A stretch of 64,000 nt of DNA from Candidatus Methylacidiphilales bacterium (GTDB lineage: Bacteria; Verrucomicrobiota; Verrucomicrobiia; Methylacidiphilales; JAAUTS01), in assembly GCA_028713655.1 (NCBI GenBank), contig JAQTNW010000011.1, positions 1 to 64,000 of the forward strand. Reading direction: 5' to 3'. Under the pieces are notes generated by a model that was not told the origin of the DNA, made no database searches, and worked only from the letters and a program-made list of their open reading frames with translations. Shown in pieces: positions 1 to 64,000 of the stretch. A program made the position numbers and the translations under genes. Numbering within the stretch: position 1 is the stretch's first letter; the number at the start of each line of letters is the position of its first letter.

Positions 1-65
1 TTATAGGGTCAGTCCTTGACTCCTGACAAGTGAATCCCGTCAGGCTGTCTGCTTTCTGAATAAAT

Positions 66-87
66 GGGATGCGAGAAAGCGCATCCC
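66..87 (-). terminator. Rho-independent terminator after thrC
   Basis: Perfect 8-bp inverted repeat GGGATGCG/CGCATCCC with a 6-nt loop begins 2 nt after the thrC stop. On the minus strand it is followed by an AT-rich ATTTATT tract. Position and shape fit the end of the hom-thrC transcript. Confidence 0.65.
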
Positions 88-88
88 T

Positions 89-1147
89 TCACCCTTGGAT
101 AGCTTCAAGCACCGCTTCCACCCGCGGTTCGACCGGAATGAGCTCCTGCTTGCATACTGAAATGGCTGTGTCCGGGTCTTTCAAGCCATGCCCGGTCAGC
201 GTCACGGTCACAATCGAATCCTTCGGAATCAGCCCTTCCCTGACACAGCGGATAAGCCCCGCCAATGGCGCCGCACAGGCCGGTTCGACAAAAATGCCCT
301 CGCTCCGGCTGATCAACTGATAGGCATCCAGAATTTCCTCGTCGCTGACCTTGTCGATCTTGCCCCCGGAATCCTTCGCCGCAGCCACGGCCCCTTTCCA
401 ACTGGCCGGATTTCCAATCCGGATCGCGGTTGCCACGGTGTGCGGATTTTCAATGATGTGGCCATCGACAATCGGCGCGGAGCCGGCAGCCTGCCATCCC
501 ATCATCTTGGGCAGGGATTTGATGCGGCCCCCGGCATGATATTCGCGGAACCCCTTCCAATAAGCGGTGATGTTTCCCGCGTTGCCGACGGGGATGAAAT
601 GAAAATCGGGCGCGCGGCCCAGGTTATCGCTGATTTCAAACGCCGCGGTTTTTTGGCCTTCGATGCGCACCGGGTTGATCGAGTTCACCACTGCCACATT
701 CGGCCGCTCGCCCAGAGCCCGCACCAAGTCAAGGGCCTGGTCAAAGTTTCCAGAAATGGGCACGATCCGCGCGCCATAAATCAGAGCCTGGGCCAGCTTG
801 CCCATCGCGATCTTGCCATGCGGCAAAATGACGGCGGCTTTCATGCCCGCGCGCGCGGCATACGCCGCTGCGGACGCGGAGGTGTTTCCCGTGCTGGCGC
901 AGACCAGCACTTCCGCGGAGCGGGCCTTGGCCATGGTCACAGCCATGGTCATGCCACGGTCCTTGAACGAAGCCGTGGGGTTCAGCGCCTCGAGTTTGAC
1001 AAAGAGCTGGAATTTGCCGCCGATCTGATCGACGAAACGCGGCGTTGGAATGAGCGGTGTATTGCCCTCCAGGAGGGTAATGACTTCCGCATTTGCGGGA
1101 ACAGGTAAAAAGCTCCTGTAGGCTTGGATGACGCCGGGCCAATTCAT
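89..1147 (-). CDS. thrC: Threonine synthase
   Basis: 352 aa PLP enzyme of fold type II that converts O-phosphohomoserine to threonine, the last step of threonine synthesis in the cytosol. The PLP-binding lysine sits in NPTASFKDRG (K62). An STGNTSAS phosphate/substrate loop follows around residue 85, and VGNAGNIT is the glycine-rich loop that holds the PLP phosphate. The length fits the short (about 350 aa) bacterial class. The upstream neighbour on the same strand is hom, 12 nt away, so the two should be co-transcribed as a pathway pair; a terminator hairpin follows directly. Confidence 0.93.
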   Translation of the reverse strand: MNWPGVIQAYRSFLPVPANAEVITLLEGNTPLIPTPRFVDQIGGKFQLFVKLEALNPTASFKDRGMTMAVTMAKARSAEVLVCASTGNTSASAAAYAARAGMKAAVILPHGKIAMGKLAQALIYGARIVPISGNFDQALDLVRALGERPNVAVVNSINPVRIEGQKTAAFEISDNLGRAPDFHFIPVGNAGNITAYWKGFREYHAGGRIKSLPKMMGWQAAGSAPIVDGHIIENPHTVATAIRIGNPASWKGAVAAAKDSGGKIDKVSDEEILDAYQLISRSEGIFVEPACAAPLAGLIRCVREGLIPKDSIVTVTLTGHGLKDPDTAISVCKQELIPVEPRVEAVLEAIQG

Positions 1148-1159
1148 CTGGATATTAGA

Positions 1160-2491
1160 CTATCTAGCCGCAAGCGCTATTGAGCCTTCCATGGTCCTGT
1201 TGCCGCCCAGCCCCGGTTCTTCCACCCGGATGAGCTGGATTCGACCGACAACCTTGTTGGAGCGAAGGTCTTCCACAAGGGTGTCCACGTCCCTGACCTT
1301 TGCCTGATCGGTCAAAACCACAACCGGCAGCATTTTGTTTTCCGCCAGGTCGCGTTGAAGAATGCTGGCGATGTTAATGCCGCGTCGCGCAATCAGCTTC
1401 GTCAATTCAGCCAGGGCGCCCGGATTGTTCCCGAGTTCCACCCCGAGATAAAAACGGCCTTCCGCCTGGCGGCGGGGCAAATAGCGGGTCTTTTCGCCGC
1501 GCAATTCATGCGGTTCCTGCGGCCAAAGAATGGCCCGGCCCTCCGCCAACGCAATCAAGTCGGTGTAAATCGCCATTGCAGTGGGCCGGCTGCCGGCGCC
1601 TTCCGCAACCAAACCCTGCACGCCTCTGAGCCTGTCCTCCACAACGATTCCATTGCCGACCCCCTTCACCGAGGCAAGCAGGGAATGAGCGGGAACCAAA
1701 GCGGGATGTACCCGGGCGTCCAGCCTCCCGTCCGGGAGCAATTCGCTGACGCCTAACAATTTAATCACATAACCCAGGCCCTTGGCATACTCCATGTCGT
1801 CCAGAGTGACGGAGCGGATGCCCTGCACATCGATTTGGTCGCGGTCCAGGAAAAGGCCAAAGGCCAGCTTGGACATGATCACCAGCTTGTTCCGGGCGTC
1901 GAGGCCGTCGATATCGCTGCTCGGATCCAATTCTGCGTAGCCCTTGGCCTGGGCCTCGGCCAGAGCTTCGGGTTGCGAGAGGCCTTCCTCCATGCGCGAC
2001 AGGATATAATTGCTGGTGCCGTTAAAAATTCCCACGATCCGCTCCACAGCCATCGAACTGCCCACGGCGCTGCAGAGTTGATGGCAACCGGTGACCGTTG
2101 CGGCATAACCGAAAAACCGTTCATGGGCGCGGGCGCGTTCCACCAGTTTCTTGCCGCTTTTGCCCATGATTTCCTTGTTGGCCGTAATAACATGTTTCCC
2201 CTGGGCCAGGGCGTCCTGGACGTATTTCAAGGCGGGGTCCGTGCCTCCCATGACTTCTATCACCACATCGATGCGCTCATCTTTGAGAATTTCCGCAAAA
2301 TCGGTTGTAATCAAATTTTTGGGAATATTCCGGAATTTCTCCTGTTTCGGATTCCGGGCCAAAATGCGAACCACCTCAAAAAGCGCTCCGTGTTTCCCCT
2401 GCGATTTCGACTTTTGTTGCAGTACGCTGTACACACCCTGGCCGACGGTGCCAAAGCCCAGAATGGCAATGCCTATGCGTATGTCGCTCAT
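1160..2491 (-). CDS. hom: Homoserine dehydrogenase with ACT domain
   Basis: 443 aa NAD(P)-dependent enzyme that reduces aspartate semialdehyde to homoserine, the branch point to threonine and methionine. The N-terminal Rossmann motif is ILGFGTVGQGVY (residues about 9-20). The catalytic domain shows GTSNYIL and a run with AELDPSSDIDGLDARNK, the conserved substrate-binding segment. A C-terminal ACT domain (from about residue 345, LGVELGNNPGALAELTKL) suggests feedback control by threonine. It is the first gene of hom-thrC. The 150 nt upstream is AT-rich and would hold the promoter. Confidence 0.93.
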   Translation of the reverse strand: MSDIRIGIAILGFGTVGQGVYSVLQQKSKSQGKHGALFEVVRILARNPKQEKFRNIPKNLITTDFAEILKDERIDVVIEVMGGTDPALKYVQDALAQGKHVITANKEIMGKSGKKLVERARAHERFFGYAATVTGCHQLCSAVGSSMAVERIVGIFNGTSNYILSRMEEGLSQPEALAEAQAKGYAELDPSSDIDGLDARNKLVIMSKLAFGLFLDRDQIDVQGIRSVTLDDMEYAKGLGYVIKLLGVSELLPDGRLDARVHPALVPAHSLLASVKGVGNGIVVEDRLRGVQGLVAEGAGSRPTAMAIYTDLIALAEGRAILWPQEPHELRGEKTRYLPRRQAEGRFYLGVELGNNPGALAELTKLIARRGINIASILQRDLAENKMLPVVVLTDQAKVRDVDTLVEDLRSNKVVGRIQLIRVEEPGLGGNRTMEGSIALAAR

Positions 2492-2642
2492 GGAAAATAA
2501 TTTATATAAATTGCCGCTCTAAATCAATGTGAATCTGCTCGTTTCAGAGGAAGCATTATTTTGGATAAATCCATTAAAATCAAGATAATCCGTATGAGTT
2601 GATTTGGATTATTTCATCAAAATTCCACAAAAATGAAATTTT

Positions 2643-3506
2643 CTACAATCCGTCTATTCCCCGCAGATAACTCAAAATCAGCTCCGGAAGATCGGGGCTG
2701 TAGCCCCCCTCCAAAATACTCACAACCGGAATACCAAATTGCCGGAGCTGCAAACCGATCCAGTGAAAATCAGTTTCAGTCAATTGCAGTTGGGCCAGAG
2801 GGTCCTTCGCGTAGGCGTCAAACCCCGCGGAAACGATGAGCAATTCGGGCTCAAACTTTGTCAAATCCTCCAGGGCTTCGACAGCGATTTCACGGTATTG
2901 CTTCGCGCTCGTTCCGGGCGCGACCGGGTAGTTGCGGCAGTTGCCCTGCGACTTGGCCCCCGTGCCCGGATAACAGGGATGCTGGTGGATGGAAAAAAAG
3001 GCGGCACCTTCCTTATTCTTCAGAATCGCCTCCGTCCCGTTGCCGTGGTGGACATCGAAATCGAAAACCGCGACGCGCGGCACTCCGCAAGCCCTCGCAT
3101 GCAGCGTGCAAATGGCCGCCTGGTTGAGATAACAAAAGCCCATGGCCTGGGAAGCCGTGGCATGATGGCCCGGCGGGCGCATGAGGGAAAAGGAATTGTT
3201 GCCTTGCCCGGCCAGTTCCAATGCCTTCATGGCAGCGCCCACCGAGCGCCTCGCGTAGTCGCCGATTCCAGGGTAAAAAGGCGTGTCGCCGTCAAAATCG
3301 CGGTCTCCCCGGTCGAGCTCCCGCAGATGTTCCCGCGTGTGCGCGAGTTCAAGGATCGGATCCGCCACTCCGAGCGGATGTTCCCAGAACACGTCGATTT
3401 CAATCTGTTTCTGCAAATGCCGGATCGTGCGGGAAATGCGCTCGGGGTTTTCCGGATGTCCCGGCTTTCCGTAACCGGTGCATTCGGAATCGGTGACCAC
3501 AAACAT
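2643..3506 (-). CDS. Histone deacetylase family protein (acetoin utilisation/APAH-like)
   Basis: 287 aa zinc-dependent amidohydrolase of the arginase/deacetylase fold. Family motifs are intact: RPPGHHA (about 110-116), the metal ligands in DFDVHHGNG (149-157), and SAGFDAYAKDPL (about 226-237), which matches the SAGFDAHxxDPL signature. In bacteria such proteins deacetylate polyamines, acetoin-related proteins or unknown small substrates; the substrate cannot be read from sequence. It stands alone between hom and the large secreted protein, on the same strand, with about 90-150 nt gaps on each side. Confidence 0.85.
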   Translation of the reverse strand: MFVVTDSECTGYGKPGHPENPERISRTIRHLQKQIEIDVFWEHPLGVADPILELAHTREHLRELDRGDRDFDGDTPFYPGIGDYARRSVGAAMKALELAGQGNNSFSLMRPPGHHATASQAMGFCYLNQAAICTLHARACGVPRVAVFDFDVHHGNGTEAILKNKEGAAFFSIHQHPCYPGTGAKSQGNCRNYPVAPGTSAKQYREIAVEALEDLTKFEPELLIVSAGFDAYAKDPLAQLQLTETDFHWIGLQLRQFGIPVVSILEGGYSPDLPELILSYLRGIDGL

Positions 3507-3593
3507 GGAAGCATCGTAGTCTTGGATGCTGCTATTTAAAAAGCATATTTTTAACCATCGCGAAATGCATTAGAAGAAGTTTACCCTTTATTT

Positions 3594-6500
3594 TCATTGC
3601 TTGGTAACGCGAAGCCGGATGAATCTCCTGCTGGCTGCGGAAGTGGAAGTCAAATCGGTAACCTGAACAGTTTGTGTTACCCCATTGTCGCTCAACACGA
3701 CAGGGCTGGACGTATAAACCGGGCCGGAGTTCCAGTTTTGCAGGTCACCTGACACCTCAACCAAATAAACCAGGTCACCCACTGATTTATTGACGGTATA
3801 GGTCAAGGCAAGAAATCCCCCTTGCTCGGTTGGTTGCGGCAGAAACAAGGCGCTGTTGTGAGGCGTCGGATCGAGGTTGAATGCATAGTCAAGCAGGTTG
3901 CAAATGCCATCCCCCGATGGATTGGCAAGGTCACCGCTGACGGTTGGGTCGCTCAATTGCGCTGTGGTAAACCAGGCCGCCTTCCACGTGGCGAAGCTTG
4001 CCGGAAGTGAATTCAGCGCCAGTGTGGCGGAGCCCGTACCAATCATATTTGTGGCGCTAATCGTCACACTGCTGGTTCCCTTCATGCCCGGCGTACCGGA
4101 GATCAAGCCGCTGATCGTGTTCACCGACAGGCCTGAAGGCAGCCCGGTGGCACTGTAACTCGCGGGGCTGTTTGTGGCACTGATGGTGTAACTGAATGGG
4201 CTCCCGGCGGTGGCCGTGGCTGTCAACGCACTGTTGATCGCAGGCAGCGCCAAGACGCTCACATTATCAAAGGTGACCGTGCCTAGGACGGTATTGACCC
4301 GGCTGCACACCGGCAGGCCGATCAAGACATTCGTTGCCATGGCCATGGTGGTCGATCCCATCGGCGTCCAGGTGATATTATCCGCTGACCTGTATCCCGT
4401 AAACGTGTTGCCGCTGCGCACCAGGCGCAGCCAGATCGGCGGGGCCGGGGTTGCCACCCAACCTCCATTGATCGTGCTGCTGCTGCTGTTGGTGCCTGAC
4501 CTCCACTCAAAGATCGAACCGCTGGCCGATGATACGGTAAGATTAACGTTGATGGCGCCCGCCGCCAGCGACTCGCGCATCATCACACCCGCTTGCGCAT
4601 GCGGATCGGTCATATTCTGCAGTGTCGCCACCCGGGCAGTGATGCTGCAATCCCCGGCAATCTGCTGATACAGATACTGGCAGGTGTCGGCCGCGGTCCA
4701 AATCTGCACTCCCGTTCCCTGAACCGTGAACGTCCCCGCCACATAACTGGCGTTTCCGGCGACTCCCACCGCACCAACGTCCGCATTGGCCCAGGGCACA
4801 GGCAAGCTGCCGCCGGAAGGGGCTACTATCAGGGTGAGCGCGGCAGTTCCGGTTCCGTACGTATTTGTGGCACTAATCGTGGCCGTACTTGTTCCCGCCG
4901 CACCAGGCGTTCCTGAAATCAAACCTGTGCCCGTATTCACCGTCAGGCCCGCGGGCAGGCCGGTGGCGTTGTAGCTCGTCGGATTGTTGACCGCTGTAAT
5001 CTGGTAGCTGAATGTGCTCCCCGCCGTACCTATGGCCGTCAACACACTGTTGATCACCGGCGGGATTGAAGTCGTCGTAACGCTCACATTATCGAATGTG
5101 GCGGTGCCAAACACGGTGTTGACCCGGCTGCACACCGGCAGGCCGACTAAAACATTCGACGACATGGTAAAGGTCGTCGAACCACGACCGGTCCAGGTGC
5201 TGCCATCGGTGGAACTGGATGCCGTAAACGTGTTGCCGCTGCGCACCAATTTCAGCCAGACCGGCGCCTGGCCTGAAACCCAGCTTCCGGAGCTGCTGCT
5301 ATTGCCGTTGACTGCCGTGCGCCACTCAAAGATCAACCCGCTCGAGGGGGACACGCATAGATTGGCGTTAATGGCGCCGGTATCCAGTGACTCGCGAATC
5401 ATCACGCCGACTTGCGCATGCGCATCGGTCATGTTCAGCAGCGACGTCACCCGGGCGATGATGGTGCAATCCCCGCTCACAAGTTGATACACATACTGGC
5501 AGCTATCAGCCGCGCCCCAAATGATCGTTCCCGATCCCTGAACCGTGAACGTGCTGCCTGAATAGCTTGCGGTGCCAATGAGACCCACATCGCCCACCGT
5601 CTTGTTGACCCATGGCGATGGCAGGCCAACGCTGGAGTTGTCCACGGTCAGCGTTAACATGGCCGTGCCCGTGCCGCTCGCGCTGGTCGCGTTTAGTGTG
5701 ATCACACTGACACCAATCGCTGTAGGCACTCCGCTGATCGCGCCGCTGGTCGTGTTTACCGACAGACCCGCAGGTAATCCGGTGGCGTTGAAACTTGTCG
5801 GACTGCCGTTCGCGGCAATCTGGTAGAAAAACGACCTGTTGACCGGAACAGAGGCCGCAGCCGGGCTTGTGATTTCCGGCAACATGTTCACCGTCGCGCC
5901 CTGGCTCAAATTGACATAGGTGCCGCCATTGGTGGTCTCCAGTTTTGCCGACTTCACCTGATAAACCCACGCAGCCGTCGTTGAGCTGTCGGTATAGGTG
6001 GTGGCGATTACCGGGTTGGTTGTGACACGGACAAACGGACCGGCCGTGCTGCTGCCACGAAAAACATGATAACCCAATGAAGCGTCCGCCGATGCGGTCC
6101 AGGTCAGGACCGGATGATGACTGCCGTCCAGGCTGACAGCAACATTGGTCGGCGGCACCACCGCAAACAGGCGCAGCGTGGGATCTCCCATCAACGCCAC
6201 ATGAATTTGGCCGTCAGATCCAGCCTTAGGCAGGTAGATGCCGCTGGAAGCCGTGTTGTTCTGGGTCATCCGGGCCGTCTCACCGATCGTGCCCCCCATC
6301 GCCATGGTGTGCATGAACCAATTCGGCAAACCCGACCAGACGCTGGCCAGACCGTTGGTCGTGGTGGCAAGCGGCGCGCGCAGCAGGTTGTTCCCGACAT
6401 TCCAATCCCCAAACCAACTGCCCCACAACATGAAAAACGCGGCCTTGGGATCGGTGCTGGCGAAGGTGGACGTGCTCACCGCTGGCGGAGTCCGGTTCAG

Positions 6501-7709
6501 CCCGTAGTCCGTCGGGTCCCCGCTTCCGCACCCATAAAAACAGAGATAACCATTACTGCCCAGAACGTTGAAATTATCCAGGCTGCCGGTCACATTGGCC
6601 GCGCCAAAAAAAGACGCCAGATTCCGCCAACCGCTGGCGGCCATGTAATACCCGTTTTCGCTGAACCGGTCGTCGATCAAGCCCCTGCGCGGTAGAACAT
6701 TGATGGCATAACGATGGTTATGGTCCTTGTTCAGGTATTGGCGCAGCAATTCGGCTTCGCTTTTGGAAAAGGCCGGCATGCGCCACATGTCCACACGTCC
6801 AATATCCAGCGTGATGGGCTGCGGTGGCGTACTCTGGTCAAACTTGCCGTCGCCCGGGATATTTGCAATCAGGGGCCACCAGTCGGTATGCGGATCATTC
6901 ACCGTCGAATCGGTCCAAGTCCCGACCATATCGCCGTAATACACGTCAGCCGACCAGGCACCATTGTGCTCGCTATGTCCGTCAGGAGAAATCAGTCCCG
7001 AATAAGGCACCGGAATGTGGCCGAACAGCAGCAGAGAATGCACTTCTCCTGGCGTGGCATTGCAATCGGCCTGGATGATGGCTTTGGTCGCCGCCAGCGC
7101 CGCGCTATCCACCGTGCGGGTATCATCCCCCGTGCCGCGGGAAACATCGTGCCGGATCACCGTCCAGCCGTCCCCGGCCAGGTCCTGTTTGAGCCGGGCA
7201 AGCTCCGCGTCGAGTTGCACCGCCATGGTTGTGTCCACCAGCAGAATCACCGTGCCGCGATGATCGGGCAGGGCAACGCGGATGCCGGAGCAAAGATAGC
7301 CAAGGCTGGCTGCGGAATCACCCCAATGTGAAGTGTAACCGCTGATCTGCTTGGTGATGCGGTATTCGTAGAGCGCGCCCAAGCTGGCAGCGTTGTCAGC
7401 CCAGTTCGTCGTGCCCGCAGGCAGGCTGGTGGGGGTACCCCAATTCGCATCGCTATGGAGTTTGCGCTCCACCGTCCAACCCGTCGCATTTGGGTCGCCC
7501 GGCCAGGAAAGAGTGATGCGAGCCGGGGATTCGCTGACGATGGCACTGGCTTGCACCGCGTGATCCGCCGCCGTCTCGGCATGAAGTACAACGCTTGAAA
7601 CCTGGAGTGCCAGCATGGCAAAGGCAAGACGCATGGCCCCCTTCCCTGCGGCGGTCCAATTACGATATGTTGAAGGCTGGACGGCTGCTTTGGGGTTCAT
7701 GATGTTCAA
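3594..7709 (-). CDS. Large secreted multidomain protein: C25-like region, Fn3, putative Ig and DUF1349-like repeats
   Basis: 1371 aa exported protein. After a hydrophobic signal segment (residues about 26-44, ending HAE) comes an Fn3-like domain (about 55-130). A 400-residue alpha/beta region follows (LLLFGHIPVPY, ADVYYGDM, LCFYGCGSGDPTDYG) that recalls C25 gingipain-type peptidases, but the expected GHG and catalytic Cys contexts are not convincing. A second Fn3 follows. Then three putative Ig (He_PIG) domains, each with a TGLPAGLSVNT..G.ISGTP signature, alternate with two near-identical concanavalin-like DUF1349 modules (FTVQG, AGVMxRESL, WLxLVRSGNTF). The C-terminus (STTAQLSDP-type, NPSGDGICNLLDYAF) is the domain common on Verrucomicrobia exported proteins. 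Likely cell-surface or extracellular; binding or degradative role unknown. Confidence 0.8.
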   Translation of the reverse strand: MNIMNPKAAVQPSTYRNWTAAGKGAMRLAFAMLALQVSSVVLHAETAADHAVQASAIVSESPARITLSWPGDPNATGWTVERKLHSDANWGTPTSLPAGTTNWADNAASLGALYEYRITKQISGYTSHWGDSAASLGYLCSGIRVALPDHRGTVILLVDTTMAVQLDAELARLKQDLAGDGWTVIRHDVSRGTGDDTRTVDSAALAATKAIIQADCNATPGEVHSLLLFGHIPVPYSGLISPDGHSEHNGAWSADVYYGDMVGTWTDSTVNDPHTDWWPLIANIPGDGKFDQSTPPQPITLDIGRVDMWRMPAFSKSEAELLRQYLNKDHNHRYAINVLPRRGLIDDRFSENGYYMAASGWRNLASFFGAANVTGSLDNFNVLGSNGYLCFYGCGSGDPTDYGLNRTPPAVSTSTFASTDPKAAFFMLWGSWFGDWNVGNNLLRAPLATTTNGLASVWSGLPNWFMHTMAMGGTIGETARMTQNNTASSGIYLPKAGSDGQIHVALMGDPTLRLFAVVPPTNVAVSLDGSHHPVLTWTASADASLGYHVFRGSSTAGPFVRVTTNPVIATTYTDSSTTAAWVYQVKSAKLETTNGGTYVNLSQGATVNMLPEITSPAAASVPVNRSFFYQIAANGSPTSFNATGLPAGLSVNTTSGAISGVPTAIGVSVITLNATSASGTGTAMLTLTVDNSSVGLPSPWVNKTVGDVGLIGTASYSGSTFTVQGSGTIIWGAADSCQYVYQLVSGDCTIIARVTSLLNMTDAHAQVGVMIRESLDTGAINANLCVSPSSGLIFEWRTAVNGNSSSSGSWVSGQAPVWLKLVRSGNTFTASSSTDGSTWTGRGSTTFTMSSNVLVGLPVCSRVNTVFGTATFDNVSVTTTSIPPVINSVLTAIGTAGSTFSYQITAVNNPTSYNATGLPAGLTVNTGTGLISGTPGAAGTSTATISATNTYGTGTAALTLIVAPSGGSLPVPWANADVGAVGVAGNASYVAGTFTVQGTGVQIWTAADTCQYLYQQIAGDCSITARVATLQNMTDPHAQAGVMMRESLAAGAINVNLTVSSASGSIFEWRSGTNSSSSTINGGWVATPAPPIWLRLVRSGNTFTGYRSADNITWTPMGSTTMAMATNVLIGLPVCSRVNTVLGTVTFDNVSVLALPAINSALTATATAGSPFSYTISATNSPASYSATGLPSGLSVNTISGLISGTPGMKGTSSVTISATNMIGTGSATLALNSLPASFATWKAAWFTTAQLSDPTVSGDLANPSGDGICNLLDYAFNLDPTPHNSALFLPQPTEQGGFLALTYTVNKSVGDLVYLVEVSGDLQNWNSGPVYTSSPVVLSDNGVTQTVQVTDLTSTSAASRRFIRLRVTKQ

Positions 7710-7973
7710 AAGGTTCTGTTAGGCAGTTTCCGTTCCTGTGGCAAAAAAAACTAAAAATGGTGATGTTAATATATTCGCCAGCAATGCATGCATTAGCAAT
7801 AGAATCGGCGTGCAACATGTTGCGCCACACGAACTATGAGCCCTTGAATGCCTGAAACCCAGGCATGCTGCCTGTGCTGCGGGATCAAGATAGAACTCCG
7901 ACAGGCAGCGCGAGTGAAATGACCGCAGATCACGCCCGGTAGCCGCCAGATCTGCCCTTCTTGATAAAGGGGA

Positions 7974-8759
7974 TTACGCGGCAGTATCGACAAATTCCCG
8001 CGCCCCTAACAACCTCGTGCGGACGGCTGCCAACGCGTAGTCGCGGTTGAGTTTGGCGATGAAATCCACGGAGATGCCTTTCGGACAGGCCGCTTCACAG
8101 GCGTAGGTGTTGCTGCACGCGCCAAATCCCTCGTCGTCCATGGTGTCGATCATGGCAAGGACGCGGCGGTCTTTCTCCGCTTTGCCTTGCGGCAGCAAAT
8201 TGAGATGTGCCGCCTTGGCTGAGACAAACAGCATGGCTGAACCGTTTTTACAGGCCGCAACACAGGCGCCACAGCCAATGCAGGCCGCCGCGTCCATGGA
8301 CAAATCCGCCGCCACTTTGGGAACGGGGATGGCGTTGGCGTCCTGGGCCGAACCGGTGGACACCGAAATAAATCCGCCCTTTTGAAGGATGCGATCGAAG
8401 GCCGAACGATCGACAATCAAATCCTTCAGCACCGGGAAGGGTTTGGCGCGGAACGGTTCCAGCGTGATGGTTTCGCCATCGCTGAAACTGCGCATGTACG
8501 TCTGGCAGGTGGCCACTTTGAATTCGGGACCGTGCGGGTCGCCGTTGATCATGCAACTGCAACTTCCGCAGATGCCTTCGCGGCAGTCATTTTCAAAGGC
8601 AATGGGTTCCTTGCCATCCAAGGTCAACTGTTCGTTGACCACGTCCAGCATTTCCAGGAACGACATGTTCGCGTTGAGGTTTTTGGCCTCGTATTCCTCG
8701 AAGTGGCCGGGCTGCTGTTTCGACGGCTGACGCCACACTTTGAGCTTCACGTTCATCAC
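7974..8759 (-). CDS. sdhB: Succinate dehydrogenase/fumarate reductase iron-sulfur subunit
   Basis: 261 aa subunit carrying electrons from SdhA flavin to the membrane cytochrome. It has the plant-ferredoxin [2Fe-2S] set [11 protein letters not shown] and a later Cys in VATCQ. Two further cluster motifs, [14 protein letters not shown] and [14 protein letters not shown], bind the [4Fe-4S] and [3Fe-4S] or second cluster. The ATG overlaps the sdhA stop by 4 nt, so translation is coupled. The order sdhC-sdhA-sdhB matches the one-cytochrome complex II type of Bacteroidetes, Chlorobi and Verrucomicrobia. Confidence 0.94.
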
Positions 8760-10669
8760 TTATAACTCCGTTGAGCCAATTTGACTTCTTCGTACACTAG
8801 ATTTTCCTTGTGCATCCTGGGACCGCTGCCATTGCCATACTCCCCGGCGGCAACATAGGAAAATTTATCATCCTGCCTCAGCGCCTCGCCGTCCTCGGTC
8901 TGGTATTCGACGCGGAAGTGGCCGCCGCAGGATTCTTCGCGGTGCAGCGCATCGCGGCAGATCAACTCGCTCAGCTCCAGGAAGTCGGCCACGCGGCCCG
9001 CTCTTTCGAGGGTTTGGTTCAATTCCTCGCCGCTGCCGGTAACCGTGACATTTTTCCAAAACTCCTCGCGCAGTTTCGGGATCAACTGGAGCGCCTTTTC
9101 GAGCCCTTCCTTGGTGCGCGCCATGCCACAGTAGTCCCACATGATCTTGCCCAGTTCCTTGTGGAACGAATCCACCGTGCGTTTGCCCTTGATCGAAAGC
9201 AGTTTCGCGACTTTGGCGGCGGATTCCGCTTCCGCGCTCTTGAATGCGGCGTCCGTCGGCGCCGGGCGCTTCTCCTTGTTGGCGGCCAGATAATTGTTGA
9301 TCGTGTTGGGAATCACGAAATAGCCGTCGGCCAGGCCCTGCATCAAGGCGCTGGCGCCAAGACGGTTTGCGCCATGATCGGAGAAATTCGCCTCACCCAG
9401 GACGAACAAACCGGGCAGGTTGCTCATCAGGTTGTAATCGACCCAGAGGCCGCCCATCGTGTAGTGCAACGCGGGATAAATCCGCATCGGCACTTCATAG
9501 GCGCTCTCGCCGGTGATTTCCTTGTAGATATCGAACAGGTTGCCGTAGCGTTCTTCGATCTTGTGGCGTCCGAGACGCTTGATGGCATCGCTGAAATCCA
9601 GATAGACCCCCAACCCGCCCGGGCCCACGCCGCGGCCTTCGTCGCAGACTTCCTTGGCCGCGCGCGAGGAGATGTCGCGGGGAGCAAGGTTGCCGTAGCT
9701 GGGATATTTGCGTTCGAGATAGTAGTCGCGGTCTGCCTCGGCGACTTCGGAGGGTTTCTTGCCGCAGTCCTCCTTGCGCTTCGGCACCCAGACGCGCCCG
9801 TCATTGCGAAGGGATTCGGACATCAGGGTGAGCTTGGCCTGGTAATCGCCCGAAACCGGGATGCAGGTGGGGTGAATCTGCGCATAACAGGGATTGGCGA
9901 AGAAAGCGCCTTTCTTGTGCGCACGCCAGATGGCGGTGGCATTGCAGAGGCGCCCATTGGTCGAGAGATACCAGCAATTGGCGTAACCGCCGGTTGCCAG
10001 CACAACAGCGTCGGCAGAGTGGGATTCGACCTTTCCGCTGACCAGGTTGCGGGTGATGATGCCCTTGGCGTGGCCGTTCACGAGCACAATATCGATCATC
10101 TCGGAGCGCGGGAAGAATTCAACTGTGCCGAGGCCGATCTGGCGGCTCAAGGCTTGATAGGCGCCCAAGAGGAGCTGCTGGCCGGTCTGGCCGCGGGCGT
10201 AAAAGGTTCGCGAAACCTGCGCGCCGCCGAAGGAACGGTTGGCCAGCATGCCGCCGTATTCACGGGCAAAGGGTACGCCCTGCGCTGCGCACTGGTCGAT
10301 GATATTGGCGCTGACCTGCGCCAGGCGGTACACGTTGGATTCACGGGCGCGGAAATCACCACCCTTGATGGTATCGTAAAAGAGGCGGTACACGCTGTCA
10401 CCATCATTTTGATAGTTTTTGGCGGCATTGATGCCGCCCTGGGCAGCGACGCTGTGGGCGCGGCGGGCGCTGTCATGATAACAAAACGATTTGACCTTGT
10501 AGCCGAGTTCGGCCAGGGAAGCGGCGGCCGAGGAACCGGCAAGGCCCGTGCCCACGACAATGATCTCGTATTTGCGCTTGTTGTTGGGAGCGACGAGCTT
10601 TGAGTCCTTCTTGTATTGGTCCCATTTCTGCGAGAGCGGACCAGCGGGAGCGTTGCCATTCAGTTCCAT
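8756..10669 (-). CDS. sdhA: Succinate dehydrogenase/fumarate reductase flavoprotein subunit
   Basis: 637 aa catalytic subunit that interconverts succinate and fumarate. The N-terminal FAD-binding motif is [33 protein letters not shown] holds the usual covalent-FAD histidine, and ATGGY and the HTSG-equivalent segments follow. A late [19 protein letters not shown] segment is the second FAD motif. It is long compared with proteobacterial SdhA (about 590) and fits the roughly 640-aa form paired with a single five-helix cytochrome subunit. It follows sdhC by 9 nt and overlaps sdhB by 4 nt. Confidence 0.95.
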
Positions 10670-10678
10670 ATCTTTGCC

Positions 10679-11362
10679 TTAGCTGACGATTTTCAAAAGT
10701 ACGGCGGTTGGGACGGCCGACATGCCGAGAAAAATAAAGACCGCAAACAGGATTGCGAAGGCGTCGATGAACGGGGCGGAGCGCTTGTTCCGCAGCCCGA
10801 GGGTTTGGAACATGCTGCCGACGCCGTGGCTCAAGTGCCAACTGAGCAGCGCGACCGAAATGATGTAGAAAGCCGAAACCCAGGGAATGCTGAAACCCTG
10901 GACCACCATGGAATAGACGTCGGGTCGGCCTGCGGCATCGGGGGGCAGATTGTGGGCAAAATGTTCGTGCAGGATCGTGCCGACCGTGAAATGCAAAATG
11001 TGAAATACGAGGAAGGCCAAAACGATGAGGCCGCTGTAGATCATGGTCCGGGAAGCGAGGCTGGCGGCGCTGCGTTCCTTTTTATAACCGATCGGACGGC
11101 CTCTCCAGTTGTCGTGAACCAAGCCAATCGCGGCAAGGATATGGACGGATGCAGTCAGAAGGAGGCAGATGCGAAAGCCCCAGAGGACTTCGTTGGAGGC
11201 TTTGAGGAGAGCGGCGTAGGCGTTGAGGGTATTGGAGCCCAGAAAAATCTGGAGATTACCGAGGGTATGAATGACGATAAAAGCGGCGAGGGCGATGCCG
11301 CTAAGACCCATGAGGATTTTTTTACCAATGGAAGAAGTGACGATCTGCAATAAGACTTTCAT
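10679..11362 (-). CDS. sdhC: Succinate dehydrogenase cytochrome b subunit (b558-type)
   Basis: 227 aa integral membrane protein with about five hydrophobic helices (starting near residues 15-38, 60-80, 105-130, 150-180 and 200-222). Histidines in helical contexts (FIVIHTLGN, SVHILAAIGLVHD, FHILHFTVG, WHLSHGVGS) are suited to two b hemes. This is the single-subunit membrane anchor of type B complex II, which passes electrons to menaquinone/quinone. It is the first gene of sdhCAB, with a recognisable promoter 38 nt upstream. Confidence 0.9.
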   Translation of the reverse strand: MKVLLQIVTSSIGKKILMGLSGIALAAFIVIHTLGNLQIFLGSNTLNAYAALLKASNEVLWGFRICLLLTASVHILAAIGLVHDNWRGRPIGYKKERSAASLASRTMIYSGLIVLAFLVFHILHFTVGTILHEHFAHNLPPDAAGRPDVYSMVVQGFSIPWVSAFYIISVALLSWHLSHGVGSMFQTLGLRNKRSAPFIDAFAILFAVFIFLGMSAVPTAVLLKIVS

Positions 11363-11399
11363 ATGTATGGGGGTCTATTACCAACAGTAATAATGGATA

Positions 11400-11427
11400 A
11401 AAATATGAGGTTACAGACTTATGTCAA
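11400..11427 (-). promoter_or_regulatory. Sigma-70-like promoter of sdhCAB
   Basis: On the minus strand a consensus -35 TTGACA (11427-11422), a 16-nt spacer and a -10-like TATTTT (11405-11400) lie 38 nt before the sdhC start codon. The spacing is one nucleotide short of optimal, so the -10 placement is approximate. Confidence 0.5.
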
Positions 11428-11464
11428 AACACAATCGGACAGGGTTTGAAATTATTAGTTTGAG

Positions 11465-12142
11465 TCACAACATATCGATTTTATCTAATACATCCATTAG
11501 GTCGGTTTCAGGACGCTGCAACAGCCCCAAGCGCCAGCCCGCCCGCCGCCCGCCTTCTCCATCAAACAAATCGTCGTCCCCCAACAACAACGCCTCCGAC
11601 GCCCGGATCCCAAACAATTCCTGCGCGCGCTGAAAAATCAGCGGGTGCGGTTTTTCTACGCCCACTTCGCTCGAAATCACCAGATGCTCAAAATGCCGGC
11701 TCAAATCCAGCCCTTCCAATATCCCGCGCAAACGCCGGTCCCAATTCGAAAGCACCCCGCAACGCAAACCCATGCCATGCAGTTTTTCCAAGGCCAGCAG
11801 CGCGTCCGGATAAATTCTCCACAACTCGGGCCTGGCAAACATCGCATAGACCTCCTGAAAGTAGTCTTCAAATGGAAAATCATCGGGCATCCCCTGGCCC
11901 CGCCAACTGCGCCGGACCAATCCTTTCCACCAAGCCTGGTCATCCATGACACGGGCGCCCTGCACCGGGTCGCGCGGTTTCATTTCCTGCCAGGCCCGTT
12001 TGAACTCCTTCTGCAAGGCCTCCTCATCCGCATGCAATCCATAATGGGAAGCCACCAACGCGTAGTAATGACCCACGGGCGCCGCAGTCCGTATCAGCGT
12101 CCCGCCTGCGTCAAAAAAGACGACTCGAATCCGGTTAGCCAT
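11465..12142 (-). CDS. HAD-family hydrolase
   Basis: 225 aa from the ATG at 12142. The nucleophile motif I is FFDAGGTLI, the D of DAGGT replacing the usual DxD second Asp with Gly, a variation seen in several HAD branches. Motif II is near GVLSNWDRRL, and motif III/IV is VEKPHPLIFQRA with LLLGDDDLFDGEGGRRAG. The helical cap lies at about residues 20-95. It resembles the phosphatase group that includes HDHD3-like enzymes; the substrate is not predictable. The start overlaps the folC stop by 8 nt, so the two are translationally coupled. Confidence 0.85.
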   Translation of the reverse strand: MANRIRVVFFDAGGTLIRTAAPVGHYYALVASHYGLHADEEALQKEFKRAWQEMKPRDPVQGARVMDDQAWWKGLVRRSWRGQGMPDDFPFEDYFQEVYAMFARPELWRIYPDALLALEKLHGMGLRCGVLSNWDRRLRGILEGLDLSRHFEHLVISSEVGVEKPHPLIFQRAQELFGIRASEALLLGDDDLFDGEGGRRAGWRLGLLQRPETDLMDVLDKIDML

Positions 12143-13418
12143 TGAGCGGCACCTCATGCTCTCTATCATGGAGTAGCGCCAGAACCTGGCCAGTCAGATA
12201 AAGAGACCCGGTCACCAGCACCCCCCCTCCCCCTGCCCGCGCCCGCTCCAGTGCGCCGCGCACGTCCGCGTGCATCGACACCTCGGCCCGGTGAAAGCTG
12301 CGGCGCATTTCCTCCAACGAGGCCGTTCGAGGCGAAGCCAGCGCCGCCAGGCGCACAGATGTCCCCGGACGGTCGATGAGCCGGATCATGCCCTCCACAT
12401 CCTTGTCCGCCAGGCAGCCGAACACAATTTCTTCCGGCCCGGCGCCGCACCAAAGCGTCCAGGACTCCAGGGCCAGCCTCAATCCGTCCGGGTTATGCGC
12501 GCCATCCACGACAAGCGGCGGATTTTTTGCAATGATTTCAAAGCGCCCCGGCCATTTCGCCTGCAACAAGCCACGCACTTTTGTCTGTTGCGGAATTTTC
12601 CAGCCCAGCGTTTCCAGCGCGTCACAGGCCTTCAACACCAAAATCGCGTTATCGGGTTGATAGGAACCCTTGAGCCCGATCTGATAGCCATGCCCATCCG
12701 ACTCAAACTCCAGCAGGCCGCTGCCTTGGTCGGCAAAAACTTTGCCGGGCCGGCCGGAAACTACAATCGGACAGCCGAGTTCCTTCGCTCGGGAACAAAG
12801 CACCCGCCCAGCCTCCGGGGGCAGCGACGCAGGATAAACAACCGGGCGCCCCGTTTTCAGAATCCCCGCCTTTTCGGCCGCAATCGACTCGATCGTGTCG
12901 CCCAGGTAATTCATGTGATCGTAGCCAATGCTCGTAATCAAGCAGCACTCCGGCTCCACAACATTGGATGAGTCGAGCCGCCCTCCGAGCCCCGTCTCCA
13001 GCACCACAATATCCACCCCCGCTTCCTTGAAACATCGAAAAGCCATGGCCGTGGCCACTTCGAAAAATGTCGGTTCAACCCCCTCAGCCCGGCAGTCCTC
13101 CACCACGCGCATAAAATAACCAATCTGACGCACCAATTCCTCGCGCGACATCGGCGCACGATCCACCTGGATGCGCTCCACAAATTCCACCAAGTGCGGC
13201 GATGTGAACAAACCGACCCGGTAACCGGCCTGCCGTAAAATGGATTCCAGGAATGCCGAACACGAACCCTTGCCGTTGGTGCCGGCAATGTGGACAAATT
13301 TGAGCCTGTGTTGAGGATCTCCAATCGCGCGGCAGAGATGCCGCATATTGTCGAGGCCCAGCTTCACACCCGACTTCTGCAGGTTGAAAAGCCAGTCGAT
13401 GCTGTCTCGGTAGGTCAA
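12135..13418 (-). CDS. folC: Folylpolyglutamate synthase / dihydrofolate synthase
   Basis: 427 aa Mur-ligase-fold enzyme that adds glutamate to (dihydro)folate. The P-loop is HIAGTNGKGS (about residues 43-52), followed by FTSPHLVEFVERI, the folate-site signature. GLGGRLDSSN and SIGYDHMNYLG supply metal and ATP ligands, and DGAHNPDGLRLA is the C-terminal domain motif. It sits 16 nt after accD in a minus-strand run with comF and accD; accD-folC neighbourhood is common in bacteria. Confidence 0.93.
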   Translation of the reverse strand: MTYRDSIDWLFNLQKSGVKLGLDNMRHLCRAIGDPQHRLKFVHIAGTNGKGSCSAFLESILRQAGYRVGLFTSPHLVEFVERIQVDRAPMSREELVRQIGYFMRVVEDCRAEGVEPTFFEVATAMAFRCFKEAGVDIVVLETGLGGRLDSSNVVEPECCLITSIGYDHMNYLGDTIESIAAEKAGILKTGRPVVYPASLPPEAGRVLCSRAKELGCPIVVSGRPGKVFADQGSGLLEFESDGHGYQIGLKGSYQPDNAILVLKACDALETLGWKIPQQTKVRGLLQAKWPGRFEIIAKNPPLVVDGAHNPDGLRLALESWTLWCGAGPEEIVFGCLADKDVEGMIRLIDRPGTSVRLAALASPRTASLEEMRRSFHRAEVSMHADVRGALERARAGGGGVLVTGSLYLTGQVLALLHDREHEVPLNG

Positions 13419-13434
13419 GGATTTGTCGCCTCAG

Positions 13435-14286
13435 CTATTTGCAACCAAAGGAACGGAGGATTTTTGAGAGCATGGGGCGCATATTTTTGCGGTCTATAAT
13501 ATGGTCGATCAACCCGCGCTCCAAAAGAAACTCGGAGGTCTGGAAACCCGGCGGAAGCTCCTGCTGGGTGGTTTCCTTGATGACCCGGGCGCCGGCGAAT
13601 CCGATCATGGCCCGGGGCTCGGCCACAATGAGATCCCCAAGCGAGGCAAAGCTCGCCATGACACCGGCCATGGTGGGATTGGTCAGGACGGAAATAAACG
13701 GCTGCTTTTTTTCAGCCAGTTTGGCCAGGGCCCCGCTGGTCTTGGCCATTTGCATCAGGCTGTACATGCCCTCATACATGCGCGCGCCGCCCGATGCAGA
13801 AAAAATCACGACCGGCCTTTTTGACTCCACGCCGCGCTCAATGGCCCGGGTGATCTTCTCACCAACGACGGAACCCATGCTGCCGCCCAAAAAATTAAAT
13901 TCCATGGCCGCGATCGAAACCCGCATTCCATCCAGCCTGCCCCAACCTGCAATCACGGCCTCGTTCATTCCGGTTTTTTCCCGGTAATTTTTCAAGCGCT
14001 CGGCATAGCTGGTCACGCCGGTAAATTTCAAAACATCGACCGATTTCAAATTGCCGTCGAGTTCCTCAAACGTTTCCGGATCGCAAAAGCTCTCCAAGCG
14101 GCGCATGGCCGGCAAGGTCATGTGATGGCTGCATTTGGCGCAGACCATGAGATTGGTTTCCAACTCCTTGTTGAACAGCACATCGCCGCAGGAGGGGCAC
14201 TTGGTCCAAAGCCCTTCCGGGATTTCCTTCTTTTTGGTGCGGATGGAGCTTTTGGGAGAGTATTGGGGTTTCTCAAAATTGGACAT
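13435..14286 (-). CDS. accD: Acetyl-CoA carboxylase carboxyltransferase subunit beta
   Basis: 283 aa subunit that with AccA transfers CO2 from carboxybiotin to acetyl-CoA, making malonyl-CoA for fatty acid synthesis. The four-cysteine zinc ribbon is CPSCGD (C30, C33) plus CAKCSHH (C49, C52). Carboxyltransferase motifs include VIAGWGRLDG, GGSMGSVVGEK and SASGGARMYEG, the last being the oxyanion/acetyl-CoA region. Length is normal. It starts 2 nt after the comF stop and precedes folC by 16 nt. Confidence 0.95.
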   Translation of the reverse strand: MSNFEKPQYSPKSSIRTKKKEIPEGLWTKCPSCGDVLFNKELETNLMVCAKCSHHMTLPAMRRLESFCDPETFEELDGNLKSVDVLKFTGVTSYAERLKNYREKTGMNEAVIAGWGRLDGMRVSIAAMEFNFLGGSMGSVVGEKITRAIERGVESKRPVVIFSASGGARMYEGMYSLMQMAKTSGALAKLAEKKQPFISVLTNPTMAGVMASFASLGDLIVAEPRAMIGFAGARVIKETTQQELPPGFQTSEFLLERGLIDHIIDRKNMRPMLSKILRSFGCK

Positions 14287-14288
14287 GG

Positions 14289-14957
14289 TCAGCCTCGTGC
14301 AACGGTTAGAGCATCAATGCGGCGCGCCCCCGCCTTATGCAGAACTTGGGCGCAGGCATTGATCGTGGCCCCTGTTGTAAACACATCATCTATGATTAGC
14401 AGCCTGGCTCCGGCAACGTCAAACCCCCTCTTTAATGCATAGGCCCCGGCCTGGTTCCGCAGACGCTCGCTGCGCCGCAAGTTCGCCTGGGTGTCGGTTG
14501 CCCGGATGCGTTCCAGGGCTTTCCAGACCGGCAACCCGGCATGTTTTCCGAGCACGCCGGCCAATTCCTCGGCCTGATTAAAGCCCCTCTCCCGCCTGCG
14601 GACCGGGTAGAGCGGCACCGGCACCAGCGCGTCGCAGCGCTCCTGCGCATTCCGGTAAAAGCGTTCATAGCCCTCGATCAGCCATGCCGAAAGTTTCCTG
14701 AGATGGTGAAACTGCTGGTCGTATTTAAATCTATGAATCAGTTCCCGCACCGGCCCTTCGGCCCGGTAGGGCGCCCGAGCGCATTTCAGATACCATCTCC
14801 GGTTGCGGCAATTGCTGCAAATGCTTTCCTCGTTCAGTTCCCCCTGAAAGGGCTCTCCGCAGAGAAAACAAAAAGGCTCCCGAACCGGGGTCAAATCCCC
14901 CTCGAGGGGCGCTTCGGGGTAAAGCAGATTAAGAAAGCTTTCGATCCAGAGTTTCAT
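14289..14957 (-). CDS. comF: ComF family phosphoribosyltransferase-like protein
   Basis: 222 aa. An N-terminal zinc finger (CFLCGEPF...CSNCRNRRW, residues about 31-55) is joined to a phosphoribosyltransferase domain ending in the PRPP motif LLIIDDVFTTGATINAC. This is the ComF/GntX architecture, linked to DNA uptake in competent bacteria and otherwise of unknown reaction. Its first 29 nt overlap the end of the CPBP protease gene, and its stop lies 2 nt before accD. Confidence 0.87.
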   Translation of the reverse strand: MKLWIESFLNLLYPEAPLEGDLTPVREPFCFLCGEPFQGELNEESICSNCRNRRWYLKCARAPYRAEGPVRELIHRFKYDQQFHHLRKLSAWLIEGYERFYRNAQERCDALVPVPLYPVRRRERGFNQAEELAGVLGKHAGLPVWKALERIRATDTQANLRRSERLRNQAGAYALKRGFDVAGARLLIIDDVFTTGATINACAQVLHKAGARRIDALTVARG

Positions 14958-15978
14958 TCCGGCGGAAGTTCAATACCAGAACTAACAAGACAATCAACAC
15001 TATATCCGCCCATGCTCCGGCCATGACATCCCGGGAAAACCACGGCCCGGCGTCCGAGGGGCGATTTTCCACCAGTTGATTGAATGTTTTCAGGGAAAAA
15101 ACCCAGCCCGCGTGAAGGCCCATGGCCGCCCAAAGATGCCCGTAGCGCCATGCAACGGCGCAAAGCAGCAACCCGGCTAGAAATAGTGTCAGCCAGTGCA
15201 TGAAAAATTCCCGCGGGTTGAGCAAATGCAAAGCCATGCCATGCCAGATTTCGAGCCCCGTACCCCAACTCACCGGGAGAGAAGGATTTTCAGCTTTCAA
15301 AAAATGGGCCGTGGCAAAAAAAACGGAACCCAACAACGCCTGCACAATGTTGCCAGTTGGGTTTCTCCTGAGAAACGCCAGAAAAAGGACACCGCGAAAC
15401 ATGGTTTCCTCCAGTAAGGCCACCAGAACGGCGCTCAAGCCATAGCCGGCCAGATTGCGCCAATTCAGATGCGGCTGCCAGATCATGAGCCCGGCCATGC
15501 CCTGCCCCGCATACAACACAGCAATGGAGGAGCAGCCGAGAGCAAACCAGGGCCACACGCAGCTAAAGGCGTAGGCTTGAAAGAACAATCCGCAACGCCT
15601 CCAGTCCGCAAGTTTTAAATAGCGGGCCAGAGGCCAGAGCAGTGCCATTGCCGCAACCATCAGCGTCCGATTGAACACCCGTTTCACCGGAACGTGGCCG
15701 TGCGAGAAATGATCCACCAGCCACCAGATTGGCGGTGTCAGCAATATGCTCAGCAGTACAATGGCGCAAAAATAGAAAAGGAGGGAAACGATCACCCGGC
15801 GCATGGGCGGATTCTGCGTTCCAGCCCCGCCAAGTGCAACGCTTAATGAGGACGCAGGCGCATTGCTGCTTGCCACTGCCATATATCGACTTAGGCTTGA
15901 TTCGAAGCCGGGGTCGGTGAAGCACAAGCACTGCTTGGGAAAGACTTTGTGAGAGACCTCATGCTGGATTTGTTTCAT
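14929..15978 (-). CDS. CPBP family intramembrane glutamic endopeptidase
   Basis: Up to 349 aa; a start at the internal Met at 15804 gives 291 aa, closer to family length, and no strong ribosome site decides between them. About seven or eight hydrophobic helices carry the CPBP (CAAX protease/bacteriocin-processing, ABI) motifs: EETMFRGVLF (EExxxR), FFATAHF (FxxxH) and GLHAGW with the third metal or catalytic His. Bacterial members process membrane or prenylated peptides; the substrate is unknown. It heads the minus-strand run CPBP-comF-accD-folC-HAD. Confidence 0.85.
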   Translation of the reverse strand: MKQIQHEVSHKVFPKQCLCFTDPGFESSLSRYMAVASSNAPASSLSVALGGAGTQNPPMRRVIVSLLFYFCAIVLLSILLTPPIWWLVDHFSHGHVPVKRVFNRTLMVAAMALLWPLARYLKLADWRRCGLFFQAYAFSCVWPWFALGCSSIAVLYAGQGMAGLMIWQPHLNWRNLAGYGLSAVLVALLEETMFRGVLFLAFLRRNPTGNIVQALLGSVFFATAHFLKAENPSLPVSWGTGLEIWHGMALHLLNPREFFMHWLTLFLAGLLLCAVAWRYGHLWAAMGLHAGWVFSLKTFNQLVENRPSDAGPWFSRDVMAGAWADIVLIVLLVLVLNFRRNETLDRKLS

Positions 15979-16100
15979 GACTATGCTCTGGGCATGGCGC
16001 TCCTGAATTCCCAGGTTTTCTGGAATCAGGACGGCGGATGTTTTCTAGTGTCAAACCGCAATACCCTTGCCTTCGTAAAATTCACACAGGGGCGGGATTC

Positions 16101-17306
16101 ATGAGCGATTTTTTCAACCAGTTGTTTTCCAACAACAACTTTATGCCCCACGGCCATTGCTACCTTTGGAACCCCGCCCTGATCTGGCTGCACGTGGTTT
16201 CCGACGGCCTCATCGCCCTGTCCTATTACTCGATCCCGATCACCCTTGTTTATTTTGTCTCGCGCCGGAAGGACGTGGAATTCGATTGGATCTACATCTC
16301 GTTTGCCATCTTCATCCTCAGTTGTGGCATGACGCATCTCATGGAAATCTGGAACATCTGGCACCCGGACTACTGGCTGTCCGGCCTGACAAAAGCGCTA
16401 ACAGCCGTTTCCTCGCTCATCTCCGCGGTGCTTTTGATCCGGCTCATGCCCAAGGTGATCGTCCTCCCCAGTCCGCGCCAGTTGAAGGAAACCAACGAGG
16501 CCCTCCAGTGCGAAATTCACGAGCACAAAAAAGCCTCCGAGGCCGTCCAAAAACTCAACCAGCATTTGAGGAAGCAGGCCGCACTGTTGGAAGCCGCCAA
16601 TGACGAACTCGAAGCCTTCAGCTATTCGGTCTCACACGACTTGCGGGCGCCGCTGCGGCATATTGACGGATTCATCGACCTGCTGAAAAGCAACCCCGCA
16701 TTGGAATCAGACCCCGTGAGCCGCCGCCACATGGACGTCATCTCCAATTCGGCGCGTAAAATGAGCCAGTTGATCGACGACCTGCTGGAGTTCAGCCGTC
16801 TTGGACGCTCGTCGCTGCAACCCATCCGCTTTGAAATGCGGAAACTTGTGGACGAAGCCATCCATCAAATGGAGCCGGAAACACGCGGGCGCAAAATTTT
16901 CTGGAAAATCGGAGAGCTTCCCTCCGTGGAAGGAGATCCGGCTTTGCTGCGGCAGGTGTGGATTAATTTGATATCGAATGCCGTCAAATACACGCAGACG
17001 CGCTTTGAGGCCACGATTGAAATAGGCCGGCATTTTTCCAGCGCCAACACCCCGGTCACCGATGATGTCGTGTTTTATGTGCGCGACAACGGGGTCGGAT
17101 TTGACATGCGCTATGCCTCCAAACTTTTCGGGGTATTCCAGCGCCTTCACAACACCCAAAAATTTGAAGGCACCGGGATCGGCCTTGCGAGCGTCCAGCG
17201 CATCCTGCACCGCCACGGGGGCCGCTGCTGGGCGGAGGGCCAGGTGGAACAGGGGGCCACGTTTTATTTCTGCCTGCCCAAAAAACAACCGGAGAGCGCA
17301 TCATGA
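16101..17306 (+). CDS. Sensor histidine kinase with ethylene-receptor-like transmembrane domain
   Basis: 401 aa from the ATG at 16101, chosen because a purine-rich AGGGGCGGG lies just upstream; an in-frame ATG at 16038 would add 21 residues. Three membrane helices (about 25-52, 60-85, 93-115) match the plant ETR1/SynEtr1 ethylene-binding domain. They include VSDGLIALSYYSIP (D35) and LSCGMTHLMEIW (C75, H79); in ETR1 the corresponding D25, C65 and H69 have the same 40- and 4-residue spacing, and Cys/His bind copper(I). A coiled segment, HisKA (YSVSHDLRAPLRHIDG) and HATPase_c (NLISNAVKYTQ, DNGVGFD, GTGIGLA) follow. It overlaps the response regulator gene by 4 nt. Ethylene as ligand is inferred, not shown. 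Confidence 0.85.
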   Translation: MSDFFNQLFSNNNFMPHGHCYLWNPALIWLHVVSDGLIALSYYSIPITLVYFVSRRKDVEFDWIYISFAIFILSCGMTHLMEIWNIWHPDYWLSGLTKALTAVSSLISAVLLIRLMPKVIVLPSPRQLKETNEALQCEIHEHKKASEAVQKLNQHLRKQAALLEAANDELEAFSYSVSHDLRAPLRHIDGFIDLLKSNPALESDPVSRRHMDVISNSARKMSQLIDDLLEFSRLGRSSLQPIRFEMRKLVDEAIHQMEPETRGRKIFWKIGELPSVEGDPALLRQVWINLISNAVKYTQTRFEATIEIGRHFSSANTPVTDDVVFYVRDNGVGFDMRYASKLFGVFQRLHNTQKFEGTGIGLASVQRILHRHGGRCWAEGQVEQGATFYFCLPKKQPESAS

Positions 17307-17752
17307 ACCTCAAGCGGCTTCTTCTTGCGGAGGACAATGAAAACGACATCGAACTCACGCTGGCTGCGCTCAGAAAATGCAAATTGGCCAACGAAGTGGA
17401 TGTGGTCCGGGACGGGGCTGAAGTGTTGGATTATCTCTACCGGAAGGGCGTTCACGCCGGACGGCCCAACGGACTGCCTTCCGTCATGTTGCTGGATCTC
17501 AAAATGCCCCGGATGGACGGCCTGGAAGTCCTGCAACAAATCAAATCAGACCCCGGCTTGAAGCGCCTGCCCGTCGTTATGCTGACCTCGTCCACCCAGG
17601 AGGAGGATCTGATCCGGAGTTATGACCTCGGGGTCAACGCCTTTGTTGTGAAACCGGTCGATTTCTCCCAGTTCGTTGAAGCCATCCACAGGCTTGGCGT
17701 ATTCTGGGCTTTGGTGAACCAAACGGCGCCCGACCGCCCCATCGGAACATAA
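17303..17752 (+). CDS. Response regulator, single receiver domain (Rcp1-like)
   Basis: 149 aa, REC domain only. The acidic pair is in AEDNEND (about residues 8-14), the phospho-acceptor Asp in MLLDLKMPRMDG, the Thr/Ser in VVMLTSS and the Lys in FVVKPVD. The long insert with a YLYRKG.. segment before the phospho-acceptor strand is typical of cyanobacterial phytochrome partner Rcp1 and relatives. It overlaps the upstream kinase by 4 nt and is followed 2 nt later by the REC-HK-REC gene, so it probably takes phosphate from either kinase. No output domain. Confidence 0.92.
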   Translation: MNLKRLLLAEDNENDIELTLAALRKCKLANEVDVVRDGAEVLDYLYRKGVHAGRPNGLPSVMLLDLKMPRMDGLEVLQQIKSDPGLKRLPVVMLTSSTQEEDLIRSYDLGVNAFVVKPVDFSQFVEAIHRLGVFWALVNQTAPDRPIGT

Positions 17753-17754
17753 AT

Positions 17755-19320
17755 ATGAACCTGCCCCTGAAAATTCTCTTTTTGGAAGACTCGCCCGCTG
17801 ACTGCGAACTTGTCGCACAGCGACTTGCCAAAGACGGCGTCTCCTGCGATATCCAGCGCGTCGAAACCCAGCCTGAATTCCAGTCCGGCCTTTCCGGCGC
17901 AAAATTCGACCTCATTTTTGCCGACTGCACCCTGCCCGCGTTCAGCGGACAGGAGGCGCTGCGGATGGCCCGGCTCTGGGCGCCGCAGATTCCGTTCATC
18001 TTTGTGTCCGGAACCATCGGCGAAGAAACAGCCATTGAATACCTGCACAATGGCGCGACGGATTATGTGCTCAAACACCGGCTCTCCCGGCTGACGCCTG
18101 CCGTTCTGCGGGCCATTGCCGAGGTGGAAAAGCGCACGCAATTGGAACTGGTTGAGGAGCGCCTCCAACAGGCGCAGCGCATGGAGGCCATCGGCACGCT
18201 GGCAGGCGGCATCGCTCATGATTTCAATAACATTCTGACCATCATCATCGGCCACGCCCACTTGCTTAAGGAATTTTCCGGAAATCAGGAACGGGCCGAT
18301 GAAATCGCCGTCATCATCCACAATGCGGCGAACCGCGGCGCGGATCTTATCAGGCAAATGCTGGCTTTTGCCCGCAAAAGTCCGGGCCGTCAAAAGGCCA
18401 CCAACCTCAACTACCGCATCCAATTAACCGTCAAAATGTTGAAGGAGGCATTTCCCAGCAACATCAAATTTAACCTGCATCTGGATGAGGCACTGCCCTC
18501 CGTTTTGGCGGACCCGGCACAAATCGACCGCATCCTGGTAAACCTCGCAAGCAACGCCAGGGACGCCATGCCACAGGGCGGTACGCTCACACTGGAAACG
18601 AGCCATGCCGATGATATCCCGCTTCCCCCGGATTTGGATATGAGTTCGGAACAATCCTATATTCGACTCAAAATCACCGACACCGGCTCCGGCATGGACC
18701 AGGCCGTGCTGCCGCATGTCTTTGAGCCCTTTTTCACAACCAAAGCGCCTGGGAAAGGAACGGGCCTCGGCCTCCCCGTGGTTTACGGTCTGATGCAATC
18801 CAACAACGGCACGATCCGGATTGAGTCGGAGCCTGGCAAGGGTACGACTGTAGTGCTCTATTTCCCAACCGCAAAAAAGCGGGAGCCCCAGCAGCAACCC
18901 AAAACATTGATCGTGCAGGACAAGCAGCACACGGAAACCCTTTTGATTGTCGAGGACGAGCCGGTCATCCTGCGTTTCCAAAAGATCGCCTTTGAATCAC
19001 AGGGGTACCACGTTCTGCTGGCGGGCGACGACGAGGAAGCCATCCGCTTCTTCAAGGGCAAAAGAAATAAAATCGACCTCGTGTTTACGGACATCGGCCT
19101 GCCCAAACTGGATGGACTGACCCTTTGCTCTGTTCTAAAGGGGATAAAACCGGACTTGAAGACGCTTGTGGCAAGCGGCTATCCCGAAACCGGCTTTAGA
19201 AAACGCATGGACGAAATCGGGATCGACGGCTTTATTGCAAAACCCTATCAAACAAACGAAATGCTGAATTCGGTGGCAACAATTCTAAGGCGCAAAAAAA
19301 CCCAGGGGTTGGTTTCATGA
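17755..19320 (+). CDS. Hybrid protein REC-histidine kinase-REC
   Basis: 521 aa, soluble. The N-terminal receiver (about 5-120, LFLEDSPADCE, FIFVSGTIGEE) is followed by HisKA with the phospho-His in TLAGGIAHDFNNIL (about 148-161). HATPase_c (NLASNARDAMPQGG, ITDTGSGMD, GKGTGLGLPVVYG) comes next, and a C-terminal receiver (about 397-510, LLIVEDEPVI, LVFTDIGLPKLDG, FIAKPYQ) ends it. It forms one operon with the ethylene-receptor-like kinase and the Rcp1-like regulator; a phosphorelay among the three is likely but not directly visible. Confidence 0.9.
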   Translation: MNLPLKILFLEDSPADCELVAQRLAKDGVSCDIQRVETQPEFQSGLSGAKFDLIFADCTLPAFSGQEALRMARLWAPQIPFIFVSGTIGEETAIEYLHNGATDYVLKHRLSRLTPAVLRAIAEVEKRTQLELVEERLQQAQRMEAIGTLAGGIAHDFNNILTIIIGHAHLLKEFSGNQERADEIAVIIHNAANRGADLIRQMLAFARKSPGRQKATNLNYRIQLTVKMLKEAFPSNIKFNLHLDEALPSVLADPAQIDRILVNLASNARDAMPQGGTLTLETSHADDIPLPPDLDMSSEQSYIRLKITDTGSGMDQAVLPHVFEPFFTTKAPGKGTGLGLPVVYGLMQSNNGTIRIESEPGKGTTVVLYFPTAKKREPQQQPKTLIVQDKQHTETLLIVEDEPVILRFQKIAFESQGYHVLLAGDDEEAIRFFKGKRNKIDLVFTDIGLPKLDGLTLCSVLKGIKPDLKTLVASGYPETGFRKRMDEIGIDGFIAKPYQTNEMLNSVATILRRKKTQGLVS

Positions 19321-19350
19321 CGACGCAACTCCCTTGAAAGATGGCATGAT

Positions 19351-19437
19351 AGCCTGCATAGCCCAGCTCGTGTCTTTCCCAGTTACGTCCAAGCGCTAAC
19401 AGGTTGACCATTGAAATGAGTATGAAATATGCAGGCT
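19351..19437 (-). repeat. MITE-like palindromic repeat, copy A
   Basis: 87-bp element bounded by a perfect 10-bp inverted repeat, AGCCTGCATA (19351-19360) and TATGCAGGCT (19428-19437). Its reverse complement aligns over the whole length with 30295-30383, including a run of more than 40 identical bases. It lies between two convergent genes. Confidence 0.8.
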
Positions 19438-19438
19438 A

Positions 19439-19510
19439 AAACGGCAAGGCCGTTTCGTCCTTCAGCCCAGGGTTTCACGCCGAAGCCTGCGCGGAGGCGG
19501 ATACCCTGGG
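19439..19510. repeat. Two adjacent palindromes between convergent genes
   Basis: AAACGGC-aag-GCCGTTT (19439-19455) forms a 7-bp hairpin. CCCAGGGT (19466-19473) and ACCCTGGG (19503-19510) form a perfect 8-bp inverted repeat enclosing a GC-rich 29-nt loop. The pair could act as a bidirectional terminator for the REC-HK-REC gene and kamA, or be a dispersed repeat; no T-tract is obvious. Confidence 0.5.
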
Positions 19511-19562
19511 TAAAATCAAAAATCATCCTGAACCCTGAATGGGTTCCGTCCTCCTCTCACTC

Positions 19563-20789
19563 CTAATCCTTCCCAGGGCCAAATTCGCTTGTGTGGTGAT
19601 TGCGCGCCGCGCCGATCTCGATTTCAGGCCCCGCCTCGGGATACTCGTAGATGTCCCCTTTGTAATTGCGCAGCAGGATTCTTTCGCCCGTGCGGGCCAC
19701 AATGTAATCCGGATTCAACGGGATTTTCCCGCCGCCGCCCGGTCCGTCCACCACATATTGCGGAATGGCATAACCCGTCGTAAATCCGCGCAGTTTATCC
19801 ATGATCTCCAGCCCCTCCTGGATCGTCGTGCGCAGATGCGCCGAGCCGCGGATCAAATCACATTGGTAAAGATAATAGGGGCGCACACGGCACATCAGAA
19901 GCTTGTGCAAAAGCTCCTTCAGGACATCCGCATCGTCGTTGACTCCGCGCAGCAGCACGGCCTGGTTCCCCAGGGGAATGCCGGCGTCCGACAATCGGCC
20001 CAGGGCGTCGCGGACCTCGCTGGTTAGTTCCTTTGGATGGTTGCTATGGATGCTGATCCACAGCGGATGGTATTTTTTCAGCATCGCGCACAACTCGGGC
20101 GTGATGCGTTGCGGCAGGAAAATAGGCACCCTCGAACCGATCCGGACAAATTCGATGTGCGGAATCCTGCGCACGCGCGAAAGCAGGCTTTCCAGCTTGG
20201 CGTCCGACAACAACAACGGGTCCCCGCCCGAAAACAGCACATCGCGGATCTCTTCATGCTTTTCCAAATAACGGAAGGCCTCCTCAAAGTCCGTCTCCAA
20301 TTCCTGCTCCCCGACACCGCTGACCACCCGGCTCCGCGTGCAATAACGGCAATAGGAAGCGCAGCGATCCGTCACCAGAAACAAAACACGGTCTGGATAG
20401 CGGTGAACCAGGCCGGGCACCGGCATCATCGAGTCCTCCCCGCAGGGGTCCGCCATCTCTTCCCGCAAATAGGTGGATTCCTCCAGCCGGGGAATCACCT
20501 GTCGGCGGATCGGGCAGTCGGGGTCATTCACATCAATCAGATTGAAAAAATGAGGCGTGATCGACATCGCGAGCTTGCTGCCCGTCAAAATGATCCCGGC
20601 GCGTTCTTCCGGAGTCAGGCCCATATACCGCTCCAACTCTTCCAGAGAGTTGATGCGATGGCGCAATTGCCAGCCCCAGTCGTTCCAGTCTGTGGGAGAG
20701 ACGGAACCCCAAAAACCGGGGTATGATGAATTAAAACGTATCCTGCTCAATTCGAGTTGAAGGTTAGCTGTGTTAAGGATATCCCTCAC
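19563..20789 (-). CDS. kamA: Lysine 2,3-aminomutase family radical SAM protein
   Basis: 408 aa PLP- and radical-SAM enzyme converting L-lysine to beta-lysine. The cluster motif is CASYCRYCTR (CxxxCxxC). The PLP lysine lies in VVDGPGGGGKIP near the C-terminus. YQCDL and the VVD aspartate match the two acidic residues that read the lysine side-chain amine in KamA, which argues against glutamate 2,3-aminomutase. The extended C-terminal region argues against the shorter EpmB that modifies EF-P. Product use (beta-lysine osmolyte or lysine catabolism) is not evident from neighbours. Confidence 0.85.
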   Translation of the reverse strand: MRDILNTANLQLELSRIRFNSSYPGFWGSVSPTDWNDWGWQLRHRINSLEELERYMGLTPEERAGIILTGSKLAMSITPHFFNLIDVNDPDCPIRRQVIPRLEESTYLREEMADPCGEDSMMPVPGLVHRYPDRVLFLVTDRCASYCRYCTRSRVVSGVGEQELETDFEEAFRYLEKHEEIRDVLFSGGDPLLLSDAKLESLLSRVRRIPHIEFVRIGSRVPIFLPQRITPELCAMLKKYHPLWISIHSNHPKELTSEVRDALGRLSDAGIPLGNQAVLLRGVNDDADVLKELLHKLLMCRVRPYYLYQCDLIRGSAHLRTTIQEGLEIMDKLRGFTTGYAIPQYVVDGPGGGGKIPLNPDYIVARTGERILLRNYKGDIYEYPEAGPEIEIGAARNHHTSEFGPGKD

Positions 20790-20914
20790 TTTGCCGTTGT
20801 CAAATTTGCGGCAGCAGAAAAATAGGGGTTTGGATAAAAATATAAGATATTGAATACAAATGAGTTACAAGTAATGCATTGCGCAGTCCGGGTTTTGGGT
20901 TCACTTTTAATGCT

Positions 20915-21166
20915 ATGAACAACGTTCAACCCAGGCTTTATGTCAAGGAGGGCTGCCCTTGGTGCCACGAGGCCTCCGAATTCCTGGATCGGCATAAAAT
21001 TCCCTACGAGAGAATTGTTGTCACGGGCGACCACACCGCCATGAATGAGATGGTCAAGGTCTCAGGCCAGAGCAAAGCCCCGACACTGCGCTGGAATGGC
21101 AAGGTGCTGGCGGATTTTGGTGTAGAGGAGCTTGAAGCTTTTCTGAAAAAGGAGGGCGCAATTTAA
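20915..21166 (+). CDS. Glutaredoxin-like thiol-disulfide protein
   Basis: 83 aa from the ATG at 20915, where the thioredoxin-fold beta strand begins; an upstream in-frame start would only add an unconserved tail. The active site is CPWC (residues about 14-17). The cis-Pro region is KAPTLRWNG, and DFGVEELEAFL forms the last helix. Likely reduces protein disulfides or glutathione/other low-molecular thiol mixed disulfides in the cytosol. Followed by the reductase gene after 39 nt on the same strand. Confidence 0.87.
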   Translation: MNNVQPRLYVKEGCPWCHEASEFLDRHKIPYERIVVTGDHTAMNEMVKVSGQSKAPTLRWNGKVLADFGVEELEAFLKKEGAI

Positions 21167-21205
21167 CCTCTTGCAGCCCGGTAACCGCCTCCTACCATCG
21201 GAGGC

Positions 21206-22195
21206 ATGTCAGACAACCTGGTCGCCCGCTATTCTGTCAACGGAAACCCCGTTGAAGTGCTTGAAATCGTCAACGAACCCCAGCCACAGCCGTCTTCCGG
21301 TGAAATTCTCATCGAGATGCTCTATGCCTCCATCAATCCTTCCGACATCAACATGCTCGAAGGCACCTACGGCATCAAAGCCACCCTCCCGGCCATCGCA
21401 GGCAATGAAGGCTGCGGCAAGGTACTGTCCCTCGGCAGCGGCGTAACGGGATTCAAAACAGGCGACCTCGTCAAACCCCCCGCCTCGCGCGGAACCTGGC
21501 GGCAACGCCTCACCTGCCCCGCAAGCGAATGCATCCGCCTGCCCGAATCTCTTTCACCCGAAAATGCGTCGATGATCTACGTCAATCCGCCCACCGCCTG
21601 GCGGATGCTGCACGACACCGTCAAATTGCAACCGGGTGAATGGGTCATCCAAAACGCCGCGAATTCGGCCGTGGGCCGTTCCGTCATCCAAATCGCCAAA
21701 GCCCTCGGCTGGCGCACGATCAACCTGGTCCGCCGCGAAGAACTCGTTTCCGAACTCCGGGAACTCGGGGGCGATATCGTGGCGGTCGAAGACCCGGATC
21801 TTTCCAAAAAAATCAAGGAATGGACCGGAGGGAAGCCGCCACGCCTGGCGCTGAATGCGGTCGGCGGCGACAGCGCTTCACTCCTGGCCAAATGCCTGGC
21901 CGACGGCGGCCATCATGTGACCTACGGCGCGATGTCGAAACAACCCCTGAAGCTCTCCAACGGGTTTCTGATTTTCAAAAACATCACATTTCACGGATTT
22001 TGGATGACGCGCTGGTACAAAAACGCAGCGGCTGCCGAACGCGACGCGCTGTTCAACGAACTGGCCATGCTCTTCGCCGCTGGGAAACTTAAAATCGCCA
22101 TCGACAAAATTTTTCCGCTGGCCGAAGCCAAGACGGCTGTCGGTGCGGCCTTGCAGGAAAAACGCGGCGGGAAGATTTTGTTAAAGCTCAATTGA
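21206..22195 (+). CDS. MDR-superfamily oxidoreductase, MECR/ETR-like 2-enoyl thioester reductase
   Basis: 329 aa. N-terminal GroES-like domain (INPSDINMLEGTYG, AGNEGCGKVLSLG) followed by a Rossmann domain at PGEWVIQNAANSAVGRSVIQIAK (begins about residue 140). There are no catalytic zinc ligands, and the N-terminal SDINMLEGTYG pattern with NPPTAWRML is that of mitochondrial MECR/ETR1 trans-2-enoyl reductases rather than alcohol dehydrogenases. Likely NADPH-dependent reduction of a 2-enoyl thioester or similar quinone substrate. Confidence 0.8.
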   Translation: MSDNLVARYSVNGNPVEVLEIVNEPQPQPSSGEILIEMLYASINPSDINMLEGTYGIKATLPAIAGNEGCGKVLSLGSGVTGFKTGDLVKPPASRGTWRQRLTCPASECIRLPESLSPENASMIYVNPPTAWRMLHDTVKLQPGEWVIQNAANSAVGRSVIQIAKALGWRTINLVRREELVSELRELGGDIVAVEDPDLSKKIKEWTGGKPPRLALNAVGGDSASLLAKCLADGGHHVTYGAMSKQPLKLSNGFLIFKNITFHGFWMTRWYKNAAAAERDALFNELAMLFAAGKLKIAIDKIFPLAEAKTAVGAALQEKRGGKILLKLN

Positions 22196-22204
22196 TAGCA
22201 AAAG

Positions 22205-22228
22205 ACTTTTTTACAGGAAGATCGCAAA
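22205..22228 (+). repeat. 24-bp dispersed repeat, copy 1
   Basis: The 24 nt beginning GACTTTTTTACAGG and ending GATCGCAA recur as an exact reverse complement at 23946-23969 and, with one mismatch over 22 nt, at 25649-25670. CGCAAAGG-type spacer sequence follows each. Confidence 0.7.
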
Positions 22229-22320
22229 GGACACAAAGACATTGAAGGTTGCGCCACCATTGATCCATCCCCCTGACAAGGGGGTTTGTGTTTTTGATCT
22301 AAAAATGAGGCTGTAAGAAT

Positions 22321-23790
22321 ATGAAATCCAAAAAATGGCTCTTCCGATCCGGCATTGTTCTTCTGGCCTTCATTGTTCTGATCGCGCTCTTCTATGCCGA
22401 GGAGGATTGGCGCGGGGCTCGCGAATGGGCGCGGGTGGAAAAGGAACTGCGCGCCAAGGGCGAACGACTGACCCTGGACGAACTTCTCCCGCCGCCGGTG
22501 CCCGACGAGCAAAACGTGGCCGCCGCGCCAATTTTCAAGGAACTCTTTCCCGACAATAAAGATGCGCGGCTTCTTAAATTAAAACTCACTCCACTTCCCG
22601 GCAAAAAAATGCCTTCGCTTGCCACTGATAACAGGGATGTTGATTTGACAGCCTGGCAGGAGGCTTTGACCGGTGTCCGCAACGAAAAGACCGCAGCTCA
22701 GGACATACTTAAATATCTTTCGCAGTACGACAGCTTGACTGAAGAACTTCGAGTCGCATTGGACCGCCCCTATGCCCAATGGCCATTCAATAAAAAAGAC
22801 CCCTATGCAACCCAAGTTCCTCATGTGGGCGTCGTACTCAATACAGCAAAAGTGCTGGCACTGTCAGCAGGGGCGGAGCAAAAAATTGGAAACAGCGACA
22901 AGGCGCTTCATGACTTAAAACTCATTTTCCGACTCTGCGATTCCGCATGTTCAAACAGAACACTGATAGGTCATTTGGTTGCTCTGGTCACAGACAGCAT
23001 CGGATTGGGAATGTTTCAGACGGGATTATTCGAGCATTCATGGTCTGATACCCAACTCGCCGAAGTCCAAACCCTGCTTCACAACAAAACTCCGTTACTA
23101 ACTTATCAAGAATCTTTCCGTATCGAGCGGGCAAGTTTCAACCAATACACTCGCCTGCCCTCCGAAGAGCAAGCAAATCTCTTTTCATCCATCCCCGACG
23201 AGTCCAATACCAAACCTCAAACGAATGTTATTTCATTCCCCTATCTGTTTTTGCGGCTCAGACCTCAAGGCTGGACTGATTTTGACCGCGCATTCGGAAA
23301 CGAAACCATCCAAAAGTACTATATTGCCGCAATTGATCCTAAGAATCATCGAGTATTCCCATCTATGATTCGCGCTGAAAATCATCTAGTTGCCGACTCT
23401 CGAAGAAATCTCCTGCTTACAGCGTGCTACCGCCTTTACAGCACTATTTTAATCCTCCCCGCGTTGGATGGAATAGTCATTCGCACAAGCCAGTATCAAA
23501 CCCTGCTTTCCGAGGCTGATATTGTCTGTGCGTTGGAACGCTACCGGCTGAAATACCACACCCTGCCCGACTCGCTCCAGGCTCTCGTTCCGGCCTATCT
23601 CGACAGCGTTCCGCACGACATCATCAACGGCCAGCCGCTCATCTACAAACGCGTCGGGGAGCAGGATTTTATTCTTTACTCAGTGGGCTGGAATGAAAAA
23701 GACGACGGCGGAGTCGTGAATAAAAAGCACAAGGACCAGGGCGACTGGGTCTGGGCTTCCAAGCCCGAGCTCTATCACACTGTGGAATAA
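22321..23790 (+). CDS. Membrane-anchored protein of unknown function
   Basis: 489 aa. A single hydrophobic helix at residues about 8-25 (FRSGIVLLAFIVLIALFY) anchors a long soluble region, probably periplasmic. The segment from about 395 (DIVCALERYRLKYHTLPDSLQALVP) resembles the pilin/secretin-associated tail common in Verrucomicrobia and Planctomycetes proteins that recognise an ALERYRL..G.YP.sL..LvP pattern. No catalytic motif seen. The middle third is AT-richer than its ends. It is flanked on both sides by copies of the 24-bp repeat. A real gene, function unknown. Confidence 0.75.
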   Translation: MKSKKWLFRSGIVLLAFIVLIALFYAEEDWRGAREWARVEKELRAKGERLTLDELLPPPVPDEQNVAAAPIFKELFPDNKDARLLKLKLTPLPGKKMPSLATDNRDVDLTAWQEALTGVRNEKTAAQDILKYLSQYDSLTEELRVALDRPYAQWPFNKKDPYATQVPHVGVVLNTAKVLALSAGAEQKIGNSDKALHDLKLIFRLCDSACSNRTLIGHLVALVTDSIGLGMFQTGLFEHSWSDTQLAEVQTLLHNKTPLLTYQESFRIERASFNQYTRLPSEEQANLFSSIPDESNTKPQTNVISFPYLFLRLRPQGWTDFDRAFGNETIQKYYIAAIDPKNHRVFPSMIRAENHLVADSRRNLLLTACYRLYSTILILPALDGIVIRTSQYQTLLSEADIVCALERYRLKYHTLPDSLQALVPAYLDSVPHDIINGQPLIYKRVGEQDFILYSVGWNEKDDGGVVNKKHKDQGDWVWASKPELYHTVE

Positions 23791-23945
23791 CAAAAACCGT
23801 TTCGCGCCAAGAACGCCAAGCGCGCTAAGCGGTTGCTTGTATTAAATCCAAAAAAATCTGTTTTGGATTTTCTTTGCGCCTTTTGCGCCTTTTCGCGGCC
23901 AACTTTGTTCCAGTTTTCGGTTTTTAAGTTTCTCTTCGCGTTCCA

Positions 23946-23969
23946 TTGCGATCTTCCTGTAAAAAAGTC
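23946..23969 (-). repeat. 24-bp dispersed repeat, copy 2
   Basis: Exact reverse complement of 22205-22228, in the 215-nt gap between two convergent genes. The same gap holds GCGCC-rich low-complexity sequence (23800-23900, GCGCCAAGAACGCC and TTGCGCCTTTTGCGCC) that could fold on itself. Confidence 0.7.
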
Positions 23970-24005
23970 TTCTGCTTTCAGTTTCTGAATTCTGCATTCT
24001 GAATT

Positions 24006-25430
24006 CTACATTTCCTGTGCGATCTCCTCAGCCGGATAAGTCACAATCTCCGCCAGGGTCGGATGATAATGCGGGATCTTCAAAAATTCCCCCACTGTCG
24101 CGCGGTAGTGCATCGCCACGGCAAACTCATGAATCAAGTCCGACGCATGCGGCCCCACAATCTGCGCGCCCAAAATTTCGCCCTTTTTCGCATCGGCAAT
24201 GATCTTAACAAACCCGTCCTCCGCCCCCATGATCATCGATTTTCCATGGTCGTTGAACGGATACTTCGCCACCCGAACCACCCTGCCCGCTTGCGCGGCT
24301 TCCTTTTCCGACATCCCAATGGCCGCCAACTCGGGTTCGGTGAAAACCACCTCCATTTTCAGGCGGTAATCCATTTTTTCCAGACGTTTCTCTCCCTCGC
24401 CCTTCAACAATCTCACGGCGTTGCGCGCCGCTGTTTCCCCCTGCGCAATGGCCGTGTGCACCACTTCGTACGGCCCGCAGACATCGCCCGCGGCAAAAAT
24501 GTGAGACCGGCTGCTCTGCATCGTCCGTGAAATTTTCACCGCGCCCTGCTCAATCTTCACCCCGGCCTTTTCAAGCCCCAACGCGGCTATCGCAGGCCTC
24601 CGGCCCAGGGCATACAGGATTTCCTGCACTTCCACCGACATCAATTTGCCACCCTTGCGAAAGACGACTTTCTTGCCTTTGCCTGACTTCTCAATCTTAA
24701 CCAATTCCGTGTCCAAATGGACCTTCATGCCTTCCTTCGCAAACACATCGGTCAACACGCCGGCCAGATCGGCATCCTGCGATCTCAGCACCTGCCGGCT
24801 GCGCTGGATCAACGTCGTCTTGACACCAAGATGATGGAAATATTGCGCGAATTCCAACGCAACGGCCCCGCCTCCCAATACCGCGATGCTTTTCAGCGGC
24901 TTGTCCAAATGGATGGCTTCGTCGCTGGTGATAAACCCCGTTTCCCTCAATCCGGGAATATCCCGCACCGCCACCTCCGAGCCCGTTGCCAGCACGAAAG
25001 TTTTTCCCCTCACGATTTTTTTCCCGCCGCCTTTCAACCGGATTTCAAGCGTGTTGGCATCGACAAACGACGCCATCCCGCGGATAAAGTCGAAATTGCC
25101 CTTTTCCAATTGACCCCGGCGATGCCCGGCAAAGTCCTCAATCAGACGGTTTTTGCGCGCAATGATTTTTTTCCAGTTGGCCGAGGGCTTTGAGGCTGAC
25201 AATCCGAATTCGCCAGCCCGGCGGATGGCCTGAAGACGGTGGGCGGATTCCAGCAGAGCCTTGGTCGGCATGCAGCCGCGGAGGATGCACAAACCACCCA
25301 CTTGGGTTCCACCCTCGATGACAGCGGTTCTGGCCCCGAATGCCACTGCGCTGCGCGCCGCCGCATAGCCGCCGCTGCCCCCGCCAATGACGACAACGTC
25401 GTATTCCTTGATACCCTGTAAGCTCGTCAT
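24006..25430 (-). CDS. Pyridine nucleotide-disulfide oxidoreductase (dihydrolipoyl dehydrogenase/MerA-like)
   Basis: 474 aa from the ATG at 25430. FAD motif VVVIGGGSGGYAAA, redox cysteines in GGLCILRGCMPTKA (CxxxxC), NAD motif SIAVLGGGAVALEF, second FAD motif SHIFAAGDVCG. The dimer-interface catalytic His-Glu is in HYHPTLAEIVTYPAEE, close to the HAHPTxxE of lipoamide dehydrogenases. No 2-oxoacid dehydrogenase genes are nearby and no heavy-metal domain is fused, so the substrate (lipoyl protein, mercury or other disulfide) is open. Confidence 0.85.
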   Translation of the reverse strand: MTSLQGIKEYDVVVIGGGSGGYAAARSAVAFGARTAVIEGGTQVGGLCILRGCMPTKALLESAHRLQAIRRAGEFGLSASKPSANWKKIIARKNRLIEDFAGHRRGQLEKGNFDFIRGMASFVDANTLEIRLKGGGKKIVRGKTFVLATGSEVAVRDIPGLRETGFITSDEAIHLDKPLKSIAVLGGGAVALEFAQYFHHLGVKTTLIQRSRQVLRSQDADLAGVLTDVFAKEGMKVHLDTELVKIEKSGKGKKVVFRKGGKLMSVEVQEILYALGRRPAIAALGLEKAGVKIEQGAVKISRTMQSSRSHIFAAGDVCGPYEVVHTAIAQGETAARNAVRLLKGEGEKRLEKMDYRLKMEVVFTEPELAAIGMSEKEAAQAGRVVRVAKYPFNDHGKSMIMGAEDGFVKIIADAKKGEILGAQIVGPHASDLIHEFAVAMHYRATVGEFLKIPHYHPTLAEIVTYPAEEIAQEM

Positions 25431-25761
25431 GGTAAAAACATTTAACGCAAAGGGCACAAGACGCAAAGCCGCAAAAGAAACTTATTTTTAACCACGGTTG
25501 AATCGGATAAGCGCGAAGGTGAAAGCAGCAACTTGAAACTGAAAACCTGCCTGTCTGCCATAGCCTACTCGGCCTCCACAACCTTGGTGGCGAAGCTGGA
25601 AAATCTGAAATTTAAATTACACAGAGGTGATTTGCCACAGTGTTACTCTGCGATCTCCCTGTAAAAAAGTGTTTGCGCCTTGGCGTCTTATGTTCGCACA
25701 CCGGACGAATCCGTCCTTTGGAGGACCCTTGGCGTTAGGAACGTGTTCTTTTATTCACTAT
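25431..25761. other. Gene-free stretch with a degenerate repeat copy
   Basis: 331 nt between the disulfide reductase start and the acetyltransferase stop. It holds ACGCAAAGGGCAC/GACGCAAAG low-complexity sequence (25443-25470) and the third copy of the dispersed repeat. No ORF with coding character and no RNA structure were recognised. Confidence 0.5.
25649..25670 (-). repeat. 24-bp dispersed repeat, copy 3 (degenerate)
   Basis: TGCGATCTCCCTGTAAAAAA and the two following bases match copy 2 with a single substitution. It lies in the gap downstream of the acetyltransferase gene. Confidence 0.6.
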
Positions 25762-26310
25762 TCAGGCAAATTGCTTGAGCACCGGCATTTCCTCAACCCG
25801 TTCGCGGCGGCTGGTGAATTTCGTGTAAAGAAACTTGCAGGCGGGGACATTGCTGCGCGTGACAACCGAGGCGGTATCCAGGCCTTCATCGGCCAGCAAT
25901 TTCAGGCTTTGCCAGAGCAACGCCGTTCCGGCCCCGCGGCAGCGGTATTCTTCCATCACGCAAATTCCGCTCACCAATTGGCGCGGCGCGGTGGGATCGG
26001 TCAGCAAGGCGCTGGCCCCGATGATGCGTTTGCCATCCTCCACAATCAAAACCCGGAAGTCCTTTTCGCCCATGCCCTTGAGAATGGCCTCCTTCAATTC
26101 GGCCAATCGCTCCAGGCTGGCGATGCCCCAGGCCAGCTCAGCCAGATAGGAGCGTTCTACAACATTGTAAACTTCCTCCCGCTCATCCTCCTCGGCCTTT
26201 CTTATTACGAATCCGCCGTTCAGTTTCGGTTCCTTTGCCGGCAGACTTTTGAGTTCCCAACTAAAACGAATCCAATCAGGCTTGTACATCCAGTAAAGTT
26301 TGTAACGCAA
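25762..26310 (-). CDS. GNAT family N-acetyltransferase
   Basis: 182 aa. The acetyl-CoA-binding motif A is VMEEYRCRGAGTALL (R-x-x-G-x-G/A around residues 130-144), preceded by the beta strand ISGICV-type region and followed by a TRSNVPACKFLYTKF segment like that ending GNAT domains. The first 60 residues (KLYWMYKPDWIRFSWELKSLPAKE) are unusual. Acceptor substrate unknown. Confidence 0.8.
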   Translation of the reverse strand: MRYKLYWMYKPDWIRFSWELKSLPAKEPKLNGGFVIRKAEEDEREEVYNVVERSYLAELAWGIASLERLAELKEAILKGMGEKDFRVLIVEDGKRIIGASALLTDPTAPRQLVSGICVMEEYRCRGAGTALLWQSLKLLADEGLDTASVVTRSNVPACKFLYTKFTSRRERVEEMPVLKQFA

Positions 26311-26417
26311 TTAACAATTGGCAAGGGTTTTCCTTAAAACAACCGCCGCGCCTGTGCATAACCTAAAGCGCCAAAAATGGTTTTGCAGATATCACACCAT
26401 CCATTACCTTAGCCTGC

Positions 26418-27278
26418 ATGTCTCACAGACTCCTGGAAAATCACGCCGCTTCTTTTTCTTGTCTGCAGGCAGGAAAGCAAGTGCTGGGGGCATGCAGGCT
26501 ATTGCGCCTTATCTTCATCGCCTTCTGCCTCCTTGCTTTTACGGCAAGCTCCCGCGCTGTACCGGAGCTTCCTCCCCTCAAGGTCGGCATGGAACTTTCC
26601 TATCCGCCGTTCGAAATGACCGATGTCCAGGGCCGCCCCTCGGGCGTGAGCGTTGAGTTGGCGCAAGCCCTGGGCCATAGCCTGCAGCGCAGCGTCGAGA
26701 TCCAAAACACTTCCTTTGACGGCCTCATCCCCGCCCTTCAAACAAAAAAAATCGACCTCGTCATTTCGTCCATGACGGCCACGCCCGAACGCGCCACGGC
26801 GATTGATTTTTCCGAGCCCTACCTCACCACGGGGCTCTGCCTTCTCGTTCCGAAATCTTCCGGCTTGCAAACTGCCTCCGATCTCGAACAGCCCGGGAAA
26901 AGAATTGCCGTAAAAAAAGGCACCACGGGACATCTGTTTGCCAGCAAACGCTTTCCCAAGGCCCAGATTCTGGTTTTCGACAAGGAATCCGCCGCAGTGC
27001 TTGAAGTTTCCCAAGGCAAGGCGGACGCTTTTATTTACGACCAGATGTCGGTTTTTGAACACTGGCAGAAGGACCCGGCGCATCTCAAAGCCATCCTCAC
27101 CCCCATTCAAACCGAATTCTGGGCCATCGGCCTGCGCAAAAACGATCCTTTGAAAGCGCGCATCAACGCCTTCCTGGCGGATTTTCGCAGGCAGGGCGGT
27201 TTTGAAAAATTGGGAGACAAATACCTGAAACAACAAAAGGACGCTTTCAAGGAACTCGGCATTCCGTTTGTGTTTTGA
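26418..27278 (+). CDS. Periplasmic amino-acid-type solute-binding protein
   Basis: 286 aa, SBP family 3. The signal region is long (residues 1-47; hydrophobic core LLRLIFIAFCLLAFTAS, cleavage near SRA-VPE). The mature part starts LKVGMELSYPPFEM, then VELAQALG, LIPALQTKKIDLVISSMTATPERATAIDFSEPY, the hallmark of amino acid ABC transporter or receptor binding proteins. No permease or ATPase gene adjoins, so it may serve a distant transporter. Solute unknown. Confidence 0.87.
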   Translation: MSHRLLENHAASFSCLQAGKQVLGACRLLRLIFIAFCLLAFTASSRAVPELPPLKVGMELSYPPFEMTDVQGRPSGVSVELAQALGHSLQRSVEIQNTSFDGLIPALQTKKIDLVISSMTATPERATAIDFSEPYLTTGLCLLVPKSSGLQTASDLEQPGKRIAVKKGTTGHLFASKRFPKAQILVFDKESAAVLEVSQGKADAFIYDQMSVFEHWQKDPAHLKAILTPIQTEFWAIGLRKNDPLKARINAFLADFRRQGGFEKLGDKYLKQQKDAFKELGIPFVF

Positions 27279-27426
27279 TGCGGCATATCCTTGTTCGTGA
27301 GCCAAAATGAGCCCCCGCCCTCCGTAGTTGCGGGCTTGCCATCAGCGGATTCAAACCTATCCTTTTCCCCATAAGAGCGGCGCCTGTCCAAACCAAGCCG
27401 GGCACGCTCATTCAACCCTGCATATT

Positions 27427-28056
27427 ATGAGCAAATATATTCTCGGCGGAATCGGGCTGATTATTGCCGCAATCGTGCTTCTGGGCCTGGTCCTTGCCGG
27501 CTGGGCGGTGGGTAGTTATAACAGTATGGTAGGCCTCAAACAGGGCGTGGATGCCCAGTGGGCCGAGGTCCAAAACCAATACCAACGCCGCGCCGACCTG
27601 ATTCCCAATCTCGTCCAGACCGTTTCCGGCGCTGCCAATTTCGAGAAATCGACCCTGACGGACATCATCCAGGCCCGCGCCAGCGTCGGCCAGATGCGCC
27701 TCGACCCGAATCAGGCCCCCTCCGATCCAGCCAAGCTCCAGGCCTTTGAACAAGCCCAGGCCGGGCTGGGAAATGCGCTGTCCCGCCTTCTGGTCGTTTC
27801 CGAACGCTACCCCGAATTGAAAGCCAATGAGAATTTCCAAAACCTGCAGGCGCAATTGGAAGGCACGGAAAACCGGATCACCACCGCCCGCAATCATTTC
27901 AACGTGGCAGCCCAAAGCTACAACACAGCCGTCCAGCAATTCCCCGGAGTTGTCCTGGCGGGAATGTTCGGGTTCACGCCGCGGCCTTATTTCCAGGCAA
28001 AAGAAGGCAACGAAGTTCCCCCGCCCGTGCATTTTGATTTCAACAGCCGCAAATAA
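27427..28056 (+). CDS. lemA: LemA family membrane protein
   Basis: 209 aa. An N-terminal helix (YILGGIGLIIAAIVLLGLVLAGW) is followed by a long helical-bundle domain with the LemA signature (VDAQWAEVQNQYQRRADLIPNLVQTV, RLLVVSERYPELKANENF, EGTENRI, FNVAAQSYN). The protein ends with a PRPYFQAKEG segment typical of the family. The cellular role is poorly defined; LemA is regularly next to TPM-domain proteins, as here. ATG at 27427 chosen because the helix starts directly after it. Confidence 0.92.
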   Translation: MSKYILGGIGLIIAAIVLLGLVLAGWAVGSYNSMVGLKQGVDAQWAEVQNQYQRRADLIPNLVQTVSGAANFEKSTLTDIIQARASVGQMRLDPNQAPSDPAKLQAFEQAQAGLGNALSRLLVVSERYPELKANENFQNLQAQLEGTENRITTARNHFNVAAQSYNTAVQQFPGVVLAGMFGFTPRPYFQAKEGNEVPPPVHFDFNSRK

Positions 28057-28083
28057 TGCCACTGCCACGATGAATTTTTAATC

Positions 28084-28872
28084 ATGAGTTTGCGATTAAT
28101 CATTCATAGGGCTTTCCTTGCACGGATTGCGTTATTTGCCACCCTTCTCTTGAGTGTCGGCGCCGGATCTGCGCTCCACGCCCAGAATCTTCCACCCAAG
28201 CCTCTTCGCTATTTCAACGACCAGGCAGGCGTCGTGGACACGGCAACCGCAACAGCCATCAACCAGCAACTCGTCGATTTTGAGCGCAGCACGTCAAATC
28301 AGATCGTGGTCGCGATTTATCCCCGGCTGCCCGAGGGCGCGGAAATCGCCCAGTACGCGACCGACACGTTTAACACCTGGGGCGTGGGCCAAAAAGGCCG
28401 CGATAACGGCGCGGTTCTTTTTGTTTTCGTCCAGGACCATAAAATGTTCATCAGCACCGGCCGCGGACTGGAAGGCGCGCTGCCCGACGCCATTTGCAAG
28501 ACCATTATCACCCGCGAAATTGCGCCGCGCTTCCGGCAAAACGATTATTCCGGCGGAATTCGGGCCGGGGTCAACGCGATGCTGGCCGCCACCAAGGGCG
28601 AGTATCACGGCACCGGACAGACGCGGGCGGAGCAACGTACTTCTGGCAATAGCGGTTTTCCGCCGATACTTGGCCTTCTGCTGATACTTTTTTTCATTAT
28701 AGCCATTCTCCCTAGGCTGGGAGGCGGTTCGCCCTTCATTTATACCGGCAGCAGTTATGGAAGAAGTGGCGGTGGAGGCTGGGGAGGAGGATTCGGCGGC
28801 GGGGGTGGTGGCGGTGGATTCAGCGGGGGTGGCGGCTGTTCCGGAGGCGGAGGCGCAGGCGGCGGCTGGTGA
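28084..28872 (+). CDS. TPM-domain (YgcG-like) membrane protein
   Basis: 262 aa. Signal-type helix (residues about 10-35), TPM domain (about 40-175: YFNDQAGVVDTATATAIN, QIVVAIYPRLPEG, GVGQKGRDNGAVLFV, ISTGRGLEGALPD), a second membrane helix (ILGLLLILFFIIAILPRL) and a glycine-rich tail of about 45 residues ending GGGW. Such proteins were first linked to photosystem repair phosphatase TLP18.3 in plants; the bacterial role is unclear. Follows lemA by 27 nt. Confidence 0.9.
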   Translation: MSLRLIIHRAFLARIALFATLLLSVGAGSALHAQNLPPKPLRYFNDQAGVVDTATATAINQQLVDFERSTSNQIVVAIYPRLPEGAEIAQYATDTFNTWGVGQKGRDNGAVLFVFVQDHKMFISTGRGLEGALPDAICKTIITREIAPRFRQNDYSGGIRAGVNAMLAATKGEYHGTGQTRAEQRTSGNSGFPPILGLLLILFFIIAILPRLGGGSPFIYTGSSYGRSGGGGWGGGFGGGGGGGGFSGGGGCSGGGGAGGGW

Positions 28873-28903
28873 TGCGATTTGCCAATCAGACGAGATCCAT
28901 CTC

Positions 28904-29434
28904 ATGAAACTCAAACATTTTCTTAACGGCGTCGAACATGAGCGCGTGTTGCACGCAATCCGCGCGGCAGAACAAGGGACCACAGGCGACATCGTACTGT
29001 TGATCAGCCATCGCCGGACGAATGACCCACTTGCCGCGGCGCATAAAGCGTTTGGGAAGCTTCATTTGAAAAGCGTCGGCGGGAAGAACAGCCTTTTGAT
29101 TTTTGTGGCGCCCGAATCACAGAAGTTCGCGGTTGTGGGCGGTACCGCTTTACATGAAAAAGTCGGTCAAAAGTGGTGGGATGATCTGATGGTTATTCTG
29201 GCCGAACATTTCAAGGAGGCCCGCTACACCGAGGGTCTCCTCGCCGTCCTTAACAAGGTGGGGCAAGCCTATAAGAACCATTTCCCGGCAGCCACAGCGC
29301 AGAACCGAAAAGGCCGGCGCGACATCATAGAGGAAAACGCGCGCTCTGCAAAAGTTGCCAGCAAACGCCGAAAACCGTCACCGGCAGGAAAACCTGGAAA
29401 AAAGCAAAAACGGAAGTTACGCCGGACATCCTGA
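28904..29434 (+). CDS. Second TPM-domain protein
   Basis: 176 aa from the ATG at 28904; a start further upstream would read through the glycine tail codons of the preceding gene in another frame and is rejected. TPM-like domain: RVLHAIRAAEQGTTGDIVLL, NSLLIFVAPESQKFAVVGG, WWDDLMVILAEHFKEARYTEGLLAVLNKVG. No membrane helix; a lysine/arginine-rich tail of about 45 residues ends it. Third gene of a lemA-TPM-TPM operon. Confidence 0.82.
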   Translation: MKLKHFLNGVEHERVLHAIRAAEQGTTGDIVLLISHRRTNDPLAAAHKAFGKLHLKSVGGKNSLLIFVAPESQKFAVVGGTALHEKVGQKWWDDLMVILAEHFKEARYTEGLLAVLNKVGQAYKNHFPAATAQNRKGRRDIIEENARSAKVASKRRKPSPAGKPGKKQKRKLRRTS

Positions 29435-29499
29435 AAAGCGTTGCTGTTTGTGTGCCCAAAATTGTTTATCTCTGCATCCCGGACTTGACGCAAAGTCAA

Positions 29500-29534
29500 C
29501 TTCAACTTAAACTTCAACTTAAACTTCAACTTGA
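29500..29534 (+). repeat. 12-bp tandem repeat before the toxin-antitoxin pair
   Basis: Nearly three copies of CTTCAACTTAAA run directly into the antitoxin start codon, in place of any Shine-Dalgarno sequence. The repeat may act in translational or transcriptional control of the pair, or reflect slippage. Confidence 0.7.
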
Positions 29535-29782
29535 TGAAAACCGTGACCATGCTGGAATTTCGCCGGAATGCCGCAGGCATCCTCAAACGCCTGGCCAAAG
29601 GCGAGCGCATGCTGCTTTCCCATCGCGGCAGGCCCGCCGCTCGACTGGAGCCAATTCATGCCACGGCATCCCAATCGCCGCTCAACGACCCCTTCCTTAC
29701 AATTGGCGCCCGCGCCAAGCCCAGTCCCAAGGGCAAAACCCGCCACGCAGATATTGATGCGATCCTCTATGGCCGCCGCTGA
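29534..29782 (+). CDS. Phd/YefM-type antitoxin
   Basis: 82 aa. The N-terminal TVTMLEFRRNAAGILKRLAKGERMLLSHRGRPAARLEPI matches the DNA-binding part of Phd/YefM antitoxins; the rest, basic and proline-rich, would wrap the toxin. Start set at the ATG at 29534 (an overlapping TTG lies one codon upstream). It overlaps the PIN toxin gene by 14 nt. Antitoxins of this kind usually repress their own promoter. Confidence 0.82.
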   Translation: MKTVTMLEFRRNAAGILKRLAKGERMLLSHRGRPAARLEPIHATASQSPLNDPFLTIGARAKPSPKGKTRHADIDAILYGRR

Positions 29783-30188
29783 TGTATTCATGGACAGCGC
29801 GGGCTTTCTTGCGCTTTGGGACGCTGCGGATGAATACCACGGCTCAGCCGTCCGCCTACAACAAGAATTGGCACACCATAAACGACGCTTCCTGACGACC
29901 GATTATATAGTGGATGAAACTGTCACATTATTACGGGTACGTCACAGCCACGCTGCCGCATGCAGCTTTCTCGATGCGATGCAAGCCAGCGAAATCCTTC
30001 GCTTGGAGTGGGTCGATTCTGAACGGTTTCAGGCCGCCGCTTCTGTTTTCCGCAAACACCATGACAAGGAATGGTCCTTCACCGATTGCGTGAGCTTCGC
30101 TCTCATGAATGAACTGAAAATCCGCGATGCCTTTACCACCGACCACCATTTCCGCCAGGCCGGCTTTGTTCCGCTATTAAAAGCCTGA
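29769..30188 (+). CDS. PIN-domain (VapC-like) ribonuclease toxin
   Basis: 139 aa. The acidic PIN active site is present: D9 (FMDSAGFLAL), E50 (TDYIVDETVTLL), D106 (FTDCVSF) and D125 (TTDHHFRQAGF). VapC-like toxins cut tRNA or rRNA when freed from antitoxin. The start lies inside the 3' end of the antitoxin gene, giving translational coupling. Confidence 0.88.
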   Translation: MAAADVFMDSAGFLALWDAADEYHGSAVRLQQELAHHKRRFLTTDYIVDETVTLLRVRHSHAAACSFLDAMQASEILRLEWVDSERFQAAASVFRKHHDKEWSFTDCVSFALMNELKIRDAFTTDHHFRQAGFVPLLKA

Positions 30189-30294
30189 AACAACACCGGT
30201 GCGGTTAAAATTGATAGATGCACAATTCAGCCGCTGAGCCGTCGGGCTTGGAAAGTGTCTTGCTCATGGAGTACTATTATGTTCCGCAAGGCCT

Positions 30295-30383
30295 AACCTG
30301 CATATTTCATACTCATTTCAATGGTCAACCTGTTAGCGCCGGGACGTAACAGCGGCAAGACATGTGCTGAGCATATGCAGGTT
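30295..30383 (+). repeat. MITE-like palindromic repeat, copy B
   Basis: 89 bp bounded by AACCTGCATA (30295-30304) and TATGCAGGTT (30374-30383), a perfect 10-bp inverted repeat. It is the inverse-orientation homologue of 19351-19437, with substitutions and small indels only in the second half. The changes at the two ends (G to A and C to T) are compensatory, keeping the ends complementary in both copies. Confidence 0.8.
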
Positions 30384-30460
30384 ATTGCAAAACCGCCTCA
30401 AAATAAGGCGGTTCCAATTCAAAAATCAAAACAAAATACCCATTCAGGCGGTTTTGCTTG

Positions 30461-30553
30461 TAGCCCGGATGTTGCCACACACTCGGTTTCTGCCACACTT
30501 TGGAGCAGGACACTTTGCCCGGGATTTCAGAAGCGTGTGAAACATCCGGGCTA
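30461..30553. repeat. Long inverted repeat (CCCGGAT family)
   Basis: TAGCCCGGATGTT (30461-30473) is the exact reverse complement of AACATCCGGGCTA (30541-30553). CACAC and GTGTG extend the stem one step inward. A 67-nt interior separates the 13-bp arms. Confidence 0.7.
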
Positions 30554-30582
30554 AAGTCACGCAACATGAATTTCAAATCCGG

Positions 30583-31758
30583 CTAACATGCCCGGATCGG
30601 GACATAGCCATGTACAAGACCTCCTTTGGAAAAAACAAATTGGTAAAGTTGAATACCCCGCGCTCGGAATGCGCCCGCGCACCCAAGCAGGTAATACCGC
30701 CACATCCTGTAAAAGCGCCCGCCAAAACGGTTTTCAAAGCGCTGCCATGATTTGCGAAACCTGTTTTCCCACGCAAGCAGGGTTGGATCATAGTACGCGC
30801 CGAAATTATGGGTGTCTTCGAGGACGAACAAGCCCTCCGCAGCCCGCGCCACCAGCGACGCCGAAGGCAATATGGAATTCGGGAAAATGTATTCTGAGAT
30901 CCAGGGATCGGGACGTGGAATGGATTCAATATCCGCTATGGTGTGGCAAAGAAAAAGGCCGTCGTCCTTCAAACAACGGTCGGCGGCTTTCATATAATGG
31001 CGATAATTTTTGTACCCGACATGCTCCAACATCCCCACGCTCACAATGCGGTCGAAGGGTTCCGAAACATCGCGGTAGTCCTGCAAACGGATTTCAACAG
31101 GCAAACCGCGGCAGAACTCTTCGCCATAGCTTTGCTGCTGCTTTGAAATCGTGATGCCAATGACCGTGCAGCCATACCGCTGCGCCGCGTATTTCGCCAA
31201 TCCGCCCCAACCACAGCCGATGTCGAGCAAACGCATGCCGGGCCGAAGATCGAGCTTTCGGCAGATCAAATCCATTTTCAACCGCTGGGCTTCGTCAAGA
31301 TCGGCGGTGTTTTGGAAATACGCGCAGGAATACTGCATCGTCGGGCCCAGCATGGCTTCGAAAAAGTCGTTGCCCAGGTCGTAATGCCGTTCCCCCACAA
31401 GACGGGACCGGCTCTTGCTTTGCAAATTGATCACTGCCGAAAGCGCTACCGCCATCAGCACACGAACATTGCTCCCCCAATGTTTTTCAAGATTCGCGCG
31501 CTTGGCCCGAAAACACATTTCATCAATGGCATCACAGTCCCACCATCCCTCCATATAGGCTTCGCCGAAGCCGAGGAGTCCATCGGCCAAAACCCGCCGG
31601 TAGAACCGGTCATTATGGACCTGAATGTCCCACGGACGTCCACCGCCGATTCGAATGTCGGCAGACTCGAATATCTCACGAAGCATCGCCTCCGCCCAAG
31701 GCCATCGCGCCGGGAGTTCGGAGACCCCGAAATGGCTGTGCTTGATGATTTGCATCAT
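30583..31758 (-). CDS. cfa: Cyclopropane-fatty-acyl-phospholipid synthase
   Basis: 391 aa SAM-dependent enzyme that methylenates unsaturated acyl chains of membrane phospholipids. N-terminal lipid-binding region (1-110), then HYDLGNDFFEAMLG (125-138) with the bicarbonate/lipid-site residues, SAM motif LLDIGCGWGGLAKYAA (177-192), VGMLEHVGYKNY and a C-terminal FRARGIQLYQFVFSKGG. Length matches E. coli Cfa (382). It is transcribed away from the tRNA that was split by the island, 44 nt beyond its start. Confidence 0.93.
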   Translation of the reverse strand: MMQIIKHSHFGVSELPARWPWAEAMLREIFESADIRIGGGRPWDIQVHNDRFYRRVLADGLLGFGEAYMEGWWDCDAIDEMCFRAKRANLEKHWGSNVRVLMAVALSAVINLQSKSRSRLVGERHYDLGNDFFEAMLGPTMQYSCAYFQNTADLDEAQRLKMDLICRKLDLRPGMRLLDIGCGWGGLAKYAAQRYGCTVIGITISKQQQSYGEEFCRGLPVEIRLQDYRDVSEPFDRIVSVGMLEHVGYKNYRHYMKAADRCLKDDGLFLCHTIADIESIPRPDPWISEYIFPNSILPSASLVARAAEGLFVLEDTHNFGAYYDPTLLAWENRFRKSWQRFENRFGGRFYRMWRYYLLGCAGAFRARGIQLYQFVFSKGGLVHGYVPIRAC

Positions 31759-31802
31759 TCCACTTGTCGAAAAATTTCCGACAGCTACCTTGACCCTTTA
31801 AT

Positions 31803-31840
31803 GGGCCTGTAGCTCAATGGTTAGAGCAGGGGACTCATAA
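31803..31840 (+). pseudogene. 5' half of tRNA-Ile2(CAU), split by the island
   Basis: GGGCCTG acceptor strand, D arm, 5' anticodon stem GGGGA and loop CTCATAA are intact, then the sequence changes to island DNA at 31841 (GGGGCAAG), which cannot close the stem. Joined to 55086-55120 it gives a perfect 73-nt cloverleaf, so this was the original host gene. Confidence 0.93.
31834..31840 (+). other. attL core, 7 bp (tRNA anticodon loop)
   Basis: CTCATAA, identical to 55079-55085; flanking bases differ on both sides between the two copies, so the shared crossover segment is exactly the anticodon loop. Confidence 0.88.
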
Positions 31841-31927
31841 GGGGCAAGCGCTTTTTTCAAGGTTTTTCAAATTCTTGCAAGACCTTGCCAGTCTGACGGT
31901 TATATCAGATTCTGTTTTGCGTGATTG

Positions 31928-31986
31928 TTCACGGTTTTGTGCAGTTTTGCCAAAAAATCACCTATAACCGTGAATTTGACCGTGAA
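31928..31986. promoter_or_regulatory. Left arm-type integrase sites (ACCGTGAA)
   Basis: Two direct copies of ACCGTGAA start 12 bp apart (31967-31974, 31979-31986) and an inverted copy lies at 31928-31935. The right end has the same direct pair with the same 12-bp step (54992, 55004), including the preceding ATA. This is the layout of arm-binding sites for lambda-type tyrosine integrases. Confidence 0.7.
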
Positions 31987-32559
31987 CGTTTGGCTCCCTT
32001 TTTCTCACAATCTCTACATCTTCCAATCAGCCCGGCAGTGTGCGTTCCTAACATCCAACGACTCCCCTGCCCTACGTCTTCTGACTGCGACAGGCATGTA
32101 TTCTGAAATCCACTCCAGGCGGCACGATGCTGGATAAGAGTATAGAATCTCTTTCCCATTCTCTCTCTGTCTAGCGCGCCCGGCAATGAGGGCACCTAAA
32201 CAAAATTCAACACCCGTCCGACGCGCCTCTCCTCCGTCACGGGGCGCGGTGGATGGGTGTTCTGAAATCCTCTCCCGGTGACAGCAAGCGCCGTGACGCG
32301 AACGCAAGGGAGGGGCGCGGGGCTTGCTCATGATTTTGAAAAAGTAGTCGGCTGAAATGGTTCCATTAGAATGTTTTTTGGCATTCAATGCCAATAGTTG
32401 GTTGGAACAAGCCTACCAGCGACGGTGACGGGTCGAGCGAGACGTGCAAAACGCGAGCGCGAGCCCGTCCACGGTTGCGGCCTTGAATGGAAATTTAAAG
32501 GCGGAAACGAAGGAGCGGGTTTTGGCGAAGCCAAAGGCCCGCTCTTTCGCCCGTCCTGG

Positions 32560-33166
32560 ATAAAAGAGGCATTGGCCTTTCATGGCAGTATCTGGCGGGA
32601 GGATTGGAGCAACGTGGCTCCATGCCGGAGGCGGCACGATGAAACAATGGGTGAATGCTTGATGCAGCACAGGAGCAGCATCGATTCATTATGGAGCATG
32701 TTCTCGAACCATGAAGCATGGCAAGTGTATGAAAGAAGCAGAATCGGAGTACGATGGTCACGGCGCGGATGAAGCAAGGAAAGAGCCGGATGCACAGTCG
32801 GCGAGGCAGGTTCAATTTTTGTTGAGGCACAGATTCAGGGGGTGAAGAGGGGTTGCATTCAGTGGCAACGTGGAAACAGGATGGATGAAATGCGGTGTCA
32901 CCCCCTGTCAGAATAGAACAGGCATGGCTCTGGCAAGGGTGAATACCCGATGTGTCACGGAAGCGGAGTTGATTCACGATGGAAAATCCTCTCGAACCAT
33001 GAAGCACGACAGATGCAGGATGGAAGCAGGATTGAAAAAGCAGGGCCGCATTGCCAGTTACCACGGAACAAGCATGGCAGCGGCGCGGAATCAGAATTGG
33101 TTCATAACTGGAGCAGGCTCTTTCAAGTATGAAGCACGGCGGATGCAGCATGGAAGCATCGTGACG
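32560..33166. repeat. Degenerate repeats before the relaxase gene
   Basis: A segment around TCGAACCATGAAGCA followed by a CATGGCA/CACGACAG-type run recurs at about 32702, 32991 and, more diverged, 33119 (TTTCAAGTATGAAGCACGGC). ATGCAGSATGGAAGCA follows in two copies, and GAACAGGCATGGC / GAACAAGCATGGC occurs between them. Spacing is uneven (289 and 128 bp), so it is not a CRISPR or simple tandem array. Confidence 0.55.
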
Positions 33167-33359
33167 CATGAATGAACGGGGCTGAACAGCCCTTGACCGA
33201 ACCCCGTTCGGAGTGGCGTGTTCGTTGCAAAGTATTGAAAGGTTCTGGCGAATGCTTCGATAGGGACTGTTTGAATTCACGAGTCGCTAACGCCGATACT
33301 ACTTTGTAATACCAAGTAGTCTTTGAAGCCAAGGTGGGCCATGTGTTTAGTTGGTTGGC

Positions 33360-36020
33360 ATGGTTCGATTCGACAAACCCTGCCGGAATGTCGCCGGAGC
33401 TATGGAATACTTTTCCCAGCATTTGGGCAAAGGTGATTATCTGACCCAGCAAGGCCAGTCCGAAATGGTGTGGATGGGGAAAGGAGCGATCCGCCTTGGT
33501 TTGTCGGGCCATGCCCAGGAGCAACATTTTTCCCAGTTGTGTTCCGGGAAACATCCGTTTACTGGGGAAAAGCTGGGGGTGCGGGACATGGGGGCGAATC
33601 GAAGGGTCTGCTTCTTTGGCCAAATCTCGGCACCGAAAGATGTTTCCATTGCCTATTTGGTCGGTGGCGATGAACGGATTGCCGGATGGTGGAATGAGGC
33701 TGTACAAGACACCTTGATGGAAATTGAAGCCACCACGTTAACCCGTGTGCGTAAAGCCGGGGCGATGGAAAATCGTCAGACCGGCAACATGGTTGCGGCG
33801 GTTGTCACGCATGACGCCAGCCGGAGCCTTGATCCCCAGTTGCACACCCATGTCTGCATCATGAACGTGACCTATGACGAGGTGGAACAGCGCTGGAAAG
33901 GTGTGGAGCCCTCCGGGTTCTATCGGCATCAGGGTTATTTCCGAGAAGTCTGCTACAATAAACTCTCCCAGCGAATGGTGGAAGCGGGCTATGAACTCGA
34001 AAAGGCCCGGACGCTGGGTTTCATCGTCAAAGGTTTCCCACCTGAACTGCGGGATAAATTCAGCAAGCGGCGGAAAGACATCCTCGAAAAAGCCGCCGCC
34101 CTGGGTGTGAAATCCCAGGATGGATTGCACAAGATTGCCGGAAGCAGCCGTTCCGGAAAACAAAACATCGAAACTTCGGAACTTAAAACACGTTGGATCA
34201 AGGAAAGCGGGGAAGCGTTGACGACGGTTCAAGCGGTGATTGCTTCAGCGGATGGCAAGCCCAACCCCGGTTTATCGGTCACAGCTTCGGAATCTGTGCG
34301 TTATGCCGAAGAACATTTGTTTGAGCGGTGTTCGGTGACCGATGAGCGGGCCATCCTGCGGGAAGCTCTCATGTATGGCCGTGGTCAGGTGTCATTGGAA
34401 CAACTCCGTTCTGAGATTGAAGAAAAGGTGAAGTCCGGTCTTTGGATTCGTAAGGGCGAAAAAATCACTTCCAGGGAAACACTCCGCATGGAACAGGAAT
34501 ACATCACCTGGGCCAGGCTGCGCCGGGGCAAACTGGGCTCCTTGGGTGATGCGTCCCAAGTGAATCCGAATTTGAGCAAGGAACAATTCCGGGCGGTCCA
34601 GAAAATCCTCCGTTCTTGGGATCGAATCGTTGTTTTGCAGGGAGATGCCGGAACGGGTAAGACAACTACCTTGAAGGAAGTGGTTCGAGGGATTGAACGC
34701 AGGGGCGGCAAGCCTTTTTGTTGCGCCCCCTCTTCCGGTGCCGCCGATGTGTTGCGAAAAGATCTGACGGCGGATGCCAACACTCTGCAACAGCTTCTGG
34801 TCAATCCGTCCCTGGACGCACGGGTGCAGGAACAGGCCATTATTGTTGATGAAGCGGGCTTGATCTCAACCCGGCAGATGCGGGATTTATGCCGTCTGGC
34901 AAAAGAAAACGATTGCCGCCTGGTTTTGGTTGGCGACATCAAACAGCACAGTTCGGTGGAGGCGGGTGATGCTCTGAGAGCCTTGGAAAAATTCGGCGAG
35001 GTGGAAGTGGCCAGTTTAAGAACCATCCACCGCCAGGTCGATCCGGCCTATCGAATAGCCGTACGGTATCTGGCCACAAAAAAGCCGTATCAGGCATTCC
35101 AGCAATTTTGCAGCATTGGAGCCGTCCGGGAAATCAAAGACCAGAAGGAATTATTCCAACGCGCGGCAGAGGATTACGTCAAAACCCTCCATAAAGGGAA
35201 ATCCTGCCTGGCCATTTCCCCTGTCTGGTCTGAAATCCACCAGTTCACCGATGCGGTGCGGGTACAACTGCGCGAAGCCAAGCTTCTTCCTTCAGAGCAG
35301 CACACGGTCAAAACCTTCTCGTCTCATCAATGGACCAAGGCGGAACGAAAAGATGTGCGGAACTACCAAGCAGGCGATGTGCTGGCTTTCCACCGGAAAA
35401 CAGCCGTCTTTGAAAAGGGCGAGGTTTTGCGCTGCATTGGGAAACAGGAACGCCAGGTCGTGGTCGAACGTGCCAACGGTGACCGCTATGCGTTCAACCC
35501 CAAACAAATTACCAGCTATGATATCGGGCTGGAACGGGAACTGGCCATTGCTTCAGGCGAAAGGCTGCTCCTTCGTGGCAACTGCAAGCTCCAGAAATTG
35601 CAAAACGGGGACATCGTGGAAGTGTCTGGCTTGGGTGGGGACGGTTCACTCCAGTTGAAGGATGGCCGGGTGATTCCGACAGATTTTCGGCAGTTCACTT
35701 ATGGCTATGCCACCACCTCCCATGCAGCCCAGGGAAAAACCGTGGATCGGGGGATTGTCATCATGTCGGATGAGGGCATCCGGGCCAGTAATTTGAGGCA
35801 AGCCTACGTCAGTCATTCCCGGTTTCGGGAAAACATGGCCCTATATGTTTCCGACGAAAGAGCGGCCAAAGATGCTTTTGCTACCGATGCAGACCGACAA
35901 TTGGCGATGGAATTAAACCGTCAGGATGCGGCCCATATCCGGGAATGCGAACGGTTGTTTGAACAGGCCGATGCCTGCAGGCGCAGCGGCAACGGGTCCT
36001 GGCCGCCCGTGCCACCATGA
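33360..36020 (+). CDS. MobF-family conjugative relaxase with helicase domain (TrwC/TraA-like)
   Basis: 886 aa from the ATG at 33360. The N-terminal relaxase has an early Tyr pair region (MEYFSQHLGKGDYL) and the three-His metal motif (VVTHDASRSLDPQLHTHVCI, about 148-168). From about residue 400 comes a RecD-like SF1 helicase: Walker A GDAGTGKTTTLKEV (about 428), Walker B IIVDEAGLIS and the late TTSHAAQGKTVDRG motif VI-type. It nicks one strand at oriT and unwinds it for transfer. No coupling protein or pilus genes follow. Shorter than TrwC (966) or TraI (1756), so only the core domains are present. Confidence 0.9.
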   Translation: MVRFDKPCRNVAGAMEYFSQHLGKGDYLTQQGQSEMVWMGKGAIRLGLSGHAQEQHFSQLCSGKHPFTGEKLGVRDMGANRRVCFFGQISAPKDVSIAYLVGGDERIAGWWNEAVQDTLMEIEATTLTRVRKAGAMENRQTGNMVAAVVTHDASRSLDPQLHTHVCIMNVTYDEVEQRWKGVEPSGFYRHQGYFREVCYNKLSQRMVEAGYELEKARTLGFIVKGFPPELRDKFSKRRKDILEKAAALGVKSQDGLHKIAGSSRSGKQNIETSELKTRWIKESGEALTTVQAVIASADGKPNPGLSVTASESVRYAEEHLFERCSVTDERAILREALMYGRGQVSLEQLRSEIEEKVKSGLWIRKGEKITSRETLRMEQEYITWARLRRGKLGSLGDASQVNPNLSKEQFRAVQKILRSWDRIVVLQGDAGTGKTTTLKEVVRGIERRGGKPFCCAPSSGAADVLRKDLTADANTLQQLLVNPSLDARVQEQAIIVDEAGLISTRQMRDLCRLAKENDCRLVLVGDIKQHSSVEAGDALRALEKFGEVEVASLRTIHRQVDPAYRIAVRYLATKKPYQAFQQFCSIGAVREIKDQKELFQRAAEDYVKTLHKGKSCLAISPVWSEIHQFTDAVRVQLREAKLLPSEQHTVKTFSSHQWTKAERKDVRNYQAGDVLAFHRKTAVFEKGEVLRCIGKQERQVVVERANGDRYAFNPKQITSYDIGLERELAIASGERLLLRGNCKLQKLQNGDIVEVSGLGGDGSLQLKDGRVIPTDFRQFTYGYATTSHAAQGKTVDRGIVIMSDEGIRASNLRQAYVSHSRFRENMALYVSDERAAKDAFATDADRQLAMELNRQDAAHIRECERLFEQADACRRSGNGSWPPVPP

Positions 36021-36092
36021 AACCAAGAGTGGGGATCAGCCTCCATGTGCATTAACAAACACTCGAAGGCAATCCGGCCTGTTTTTGGCAAT

Positions 36093-36128
36093 ACAAAAGA
36101 TTGCACTTTTTGTAATCTTTTGTAGAGT
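36093..36128 (+). promoter_or_regulatory. Promoter and palindromic operator of the AbiE operon
   Basis: Perfect 10-bp inverted repeat ACAAAAGATT (36093-36102) / AATCTTTTGT (36114-36123), centred 28 bp before the abiEi start. It covers a -35-like TTGCAC (36101-36106) and runs into a -10-like TAGAGT (36123-36128, 16-nt spacer). AbiEi antitoxins are known to bind inverted repeats in their own promoter, so autorepression is expected. Confidence 0.7.
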
Positions 36129-36135
36129 CTTAAGA

Positions 36136-36678
36136 ATGCAGCCCATCAAAAAGCTAGCCCAAGTTCTGGACTCTCTGGCCGACCGGGATCACTGTTTGTT
36201 CTCCCCGTCGGACTTGGCTGTCGCCTTGGGAGACTACCGTCAGATGCCGGTATTGCTTTCGCGTGCCGTAAATGCCGGAATTCTCAAGCGTGTCTGTCGC
36301 GGCATTTATCTTTACCCTCGGACCGATTATCCCGGCGGCCACCTTTTGTTTCACGCGGCCGCCCGGCTGCGGGCGGAGGAATTCAACTATATCAGCCTCG
36401 AAACTGCGTTGAGCGATGCCGGAGTGATTTCTCAAATACCGATAAACTGGATCAGTCTCATGTCATCCGGGCGCAGTCATGTCGTGGACTGCGGGGATTT
36501 TGGCCACATCGAGTTTGTGCATACGGCCCAGCGCCCGGAAGACTTGGCCAGTGAATTGAATTATGATGCGGAACGCCATCTTTGGAAGGCTTCCGTCCGG
36601 CAGGCGCTGCGCGACATGAAGGCCACCCGCCGCAGCATGGATTTGGTGAATATGGAGACAGCGCATGAGCTTGTTTGA
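36136..36678 (+). CDS. abiEi: AbiEi-type antitoxin / transcriptional regulator
   Basis: 180 aa from the ATG at 36136. N-terminal winged-helix region (LFSPSDLAVALGDYRQMPVLLSRAVNAGILKRVCRGIYLYP) followed by the AbiEi C-terminal domain (YISLETALSDAGVISQIPINWISLMSSG, GHIEFVHT). Antitoxin of a type IV system: it represses the operon and opposes the nucleotidyltransferase toxin without binding it. The 3' end overlaps abiEii by 14 nt. Confidence 0.85.
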   Translation: MQPIKKLAQVLDSLADRDHCLFSPSDLAVALGDYRQMPVLLSRAVNAGILKRVCRGIYLYPRTDYPGGHLLFHAAARLRAEEFNYISLETALSDAGVISQIPINWISLMSSGRSHVVDCGDFGHIEFVHTAQRPEDLASELNYDAERHLWKASVRQALRDMKATRRSMDLVNMETAHELV

Positions 36679-37531
36679 TCGGCTGGTGGATGAGGCCCTC
36701 AAGGTCCAACCCAATTTGGCCACGCTCAGGCCGGTTGTGGAAAAGGAGCTTTTGCATCACGACATCCTGCGTGAGATGAGTGCCGCGGGTCTGTTGTCCA
36801 GGTTGACATTCATCGGCGGCACCTGCCTGCGGGCTTGTTATGGTTCTGTGCGTTTGAGCGAGGATCTTGACTTTACGGGCGGGAGTCATTTCAAGCGCAG
36901 TGATCTTTCCGAACTCGGTCGGATTCTGGCGGGGAATCTCAAGAGTCGTTACGGCCTTCGAGTGAGCGTCAGCGACCCTGTTAAGGAAGAAGGGACGGTG
37001 GCAACCTGGAAGCTGAGCGTTGAGACACGTCCCGAGGGAAAACATCTTCCACAGCAACGCATTCACATCGATATATGCGCCATTCCCAGTCATGACTCAC
37101 GTCCGATGATGCTGCGCAATATTTATGGCGTTGATATGGGCACCTCCGGCCTCATCATTCAGGCTCAGAGCCGGGAGGAAATTCTGGCCGACAAGATCAT
37201 TGCGCTCGCCTTTCGGGCGAACCGGCTCAAAAACCGGGACCTCTGGGATATTGCGTGGCTCAAGCAACAGGGCGTTGAATTGCCTGTGTCTTTAATCCCT
37301 TTAAAAATTCACGACCACCGACGCAAGCCTGCGGAGTTTGTTTCCCTGCTGCGGGGACGTCTGGCGGATTTTAAGAAAAAGTCTGAGATGAGAAGCGACT
37401 TCATGAAGGAGATGCAGCGGTTTTTACCCGCAACAATGGTTGCTGAAACTCTCGAAAAGGCTTCCTACTGGCAATATCTCACGCAACTCCTTGAGGAAGA
37501 ATGCGCCAAGGCAACGGCAGGGCTTTCGTGA
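36665..37531 (+). CDS. abiEii: AbiEii/AbiGii-type nucleotidyltransferase toxin
   Basis: 288 aa. The DNA polymerase-beta-like motif is FIGGTCLRACYG followed by VRLSEDLDF, with the two metal-binding Asp (D67, D69). A later DKIIALAFRANRLKNRDLWDIAWL matches the conserved AbiEii helix. Relatives (MenT) add nucleotides to tRNA and arrest growth, giving phage-abortive infection or element stabilisation. Translationally coupled to abiEi. Confidence 0.9.
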   Translation: MSLFDRLVDEALKVQPNLATLRPVVEKELLHHDILREMSAAGLLSRLTFIGGTCLRACYGSVRLSEDLDFTGGSHFKRSDLSELGRILAGNLKSRYGLRVSVSDPVKEEGTVATWKLSVETRPEGKHLPQQRIHIDICAIPSHDSRPMMLRNIYGVDMGTSGLIIQAQSREEILADKIIALAFRANRLKNRDLWDIAWLKQQGVELPVSLIPLKIHDHRRKPAEFVSLLRGRLADFKKKSEMRSDFMKEMQRFLPATMVAETLEKASYWQYLTQLLEEECAKATAGLS

Positions 37532-37628
37532 TTTTGCCATCAGCCAGCATCTCCCTACACACCATTAAAACCGCGTAGTATGCGGGGGCCGGTCTGAATT
37601 TTTTACTCGAGATCAAAAAGATGGGTTA

Positions 37629-40600
37629 TCAGAATCCGTATTTACGTTTGCGATTGACGAAAGCTGGCTCCGTTCCTTCAAGAATCTCCACAACTCTGGC
37701 CTTGATCTCGGGAGATTCAATTGCACCCGAAGTATATCCGAACATACTGTTGGTCTTGTCACAGCTAGCGCAAATGATCTGCTCCGCATCACAGACAACT
37801 GCCAGATTCGGGTTGTGAGTAACCATGATCACTTGTCGACGCTGTTTCGCCACTTTAATGCAGGTAACCAGAATCTTGTAGATCGTTTGATTATCAAGAT
37901 TTTCCTCTGGCTGGTCGATCACAAGTGGTATGTCGTCATTGTCAAGCAAGAGATAGAACACCAATAAAAGCAGTCCGCGCTCGCCGGGGGAAAGGCGCCC
38001 GATCTCCTGCTCACCATAAGTCAATGAGTATCGAGGTTGCAAATAGCTCAGTCCAAAGATGAAGTCATAAAGGTCTTTAAGCCCTATGCCCTTCCGAAGT
38101 TGATCGCCAGGTTGCATGTCATTTTCAGTACTACCATCGCGGCGATCAACATGTAACATGTCATCAATACGATTGACAAATTGAACTATCGCTTCGGGAT
38201 CAGCAAAATCAGTTTCAAGTAGAATGCCGTGAATCAGTTGATTGCTCTCGTCAACTCCCGAGAAGCTTCCTCGCGTTTGGCGATTGATTTGAGAGAGGAA
38301 ATTCTCCTGAAACCCCTCCTCAGCAATTCTCACGTTGAAAGCCAGAGGCAGGGGCATTTCCATGTTGGCTGCCGACCGAACAAATGCCTGCACTGGCTCG
38401 TATAGACGCTTATATTCCGAGACCGTCTTTCCGATCTGCTCATGGAGGCGGCGAACTGTCGCATCGCGAGACTGTCGTAATTGATTGCGCTTTTCAGGCA
38501 ACCGGGCGAGTTCTTGGATTTCCGCATCGAACCATGCAATCGAGTGTGCTTTCTCTTTAGGGCCTAACAGTTCCGCCTTCGCGCGCTCCCATTGTAAAAG
38601 TTGCTCTTGATAGACTACAAAGAGCCGCTGCTTTTCGCCAAGCCTACCCTTTATTGCGTTGATCTCGGCATCAACGGCCTCGCGCCGCCTGGTAACACTG
38701 GTCATATCCAGGCTGTTAAGAATCTTGTCTTGCGTTTCGATTTCCACTCTCATTGCGACGCCAATTGCGTCAAGTTTCTCGGTATTGACTTGCAGAGAGA
38801 CTACATCATGAATCAATAGATTGCTGTCGATTTCTATAAGTATTGTACTCAGGCCTTCCAAGAATTGCTCATGAGCTTTTTCGTGATTCCTCAGAGACTG
38901 TACAGCACGATTTACCAAGGCCGCGCGCTTAATCGCGGAAGCCTTCTTGTCGCGCACCGCTTGTTCTTCCACGCGGATCGCCTTAAGCTGAGCTTCTAGT
39001 TCCTGTAATTGTGCGGTTGCCGCCGCCGCTTCGACCATCGCGGCATCGTAAGCTGTCGGATCATCGACCGTTACAGGCCTAGCATTTTCTAAAGCCTGTA
39101 ATTCCTTGCGCTTACTATCCAGTCGAGTTTCGAGACTGAGACGAGAATCCGGCGCTAACATTTTCTCGATGGTGCTGATTTCCTCGTTGAGCTTCGACAA
39201 TTGCTGCGTCACCTGCCCACGCTCGGTTTCGATCTCAGCCACCTTGAAATTGAGGAGATCGTCGAGAGAAAGGAAATCAAGTCGCTCCTCCTCAGGTACA
39301 TGGGTATAGATGATCTTACGTAATTCGCTGTCGAAGGTGGATGAGCCACCACCGCCAAGTTCGTTGCAGAGTGTTTCAAGATAGCTCTGGGGGAGGTATT
39401 TCACTCGCTCTACATCGGACGTTGCAGGATTCTGGTGAAGCTCCCGCGAGGAGTCCGTTCCATCCCGCCATTCCAAGGTGCCAATAAAGTGTGCCGCGAG
39501 TTTGCTTTTGGGGTCGCGAAATCGATCCTGGGTCAGAAAAGAGAATTTTTCATGGTTCTTAGTATTTCCAGCAAGTGCTACCACATCGGCGAGCGCACTC
39601 TTCCCACTACCTTTATTTCCTATGATTGCGATGAGATCATGATTCAGAGGCAAGTTTACGTCAAACCAGGTTTCGGTGAGTGTTGACCCCGCATTTTTTT
39701 TAATTGTGATGTTCGACGCATACTTGGTTCGATTTCTGGAAACGAGCTTGCACTTGTCCGGGATATCTCCGACAAAGACACGCTGATCAAATTCTGTGAC
39801 TGCTTGGCGCAGCCCTTCGAATGTCGAATCTGCTTTGATCCAAGTGAAGCAATTTCCAATTCGATCTTTATTCTCCGACACGCTAAGCGCGTGTGCATCT
39901 GAGCAGTCAAGTAGCGTGCTTTTAACGTTTGATTCCAAAAGCCGCTTTTTCGCCGCCTTGTAAGACTCTGGATTTGTAGCAGCGGTGAATACCAAATCCA
40001 CGCAGTTGATGACGTTGCGTTTTTCCGCTATCGATTGATCGTCCCACTTCATGTTGTCCCATTCGGTCTTACCAGCAGCTAGAAGATAGCGATTCGCTAA
40101 TGGATGCTTATTGAGTGCCTCCTTTATGGATTCGAGACTGACGCAAAGGTTATTGAATCCTTCCTCCAACGGGGTGCCGTAAGCTGCCTTTTTATCTGCA
40201 GGGGCAGCATCGATGATCATCTGCCCGAGCTGTTTAAGGCTGTCCCGTGTAATTACTGCCTGCCACTTCCCTTTCAGGTGGGTTGAATCCGGAATGAGGT
40301 CGTAACTTGGTGCGAGAGCGTTAAGGAACTGCTGGCGGATGATTTCAGGGTCGAGTTCGTCAAAGATGACATGCAAATTAATTCTGTTCCAGTCCGACTG
40401 TGAATACTTCCCATGCTCGTCCTTCTTGACAACACCAGCAAATTTGTTCAAGCGAAATTCCACAACTGGAAGAATTAAGTCGATATTCTGTAGTCTTCCC
40501 TCTTCCCTCTTTGCTTTCCTAACCCGCTCATAGCCTTCGATGAAGATATAGTCGTTGATGCCAATTACCTTGAACTCCGACGGCAGTTTTTCTAGATCGT

Positions 40601-40721
40601 CCAGATATCCCTCCCAAGCATCTTTGGTGTCGCCACCAAAGTGCTGCACAATGGAACAAGGACTGTGAACGTGCAGATCCCACTTTTTCCACGTTGATCC
40701 GACAAGCATGTTGTTGCTCAT
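37629..40721 (-). CDS. PHP-domain/SMC-like ATPase (TrlF-like)
   Basis: 1030 aa. An N-terminal PHP phosphoesterase-type region (WDLHVHSPCS, residues 14-23; INDYIFIEGY; DCSDAHAL about 272-279) is fused to an ABC/SMC-type ATPase. Walker A is IIGNKGSGKSALAD (366-379), a coiled-coil middle spans about 480-820, an ABC signature-like LSPGERGLLLLVFYLLL comes next, and Walker B is PLVIDQPEENLDN near residue 960. The architecture is that annotated as TrlF-like and seen around defence genes; a nuclease sensing foreign DNA or RNA is plausible. Last gene of the minus-strand defence operon, 33 nt after Mod. Convergent with abiEii. Confidence 0.8.
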   Translation of the reverse strand: MSNNMLVGSTWKKWDLHVHSPCSIVQHFGGDTKDAWEGYLDDLEKLPSEFKVIGINDYIFIEGYERVRKAKREEGRLQNIDLILPVVEFRLNKFAGVVKKDEHGKYSQSDWNRINLHVIFDELDPEIIRQQFLNALAPSYDLIPDSTHLKGKWQAVITRDSLKQLGQMIIDAAPADKKAAYGTPLEEGFNNLCVSLESIKEALNKHPLANRYLLAAGKTEWDNMKWDDQSIAEKRNVINCVDLVFTAATNPESYKAAKKRLLESNVKSTLLDCSDAHALSVSENKDRIGNCFTWIKADSTFEGLRQAVTEFDQRVFVGDIPDKCKLVSRNRTKYASNITIKKNAGSTLTETWFDVNLPLNHDLIAIIGNKGSGKSALADVVALAGNTKNHEKFSFLTQDRFRDPKSKLAAHFIGTLEWRDGTDSSRELHQNPATSDVERVKYLPQSYLETLCNELGGGGSSTFDSELRKIIYTHVPEEERLDFLSLDDLLNFKVAEIETERGQVTQQLSKLNEEISTIEKMLAPDSRLSLETRLDSKRKELQALENARPVTVDDPTAYDAAMVEAAAATAQLQELEAQLKAIRVEEQAVRDKKASAIKRAALVNRAVQSLRNHEKAHEQFLEGLSTILIEIDSNLLIHDVVSLQVNTEKLDAIGVAMRVEIETQDKILNSLDMTSVTRRREAVDAEINAIKGRLGEKQRLFVVYQEQLLQWERAKAELLGPKEKAHSIAWFDAEIQELARLPEKRNQLRQSRDATVRRLHEQIGKTVSEYKRLYEPVQAFVRSAANMEMPLPLAFNVRIAEEGFQENFLSQINRQTRGSFSGVDESNQLIHGILLETDFADPEAIVQFVNRIDDMLHVDRRDGSTENDMQPGDQLRKGIGLKDLYDFIFGLSYLQPRYSLTYGEQEIGRLSPGERGLLLLVFYLLLDNDDIPLVIDQPEENLDNQTIYKILVTCIKVAKQRRQVIMVTHNPNLAVVCDAEQIICASCDKTNSMFGYTSGAIESPEIKARVVEILEGTEPAFVNRKRKYGF

Positions 40722-40754
40722 TTTTTGCTTCGAGGTAACGAGTTTCTTGTCAGC

Positions 40755-43532
40755 TTATACCTTAAATACTTTCATCACCTCGTCGCCTAGATGGTTGATA
40801 ACTTTGACGGCAATACGATTGGACTTGGGTTTGGCGAAGGGGCGGGAGGTGTCACTGTTCAGTGTGGCCCAGGCTTCGGGGTTGATTTCAGCTTTCAAGG
40901 TCGTTTTAAGAGCGCTGTAGGGATCGTTTTGGCCGAGGAAATAGGCGTGCCGGACGAAGAAGCTTTCTTCGTTGTAGTCAGTATCGATAAACCAGCAGGC
41001 AATGCCGTCTGCGCCGTCGCTGCGGACTTCCCCGGTTGAGGGATCAAACACATCCACGCCGTTCACTTTGACCCGGAGCTTGCCATCTTTCTCGGGCAGG
41101 ATGGCAATGTCCGGCTCACCGAAGATGACGAAGAGGTTGCCTTTACCGGTAGCCTTGAGGTTAGCCGCCATGTGGAGGTCTGCGTTCATTCGGGCTTTGA
41201 GAACAGGAATACGGCCAAGTTTGTTGAATTCTGTCGTGTGGGCCTCAAAGTTAAAGGCGCAGGTAATGAGGACATCGAAATTGGCATCGGCAGCCTCACG
41301 GGCGGCAGCGACCAAGTCCTGGCGTTGTACAGTGCCAAACTCGGGGCCGATGAAGATAGCGGCTCGCTTTTCGCTGCCAACCTCCTGGAATCGACCTTCA
41401 GCGCACACAAGGTCGCCAGGCCACGGAATCAGTGCTGTGAAGGAAATGCGGTCTTCCTTATGGGCCTGTTGCACTCCGGCGGTTTTGAGATTCTCCAAAA
41501 TCATGGATGGGAAATCCTGCTTCTTGCCGAAGACAGCGGCATCTTCTTTGACTTTGGGATCTATGAGATCACCGTCTTCATCCACACCCAACATGCGGTG
41601 GGGACTGAGACTTTCCACGGTGAAGGGACCGGCCACGCGGATCTTCTTCTTGTCGTCGTAGGGCTTGTCGTAGAGGTATTCAAACTCAGCCTTGGCGGCG
41701 ATGGACTTGTCGATTTCATGTTGGCGAGCGATGCGGGCTTCCCACCAAGCAACGTGAAGTTTCTTGGCTTCGTCAGACCATTTGGCATCGGCCTCGCGGG
41801 GAATTTCCCACTCCTGCCAATTTTTCTTCAACGTGGTGTTCAGCTTTTCGCGCAAGGGTTCCAGCTTCGTTTGCCATTGGTCCCAGATGACATCAATCTC
41901 CGCATTATTTGCGATTGACTTGAGCGTGATGTGCGGCACTCGCTCATAAACGAAACCGTGGCGGATATTCCCCTGCACCGGCTGCGAACTCGGCGCGGTG
42001 CGGGTGACTTCGGCTTCCTTGATCTGGCCATCACGAGAATCGGCCAGCAAATAAAAGGGATAGCGTGCGCCCATGATGCGGGCGCGGGCCAGAGCCAGCG
42101 CCACACGGGAGGTGTCAATCGTAATCCAACGACGACCCCATTGTTCGGCGACGGCGGCAGTGGTGCCAGAACCGCAGGTCGGGTCGAGGACAAGGTCGCC
42201 GGAGTCGGTGGCCATCTGAATGCAACGCTCAACAACCGACGGTGCGGTCTGGACGACATAGAGCAACCCAGTGCCCATCTGCAAAGACTCCCATCGATCA
42301 GTGATCGGAAGGACGGAAAAGTCGTCGATGAATCGCTTGTAGCGAACGGTCGAGGGGCCTGCTGCTACGCGGCCTGCTTTGCCCAGCTTCTCAAGGCCAA
42401 ACAGCGTTGTCTTCCAATGACTGGACAGTCCAGGGCGAAAATCTCTGCCCTCGAATTTGAAAACCTGTTCTGTCGAAGCGAGGCCGGAACTGATGAGGCT
42501 TGTGTGTTGGAAGATGCGTCCATCGGGAAGCGTGACTTGCCGCTCAAGTTCTTCACGTTTCAATCGGCGCTCGGTTCCGTCGGTCAGTTCGATTTGATCG
42601 TATCGATCCGATGACACATGACCGACGACTCTTTCATTGTAGATCTGCCGGTATTTGACGACGGATTTTGATTTTGCGAACCAGAGAATGAAATCGACCG
42701 TGTTCGCCAAAAGCGTCCCAGCTTGGCTTCCAGTTTTTTGGACTTGGATGATTGAGCAGAAATTGTCCTCCCCGAACACCTCATCCATCAACGCCCGGAC
42801 GCGGTGAACATTTTCATCGCCGATCTGCACGAAGATAGAGCCGGAATCGGTGAGGAGATCGCGGGCGACGGTGAGCCGATCCCGCAGGTATGTGAGGTAG
42901 CTGTGGATACCGTCGCGCCAGGTGTCGCGGAAGGCTTTGACCTGCTCCGGCTCGCGAGTGATGTGGTCGGCCTTCCCGTCCTTCACATCGCGGCTGGTGG
43001 TGGACCACTGGAAGTTGCTGTTGAACTTGATGCCGTAGGGCGGATCGAAGTAGATGCACTGCACCTTGCCACGCAATCCCTCGCGTTCGGCCAAACTGGC
43101 CATAACCTGGAGGGAATCGCCCAGGATCATGCGGTTGGACCAGTTCTGGTCGTGCTGGTAAAACTCGGTCTTATCGACTCCCTTTGGAATACCGTTGAAA
43201 TCGGCAAACAAATCGGGTGTGAGGGTTCCAGCCTCGTGCTCCGATTCCTTGGAGGTTCGGAGGATGTCGTCGATCAGTACCTTGGGATGAACTTTTTCCT
43301 GGATATAAACAGGCGGGGCGTGTACGACGAGATCACTCCAGTCTTGTTCATCCTTCCCCCGCCAGACGAGCTGGGGATCGAGGTCAGTGTTGCGGGGATA
43401 CTTGATTTGGAGCGGTGCGGCCTGTTCCTTCTGGATCATGGCCTGGTATTCGGCGGTGGGGATGTTCTTCCGTTTATCACTCTCATGCTTGAGAGCTTCA
43501 ACGGTTTTCAGGCTGGAGGGTTTCTTGGCCAT
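40755..43532 (-). CDS. Type III-like DNA methyltransferase (Mod), beta-class N6-adenine
   Basis: 925 aa. Catalytic DPPY (163-166, CIYFDPPYGIKF) precedes the SAM-binding motif DPTCGSGTTAAVA (450-462), the beta-class order used by type III Mod proteins. Between them lies the target-recognition region. The C-terminal 400 residues are longer than in a classical Mod (about 650). It would modify adenine in the host recognition site. In classical type III systems mod and res adjoin; here four genes separate them within one operon. 19 nt after the KGGVGR ATPase gene. Confidence 0.87.
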   Translation of the reverse strand: MAKKPSSLKTVEALKHESDKRKNIPTAEYQAMIQKEQAAPLQIKYPRNTDLDPQLVWRGKDEQDWSDLVVHAPPVYIQEKVHPKVLIDDILRTSKESEHEAGTLTPDLFADFNGIPKGVDKTEFYQHDQNWSNRMILGDSLQVMASLAEREGLRGKVQCIYFDPPYGIKFNSNFQWSTTSRDVKDGKADHITREPEQVKAFRDTWRDGIHSYLTYLRDRLTVARDLLTDSGSIFVQIGDENVHRVRALMDEVFGEDNFCSIIQVQKTGSQAGTLLANTVDFILWFAKSKSVVKYRQIYNERVVGHVSSDRYDQIELTDGTERRLKREELERQVTLPDGRIFQHTSLISSGLASTEQVFKFEGRDFRPGLSSHWKTTLFGLEKLGKAGRVAAGPSTVRYKRFIDDFSVLPITDRWESLQMGTGLLYVVQTAPSVVERCIQMATDSGDLVLDPTCGSGTTAAVAEQWGRRWITIDTSRVALALARARIMGARYPFYLLADSRDGQIKEAEVTRTAPSSQPVQGNIRHGFVYERVPHITLKSIANNAEIDVIWDQWQTKLEPLREKLNTTLKKNWQEWEIPREADAKWSDEAKKLHVAWWEARIARQHEIDKSIAAKAEFEYLYDKPYDDKKKIRVAGPFTVESLSPHRMLGVDEDGDLIDPKVKEDAAVFGKKQDFPSMILENLKTAGVQQAHKEDRISFTALIPWPGDLVCAEGRFQEVGSEKRAAIFIGPEFGTVQRQDLVAAAREAADANFDVLITCAFNFEAHTTEFNKLGRIPVLKARMNADLHMAANLKATGKGNLFVIFGEPDIAILPEKDGKLRVKVNGVDVFDPSTGEVRSDGADGIACWFIDTDYNEESFFVRHAYFLGQNDPYSALKTTLKAEINPEAWATLNSDTSRPFAKPKSNRIAVKVINHLGDEVMKVFKV

Positions 43533-43551
43533 GATGTATCAGGATTTGGGC

Positions 43552-45204
43552 TTAAGTCTTTGGGAGCTTCATGCCGTCCCATAGTTCACCACGGTCCAAT
43601 GCATCGAGCATTCGTTTGTTGTGATCCAGAAAAACTGATTTTGGATTAAACTGGTAATCAATAACACAAAAAATATCATCGATTTCACCAACCGACTCGG
43701 CAGCTTTTTGAGCTTTAATCAAAAGTTCATTAGCTTTTTGGAGTTGACCATGAAGCGCATAGGGGATGTGCATCGCCTGAAGTTGATTGGCCTGTGTTGG
43801 AGATGGAGCGCTACTGGCGGCTCCTGAATCCACGAAAACCCTAACGGTTTGAGACCAAGCCTCTTTGTCAACTTTTTGGGTCAAGCGGCGTTTGGATTCT
43901 GCCACATTAAAAAGACAAGGCAGGGAGTGAATTGTGACCGTTTTAGATTTAGAATTGGTCTCGTGAGCCCTGGAGAAAGCCACGGATGCCTCGGCGGCCT
44001 TGTTTAAAGCCATGTAGGTTTGACCCTTAACCAGCATGAGCATAACCAATCGTTCTCCACCCAATTGAACATGCTCTGGCTCAATGGCAGCAATTAGCTC
44101 AATGAGTTTCTGGTAGTTTTTCTTGGATTGTAGCTGGCCTTGTAAAAAATCAAATGCCGGTTTGTATGTAGGGTCCAGTTCGAGGCACTCCTCCGCAAAT
44201 TGGAGCGCTTTGTTGATTTCACGACGAGCCGCATACAGTCTGGACAATTGAAATTTTCCATCGGGCGATTGCTGGAATTCCCGTTCCAGAAGGGAAATTA
44301 ATCGATCAATACGTTCGTCGTTGGGGTTCTTGCAAGCCTCATCCACTTGCTCGGTCAAGAATTCGATACCGGTTCTATTGTATTGCGTGACCTTTTTGAT
44401 CAGAGTTTGGTAATCATCGATGATTTTCGGCCGAGGCTGCTCTTCCATCAGGACAAAGAGCTTTTCTTCCAGGGCGGCAGCGGAGTAATAACTAATGGTG
44501 GAATCAATGGGTTTTCCTAAAACTTTGCTGGCTTCTTGAAATCGACTGGCAATGAGAGGACTGGTATCCGCAGTAAGATTCGGCAGCGGAGTAGCCACGT
44601 AGCAAATTTGCGGGATACGCTCAGGATCAGCTTTCCCCAAGGCTTTGGCGACCGCCGCCGTGCCCTGCAGGTTTTGTTCATTTAGCGAAAAGAGCATGAC
44701 GACGAGGTTGGGGAATCCGAGGGTACAGATGCCCCCGACATCAGTCAGGCCGGTGCGGGAATCCACCAAGACGTAATCCGGTTGATAAGCCTGTTCGATG
44801 GCGGCTTTCCAGTTTTCAATGAAGGGCTGTCCGATACCGGACTCAAACAATTCAGACCAGGGTATATCTGAGCGTTTCCGGTTATAAGCAGAGTCTTTCT
44901 TGCCAGCCGGCATAACCCAGAGCTTGCCTCGGACATTTTTTTCCAATGTGCAGGGATAGACGTAGTCCTCGATTTTGGGTGCTTTGTGGGAGTGGATGAA
45001 TTGGGAGACATATTCAACTACGCCATCCTTGCCTTTCGTTTTCTCAAAGGCTTTGAAGCTATCCAGACCTGGAGCTTCCAGATCGAAATCGATCAAAACT
45101 ACGCGGCGGCCATTGCGAGCCAAGAGTGCGCCGATATTGGCCAAAGCCAGAGTGCGGCCAACCCCGCCTTTGTAGGAATAAAAGGTGATCCAATAACTCT
45201 TCAC
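43552..45204 (-). CDS. KGGVGR-variant ParA-like ATPase with TPR-like region
   Basis: 550 aa. N-terminal deviant Walker A FYSYKGGVGRTLALAN (about 8-23), where Arg replaces the usual Lys of KGGVGKT, then VVLIDFDLEAPGLDSF and DYVLVDSRTGLTDVGG (Walker A' and B). Residues from about 280 are helical and TPR-like (FQLSRLYAARREINKALQFAEECLELDPTYKPA). Such ATPases occur in defence islands with other effectors; a signal-relay or filament role is possible but unproven. Its ATG overlaps the MqsA-like gene stop by 4 nt. Confidence 0.8.
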   Translation of the reverse strand: MKSYWITFYSYKGGVGRTLALANIGALLARNGRRVVLIDFDLEAPGLDSFKAFEKTKGKDGVVEYVSQFIHSHKAPKIEDYVYPCTLEKNVRGKLWVMPAGKKDSAYNRKRSDIPWSELFESGIGQPFIENWKAAIEQAYQPDYVLVDSRTGLTDVGGICTLGFPNLVVMLFSLNEQNLQGTAAVAKALGKADPERIPQICYVATPLPNLTADTSPLIASRFQEASKVLGKPIDSTISYYSAAALEEKLFVLMEEQPRPKIIDDYQTLIKKVTQYNRTGIEFLTEQVDEACKNPNDERIDRLISLLEREFQQSPDGKFQLSRLYAARREINKALQFAEECLELDPTYKPAFDFLQGQLQSKKNYQKLIELIAAIEPEHVQLGGERLVMLMLVKGQTYMALNKAAEASVAFSRAHETNSKSKTVTIHSLPCLFNVAESKRRLTQKVDKEAWSQTVRVFVDSGAASSAPSPTQANQLQAMHIPYALHGQLQKANELLIKAQKAAESVGEIDDIFCVIDYQFNPKSVFLDHNKRMLDALDRGELWDGMKLPKT

Positions 45205-45776
45205 TTAGTATCTGTGTGCTCGAAGATGCGGGCCGGGTTGATGCGCCGATTCTGGAGTCCCGTATAAGTCCGTTCAAATCCGGGATTTTTTCTGGCCAGA
45301 TCCGGGAAGCTTTCCGCAAATGGAAGGTTCAGTTGCTTCCGAATCCGGTTTTTCTTTCTCCAACCGCGTTCCCGCAGCCAGTCGGCAGCTTCCTGGAATT
45401 CAGCCAAAATCCTGAGGTAGTAACCCATGGAACGGCTGGGAACTTGGATGCCATTTTCCCATCGGTGATAGGTTTTGCCTCCGAGTCCAAGCAAATCACT
45501 CATCTGGGTTTGATCCAGTTCCATGTTTTCACGAATATTCTCCAGTTCCCTGGGCGTCAGTTGCTCGTTTTGTGCGGCAACTGCTTCGTCAACCCGAACT
45601 GTTGAATCAGCAGGTAGGGCAACCTCCCCGCATTGGTCGCAGATTTCAACTGCCAGTTGGGGAATCGTGATTTCGATCCCATCCTGAACCGTGATTCTGT
45701 AATCCATGACTGTCGGCTCTAGTTTTCCCTTATTGCAGCAGGGACAGGTCAGAAGTGCTTGGGTTTCTTTTTTCAT
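45201..45776 (-). CDS. MqsA-like zinc-finger/HTH regulator
   Basis: 191 aa. Two CxxC pairs (CPCC near 10-13, CDQC near 46-49) make a YgiT-type zinc finger. They are followed by an Xre-like helix-turn-helix (LTPRELENIRENMELDQTQMSDLLGLGGKTYHRWENG) as in MqsA antitoxins. A C-terminal extension of about 55 residues is extra. It lies 3 nt after the 141-aa gene, the order (partner first, MqsA second) found in mqsRA, so it may control that partner and this operon. Confidence 0.78.
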   Translation of the reverse strand: MKKETQALLTCPCCNKGKLEPTVMDYRITVQDGIEITIPQLAVEICDQCGEVALPADSTVRVDEAVAAQNEQLTPRELENIRENMELDQTQMSDLLGLGGKTYHRWENGIQVPSRSMGYYLRILAEFQEAADWLRERGWRKKNRIRKQLNLPFAESFPDLARKNPGFERTYTGLQNRRINPARIFEHTDTK

Positions 45777-45779
45777 GGC

Positions 45780-46205
45780 TTATTTTGGCAGTCGGGTGCC
45801 GGTGGTGTGGTTGTGTGCATCACAGATAATAACGACTCGATTGTTCTCAAGGCGGATTTCCACATAGACATCGTCATCTTCATTTTCGGAAGCGGGGTCT
45901 AGTCGGACATTTGCCTGGTAAAATTGTTGATTCGGGGGCGGAGATTTGATGGGTTTTTCAAAAACGCGGTAACCTTTTGATAAGTGGTCGGAAATTGCGC
46001 CAATAAACCCTGCATGGGTCATTTCCCAAGGACCTGCCAAATATCTGCTGGCCTGGCTCATGATGGCGTAACGTTTATTTTCCAATGCCTCCGTAATCGA
46101 GGAAATCGCCGAAGCGTGTGCTTCTACGAGCTCACTTATGGGTACATATCGATACTTTAGCACGAGATGTCTAGAATAAAAGTGCTTAAAAGCACTCGGT
46201 TGCAT
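45780..46205 (-). CDS. Unknown 141-aa protein, possible toxin partner of the MqsA-like regulator
   Basis: 141 aa, mixed alpha/beta, no membrane segment. It ends with VYVEIRLENNRVVIICDAHNHTTGTRLPK-type strands (about 113-141). I do not recognise the family. It is not clearly MqsR (about 98 aa). Position, 3 nt before an MqsA-like gene inside a defence operon, makes a toxin or substrate-sensing partner the simplest guess. Confidence 0.55.
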   Translation of the reverse strand: MQPSAFKHFYSRHLVLKYRYVPISELVEAHASAISSITEALENKRYAIMSQASRYLAGPWEMTHAGFIGAISDHLSKGYRVFEKPIKSPPPNQQFYQANVRLDPASENEDDDVYVEIRLENNRVVIICDAHNHTTGTRLPK

Positions 46206-46264
46206 GGAATTTCGTATAACTGATTGAGAATGAATGGCTTATTAAGCATGGTATTTGAGACGGG

Positions 46265-46876
46265 TTAGCCGTCAAAAAGGTTGCAGCCGATGTGGCCAAC
46301 TTCAAGCGACTCGCCGCTGGAGTGGGCATGTTTGGAACAGAAGGACCATTTATGCACATGTTCAGCCGTATTTCCCTGTTGTTCGCAGGGTAATGCTTCA
46401 TCCATTTTCTGGCGCAGGTTCCGAATGAGGCCTGCTATGTTTTTCTTCTTAACATAAATGATCAACAGGCCACGGCCTTCACGTCCCGTGGAATAGCGCT
46501 CGATGAGCTGCCGCAAGCCTCCAATGTGGTATTCGTAGCCGTTGTAAATTTTAGCCTCCCCAAGCATTTTACGCACAGGTGTGCTTTCTAATAATTCGAT
46601 AGTTATATCGACATGCCCATTGGAGTTTTTCTCCTGGACAACATCCAGGCATGGCACTGCGATATATCCTGCGAGTACCGCTGTAAGTCCGTTTTCGTCC
46701 AAGTTCTCAAAATTTCTTTTGTTTTCTTCCAATCGAGCGACCGCAGGACCCATGATTTCATCAAAGGCTGTTTCAAATTCAGCATCGGTTGTTGCGGCAA
46801 GAAGATCAAGATAGCCCGGCGCTTTGCGGCGGATTCTTTCAATTAACAGCTCTGCGCTATTCGATAAAGCATTCAT
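46265..46876 (-). CDS. PD-(D/E)XK-type nuclease, small
   Basis: 203 aa from the ATG at 46876, which overlaps the Res stop as ATGA; an upstream start would extend into Res. The nuclease core is visible: ENG in helix 1 (61-63), HVDITIELLE (D90), GEAKI (E107, K109) and GLRQLIERYSTG (Q123), the Asp...ExK...Q pattern of restriction-endonuclease folds. The Cys/His-rich tail (about 165-203) may bind zinc. No close family name. Coupling to Res suggests it is part of the same restriction complex. Confidence 0.68.
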   Translation of the reverse strand: MNALSNSAELLIERIRRKAPGYLDLLAATTDAEFETAFDEIMGPAVARLEENKRNFENLDENGLTAVLAGYIAVPCLDVVQEKNSNGHVDITIELLESTPVRKMLGEAKIYNGYEYHIGGLRQLIERYSTGREGRGLLIIYVKKKNIAGLIRNLRQKMDEALPCEQQGNTAEHVHKWSFCSKHAHSSGESLEVGHIGCNLFDG

Positions 46877-49800
46877 GTCAGAAAATCCTTTCCATCGGCA
46901 GCACACCAACTCACCTCAATATTTCCAGCCCAGCGATGCCAGTCCTCATCAGACAGTGATTTTTCGCGCCACCAGGCACGAAGCTTGGCCATGAATTCAG
47001 GCACTGAGACTCGTTTATTGTTTCCGACTGTATGAAGCTCCATTCGTAACAGTCCGCGTGGAGGAGCGGACATCAGTCCGAGAGCCCCTAAAACGTCTTC
47101 ACTGCTGCACTGAAGTTGGAGAGCCACAGTGTCGATATCCGTAAGGGAAAGTTTTTGCCCGTGATTTTTGCTTAGACGTTGGCATAGTGCCTTGCTAATG
47201 TGGATGAACGGGTCGGCTCCGAGAAGGCGCATGGGAGGCAGATTGGGGTTAATTGCTTTCGATAGTGGTGCGGGCGCAAGATTGATTCCCTGGCCAGTTT
47301 TCGCGGCAACCATTGCATCGAAAGCACCTGCTAGTTTGGCGGCAAAATCAAATTCGATTTGATAAATCTCAGTGAATTCGGCAAAGGCCCAGCGTCCATA
47401 TTCCTTGAGGTGGTTGACGCCGGGAATCCAGTAGGCATCCATGGTGCTTTTCTTTTCCTTGGCGTCTTCCCGTCGATAACCTTTGATCTCAACGATGAGG
47501 TTCAGGGGATCGTTTTCACCCCGACCATCATCGATCTGGACGATAAAGTCAGGCCGGTATTTGCGAGTCTCGGAACCGTAGCGGTAGGGCACTTCCAAAC
47601 CAAGATTGTGATTCTTCACGTACGCCCTGACTTGCGGGTGGGATTCCGCAACCCGGCAGAATTCCGCTTCCCAATCGGAATCATACACCACCCAATTGAT
47701 ATGGCATTTGCGGGCATCTGTCTCCCAGAGTTCCGTGCGCGAGGTGTTAAAGCGGACATGGACCGTGGAGCCCGTCGGGTTGTAGGGGTCGAGCAGGGCT
47801 TTGATCGGGCGGGAGTCGGCGAATTTCAAGGTAATGGCGGCGGTAATTTTATTACAGGCCATATCAGCCAATTCCTGATACATGAGCTGAGCGGGATAGG
47901 TGCCGCCCTTGCAGACCAGATACTCGTCCAGCCATTCCTTGGTAATGCGTTTGAGCTGTCCAAAAAGATGGAGTTTGGGTTCTTCGCCAGGGTCGCGCCA
48001 TTTGGTATAAAGCAGTCTCTGGGTCAGATGGAAAAGAAGTGTAGGCGGGCGTATTTCGCCAAGATGCGCGACTGTAAGATCCACTCCCTCGCCGATGATG
48101 CCTTCGTTACGGTTCTTCGTGGGGCCGGTCAAATCGGGCGTTAGTTCCAGGACAGAATCTGGGGTGAATTGCGCTTCCAGACGTTCTTCGGGCAATTCTA
48201 TCCTATAACCTTCAACCCGAGGGAAACGAATTTCCAAGGCATCACGATCAGGACGGATTGCCTTAACTTGGACAGTGATGCGGGGTGGTTGCGGTGGCGC
48301 AATGACCGGCTTGGCGGTGAAATCAAATGGAATGCCGAAGACATCGGCATACTCGACGTTGAACAACCCTTCTTCATTAAGTTCGTAGGACTGGCGGCGA
48401 AGAGCACGGCCAATAACTTGCTCGCAGAGAAGCTGTGTGCCAAAAGCACGAATGCCCAGAACATGGGTGACTGTGTTGGCATCCCAGCCTTCAGTCAGCA
48501 TGGAGACGGAAACCACGCAGCGAATGGAACCGCCAAGCTGCCCCGGCTTGCCCACGGTGTTCATGACTTCCCGAAGCAATTCCTGGTCGGTAAATTTTTC
48601 CCCCGCTCGCGGGTCGCCTGTGCGCTCGACGATTTCACGGCGGAAACGTTCGATTTCGTCGGCTGCCATGCCTCGAAAGTTGTCGTCAAGCGCATCGCCT
48701 GATTCAAGTTGCTCACTGTCGATCAAAAGGGTGTTTGGCCGCGCAAGAGGATTTCCAGAGCTTTCGTCAAAGTTTCGGAAGAGCGCAAGGCGACCGTTCT
48801 CCAGAGTGCTGGAGCCATTTTCATTTTTACGATGGAAACCGGAGATATAATCGTAAACGAGTTTGGAAATAGCAGTGTTCTGGCAAACAATGATGAAGCA
48901 GGGCGGAACCTTGATTCCCTTCTCCTCCCATAATTTGAAAGTTTTATCGTAGTGCCCGTAGAGGGCTTGAAGAGCAGTCTGAAGACGCGCTGGCAGTTCG
49001 AGGGGGTCAAGCTCTGCTCCTGCTCCACGCCCTTTCTTGGGCATATCCTTGCGGATATTTTCCCAAAGATCGCGGAACATTGGCATTTCGTTGCCAGGTA
49101 TATTCTCGGCCACGGGAACGCGAGGCAGCTTCACGATGCCACATTCAATGGCGTCCATGAGTGAAAAATCGCTCATGGTCCATGGGAAAAGCGTACCTTC
49201 AGCATATCCGGAACCCCGGAGGAAAAACGGGGTGGCCGATAGGTCGATCACTTGCAAAATCCCCAGTTTTCGGTTGAGCGCCTCCAGTCCTGAAATCCAG
49301 AGCCGTGCGGCCTTGTTGGCTTCTTCCACCTCTTTCTTCTCATCCCCTTTCAGGTCTTCATCGTCCTGTTCTGAAGGTTTTTCGCGGTAGCAGTGGTGTG
49401 CTTCGTCATTGACTACGAGGATATTTTTTATGCCCATGAGGTCAGGCATGATCCTCTGTATCATCTGCCCCTCGGTCTCGAGGGTGTTGATTGGGTCCCC
49501 GGTCCGGCCTACGAGCAGAGATCGTCCGCCAGAAGAAATCTCCAATCGTTCACGGAGTTTGAATGAGTGGTAGTTGGTGATGACGATCTTGGCCCGATTT
49601 ACATCATCCAGCATGTCGCTTGGCACCAACTCTCGGCTTGCGTAATAGCTGTCTGGGTCGTTTGGTTGGAGGACTCGCAGCCGATCCTTGATCGTGAGAC
49701 CGGGCGCAATAACGAGGAAACCGCGGGTAAATTTATTGCTGGTGGGGCGGCGCACCGCGTTAATGGTTTGCCATGCGATGAGCATGGCCATTACCGTGGT

Positions 49801-50343
49801 TTTGCCCGCACCGGTGGCCAGTTTTAATGCAAAGCGCATCAATTCGGGATTGGCATCCTTATTGGCATTCGCCAGATGTTCCAGAATCCGGCTGCCGGCT
49901 TTGCCTGCCTGCGGAGCCACCTCCATCAGCCAAATGGCGGTTTCCACAGCTTCGATCTGACAAAAAAAGGGGCGAACCTCGCTGTACTTGTGCTGCCTCC
50001 AGTGTTGCAGGAGGCGGGTGGTCTCTGGAGTGACTTGCCATTGGCTGGGATTCGGAAGAGCACGCCATTGATCCACATGTTGACGAAGTTCATTGATGAT
50101 CGATGTGGGATCATACTGCTGCTCTTTGGTGGATAGCCCTTTGCCTTCATCAAAAACAATCTGCTGCTGATCGGTGGCTCCCTTACGCTTTTTTGGTTTG
50201 GGGATTGGGGTGATGAATTCCGCACGCCGACGCCGTTCAATAATTTGCTGGGTCGGCTGCCCGTGTTCATCAAGCTCCCAATGGCGAAGAGGCATCTCGT
50301 AAGGAGAGTTGAGAATGGGATGCTCAAAGAAAGGATTAGCCAT
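46873..50343 (-). CDS. Type III-like restriction helicase-nuclease (Res)
   Basis: 1156 aa SF2 helicase. Walker A LKLATGAGKTTVM (173-185), DEAH box VVNDEAHH (312-319), motif III DLSATPFF (about 373), and motif VI region EQVIGRALRRQSY. The C-terminal nuclease is RPDFIVQIDD...LIVEIKGYRRE (Asp...ExK). The N-terminus (FFEHPILNSPYEMPLRHWEL) is that of the group annotated BPTD_3080 restriction endonucleases. Cuts unmodified DNA after ATP-driven translocation or sliding, with Mod giving specificity. First gene of the operon. The 297 nt upstream, shared with the divergent primase-helicase gene, holds ATTACCCTCATG/ATTACCC repeats and an unused SD-like AAGGAGGT. Confidence 0.88.
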   Translation of the reverse strand: MANPFFEHPILNSPYEMPLRHWELDEHGQPTQQIIERRRRAEFITPIPKPKKRKGATDQQQIVFDEGKGLSTKEQQYDPTSIINELRQHVDQWRALPNPSQWQVTPETTRLLQHWRQHKYSEVRPFFCQIEAVETAIWLMEVAPQAGKAGSRILEHLANANKDANPELMRFALKLATGAGKTTVMAMLIAWQTINAVRRPTSNKFTRGFLVIAPGLTIKDRLRVLQPNDPDSYYASRELVPSDMLDDVNRAKIVITNYHSFKLRERLEISSGGRSLLVGRTGDPINTLETEGQMIQRIMPDLMGIKNILVVNDEAHHCYREKPSEQDDEDLKGDEKKEVEEANKAARLWISGLEALNRKLGILQVIDLSATPFFLRGSGYAEGTLFPWTMSDFSLMDAIECGIVKLPRVPVAENIPGNEMPMFRDLWENIRKDMPKKGRGAGAELDPLELPARLQTALQALYGHYDKTFKLWEEKGIKVPPCFIIVCQNTAISKLVYDYISGFHRKNENGSSTLENGRLALFRNFDESSGNPLARPNTLLIDSEQLESGDALDDNFRGMAADEIERFRREIVERTGDPRAGEKFTDQELLREVMNTVGKPGQLGGSIRCVVSVSMLTEGWDANTVTHVLGIRAFGTQLLCEQVIGRALRRQSYELNEEGLFNVEYADVFGIPFDFTAKPVIAPPQPPRITVQVKAIRPDRDALEIRFPRVEGYRIELPEERLEAQFTPDSVLELTPDLTGPTKNRNEGIIGEGVDLTVAHLGEIRPPTLLFHLTQRLLYTKWRDPGEEPKLHLFGQLKRITKEWLDEYLVCKGGTYPAQLMYQELADMACNKITAAITLKFADSRPIKALLDPYNPTGSTVHVRFNTSRTELWETDARKCHINWVVYDSDWEAEFCRVAESHPQVRAYVKNHNLGLEVPYRYGSETRKYRPDFIVQIDDGRGENDPLNLIVEIKGYRREDAKEKKSTMDAYWIPGVNHLKEYGRWAFAEFTEIYQIEFDFAAKLAGAFDAMVAAKTGQGINLAPAPLSKAINPNLPPMRLLGADPFIHISKALCQRLSKNHGQKLSLTDIDTVALQLQCSSEDVLGALGLMSAPPRGLLRMELHTVGNNKRVSVPEFMAKLRAWWREKSLSDEDWHRWAGNIEVSWCAADGKDFLT

Positions 50344-50640
50344 AGCAAAGTCAGATCAACTGATTACGAGTATGAAGAATGTAGTCGGAATGCACTCTTT
50401 ATTACCAGTTAAAAAGGCCATCATGGTTGAGTCGATCCATGAGCCGGATCACGCATTACCCTCATGATTACCCTTATAAGGAGGTATTACCTTTTTTCGT
50501 CCACCGATAAGAGTGGCTGGCCAAAGAGAGAACGGACCTTGAGATGGACAGTCTAATGGGGCTAGCTACAAAAGAATCAGAAACTTGGTTATGGTAATGC
50601 GCCCCTATCTGGAAATAGTTTCGACTTCATGAGTTAAACC

Positions 50641-53046
50641 ATGAATGCGGATGGGGAACTACAGCGAAAATTGGCCAACGCCCTGGCTGAAATTGAGCTG
50701 TTGAAATCGGAAAATACCCGGTTGGGCAAATTGCTGGAGCCGCAATCTGCGTATCCGAGGCTTAAACTCGATTCGACTATCAAAACACGGCCTTCCATCC
50801 ATGCCAAATCTGGAACAGAGGAGAAAATTCACCTCTTCCGCAGCTTGTTTCACGGGCGTGAAGACGTCTATGCCCTGCGCTGGGAAGGCAAAAATGGGAA
50901 ATCGGGATACTCGCCCGCATGTGTCAGAGATTCGGCATATTTTCATATCTCCAAAGCAGAAGCCAAAGCGCAGCGCCAACTCTTGCCACTGACGGATCAG
51001 GTCATTCATGGCCATCTCAGTGGAAAATGGACGGTCGGAATCTATCCGTTGCTTCAAGATGAACGGTGTTGGTTTTTGGCTGCTGATTTTGACAAAGCGG
51101 CATGGCGGGAAGACGTTGCCGCTTATTTAAAAACCTGCTCTCAATGGGCAATCCCAGCTTGCCTGGAACGCTCTCGTTCGGGTCAAGGGGCTCATGTTTG
51201 GATTTTTTTTGAAACACCTGTTGCCGCGAGTATTGCCCGCAAACTGGGTGCGGCAGTTCTCACCCACACGATGGAACACCGGCATGAAGTGGGTTTGGAT
51301 TCCTATGATCGTTTCTTTCCCAATCAAGACACCATGCCTCAGGGAGGTTTTGGCAATTTGATCGCTCTACCCCTGCAGCATATCCCCAGAAGCGTGGGTC
51401 ATAGCGTTTTTCTGTCGGAAGATTTCAAACCTCATCCGGATCAATGGGTCTTTCTGTCCTCCATCCAAAGAATGAGTGTCGAATATGTGGGGCAAATTGT
51501 CCAAGAAGCTGAAAAACGGGGAAATATTATCGGTGTGCGTCCGAGCTTTTGCGATGGAGACGAACAGGAAGATCCCTGGCTATTGCCTCCCTCGAAAAAG
51601 CAGAAGGAGAAGCCCATCTCGGAACCCCTGCCGAAAAAAGTCCATATTACATTGGGCAATTTGGTTTATATCGAAAAAGAGGGGGTTCCTTCTTCCATGT
51701 TGAATCGCCTGATGCGTCTGGCCGCTTTCCAGAATCCGGAATTTTATCGGGCCCAAGCGATGCGACTATCTACTTTTGATAAGCCGAGGGTCATATCTTG
51801 CTCTGAAGAATTCCCCCGACATCTGGGATTACCGCGTGGCTGCTTGCGTGAAGTAGTCGAACTTTTGGAAGCGCACAAGGTTGAAGTCGAATTGAAGGAT
51901 GAAAGATTCTTGGGACAGCCTGTCGATGTGTCATTTCACGGCAGTCTCAGGCCCGAGCAACAGAAAGCTGCGGATGCATTGTTGGTGCACGACATCGGAA
52001 TCCTTTCCGCCACTACTGCTTTTGGGAAAACAGTAGTGGCGGCCTGGATGATTGCAGCGCGAAAAACCAACACCTTGATTCTGGTGCATCGCAGGCAACT
52101 CATGGACCAATGGCGGGAGCGGCTTTCAGTATTTTTGGATTTACCCATCAAATTGATCGGCCAAGTCGGTGGAGGCCGCCGTAAAGCAAACGGGAATATT
52201 GACGTGGCAGTTATCCAAAGCTTGAACCACAAAAATGTGGTGAATGACATGGTGGCAAATTACGGGCAGGTCATAGTGGACGAATGCCACCATCTTTCTG
52301 CCTTCAGTTTTGAGCAAGTGTTACGCCAAGTCAAAGCCAAGTATGTGTTGGGGTTAACGGCAACACCCATGCGTAAAGACGGACATCATCCCATCATCAT
52401 GATGCAGTGCGGCCCTATTCGTCATCGGGTCGATGCCCGTATTGAGGCGGCAGCGAGACCATTCGAGCATATCGTTATACCGAAGTTGACGTATTTCAGA
52501 TTGCCCGAAGCGCCGGGCAGCAAAAAAGCCATTCACGAAATCTATGCGGCCTTGGTTCATGACGAGGCCCGAAACAGGATGATCCTAAATGACATTCGCG
52601 ATGCTTTGGATCGAGGGAGATCGCCCCTGCTGCTTACAGAACGCACAGAGCATCTCAAGTTTCTGGCTTCCCGGCTGGAAACCTTCACGCCCAATGTGAT
52701 CATTCTTCAAGGCGGCATGGGCGTAAAACAGCGCAAAGCCATGATGGAAAAGCTCAACGCAATTCCTCAGGGAGAAAAGCGCATACTGATGGCAACAGGC
52801 CGATATCTTGGGGAGGGATTTGATGATGCCCGGCTCGACACCCTGTTTTTGACCATGCCAATTTCCTGGAAAGGAACCCTGCAACAATATGTGGGGCGGT
52901 TGCATCGGCTTCACGATGAAAAGAAGGAAGTCGTGGTTTACGACTATGTGGACGGTTGCGTACCCATGCTCGCATCCATGTTCGACAAGCGAGTGCGCGG
53001 GTATGAGTCGGTCGGTTATAAGATCAACCAAGATTGTTTGCTTTAA
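50641..53046 (+). CDS. TOTE-type archaeo-eukaryotic primase fused to SF2 helicase
   Basis: 801 aa. A short N-terminal coiled coil (1-35) is followed by an AEP primase-like domain (about 60-260: CWFLAADFDKAAW with DFD at 149-151, RSGQGAHVWIFFE, GGFGNLIALPLQ). An SF2 helicase comes next (Walker A SATTAFGKTVVAAW about 456-469, DECH box VIVDECHHLSA about 543, LGLTATPMRKDG, QQYVGRLHRLH). This is the primase-helicase of TOTE conflict systems; on a mobile island it might equally initiate element replication. Divergent from res. Confidence 0.83.
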   Translation: MNADGELQRKLANALAEIELLKSENTRLGKLLEPQSAYPRLKLDSTIKTRPSIHAKSGTEEKIHLFRSLFHGREDVYALRWEGKNGKSGYSPACVRDSAYFHISKAEAKAQRQLLPLTDQVIHGHLSGKWTVGIYPLLQDERCWFLAADFDKAAWREDVAAYLKTCSQWAIPACLERSRSGQGAHVWIFFETPVAASIARKLGAAVLTHTMEHRHEVGLDSYDRFFPNQDTMPQGGFGNLIALPLQHIPRSVGHSVFLSEDFKPHPDQWVFLSSIQRMSVEYVGQIVQEAEKRGNIIGVRPSFCDGDEQEDPWLLPPSKKQKEKPISEPLPKKVHITLGNLVYIEKEGVPSSMLNRLMRLAAFQNPEFYRAQAMRLSTFDKPRVISCSEEFPRHLGLPRGCLREVVELLEAHKVEVELKDERFLGQPVDVSFHGSLRPEQQKAADALLVHDIGILSATTAFGKTVVAAWMIAARKTNTLILVHRRQLMDQWRERLSVFLDLPIKLIGQVGGGRRKANGNIDVAVIQSLNHKNVVNDMVANYGQVIVDECHHLSAFSFEQVLRQVKAKYVLGLTATPMRKDGHHPIIMMQCGPIRHRVDARIEAAARPFEHIVIPKLTYFRLPEAPGSKKAIHEIYAALVHDEARNRMILNDIRDALDRGRSPLLLTERTEHLKFLASRLETFTPNVIILQGGMGVKQRKAMMEKLNAIPQGEKRILMATGRYLGEGFDDARLDTLFLTMPISWKGTLQQYVGRLHRLHDEKKEVVVYDYVDGCVPMLASMFDKRVRGYESVGYKINQDCLL

Positions 53047-53213
53047 TATTCCATGCTTTTCTTTTTACTCCGTCAGATATCCACCAGATCAAACCCGCCC
53101 CGCTTCCCAAGGGCAAAAGCAGCCTTTTCTAAAGAGGTCAACGTCTAGCTACGGCTCTGTTAACCTATCGCTGCTCGCTATTGCTCCTTATTTTTTTGTG
53201 TTCAAGTATTGCC

Positions 53214-53432
53214 GTGAACGAAACCACCCCTTCCGTCCATGTCCTGCCCTTATCCGAACGAGTCGCGCTGACTCCGGCTGAATTCGCCGCATACTTTGGC
53301 CATGAACAGACTTGGGCCTACCGGCAAGTCTATGCAGGCAAAGTTAAAATCATCCCCGACATGGGCAAGATGATGATTCCAAGGGTTGAATTGGAACGGG
53401 TGCAGCAAGCCGCTGAAATTTACAAAGGCTGA
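53214..53432 (+). CDS. Excisionase-like MerR/HTH small protein
   Basis: 72 aa from the GTG at 53214, after a hydrophobic stretch that would be an unnatural N-terminus. Core LTPAEFAAYFGHEQTWAYRQVYAGKVKIIPDMGKMMIPRVELERV matches the excisionase/DNA-binding fold (helix-turn-helix, wing, then a helix). It lies between TOTE and the tRNA/integrase, where an Xis would be expected. It could instead be a plain regulator. Confidence 0.65.
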   Translation: MNETTPSVHVLPLSERVALTPAEFAAYFGHEQTWAYRQVYAGKVKIIPDMGKMMIPRVELERVQQAAEIYKG

Positions 53433-53440
53433 CAACAGTA

Positions 53441-53717
53441 TGGGCCCGCGGGGATTCGAACCCCGAACCAAGGGATTATGCTTTCCACTTCGGCTTTCGC
53501 CGCCGGACGTTTGGTCCGTTCGTGGTCTGGACTATGCCTTCGCCATTCCTTTCGGGGCAGGCGGTCGATTATAGTCTCTACACCTTTCCCGATTACTCGG
53601 GACTTGGCTCGGCGTTGGGAGGTTAAACCGTTCACCGAATTTACGACTGACTACTGCAACTTTTCAGCGGCAGCGACCCATTTGAGTCCCCTGCTCTAAC
53701 CATTGAGCTACAGGCCC
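53441..53717 (-). tRNA. Island-borne tRNA-Ile2(CAU) with group I intron
   Basis: Exons 53717-53685 (33 nt) and 53480-53441 (40 nt) form a complete 73-nt cloverleaf with anticodon CAU (53480-53478), no encoded CCA. Both exons are identical to the split host gene halves. G1-C72 pairing excludes initiator tRNA. C4-G69 and C5-G68 are the pairs that TilS uses to recognise tRNA-Ile2, and the anticodon arm resembles ileX more than elongator tRNA-Met, so AUA-reading tRNA-Ile2 with lysidine34 is the best reading. It lies on the integrase strand, 88 nt after it. A TAGACG...TACGCT promoter may end 11 nt upstream. Confidence 0.93.
53481..53684 (-). other. Group I self-splicing intron (204 nt) in the tRNA anticodon loop
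   Basis: Splice sites: 5' exon ends in U33 (53685), pairing GACU with the internal guide GGUC to give the required U.G wobble. The intron's last base is G (53481), the omega-G. P7 strands AGACTAT (53577-53571) and ATAGTCC (53535-53529), AACGCCGAGCCAAG and GGTGTAGAGACTA agree with my recall of the Azoarcus tRNA-Ile(CAU) IC3 intron (about 205 nt). A P9 hairpin (CGGAC/GTCCG) precedes the end. No homing endonuclease fits. Spliced exons restore CUCAUAA exactly. Confidence 0.92.
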
Positions 53718-53771
53718 TATTAGAAATAGCGTAGGGTTTTGATTAAGCTTCGTCTAGTAGGAAGCGTTCTT

Positions 53772-53792
53772 AAAAAAATGGAAAGAATCCAT
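53772..53792 (-). terminator. Weak terminator after the integrase
   Basis: Minus-strand ATGGA-TTCTT-TCCAT followed by seven T lies between the integrase stop and the tRNA. The five-bp stem is short, so some read-through into the tRNA gene is possible. Confidence 0.4.
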
Positions 53793-53805
53793 GCGTCAAC
53801 CCGGC

Positions 53806-54990
53806 TCAAGCGGTGGCTGGGAATGGAAAGGGCGTGATCTTGCCCTCCTCCACGTCAGGGTTAATGGCAAAGGAAACTTTCTGAGCCGACAGCTTGGAAT
53901 GCTCATCGCGAAGATGTCCATAGGTCTTCATGGCCAGCGCCCCGCCATCGAGATGGCCCATCCAGCGTGCCACAGTGGGAATATCCACACCGGATTCGAT
54001 GCAGACCGTGGCATAGAGATGCCGCAGATCGTGATGGGTGATCCTGGTCATTCCAATCTTCGCAGCGGCATGGGTCATCGCCCTCTGCGACTCACGGACT
54101 CGCAAAACACGGACAGTCAATGCCTCCCTCGCACGTTGTGAGCGCATTCGTTGTAGCAATTCCTTGGCGGCTGGAATCATAGGAACCCGGCGCGGCAACC
54201 CGTTTTTAGTTACCCGCAAATGGATGGTTTCTCCACAGAGATCAACATCCCGCCATTCAACGTGCGCGGCCTCGTTTTTTCGTGCTCCGGTATATGCGAG
54301 GAACTGCACATGATCCGCACAATCGCGGGAACACCAAGCCCCGGCACTGCGGATACGGGCGATAAAATCCTGGAATTGCCGCGAATTGGGAAGCGTCACC
54401 TGTTTGGGCCGAACCGTGCAACGACCCACATTCTGAGCGGGATTGTCTATCCGTACCTTGGCCTGGACGGCCTCCTCAAAGACATAACGCAAGGTGTCCA
54501 AAGTGGAATTGAACCGCGCGGGAGAAATCTGCATGCAATAGCGGTCACCCCAGCGCTCGCAATCAAGCGGGGTCACCTTTCGGACATCGAGGAAACGCAG
54601 CTCCGGCCAGCTTTTGAGAAGCGCTTTCAGTGTTTGCATCCGCATATGGCTAGTGGAGGGGCGGTTTCTGCTCCGGTTACGATTACCTCGCCCCCGGAAA
54701 CTCCATCCGGCTTGCACCTTTTCCTCAAAGAGCAAAACACAATCCCCGACTGTCATGCGTCCTTTGTCTGCGGCAGCCTTGGCTGCGGCACGGGCCGCCA
54801 GACCGCGTGCAACGTCATGAGCGCGTTCCTTGGCAACTTCCATCAGCGGAGTGCGAAGCGACATCCAAGTTTCGTGACCCTTGGAAAAAACGCGCATGTA
54901 AAGACGGCCTGACTTATGCCGATAAATACCTTGGACGCTGGTTGCCTCCCAGGTCTTCAGCTTGTGTGCTGTTATGCGCTCTACTTCCAT
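53806..54990 (-). CDS. Tyrosine recombinase (island integrase)
   Basis: 394 aa. The catalytic set is complete: R237 (YTGARKNEAAHVEW), K262, H320-x-x-R323 (HHDLRHLYA), H346 (WMGHLDGG) and Y357 (MKTYGHL). An N-terminal AP2/arm-binding-like segment (about 18-60) and a SAM-like core-binding domain (about 75-180) precede it, as in lambda-type integrases. It would join the 7-bp CTCATAA of attP with the tRNA anticodon loop. It lies at the island's right end, its start 3 bp inside the right arm-type sites. Confidence 0.93.
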   Translation of the reverse strand: MEVERITAHKLKTWEATSVQGIYRHKSGRLYMRVFSKGHETWMSLRTPLMEVAKERAHDVARGLAARAAAKAAADKGRMTVGDCVLLFEEKVQAGWSFRGRGNRNRSRNRPSTSHMRMQTLKALLKSWPELRFLDVRKVTPLDCERWGDRYCMQISPARFNSTLDTLRYVFEEAVQAKVRIDNPAQNVGRCTVRPKQVTLPNSRQFQDFIARIRSAGAWCSRDCADHVQFLAYTGARKNEAAHVEWRDVDLCGETIHLRVTKNGLPRRVPMIPAAKELLQRMRSQRAREALTVRVLRVRESQRAMTHAAAKIGMTRITHHDLRHLYATVCIESGVDIPTVARWMGHLDGGALAMKTYGHLRDEHSKLSAQKVSFAINPDVEEGKITPFPFPATA

Positions 54991-54991
54991 A

Positions 54992-55011
54992 ACCGTGAAT
55001 TATACCGTGAA
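54992..55011. promoter_or_regulatory. Right arm-type integrase sites (ACCGTGAA)
   Basis: Two direct ACCGTGAA copies 12 bp apart (54992-54999, 55004-55011), the same arrangement as at the left end, 68 bp from the core. They overlap the region before the integrase start, so integrase binding could also affect its own transcription. Confidence 0.68.
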
Positions 55012-55078
55012 ATTTTCCCCGGAATCCACCGGGCAACTCACTGGTATTAATTGGGTTATGGATAGTTAAGCACAGGCT

Positions 55079-55085
55079 CTCATAA
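55079..55085 (+). other. attR core, 7 bp
   Basis: CTCATAA, direct repeat of 31834-31840; bases outside (T before, T after) differ from the attL copy (A before, G after). Confidence 0.88.
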
Positions 55086-55120
55086 TCCCTTGGTTCGGGG
55101 TTCGAATCCCCGCGGGCCCA
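55079..55120 (+). pseudogene. 3' half of tRNA-Ile2(CAU), split by the island
   Basis: Anticodon loop CTCATAA, 3' stem TCCCT, variable loop, T arm (CGGGG TTCGAAT CCCCG) and acceptor CGGGCCC plus discriminator A. The upstream GGCT is island sequence and cannot restore the 5' parts. With 31803-31833 it completes the original gene. Confidence 0.93.
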
Positions 55121-55125
55121 TAAGG

Positions 55126-55380
55126 CTAAAATTCCGACGGGTCCTGCTCCATGGGTATGACCTGGCCCGTGTCATGATCCAGGGCAAACTCAATGGCCCG
55201 CCGCACGTTTCCACTTTCATTGTAGATCAACAACTTAGAGGGCGCGGCTTTGCGGCATTCCATTGCACCGCGGTTGCAGAGCGCGGCATAGGAATCCACT
55301 CGCAGGTTCCTGAGGGTATCTCCCTGGCTCAGGGTCCACGCCAGGGCACGGCCTTTTTGTATTTTAAATACTGTATCCAT
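55126..55380 (-). CDS. Small hypothetical protein
   Basis: 84 aa; ALDHDTGQVIPMEQDP near the C-terminus and SKLLIYNESGNVRRAIEFA recall DUF2188-like small proteins, but the match is loose. It begins downstream of a gene-poor region and ends 5 nt before the tRNA half. Possibly degraded. Confidence 0.4.
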   Translation of the reverse strand: MDTVFKIQKGRALAWTLSQGDTLRNLRVDSYAALCNRGAMECRKAAPSKLLIYNESGNVRRAIEFALDHDTGQVIPMEQDPSEF

Positions 55381-55429
55381 GCTTGCTCCATGTGACTGAC
55401 AACTTTGCCAGATTGATTTATCCGTCTCC

Positions 55430-55651
55430 TTAAAATTTCCAATGGCTCACCACGATCCACAACATTTGCAAAAAACCTGCGCCTGCAATGCAGGTGTAGA
55501 GGAGTGCCCATGCGAACACTATAAAGAGCACCCAGCCACACAGCAGCTTGCCAAACACTATCGAGTCCTGAATTCGTTGGTACAGCATCCATTCCTGTCT
55601 TCTTTCACTTCTCATAGAATACCTCTTGTTGATTGCGTATTCTTTCATCAT
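55430..55651 (-). CDS. Small membrane protein, uncertain
   Basis: 73 aa if it starts at the Met at 55651. One clear hydrophobic helix, FGKLLCGWVLFIVFAWALLYTCIAG, and a second short one (FLQMLWIVV). No family recognised; a longer in-frame start exists at 55744. Weak evidence. Confidence 0.35.
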   Translation of the reverse strand: MMKEYAINKRYSMRSERRQEWMLYQRIQDSIVFGKLLCGWVLFIVFAWALLYTCIAGAGFLQMLWIVVSHWKF

Positions 55652-55740
55652 GCCAGGTGGCCATGCGACTGGATGCAGCTGCGTACCGCATGATCCGGCA
55701 TCCGCCTGAACACCGTAAAAAATCCGTCTCCCGCTGATTT

Positions 55741-56151
55741 TCACGAACTCAGTTCCAAAATATTCAAATCGTTCACCGCGATAATGGCCAGGGTCAGGGC
55801 AACGACTTGCATTTTTGTAAAATAATTCCGCATTTCCTGGATAAGGTCCTCATACTGGGGGGTTGCCGTATCCATCGTTATCTTTTCGCAGAACGCCAGG
55901 GCAGCGCGTTCCTGGCTGTCAAAGAGGTCGGATGTCGCCCACGTTTCCAGTTGACTGAGCCGCTTGTTTGTTTCTCCCCTGGCTTTTAACTCTTCCTGAT
56001 GCGTAATGATGGAAATGGGGCATTGACGAATCTGTGCGACGCGCAATCTGAGCAACTCAAGCAGCTTTGGGGCAACGTTCCCCTCAGCTTCCTGGGGGAT
56101 TTTTCGCTCTGAGGATTCGTTCCGGCGATGGACTGAAAGGCGGTTTTTCAT
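55741..56151 (-). CDS. AhpD/carboxymuconolactone decarboxylase-like protein, altered active site
   Basis: 136 aa. LLRLRVAQIRQCPISIITHQEEL (about 32-54) aligns with the CMD/AhpD motif ExxxxxxCxxCxxxH but the second Cys is Ser, so CxxC redox chemistry is lost while His remains. Downstream helices (RLSQLETWATSDLFDSQERAALAFCEKIT) fit the family. Either a specialised or decaying homologue. Confidence 0.6.
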   Translation of the reverse strand: MKNRLSVHRRNESSERKIPQEAEGNVAPKLLELLRLRVAQIRQCPISIITHQEELKARGETNKRLSQLETWATSDLFDSQERAALAFCEKITMDTATPQYEDLIQEMRNYFTKMQVVALTLAIIAVNDLNILELSS

Positions 56152-56450
56152 GGCGAATTATTACATGCGCTTGTAAATCCCGTGCTTTTCCTATGAGTCA
56201 ATTTTGAACGGAAATGTGCGAAGGTCGAAACGATTTGTTTAGTTATAAGCTGTTATTCACAACATTATAAGCGGAATTTAAGACACACATCCACTGATGT
56301 ATCCGTCCTGGTTATTGTGCAAGTTATTGATTCTGTGAAAGATTCGAGTCGGACCGGTTATCCAGGCCAGCTCAGAAGATCAAGTCCCAGATATTTCTAT
56401 ACCGCCGCAGGACAGTTTACTAATGTTTCACTGTACGGTTGATGAACATT

Positions 56451-56667
56451 TTAGCCCTGTCTTTGCTGCTGTGGCACCCGCTGGCGCAACTCTTCAGCCG
56501 ACAAGTCATTCTCGTCAGCAGAGGCATCCTCTTCATCAATCGCCGCCAGTATTTCAGAAGTTTCTTCTATGGCGTCGTTTCCCAAGTCGTTGAGCCGTTC
56601 TAGCAAGACATGCCGTTCCTTCGCTCTTGAGCTTGGGAAGCTCGTCGAGGTTTTCGGTGATGCTCAT
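56451..56667 (-). pseudogene. Addiction-module antitoxin remnant, frameshifted
   Basis: From ATG at 56667 the frame reads MSITENLDELPKLKSE, then a stop-bound frame. Dropping one G from the GAAGGAACGG at 56622-56613 restores ERHVLLERLNDLGNDA and an acidic tail to a TAA at 56451, about 71 aa. The SxEERxxLLERL pattern is that of small addiction-module component antitoxins. No partner toxin survives next to it. Confidence 0.65.
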
Positions 56668-56788
56668 GGGGGCAATTGACTGGGCTACGCGTGTGCTGGC
56701 AAGCGTTCCGTCGGCGCCCTCCGGGCTGTGGTGAATACAGCCTGCCCGCTGACTATGGAGTATGGGTTTAGGCGCTAATTCTGTCAAT

Positions 56789-56853
56789 TATAGCCCGCTC
56801 GCGACGCATGTCGGAGTTGACAGACCCCTTTCCACGGAATCGGGCGGGCTATA
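56789..56853. repeat. Palindromic intergenic repeat
   Basis: TATAGCCCGC (56789-56798) and GCGGGCTATA (56844-56853), perfect 10-bp arms, 45-nt interior. It shares the TAGCCCG end with the 93-nt inverted repeat at 30461-30553, suggesting one family. Confidence 0.55.
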
Positions 56854-56937
56854 GCGGGGCTTGTAAACACAGCTAAAAATAATGGAGTTGAAACTGGCGC
56901 ATGCAAATCCATCTGCTACGGTGAATCCAATCAAAGC

Positions 56938-57288
56938 ATGAGCCCGCTCCTTCAAAAATTCGGCCTCCACCCCTTGGTGGCTTTTTGTTTCATCGCCGTG
57001 GACTTCATGCTATTCGGCGAAGACGCCGCGCTGGGCCCGGTCGGCTGGGCCATTTCCTGCGCGGTTGCCGCCGTCCTCACCGTCCCGTGCATCCTCCTTC
57101 AACGCTATGCGTACCGCGACACCTGGCAGGTGGCCATCGCCAAGGGGATCATTATCGGCATTCTGACCGCCATCCCGACTCCCCTGCCCTCCATCATCAC
57201 CGCAGCCAGCGGCGTGCTGGGAACCATCGGCACGTTCAAGGCTCTGAAAAACAAGCCGGAACAGCCCGTGATTGATCTGCCGAAATAA
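56938..57288 (+). CDS. Small membrane protein of unknown function
   Basis: 116 aa. Three hydrophobic helices (about 8-30 LHPLVAFCFIAVDFMLF, 33-55 GPVGWAISCAVAAVLTVPC, 65-95 WQVAIAKGIIIGILTAIPTPLPSIITAASG) and a short charged tail. The pattern recalls small poorly characterised inner-membrane proteins; no motif for a reaction. Its stop abuts the ychF stop (convergent genes). Confidence 0.72.
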   Translation: MSPLLQKFGLHPLVAFCFIAVDFMLFGEDAALGPVGWAISCAVAAVLTVPCILLQRYAYRDTWQVAIAKGIIIGILTAIPTPLPSIITAASGVLGTIGTFKALKNKPEQPVIDLPK

Positions 57289-58413
57289 TCAGACATTAAA
57301 GCGGAATTCCATCACGTCGCCATCTGCGACCGGATATTCCTTGCCTTCGATGCGCAGCTTCCCGGCTTCCCGGCATTTGGCAAAGGAGCCCAGCGTTTTC
57401 AAATCCTCATAGGCCGTGCATTCGGCGGCAATAAAACCCCGCTCGAAATCGGAATGGATCACACCCGCGGCAGCCGGCGCCTTGTCGCCCACATGAATCG
57501 TCCAGGCGCGCGTTTCCTTTTCTCCGGTGGTGAAATAGGTCCTCAGGCCTAACAAATGATAAACGGCGCGGATCAGCTTGCCGACACCCGATTCCTCAAC
57601 ACCCAGATCCTTCAAATACGCCTGCTGGTCCTCCGGCGGCAAATCGACCAACTCGGATTCAATCTGCGCGCTGATGATCACCGCCTCGGCCTGCAAATGG
57701 GTTGCGCAATAATCCTCCACCTGCTTCACGCGCAGGCCCGTCGGCGTCGAGCGGTCGCCCTTCGACAACGTCGCCAGGTCTTCCTCCTTCACATTGCAGG
57801 CAAACAAGGTCGGCTTGGCCGACAACAGAAAAAATCCTTTGGCCAGGGCGGCCTCATCCGGATTGAGGGCGAGCGTGACCGCAGGCTTGCCGCTGTTGAG
57901 ATGCGGCTCCAATTTTTCCAGAATAGCGACCTCGGCCTTCGCTTTTTTGTCGCCGGATTTGGCCGACTTCGCAACCCGGTCCTTTTGCTTTTGGACGGAG
58001 GCCATGTCGGCGAGCACAAGTTCGGTCAAAATCACTTCGATATCGCGCAGGGGATCGACGCTTCCGCTCACATGATGGATGTCGGCGTCCTCGAAACAGC
58101 GGACCACCTGCACAATGGCATCGACCTCGCGGATGTGGGACAGGAACTGGTTCCCGAGCCCCTCGCCCTGGCTGGCCCCTTTGACAAGGCCGGCGATATC
58201 GACAATTTCAATCGTGGCCGGCACGATTTTCTGTGTTTTGGAAATTCCAGCCAGCACGTCGAGCCGGGCGTCCGGCACCACCACGACCCCGACATTGGGG
58301 TCAATCGTGCAAAAAGGGTAGTTTGCCGCCTGCGCTTTGCGGGTTTTGGTCACCGCGTTGAACAAGGTACTTTTGCCCACATTAGGCAACCCGACGATTC
58401 CAGATCTTAACAT
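57289..58413 (-). CDS. ychF: Redox/stress-linked GTPase/ATPase YchF (Obg family)
   Basis: 374 aa from the ATG at 58413, where [16 protein letters not shown] (G1) begins; the longer in-frame start adds an unrelated tail. G3 is [20 protein letters not shown]. The C-terminal TGS domain ends with [15 protein letters not shown] and [13 protein letters not shown]. Known to bind ATP rather than GTP in several bacteria, and to associate with ribosomes and translation-start control. A conserved housekeeping gene. Confidence 0.95.
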
Positions 58414-58571
58414 GCTGCGAGTAAAAAACAGATTTATGGCCCCGGCACAATCAAAAAGGCATTTACTTGCGGCCCAGACGCGAACCCGCACCGGGCGCCC
58501 CCAGCCTGATAAAATACAGTAAATGCTTTTGCAATTGTTTCTTCCCCAAGTCATTGTTACTTTTTCCAGTC

Positions 58572-60041
58572 ATGCCAGCCCGATTTCATGCGCCGCGGAG
58601 TTTCTTCTGCCTGTGGATCACCCTCTGCAGCCTGCAGCTCCTATGCCTTGCGGCCCATGCCCAGACCAACCCAAGCGAGCCTTGGGACGACGGCTACCGG
58701 CGCTTCCAGGATTACGCTCCGGAATATCTGGAAATCAAGGTGACCCATGTCGAAACCCGCCAATCCAACGGCTTCTTCTCTGGAGCCAAAACAAACGTAA
58801 GCATCGAAGCGCAGGTTCAACGGGTCTTCCGCAGCGCTTCAGGCCTGCAACCCGGCGGCACGATCCTGATTCATTACACACGCAAGGCGACAGCCGGCAG
58901 CGCCGACCTGAACCCCCCGATCCCGGAGGAAAACAAAATCGTGCCGGCCTTTCTTCGCAAGTCGGGAGCGCTCTACGAACCGGCAGCCTACCATCACAGC
59001 TTCTCTCCGCTCACAGCACGGCAGGTCGAGGCGCTTGAAAAAAATCTCATGGCCAGCCAGGCCGAACGCAAACGCCAGGAAGAAATCCATGCGCAAAAAT
59101 TAATCGTATTGCTGGAGGCCCAAAAGAAAGCGGAGGCGGAGGCCGCCAGCCGTGAAGAGGCCAGCCATCGCGAAACAGCCGGCGCAACGCCGCCAAAGCC
59201 CGCGACAGAACCCGTCATTCAAACTTCGCCCGAACCCGCGCCCACCCCGCCCGTAACCGATTTGCCGTCCGCCTCACCCCCACCCCCGCCATCGGCTCCG
59301 TCTGTTGCACGAAACGAACCTGACACTTCCTCAATTGAAATGGAAGCTCTGCCGCAAAAATCCGCGCCGCCACCGGCCCCTGCCATTTCTTCGGAAACCA
59401 AGCCCGAATCCCCGCCAACACCACCTGCCCCAGAACCACCAGAGCCAACAGTAGTACAGGCAGAACCTGCCACACCCACGCCCGAGCCTCCAGTTCCAGC
59501 GGCGGCGCCTGTTATTAAGACTCCGGATGAAACTGCGCCCCCTGCCCCGCCCGCACCGGAGAAACAAGAGGCCCCTGTGGCAGTAGTTCAAGCCGAGCCG
59601 AAAGCCGCAGAACCAGCTCCCGCGCAACCTGCGCCAACACCGCCAGTACCGGCAAATGAGCCCGAACCCATTAAAATCACCGAGGTTCAACCGTCGCCTG
59701 CAGCTCCCCCTGCCGAGACGAAACAGCCTGAAACACAGCCACCCCCGCAAACTCCGAGCAAAGCCGAAACGAATTTACAGGGCATGGACAGCTATGCGGC
59801 CATCTACTCATTGATGCAGGAGGCCGACGCCGCCAGGACCCGGAACGACAACACGAATGCGAAGGAAATTTATCAAAAGGCGCTCACGCAACTGCAGCAA
59901 CTCCAGCAAAAACAACCGGATTTCCAACCCTTCATTGTCGAATACCGCCTCAAATATCTGCAGGCTAAAATCGATGATTTGAGCAAAAAAATCACGGATT
60001 CCCCGTCCGCCGCACCTTCTCCCACGCCTGCTGTAAAATAA
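58572..60041 (+). CDS. Exported Pro/Ala-rich protein
   Basis: 489 aa from the ATG at 58572. Signal peptide (FFCLWITLCSLQLLCLAAHA, cleavage AHA-Q). An N-terminal globular region (about 24-150, YLEIKVTHVETRQSNGFFSG, QPGGTILIHYTR) is followed by a coiled segment with KAEAEAASREE, a long Pro/Ala/Glu region (about 180-400) like TonB-type spacers, and a C-terminal helical part with a TPR-like YAAIYSLMQEADAARTRNDNTNA. Likely periplasmic; the spacer may cross the envelope. No known family. Confidence 0.72.
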   Translation: MPARFHAPRSFFCLWITLCSLQLLCLAAHAQTNPSEPWDDGYRRFQDYAPEYLEIKVTHVETRQSNGFFSGAKTNVSIEAQVQRVFRSASGLQPGGTILIHYTRKATAGSADLNPPIPEENKIVPAFLRKSGALYEPAAYHHSFSPLTARQVEALEKNLMASQAERKRQEEIHAQKLIVLLEAQKKAEAEAASREEASHRETAGATPPKPATEPVIQTSPEPAPTPPVTDLPSASPPPPPSAPSVARNEPDTSSIEMEALPQKSAPPPAPAISSETKPESPPTPPAPEPPEPTVVQAEPATPTPEPPVPAAAPVIKTPDETAPPAPPAPEKQEAPVAVVQAEPKAAEPAPAQPAPTPPVPANEPEPIKITEVQPSPAAPPAETKQPETQPPPQTPSKAETNLQGMDSYAAIYSLMQEADAARTRNDNTNAKEIYQKALTQLQQLQQKQPDFQPFIVEYRLKYLQAKIDDLSKKITDSPSAAPSPTPAVK

Positions 60042-60099
60042 AGGTTTCCATCCGCGCTTGATCGATTCCGGGTTTTGTGTTTAATTTCACGTTCGCTTT

Positions 60100-60174
60100 G
60101 CAGCCTTAGCTCAGTGGTAGAGCATCACCTTGACACGGTGGGGGTCAGAGGTTCAAACCCTCTAGGCTGCACCA
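60100..60174 (+). tRNA. tRNA-Val(GAC)
   Basis: Acceptor GCAGCCT/AGGCTGC, D arm GCTC-AGTGGTA-GAGC, anticodon loop TTGACAC (GAC), T arm AGAGG-TTCAAAC-CCTCT, discriminator A and an encoded CCA (60172-60174). In contrast, the tRNA-Ile2 gene in this window has no encoded CCA. Confidence 0.95.
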
Positions 60175-60239
60175 GATCCAATCAAAGCCCATCCAGTCCA
60201 TCCTATTGCAGCCTATTGTTGCTGGACTTGATCCAACTT

Positions 60240-61265
60240 TTACTGCGCGATCAACAGGTTCCGTTGCGCGTCCAGATGCTCCTTCTGGCTTTGCAGCAAG
60301 GCCGCATTGGCATCCACGCCCTTCTTTTCATTGTTGATGTTCTGGACCCGCACCGACAGCAATTCGCCGGGAATCGACAAAGCCTGCTGGGCAAGATTGA
60401 TCGGAATATCGATAAACCCGTAAACTTCGCTCGGCTTTTTGTATGAAACCGATTTGAGCACGCCGTTTTCGAATTCGATCGTCGTTGAATTTTTCACAAA
60501 AGCGGCCCGCTTGATTTCCAGAGTCAACAACGGCGCTTCATCCGGCAGATAGACAATCTGCGACAGGCTGTAGGAATCGGATTTTGCAGAAGGGGTGAAG
60601 GCAAGCCGGTACGGCAACAAGGGGCGATAGAAAATGCCTCCGGAACGGCTGCTGCGCACTCCGCGGTTGGACGCATCAAACCATCCCGTGCGCGATTTGG
60701 AATTCATCTCGGTTTTAAACGACAGATTCAGGCCTGCTCCGTTTCTGAGGATGTCGCACACCTCCCTCATTTCGCGCGGATCGAAGGGGTTGATGACACG
60801 GTCGAAAACAAAATCCAGCGTGGCAGCTTTAACGGTTTTTGGCGGCGCCCCGCCTGTCATGACGGCAAGTTTGGCCGCATCGGTGGCCAGCTCGCCCAGT
60901 TTGGCGACGATGGCCGGCGATTTGTCCTCAGTGGTGGAACTGACTTTGTTGAGAAATCCCTCGGGCGAGAACGCAATCTGGATTTCGTCCTCGGAGAGGG
61001 CGCTCTCCTTGTATGAAAAGTAATACGCACGCGTGACATCCGGAACGTAAAGCGTTTCCACCTTGATATTCCAATCGGCCTTGTCCGATGCGGTGATGCG
61101 CAGGCGCAAGCGTCCGCTGGGCAGGTAGTAGAGCATGCTGTTTGCCATATCCGCCTGTGCCGAGGCGGGGGCTGACGCCATGTCCACATGGCGGGAATCC
61201 ACCACCGAACAACCTGCGGCCAGCAATGCCGCGCCAAGCGTAATCACAAGACGAGGACATGCCAT
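60240..61265 (-). CDS. Putative lipoprotein, unknown function
   Basis: 341 aa from the ATG at 61265. Signal MACPRLVITLGAALLAAGCSVV with lipobox LAAGC (Cys at about 18). The rest (residues 20-341) is beta-rich; DKADWNIKVETLYVPDVTRAYYFSYKES-type strands suggest an envelope domain, recalling DUF4831-like proteins, but the family is not certain. First of three lipoprotein-type genes on this strand; the next starts 123 nt upstream. Confidence 0.75.
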   Translation of the reverse strand: MACPRLVITLGAALLAAGCSVVDSRHVDMASAPASAQADMANSMLYYLPSGRLRLRITASDKADWNIKVETLYVPDVTRAYYFSYKESALSEDEIQIAFSPEGFLNKVSSTTEDKSPAIVAKLGELATDAAKLAVMTGGAPPKTVKAATLDFVFDRVINPFDPREMREVCDILRNGAGLNLSFKTEMNSKSRTGWFDASNRGVRSSRSGGIFYRPLLPYRLAFTPSAKSDSYSLSQIVYLPDEAPLLTLEIKRAAFVKNSTTIEFENGVLKSVSYKKPSEVYGFIDIPINLAQQALSIPGELLSVRVQNINNEKKGVDANAALLQSQKEHLDAQRNLLIAQ

Positions 61266-61388
61266 CGATTTTCCTCCGGGGCGAATATACCGGAGGAATA
61301 GATTAGTTCCAAAGAATGTCAAACCAACAGTTAGCGCGTGCGCGTTTCCGTCCTGTTACAGTCGGGAGGAGCAGCTAGAGACAACTTC

Positions 61389-61823
61389 TCAAAGCTGCTG
61401 CCAGCCGGTCACCTTGCCGTTCACAAAATAAACGACAAAGGAATCGCGCACATAGGCATCGGTCTGAGGAAAATATTCCGGCGTCACAACGATTGTTCCA
61501 TCACTCAATCTGCGGTTGGAGTAATGGTAGGCGGGGTAATTGTACGTTTCCAAACGGCCATAGATCCAGCTTACGGTGTCTTTTCCATCGAGATGGCCTT
61601 TGACTTTTCTCAACGGATTCCCCAATGCGATATAAACCGCGTCCTCACTCATGCCCTCCACGATGCGGCCCTTCATCACGGCAGTCTGCTGTTCCTTCGT
61701 GAGTTGGGAAAAGGCTTCCGGCCGCTCCTGCTTGCGGGTTTCAGTTGTGGAACATCCGGCCGGCAGGAAAAGCCAGGCCAGCAACATCGTTCCACTCAGG
61801 ATTCGTAACGCCACGGATTTCAT
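61389..61823 (-). CDS. Putative lipoprotein, SmpA/OmlA-like
   Basis: 144 aa. Signal SGTMLLAWLFLPAGCSTTE with lipobox PAGC. Then MKGRIVEGMSEDAVYIALGNPLRKV, the turn pattern (G-M-s...v..aLG.P) of SmpA/BamE-type repeats, and a C-terminal VVYFVNGKVTGWQQL strand. Possible role in outer-membrane assembly or lipid transport, by fold resemblance only. Confidence 0.75.
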   Translation of the reverse strand: MKSVALRILSGTMLLAWLFLPAGCSTTETRKQERPEAFSQLTKEQQTAVMKGRIVEGMSEDAVYIALGNPLRKVKGHLDGKDTVSWIYGRLETYNYPAYHYSNRRLSDGTIVVTPEYFPQTDAYVRDSFVVYFVNGKVTGWQQL

Positions 61824-61854
61824 AAAGTCAATCTACCGCTAAAATTAAAAAAAC

Positions 61855-62250
61855 TCAAGGCGTGAGAGGTGCCAAAGGCCCGCTCGGAGCGGTTGCTGGG
61901 GTGCCTGGGCCCGGTTCAGGTGCTGGAATAGGCTTCCCGTCCACGCCCGGATAATAAGCCGCCTTCTCCCCTCCGTCATAACGCCGCTTCAATTCCCTCT
62001 CGATCTGGGCCTGTTTCCGGCGCATGATGCCGGCGCTCTCATCCTTCAAAGTCGTGAGACGTTTGCGGTTTGTCATATCGTTCGGCATGCCTTTGTAGGA
62101 TGACAGGGCCGTTTCATACGTCTCCCGCATATCGAGCAGTTCCTGCGTGGTATAATATTCAATGCCGGAAATCGGGTCCGGATTTTGTTTCAAAGTACCG
62201 CATGCGGCCAGTGTCAAAGCCGCGAATATCCCCCAAAGAGCAATGCGCAT
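61855..62250 (-). CDS. Small putative lipoprotein
   Basis: 131 aa from the ATG at 62250. Signal MRIALWGIFAALTLAACGT with lipobox LAAC. A basic helical region (TTLKDESAGIMRRKQAQIERELKRR) and a Pro/Gly tail (PAPEPGPGTPATAPSGP) follow. Family unknown. Upstream member of the three-gene lipoprotein group. Confidence 0.68.
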   Translation of the reverse strand: MRIALWGIFAALTLAACGTLKQNPDPISGIEYYTTQELLDMRETYETALSSYKGMPNDMTNRKRLTTLKDESAGIMRRKQAQIERELKRRYDGGEKAAYYPGVDGKPIPAPEPGPGTPATAPSGPLAPLTP

Positions 62251-62325
62251 GGCGGCAACGTAGCATGGAACTGCGGAAAGAAAAGTTCTGTTCAAAAAAA
62301 TCCGCTTTCGGCATCATCCGGAGCC

Positions 62326-64000
62326 ATGGCCTCGACCTTCAAGGAACATCAAACACTCTCCGGACGCATCCTGTCGTATTTGGTTTGGGCCCCCCTCATC
62401 CTGACCGGGTTCTTTTTTCTGATGGAACATTACGGACTCCTGGAACGGCTGGAAAACCTCACGATCGATCAGCGCATCGTCGAAAGAGCCCAAAACCAGG
62501 CCCCGCCGGATAGCCGCCTGTTTTTTGTCGGAATTGACGACACGTCCTATGTGGATTTGGGGCGTTTCCCGTGGGATAGGAAAGTCCACGCCGAATTCAC
62601 CCAAGTCGTCGGCCTGGGAAACCCGGCAGTATTCATTTGGGATATTTTGTTTGACCGCAACACCGCTGAAGAATCAGATGGAGCCTTTGCCGAGTCCATC
62701 CGTAACGCGGGTATTCCTGTCATTACCGGGGCTTCAAGCGGAACTGAAGCTAACAAAGAATTCCAAGTCCCTGCGGAATTCGAAAATAACTGGCCCGTGC
62801 CTGCGGAAATTCAACGCTCCCAACTTCGTTGGCGGGATTACATGATTTTACCCGCGCCTTTCCTGCGAAATATTACAATCCCGGGACTTGTAGATGCCGA
62901 TGCCGGGCGCGACGGCGTAATCCGAAAAATTCCTCTGGTTGCCATCGCTAACAAACAAGTCGTTCCCACGCTGGGCTTGGCCGGCCTCATGGCCTATTGG
63001 AAAATCAAGCCCAGCGAAGTGCGCATGGTGCCGGGCGACGCAATCTACCTCGAATCCAACATTGTGAAGAGGCGTATCCCGATTGATGCAAAAGGCTTTT
63101 ATACCGTCAATTATCGTTATGATGTACCCTCGTTTGGACCGTCACGCCAATTGGGCTATTCAAGACTGGCAGGAGCTTATTATCAAAGGAGCACGACCTC
63201 CATCAGCAGTCCGAATCTACCCGACGTGCAGGGCAAGATTTTGCTGATCGGGTTGAATGCGACAGCATCGACCGAGATTGGACCGAGCCCTTTTTCAGGC
63301 GCGAGCCCGAGGCCTTTTGTCCACATGAACGTCATGGATAATATTCTCAAGGAGGATTATCTGCGTTTTACCCCGACTGCAGCAACCTGGCTGGGAACTC
63401 TCGCACTGGGCTGGCTCAGCCTGCTGGCATTCTCGCGCATCGGATTCTGGTTCTCCGCCATCCTTCCGCCTGTCTTCATAGCTGCCTATATCGCGCTGGC
63501 TTTCTATCTGCTCGGCACGCAAAACCTTGTACTCGACATCACCGGCCCCTGCCTGGCCTTTCTTTTCCTGCATATCGGTTCCGTCGCCAAACAGGTGCTG
63601 GTGGAACGCGCGGCGCGGGAACATCTCCGGCGAACCTTTTCCACCTATGTCTCACCCGCCATCCTGGAAACAATCTACCGCAACCCGGAAAGCCTGCAGC
63701 TCGGTGGCGCCAGCAAGGACGTCACCATCCTCTTCACCGACCTGCGCAATTTCACCACAATGACCGAGTCCATGGATTCCGCCACCCTGGTGCGGCAGTT
63801 GAACGAATATTTCACCGAAATGGTCGCCTGCATCACGCGCCATAACGGCACTCTCCATAAATACATCGGCGACGCCATCATGGCCGTCTGGGGCGATGTC
63901 ACGAACGAGGGGGCCGTGATCGAAGCCGGCCAGGCCCTCCGCGCCGCCATTGAGATGCGCGAGGCCATGCGCACCCTCAACCAACGCTGGCGCAGTGAGG
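62326..64000 (+). CDS. CHASE2-domain adenylate/guanylate cyclase, partial
   Basis: At least 558 aa; continues beyond the window. Signal-anchor helix (about 17-35), extracytoplasmic CHASE2 domain (40-340: FFVGIDDTSYVDLGRFPWDR, VFIWDILFDRN, VQGKILLIGLNATA), then hydrophobic helices (about 348-425, ATWLGTLALGWLSLLAF, ILPPVFIAAYIALAFYLLG). A class III cyclase domain begins near 465: VTILFTDLRNFTT supplies one metal Asp, LHKYIGDAIMAVWGD the other. Start ATG at 62326. It makes cAMP or cGMP in response to an unknown outside signal. Confidence 0.88.
   Translation, partial: MASTFKEHQTLSGRILSYLVWAPLILTGFFFLMEHYGLLERLENLTIDQRIVERAQNQAPPDSRLFFVGIDDTSYVDLGRFPWDRKVHAEFTQVVGLGNPAVFIWDILFDRNTAEESDGAFAESIRNAGIPVITGASSGTEANKEFQVPAEFENNWPVPAEIQRSQLRWRDYMILPAPFLRNITIPGLVDADAGRDGVIRKIPLVAIANKQVVPTLGLAGLMAYWKIKPSEVRMVPGDAIYLESNIVKRRIPIDAKGFYTVNYRYDVPSFGPSRQLGYSRLAGAYYQRSTTSISSPNLPDVQGKILLIGLNATASTEIGPSPFSGASPRPFVHMNVMDNILKEDYLRFTPTAATWLGTLALGWLSLLAFSRIGFWFSAILPPVFIAAYIALAFYLLGTQNLVLDITGPCLAFLFLHIGSVAKQVLVERAAREHLRRTFSTYVSPAILETIYRNPESLQLGGASKDVTILFTDLRNFTTMTESMDSATLVRQLNEYFTEMVACITRHNGTLHKYIGDAIMAVWGDVTNEGAVIEAGQALRAAIEMREAMRTLNQRWRSE

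Follow-up and report, generated by a model that had tools for sequence, protein, structure and literature searches.

Group I introns in bacterial tRNA genes are usually regarded as neutral passengers. The described cases, in Azoarcus tRNA-Ile and cyanobacterial tRNA-Leu, are short and ORF-less, lie in the anticodon loop and have a P3-P9 core. In tRNA-dependent lysogeny (Guerrero-Bustamante and Hatfull 2024, PMC10865867), temperate actinobacteriophages enter host tRNA genes, with tRNA-Ile2-CAT among the targets (OneUp, Mollymur), and carry rescue tRNAs; compensation for a disrupted tRNA is thus already known. Genomic islands in tRNA genes, as catalogued by Islander (PMC4383910), restore the tRNA at one junction. 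For archaea, it has been proposed that a tRNA intron can block an attachment site and that mobile elements can carry tRNA introns (Randau and Soll, cited in PMC4390854; Sugahara et al. 2012, PMC3293823).

Here we describe a locus in a 64,000-nucleotide stretch (the window) of a Candidatus Methylacidiphilales genome, in which an integrated island has split a host tRNA-Ile(CAU) gene and carries a complete copy of that gene, interrupted by what we classify as a group I intron.

An island in the anticodon loop of tRNA-Ile(CAU)

The 5′ half of the host gene ends, and its 3′ half begins, with the same 7-bp core CTCATAA (31834-31840 and 55079-55085). Joined at this common sequence, the halves give one intact 73-nt tRNA gene with anticodon CAU (ARAGORN); an insert of 23,245 bp thus separates the two parts of the host gene's anticodon loop. 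The core comprises the entire 7-nt anticodon loop, which tyrosine recombinases commonly use as their overlap in tRNA genes (PMC8371274), and is the sole sequence common to element and target. By the sequence at both ends, the host tRNA is regenerated at neither junction. GC content is 51.6% within the island, compared with 55-56% outside. The features of the locus are as follows.

31803-31840, plus strand: 5′ half of the host tRNA-Ile(CAU) gene, left island boundary (BLAST query 1-38, 100%, E = 2.3e-13)
31841-55085: integrated island, 23,245 bp including one core copy, bounded by the two tRNA halves and the core they share
31928-31986: left ACCGTGAA cluster, candidate arm-type integrase sites (31928 inverted, 31967, 31979)
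33351-36020, plus strand: MobF-type (TrwC) relaxase with helicase domain (PF08751, E = 6.8e-71)
36665-37531, plus strand: AbiEii-type toxin gene (PF08843; PADLOC AbiEii, E = 6.5e-104)
40755-43532, minus strand: Type III methyltransferase (PADLOC MTase_III, 1440 bits)
46873-50343, minus strand: large protein resembling DEAD/ResIII, probably the restriction subunit of a Type III system (weak PADLOC REase_III match)
50641-53046, plus strand: TOTE-type primase-helicase (PF22548, E = 2.4e-91)
53181-53432, plus strand: small protein with a helix-turn-helix, possibly an excisionase (HTH_17, E = 4e-5, short of the Pfam cut-off)
53441-53717, minus strand: tRNA-Ile(CAU) gene, probable replacement copy; exons 100% identical to the host halves, spliced form a tRNA by ARAGORN
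53717-53685 and 53480-53441, minus strand: its 5′ exon (33 nt) and 3′ exon (40 nt)
53481-53684, minus strand: 204-nt group I intron separating U33 from C34
53806-54990, minus strand: 394-aa tyrosine integrase containing the HxxR and terminal Tyr motifs (PF00589, E = 3.8e-18)
54992-55011, plus strand: right ACCGTGAA pair, candidate arm-type integrase sites (54992, 55004)
55079-55120, plus strand: 3′ half of the host tRNA-Ile(CAU) gene, right island boundary (BLAST query 32-73, 100%, E = 1.6e-15)

All five ACCGTGAA sites lie within ~150 bp of the island ends, with a direct pair spaced 12 bp at either end, a layout expected for integrase arm sites, for which they are candidates. A 28-nt repeat (31964-31991 and 54989-55016) matches at 86%. 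Relatives of the integrase adjoin tRNA genes, and none were found in viral contigs or plasmids. Two of them, in G036 and G019 (L212 and L224), adjoin an intact tRNA-Met(CAU) with a CTCATAA loop, its 5′ end towards the integrase. No phage structural genes were recognised among the island ORFs scanned, and a MobF relaxase is present. Between 37629 and 50343 lies a run of defence-type genes: a PHP/AAA ATPase protein, the Type III methyltransferase, a ParA-TPR protein (PDC-M28B), an MqsA-like antitoxin and the large restriction-helicase.

The split tRNA ends, the shared core and the integrase bear out the placement of the intron on a mobile island in a preliminary description of the window. A simple direct-repeat island beside the intron-bearing gene was set aside, as the repeats at that place are inverted; trans-splicing of the split host halves was also considered and set aside. 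The window derives from a 90-contig MAG, in which two genomes or loci could have been misjoined, but such an artefact is most improbable: the boundaries fit the 7-bp core exactly, the integrase and the repeated arm-type sites are where they would be expected, and the layout recurs on a closed chromosome of the same class (G147).

The intron-bearing tRNA gene

The complete tRNA gene lies within the island, with the integrase on one side and the remaining genes on the other, and its intron interrupts the recombination core CTCATAA. The 5′ exon ends in ...GGGGACU(33) and the 3′ exon starts with C(34)AUAAUCCC. Excision of 53684..53481 yields GGGCCTGTAGCTCAATGGTTAGAGCAGGGGACTCATAATCCCTTGGTTCGGGGTTCGAATCCCCGCGGGCCC, which ARAGORN folds as a complete tRNA with anticodon CAU. 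By its sequence, we take the spliced product to be tRNA-Ile(CAU), i.e. tRNA-Ile2, and not tRNA-Met; initiator and elongator tRNA-Met genes are present separately in the window’s own genome (G000). The U33/C34 boundary follows from two pairings: P1, between exon GACU and GGUC with a U.G at the splice site, and P10, between AUG and the anticodon CAU. With introns allowed, ARAGORN misplaced the boundary and called the gene tRNA-Leu CAA, which P1 and P10 corrected. The gene was missed by Rfam at gathering thresholds and by ARAGORN without introns, and a simple promoter scan upstream of it found nothing.

In a 2.3-kb search with the Rfam group I model RF00028, the intron obtains 28.8 bits (E = 8e-5). 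It does not reach the gathering score of 50, a limit that governs detection and describes no feature of the structure. Ten homologous introns were found at exactly U33/C34: in G001 and G147, in three named Verrucomicrobia/Opitutaceae records (L104, L113 and L175, all MAGs) and in five virus contigs. The named records agree with the Verrucomicrobia-like genome proposed in the preliminary description. In the alignment of these ten with the window intron (n=11), 94.2% of cells are paired in a P1-P10 structure, compared with 29-43% when the structure is slid; as the structure was drawn on the window sequence, this percentage is biased towards it. Covariation is independent of that bias: 31 pairs are changed on both sides, whereas shuffles give a mean of 20.3 and slid structures 8-12. 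Double-sided changes occur in P2, P3, P4, P6, P8 and P9; P7 is invariant. All cells of P3, P4, P5, P6, P7 and P8 are paired, which gives the core expected of group I. The U.G in P1 and the terminal G preceding C34 are found in 11/11 introns. P10 is well conserved at its inner pair only, with the remaining two pairs in ~64% of sequences. The minimum free energy of the window intron has a z-score of -2.6.

By its strong covariation, which outweighs the sub-threshold Rfam score, the 204-nt element is a group I intron. The preliminary description had given its coordinates and U33/C34 position in a CAU tRNA exactly, and its expectation of a fold with P3-P7 held; its covariance-model check, formally, came out against it. 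By its core strings, it is a putative member of subgroup IC3, to which the introns of Azoarcus tRNA-Ile and cyanobacterial tRNA-Leu belong. The further idea that the island carries introns between phyla finds no backing in the closest intron (87%, BLAST), which belongs to the same family and has a chromosomal setting with no integrase visible there. A genome-wide pattern scan with 18 fixed bases over 257 Gb returned 118 stretches, of which only L104, L113 and L175 are real; nearly all arose by chance, as a pattern of this kind would be expected to give over that much sequence.

Several further introns came to light. In the five virus contigs (L186, L188, L192, L198 and L205), tRNA-Ile(CAU) genes are interrupted at U33/C34 by group I introns; a 2014 review (PMC3984707) describes phage introns as known solely from protein-coding genes. 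A 595-kb uncultured phage genome (LR756511.1; L317:350-800) contains a group I intron core of the tRNA type, and an apparent HNH endonuclease ORF lies ahead of it. On an E. coli plasmid (NZ_CP023816.1; L316:1387-1684), a tRNA-Leu(UAA) gene has a group I intron of roughly 220 nt, which likewise scores below the RF00028 gathering score (36.6 bits); the locus has no annotated feature and adjoins an AAA ATPase gene and aac(3)-IId. The core of this intron matches 1257 PLSDB plasmids (E. coli, Klebsiella, Salmonella and others), of which the one record NZ_CP023816.1 was inspected.

Probable rescue of the host tRNA and a proposed shield for the rescue gene

The intron-bearing gene is the sole complete tRNA-Ile(CAU) found in G000, a MAG of 90 contigs and 95% completeness from which another copy could be missing. 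Among its 43 tRNA matches, the CAU tRNAs are the initiator and elongator tRNA-Met only; high-identity tRNA-Ile matches comprise the two halves and the intron-bearing copy, and one weak tRNA match (L244) gave no tRNA with ARAGORN. TilS is encoded in G000 and AUA codons are used by both host and island genes; tRNA-Ile(CAU) is therefore expected to be needed. Very probably, then, the intron-bearing gene compensates for the disrupted host gene, an apparent replacement role that the preliminary description had missed.

The element has split the host’s single tRNA-Ile(CAU) gene, and we propose that the intron-bearing copy acts as the element’s rescue gene. In RNA, the intron would splice itself out to leave a normal tRNA-Ile2, which would then be modified by TilS. 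In DNA, it would hold the two core-binding arms 204 bp apart, so that the element’s own integrase presumably could not target the rescue gene. Without such a shield, an attB-like site would lie near attP, with the prospect of self-recombination or uptake of further copies; the authors of PMC10865867 themselves raise the possibility that the plasmid-borne tRNA gene receives a second plasmid. Rescue and shield together are, with good confidence, the best explanation of the window locus. For the shield taken by itself, which we infer from the anatomy of the locus, the balance tips moderately in favour.

The arrangement recurs in related genomes. On the closed 6.1-Mb chromosome of G147, from the same class as the window genome, the 5′ half of tRNA-Ile(CAU) is at 3319485 and the 3′ half at 3424005, with an intron-bearing copy at 3356855-3357154 in between; no further close tRNA-Ile match was found on this chromosome. 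The copy lies deep within a 104-kb stretch that may contain more than one element. Just upstream of it, the first 22 nt of tRNA-Ile occur again (G147:C1:3356709-3356730; L246:9710-9731), perhaps a trace of an earlier rearrangement. An integrase adjoins the 3′ half (PF00589 26.2 bits, just under the cut-off); it is unrelated to the window integrase (25% identity over 173 aa) but has 35% identity over 353 aa to that of G444. In G444, an Opitutaceae MAG, the 5′ half, the 3′ half and the intron-bearing tRNA-Ile(CAU) are each on their own contig, so the rescue copy may lie on the island or elsewhere; the integrase of G444, related to that of G147, again adjoins the 3′ half. The arrangement is therefore common to two integrase groups, the window type and the G147/G444 type.

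A host with two tRNA-Ile(CAU) genes, one of them intron-bearing, could have received the island in the dispensable one, in which case the disruption would be harmless; G001 does have a chromosomal intron-bearing copy. This order of events is highly unlikely, given that the window copy lies inside the island and the G147 copy between the split halves, and that the latter’s T arm and acceptor differ from those of the host gene.

G243 offers an intronless counterpart to the rescue gene. Its integrase is 44% identical to that of the window, its tRNA-Ile(CAU) is split across two contigs (C2 and C5; L251, G243:C5), the ACCGTGAA motif occurs near both ends of its island, and a complete intronless tRNA-Ile(CAU) lies 0.3 kb inside the left end (L290:4230-4660, G243:C2). 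The anticodon stem of this rescue tRNA shows a paired change, GGGCA/TGCCT against GGGGA/TCCCT in the host.

A case in another phylum emerged when the window gene was compared with annotated phages, giving a match in a part of the Gordonia phage Daredevil genome (NC_048021.1) that has no annotation. At 41820-42131 of the record lies a complete tRNA-Lys(UUU) gene interrupted by a 238-nt intron. Its distance from the integrase is 0.57 kb, and its position is the one that the rescue tRNAs occupy in the related phages Mollymur and OneUp. The Daredevil attP contains CGGACTTTTAATCCGC, and the same 16 nt form an arm of its spliced tRNA-Lys(UUU). The intron matches the window gene at 76% over 96 nt (E 7e-9) and went undetected in the RF00028 search; this local match, with visible core strings, suggests group I. 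In PMC10865867, the text gives tRNA-Lys-TTT as the Daredevil target, not reconstructed and with no phage-encoded tRNA, whereas a figure legend gives tRNA-Ile2-CAT. The genome sequence thus contains the tRNA that the publication reports as absent from Daredevil, concealed by an intron. Daredevil makes clear plaques, in view of which its intron-bearing tRNA may not be functional.

The anticodon arms of the rescue tRNAs bear on what the intron does. In the islands for which the host copy was seen (window, G147 and G444), the intron-bearing copies keep the target’s arm, and Daredevil’s intron-bearing copy matches its attP. The intronless rescues of G243 and BrutonGaster have altered arms, and the Mollymur rescue differs from its attP just outside the core. 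In OneUp, the intronless rescue retains the core together with the pair that flanks it; a shield is therefore not required in every case. This comparative pattern supports a shield, though it is not uniform.

The intron could also be a passive passenger of a rescue tRNA that already had it when captured, with no shielding involved. A source did exist, since G001, L104 and L113 have this intron in tRNA-Ile(CAU) genes that are chromosomal, and the core retained in OneUp’s intronless rescue fits as well. Yet the intron is rare, in 3/384 genomes of the class, and the host gene is split in two of those three and in G444 (counts within intron-bearing genomes, without a significance figure; in G001, G442 and G443 the intron-bearing tRNA is present and split halves are not visible). 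Daredevil, moreover, is an independent case with another tRNA in another phylum, and the target arm is kept in intron-bearing copies but changed in two intronless ones. We therefore regard a mere passenger as unlikely and retain rescue with a shield. Whether tRNA introns guard rescue tRNAs from integrases in elements of several lineages we put at about even; by the same reading, and with the same even chance, elements that target anticodon loops would select for, keep and spread tRNA introns. If true, the guard role would provide a function and a dispersal route for some bacterial tRNA introns.

Comparison with known systems

The window island resembles tRNA-dependent lysogeny in its PF00589 tyrosine integrase, in a 7-bp core overlapping the host tRNA, in the lack of tRNA reconstruction at its junctions and in an element-borne complete tRNA (53441-53717). 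It differs in that the systems of PMC10865867 are actinobacteriophages whose rescue tRNAs are annotated as intronless, whereas the window holds a mobilizable-type island in a Verrucomicrobia-like genome, with an intron in the core. With no phage structural genes recognised among the ORFs scanned, the island does not count as a temperate phage; it would work alike without being a phage member of that group. tRNA-dependent integration would thus extend from actinobacteriophages to a relaxase-bearing island. For Daredevil, the comparison yields a specific correction of the published case, in which a rescue tRNA appears to be present but concealed by an intron. Intron-blind tRNA finders would overlook such genes, and the phenomenon may be under-counted.

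Unlike the islands described by Islander, the window island does not restore the tRNA. Like the Azoarcus and cyanobacterial tRNA introns, its intron is short and ORF-less, lies in the anticodon loop and has the conserved P3-P9 core, but it resides on an integrative element, within that element’s own recombination core. It is placed where it could be useful to a mobile element and could decouple the gene’s RNA function from the DNA recombination target. An intron in a rescue tRNA gene was not found in the open-licence papers searched, and the proposed protection of a rescue gene from self-targeting by its intron appears to be new. The archaeal proposals concern host tRNA genes and BHB introns, whereas the window presents the element’s own rescue gene and a bacterial group I intron; the archaeal idea that tRNA introns block integration is now directly testable in bacteria.
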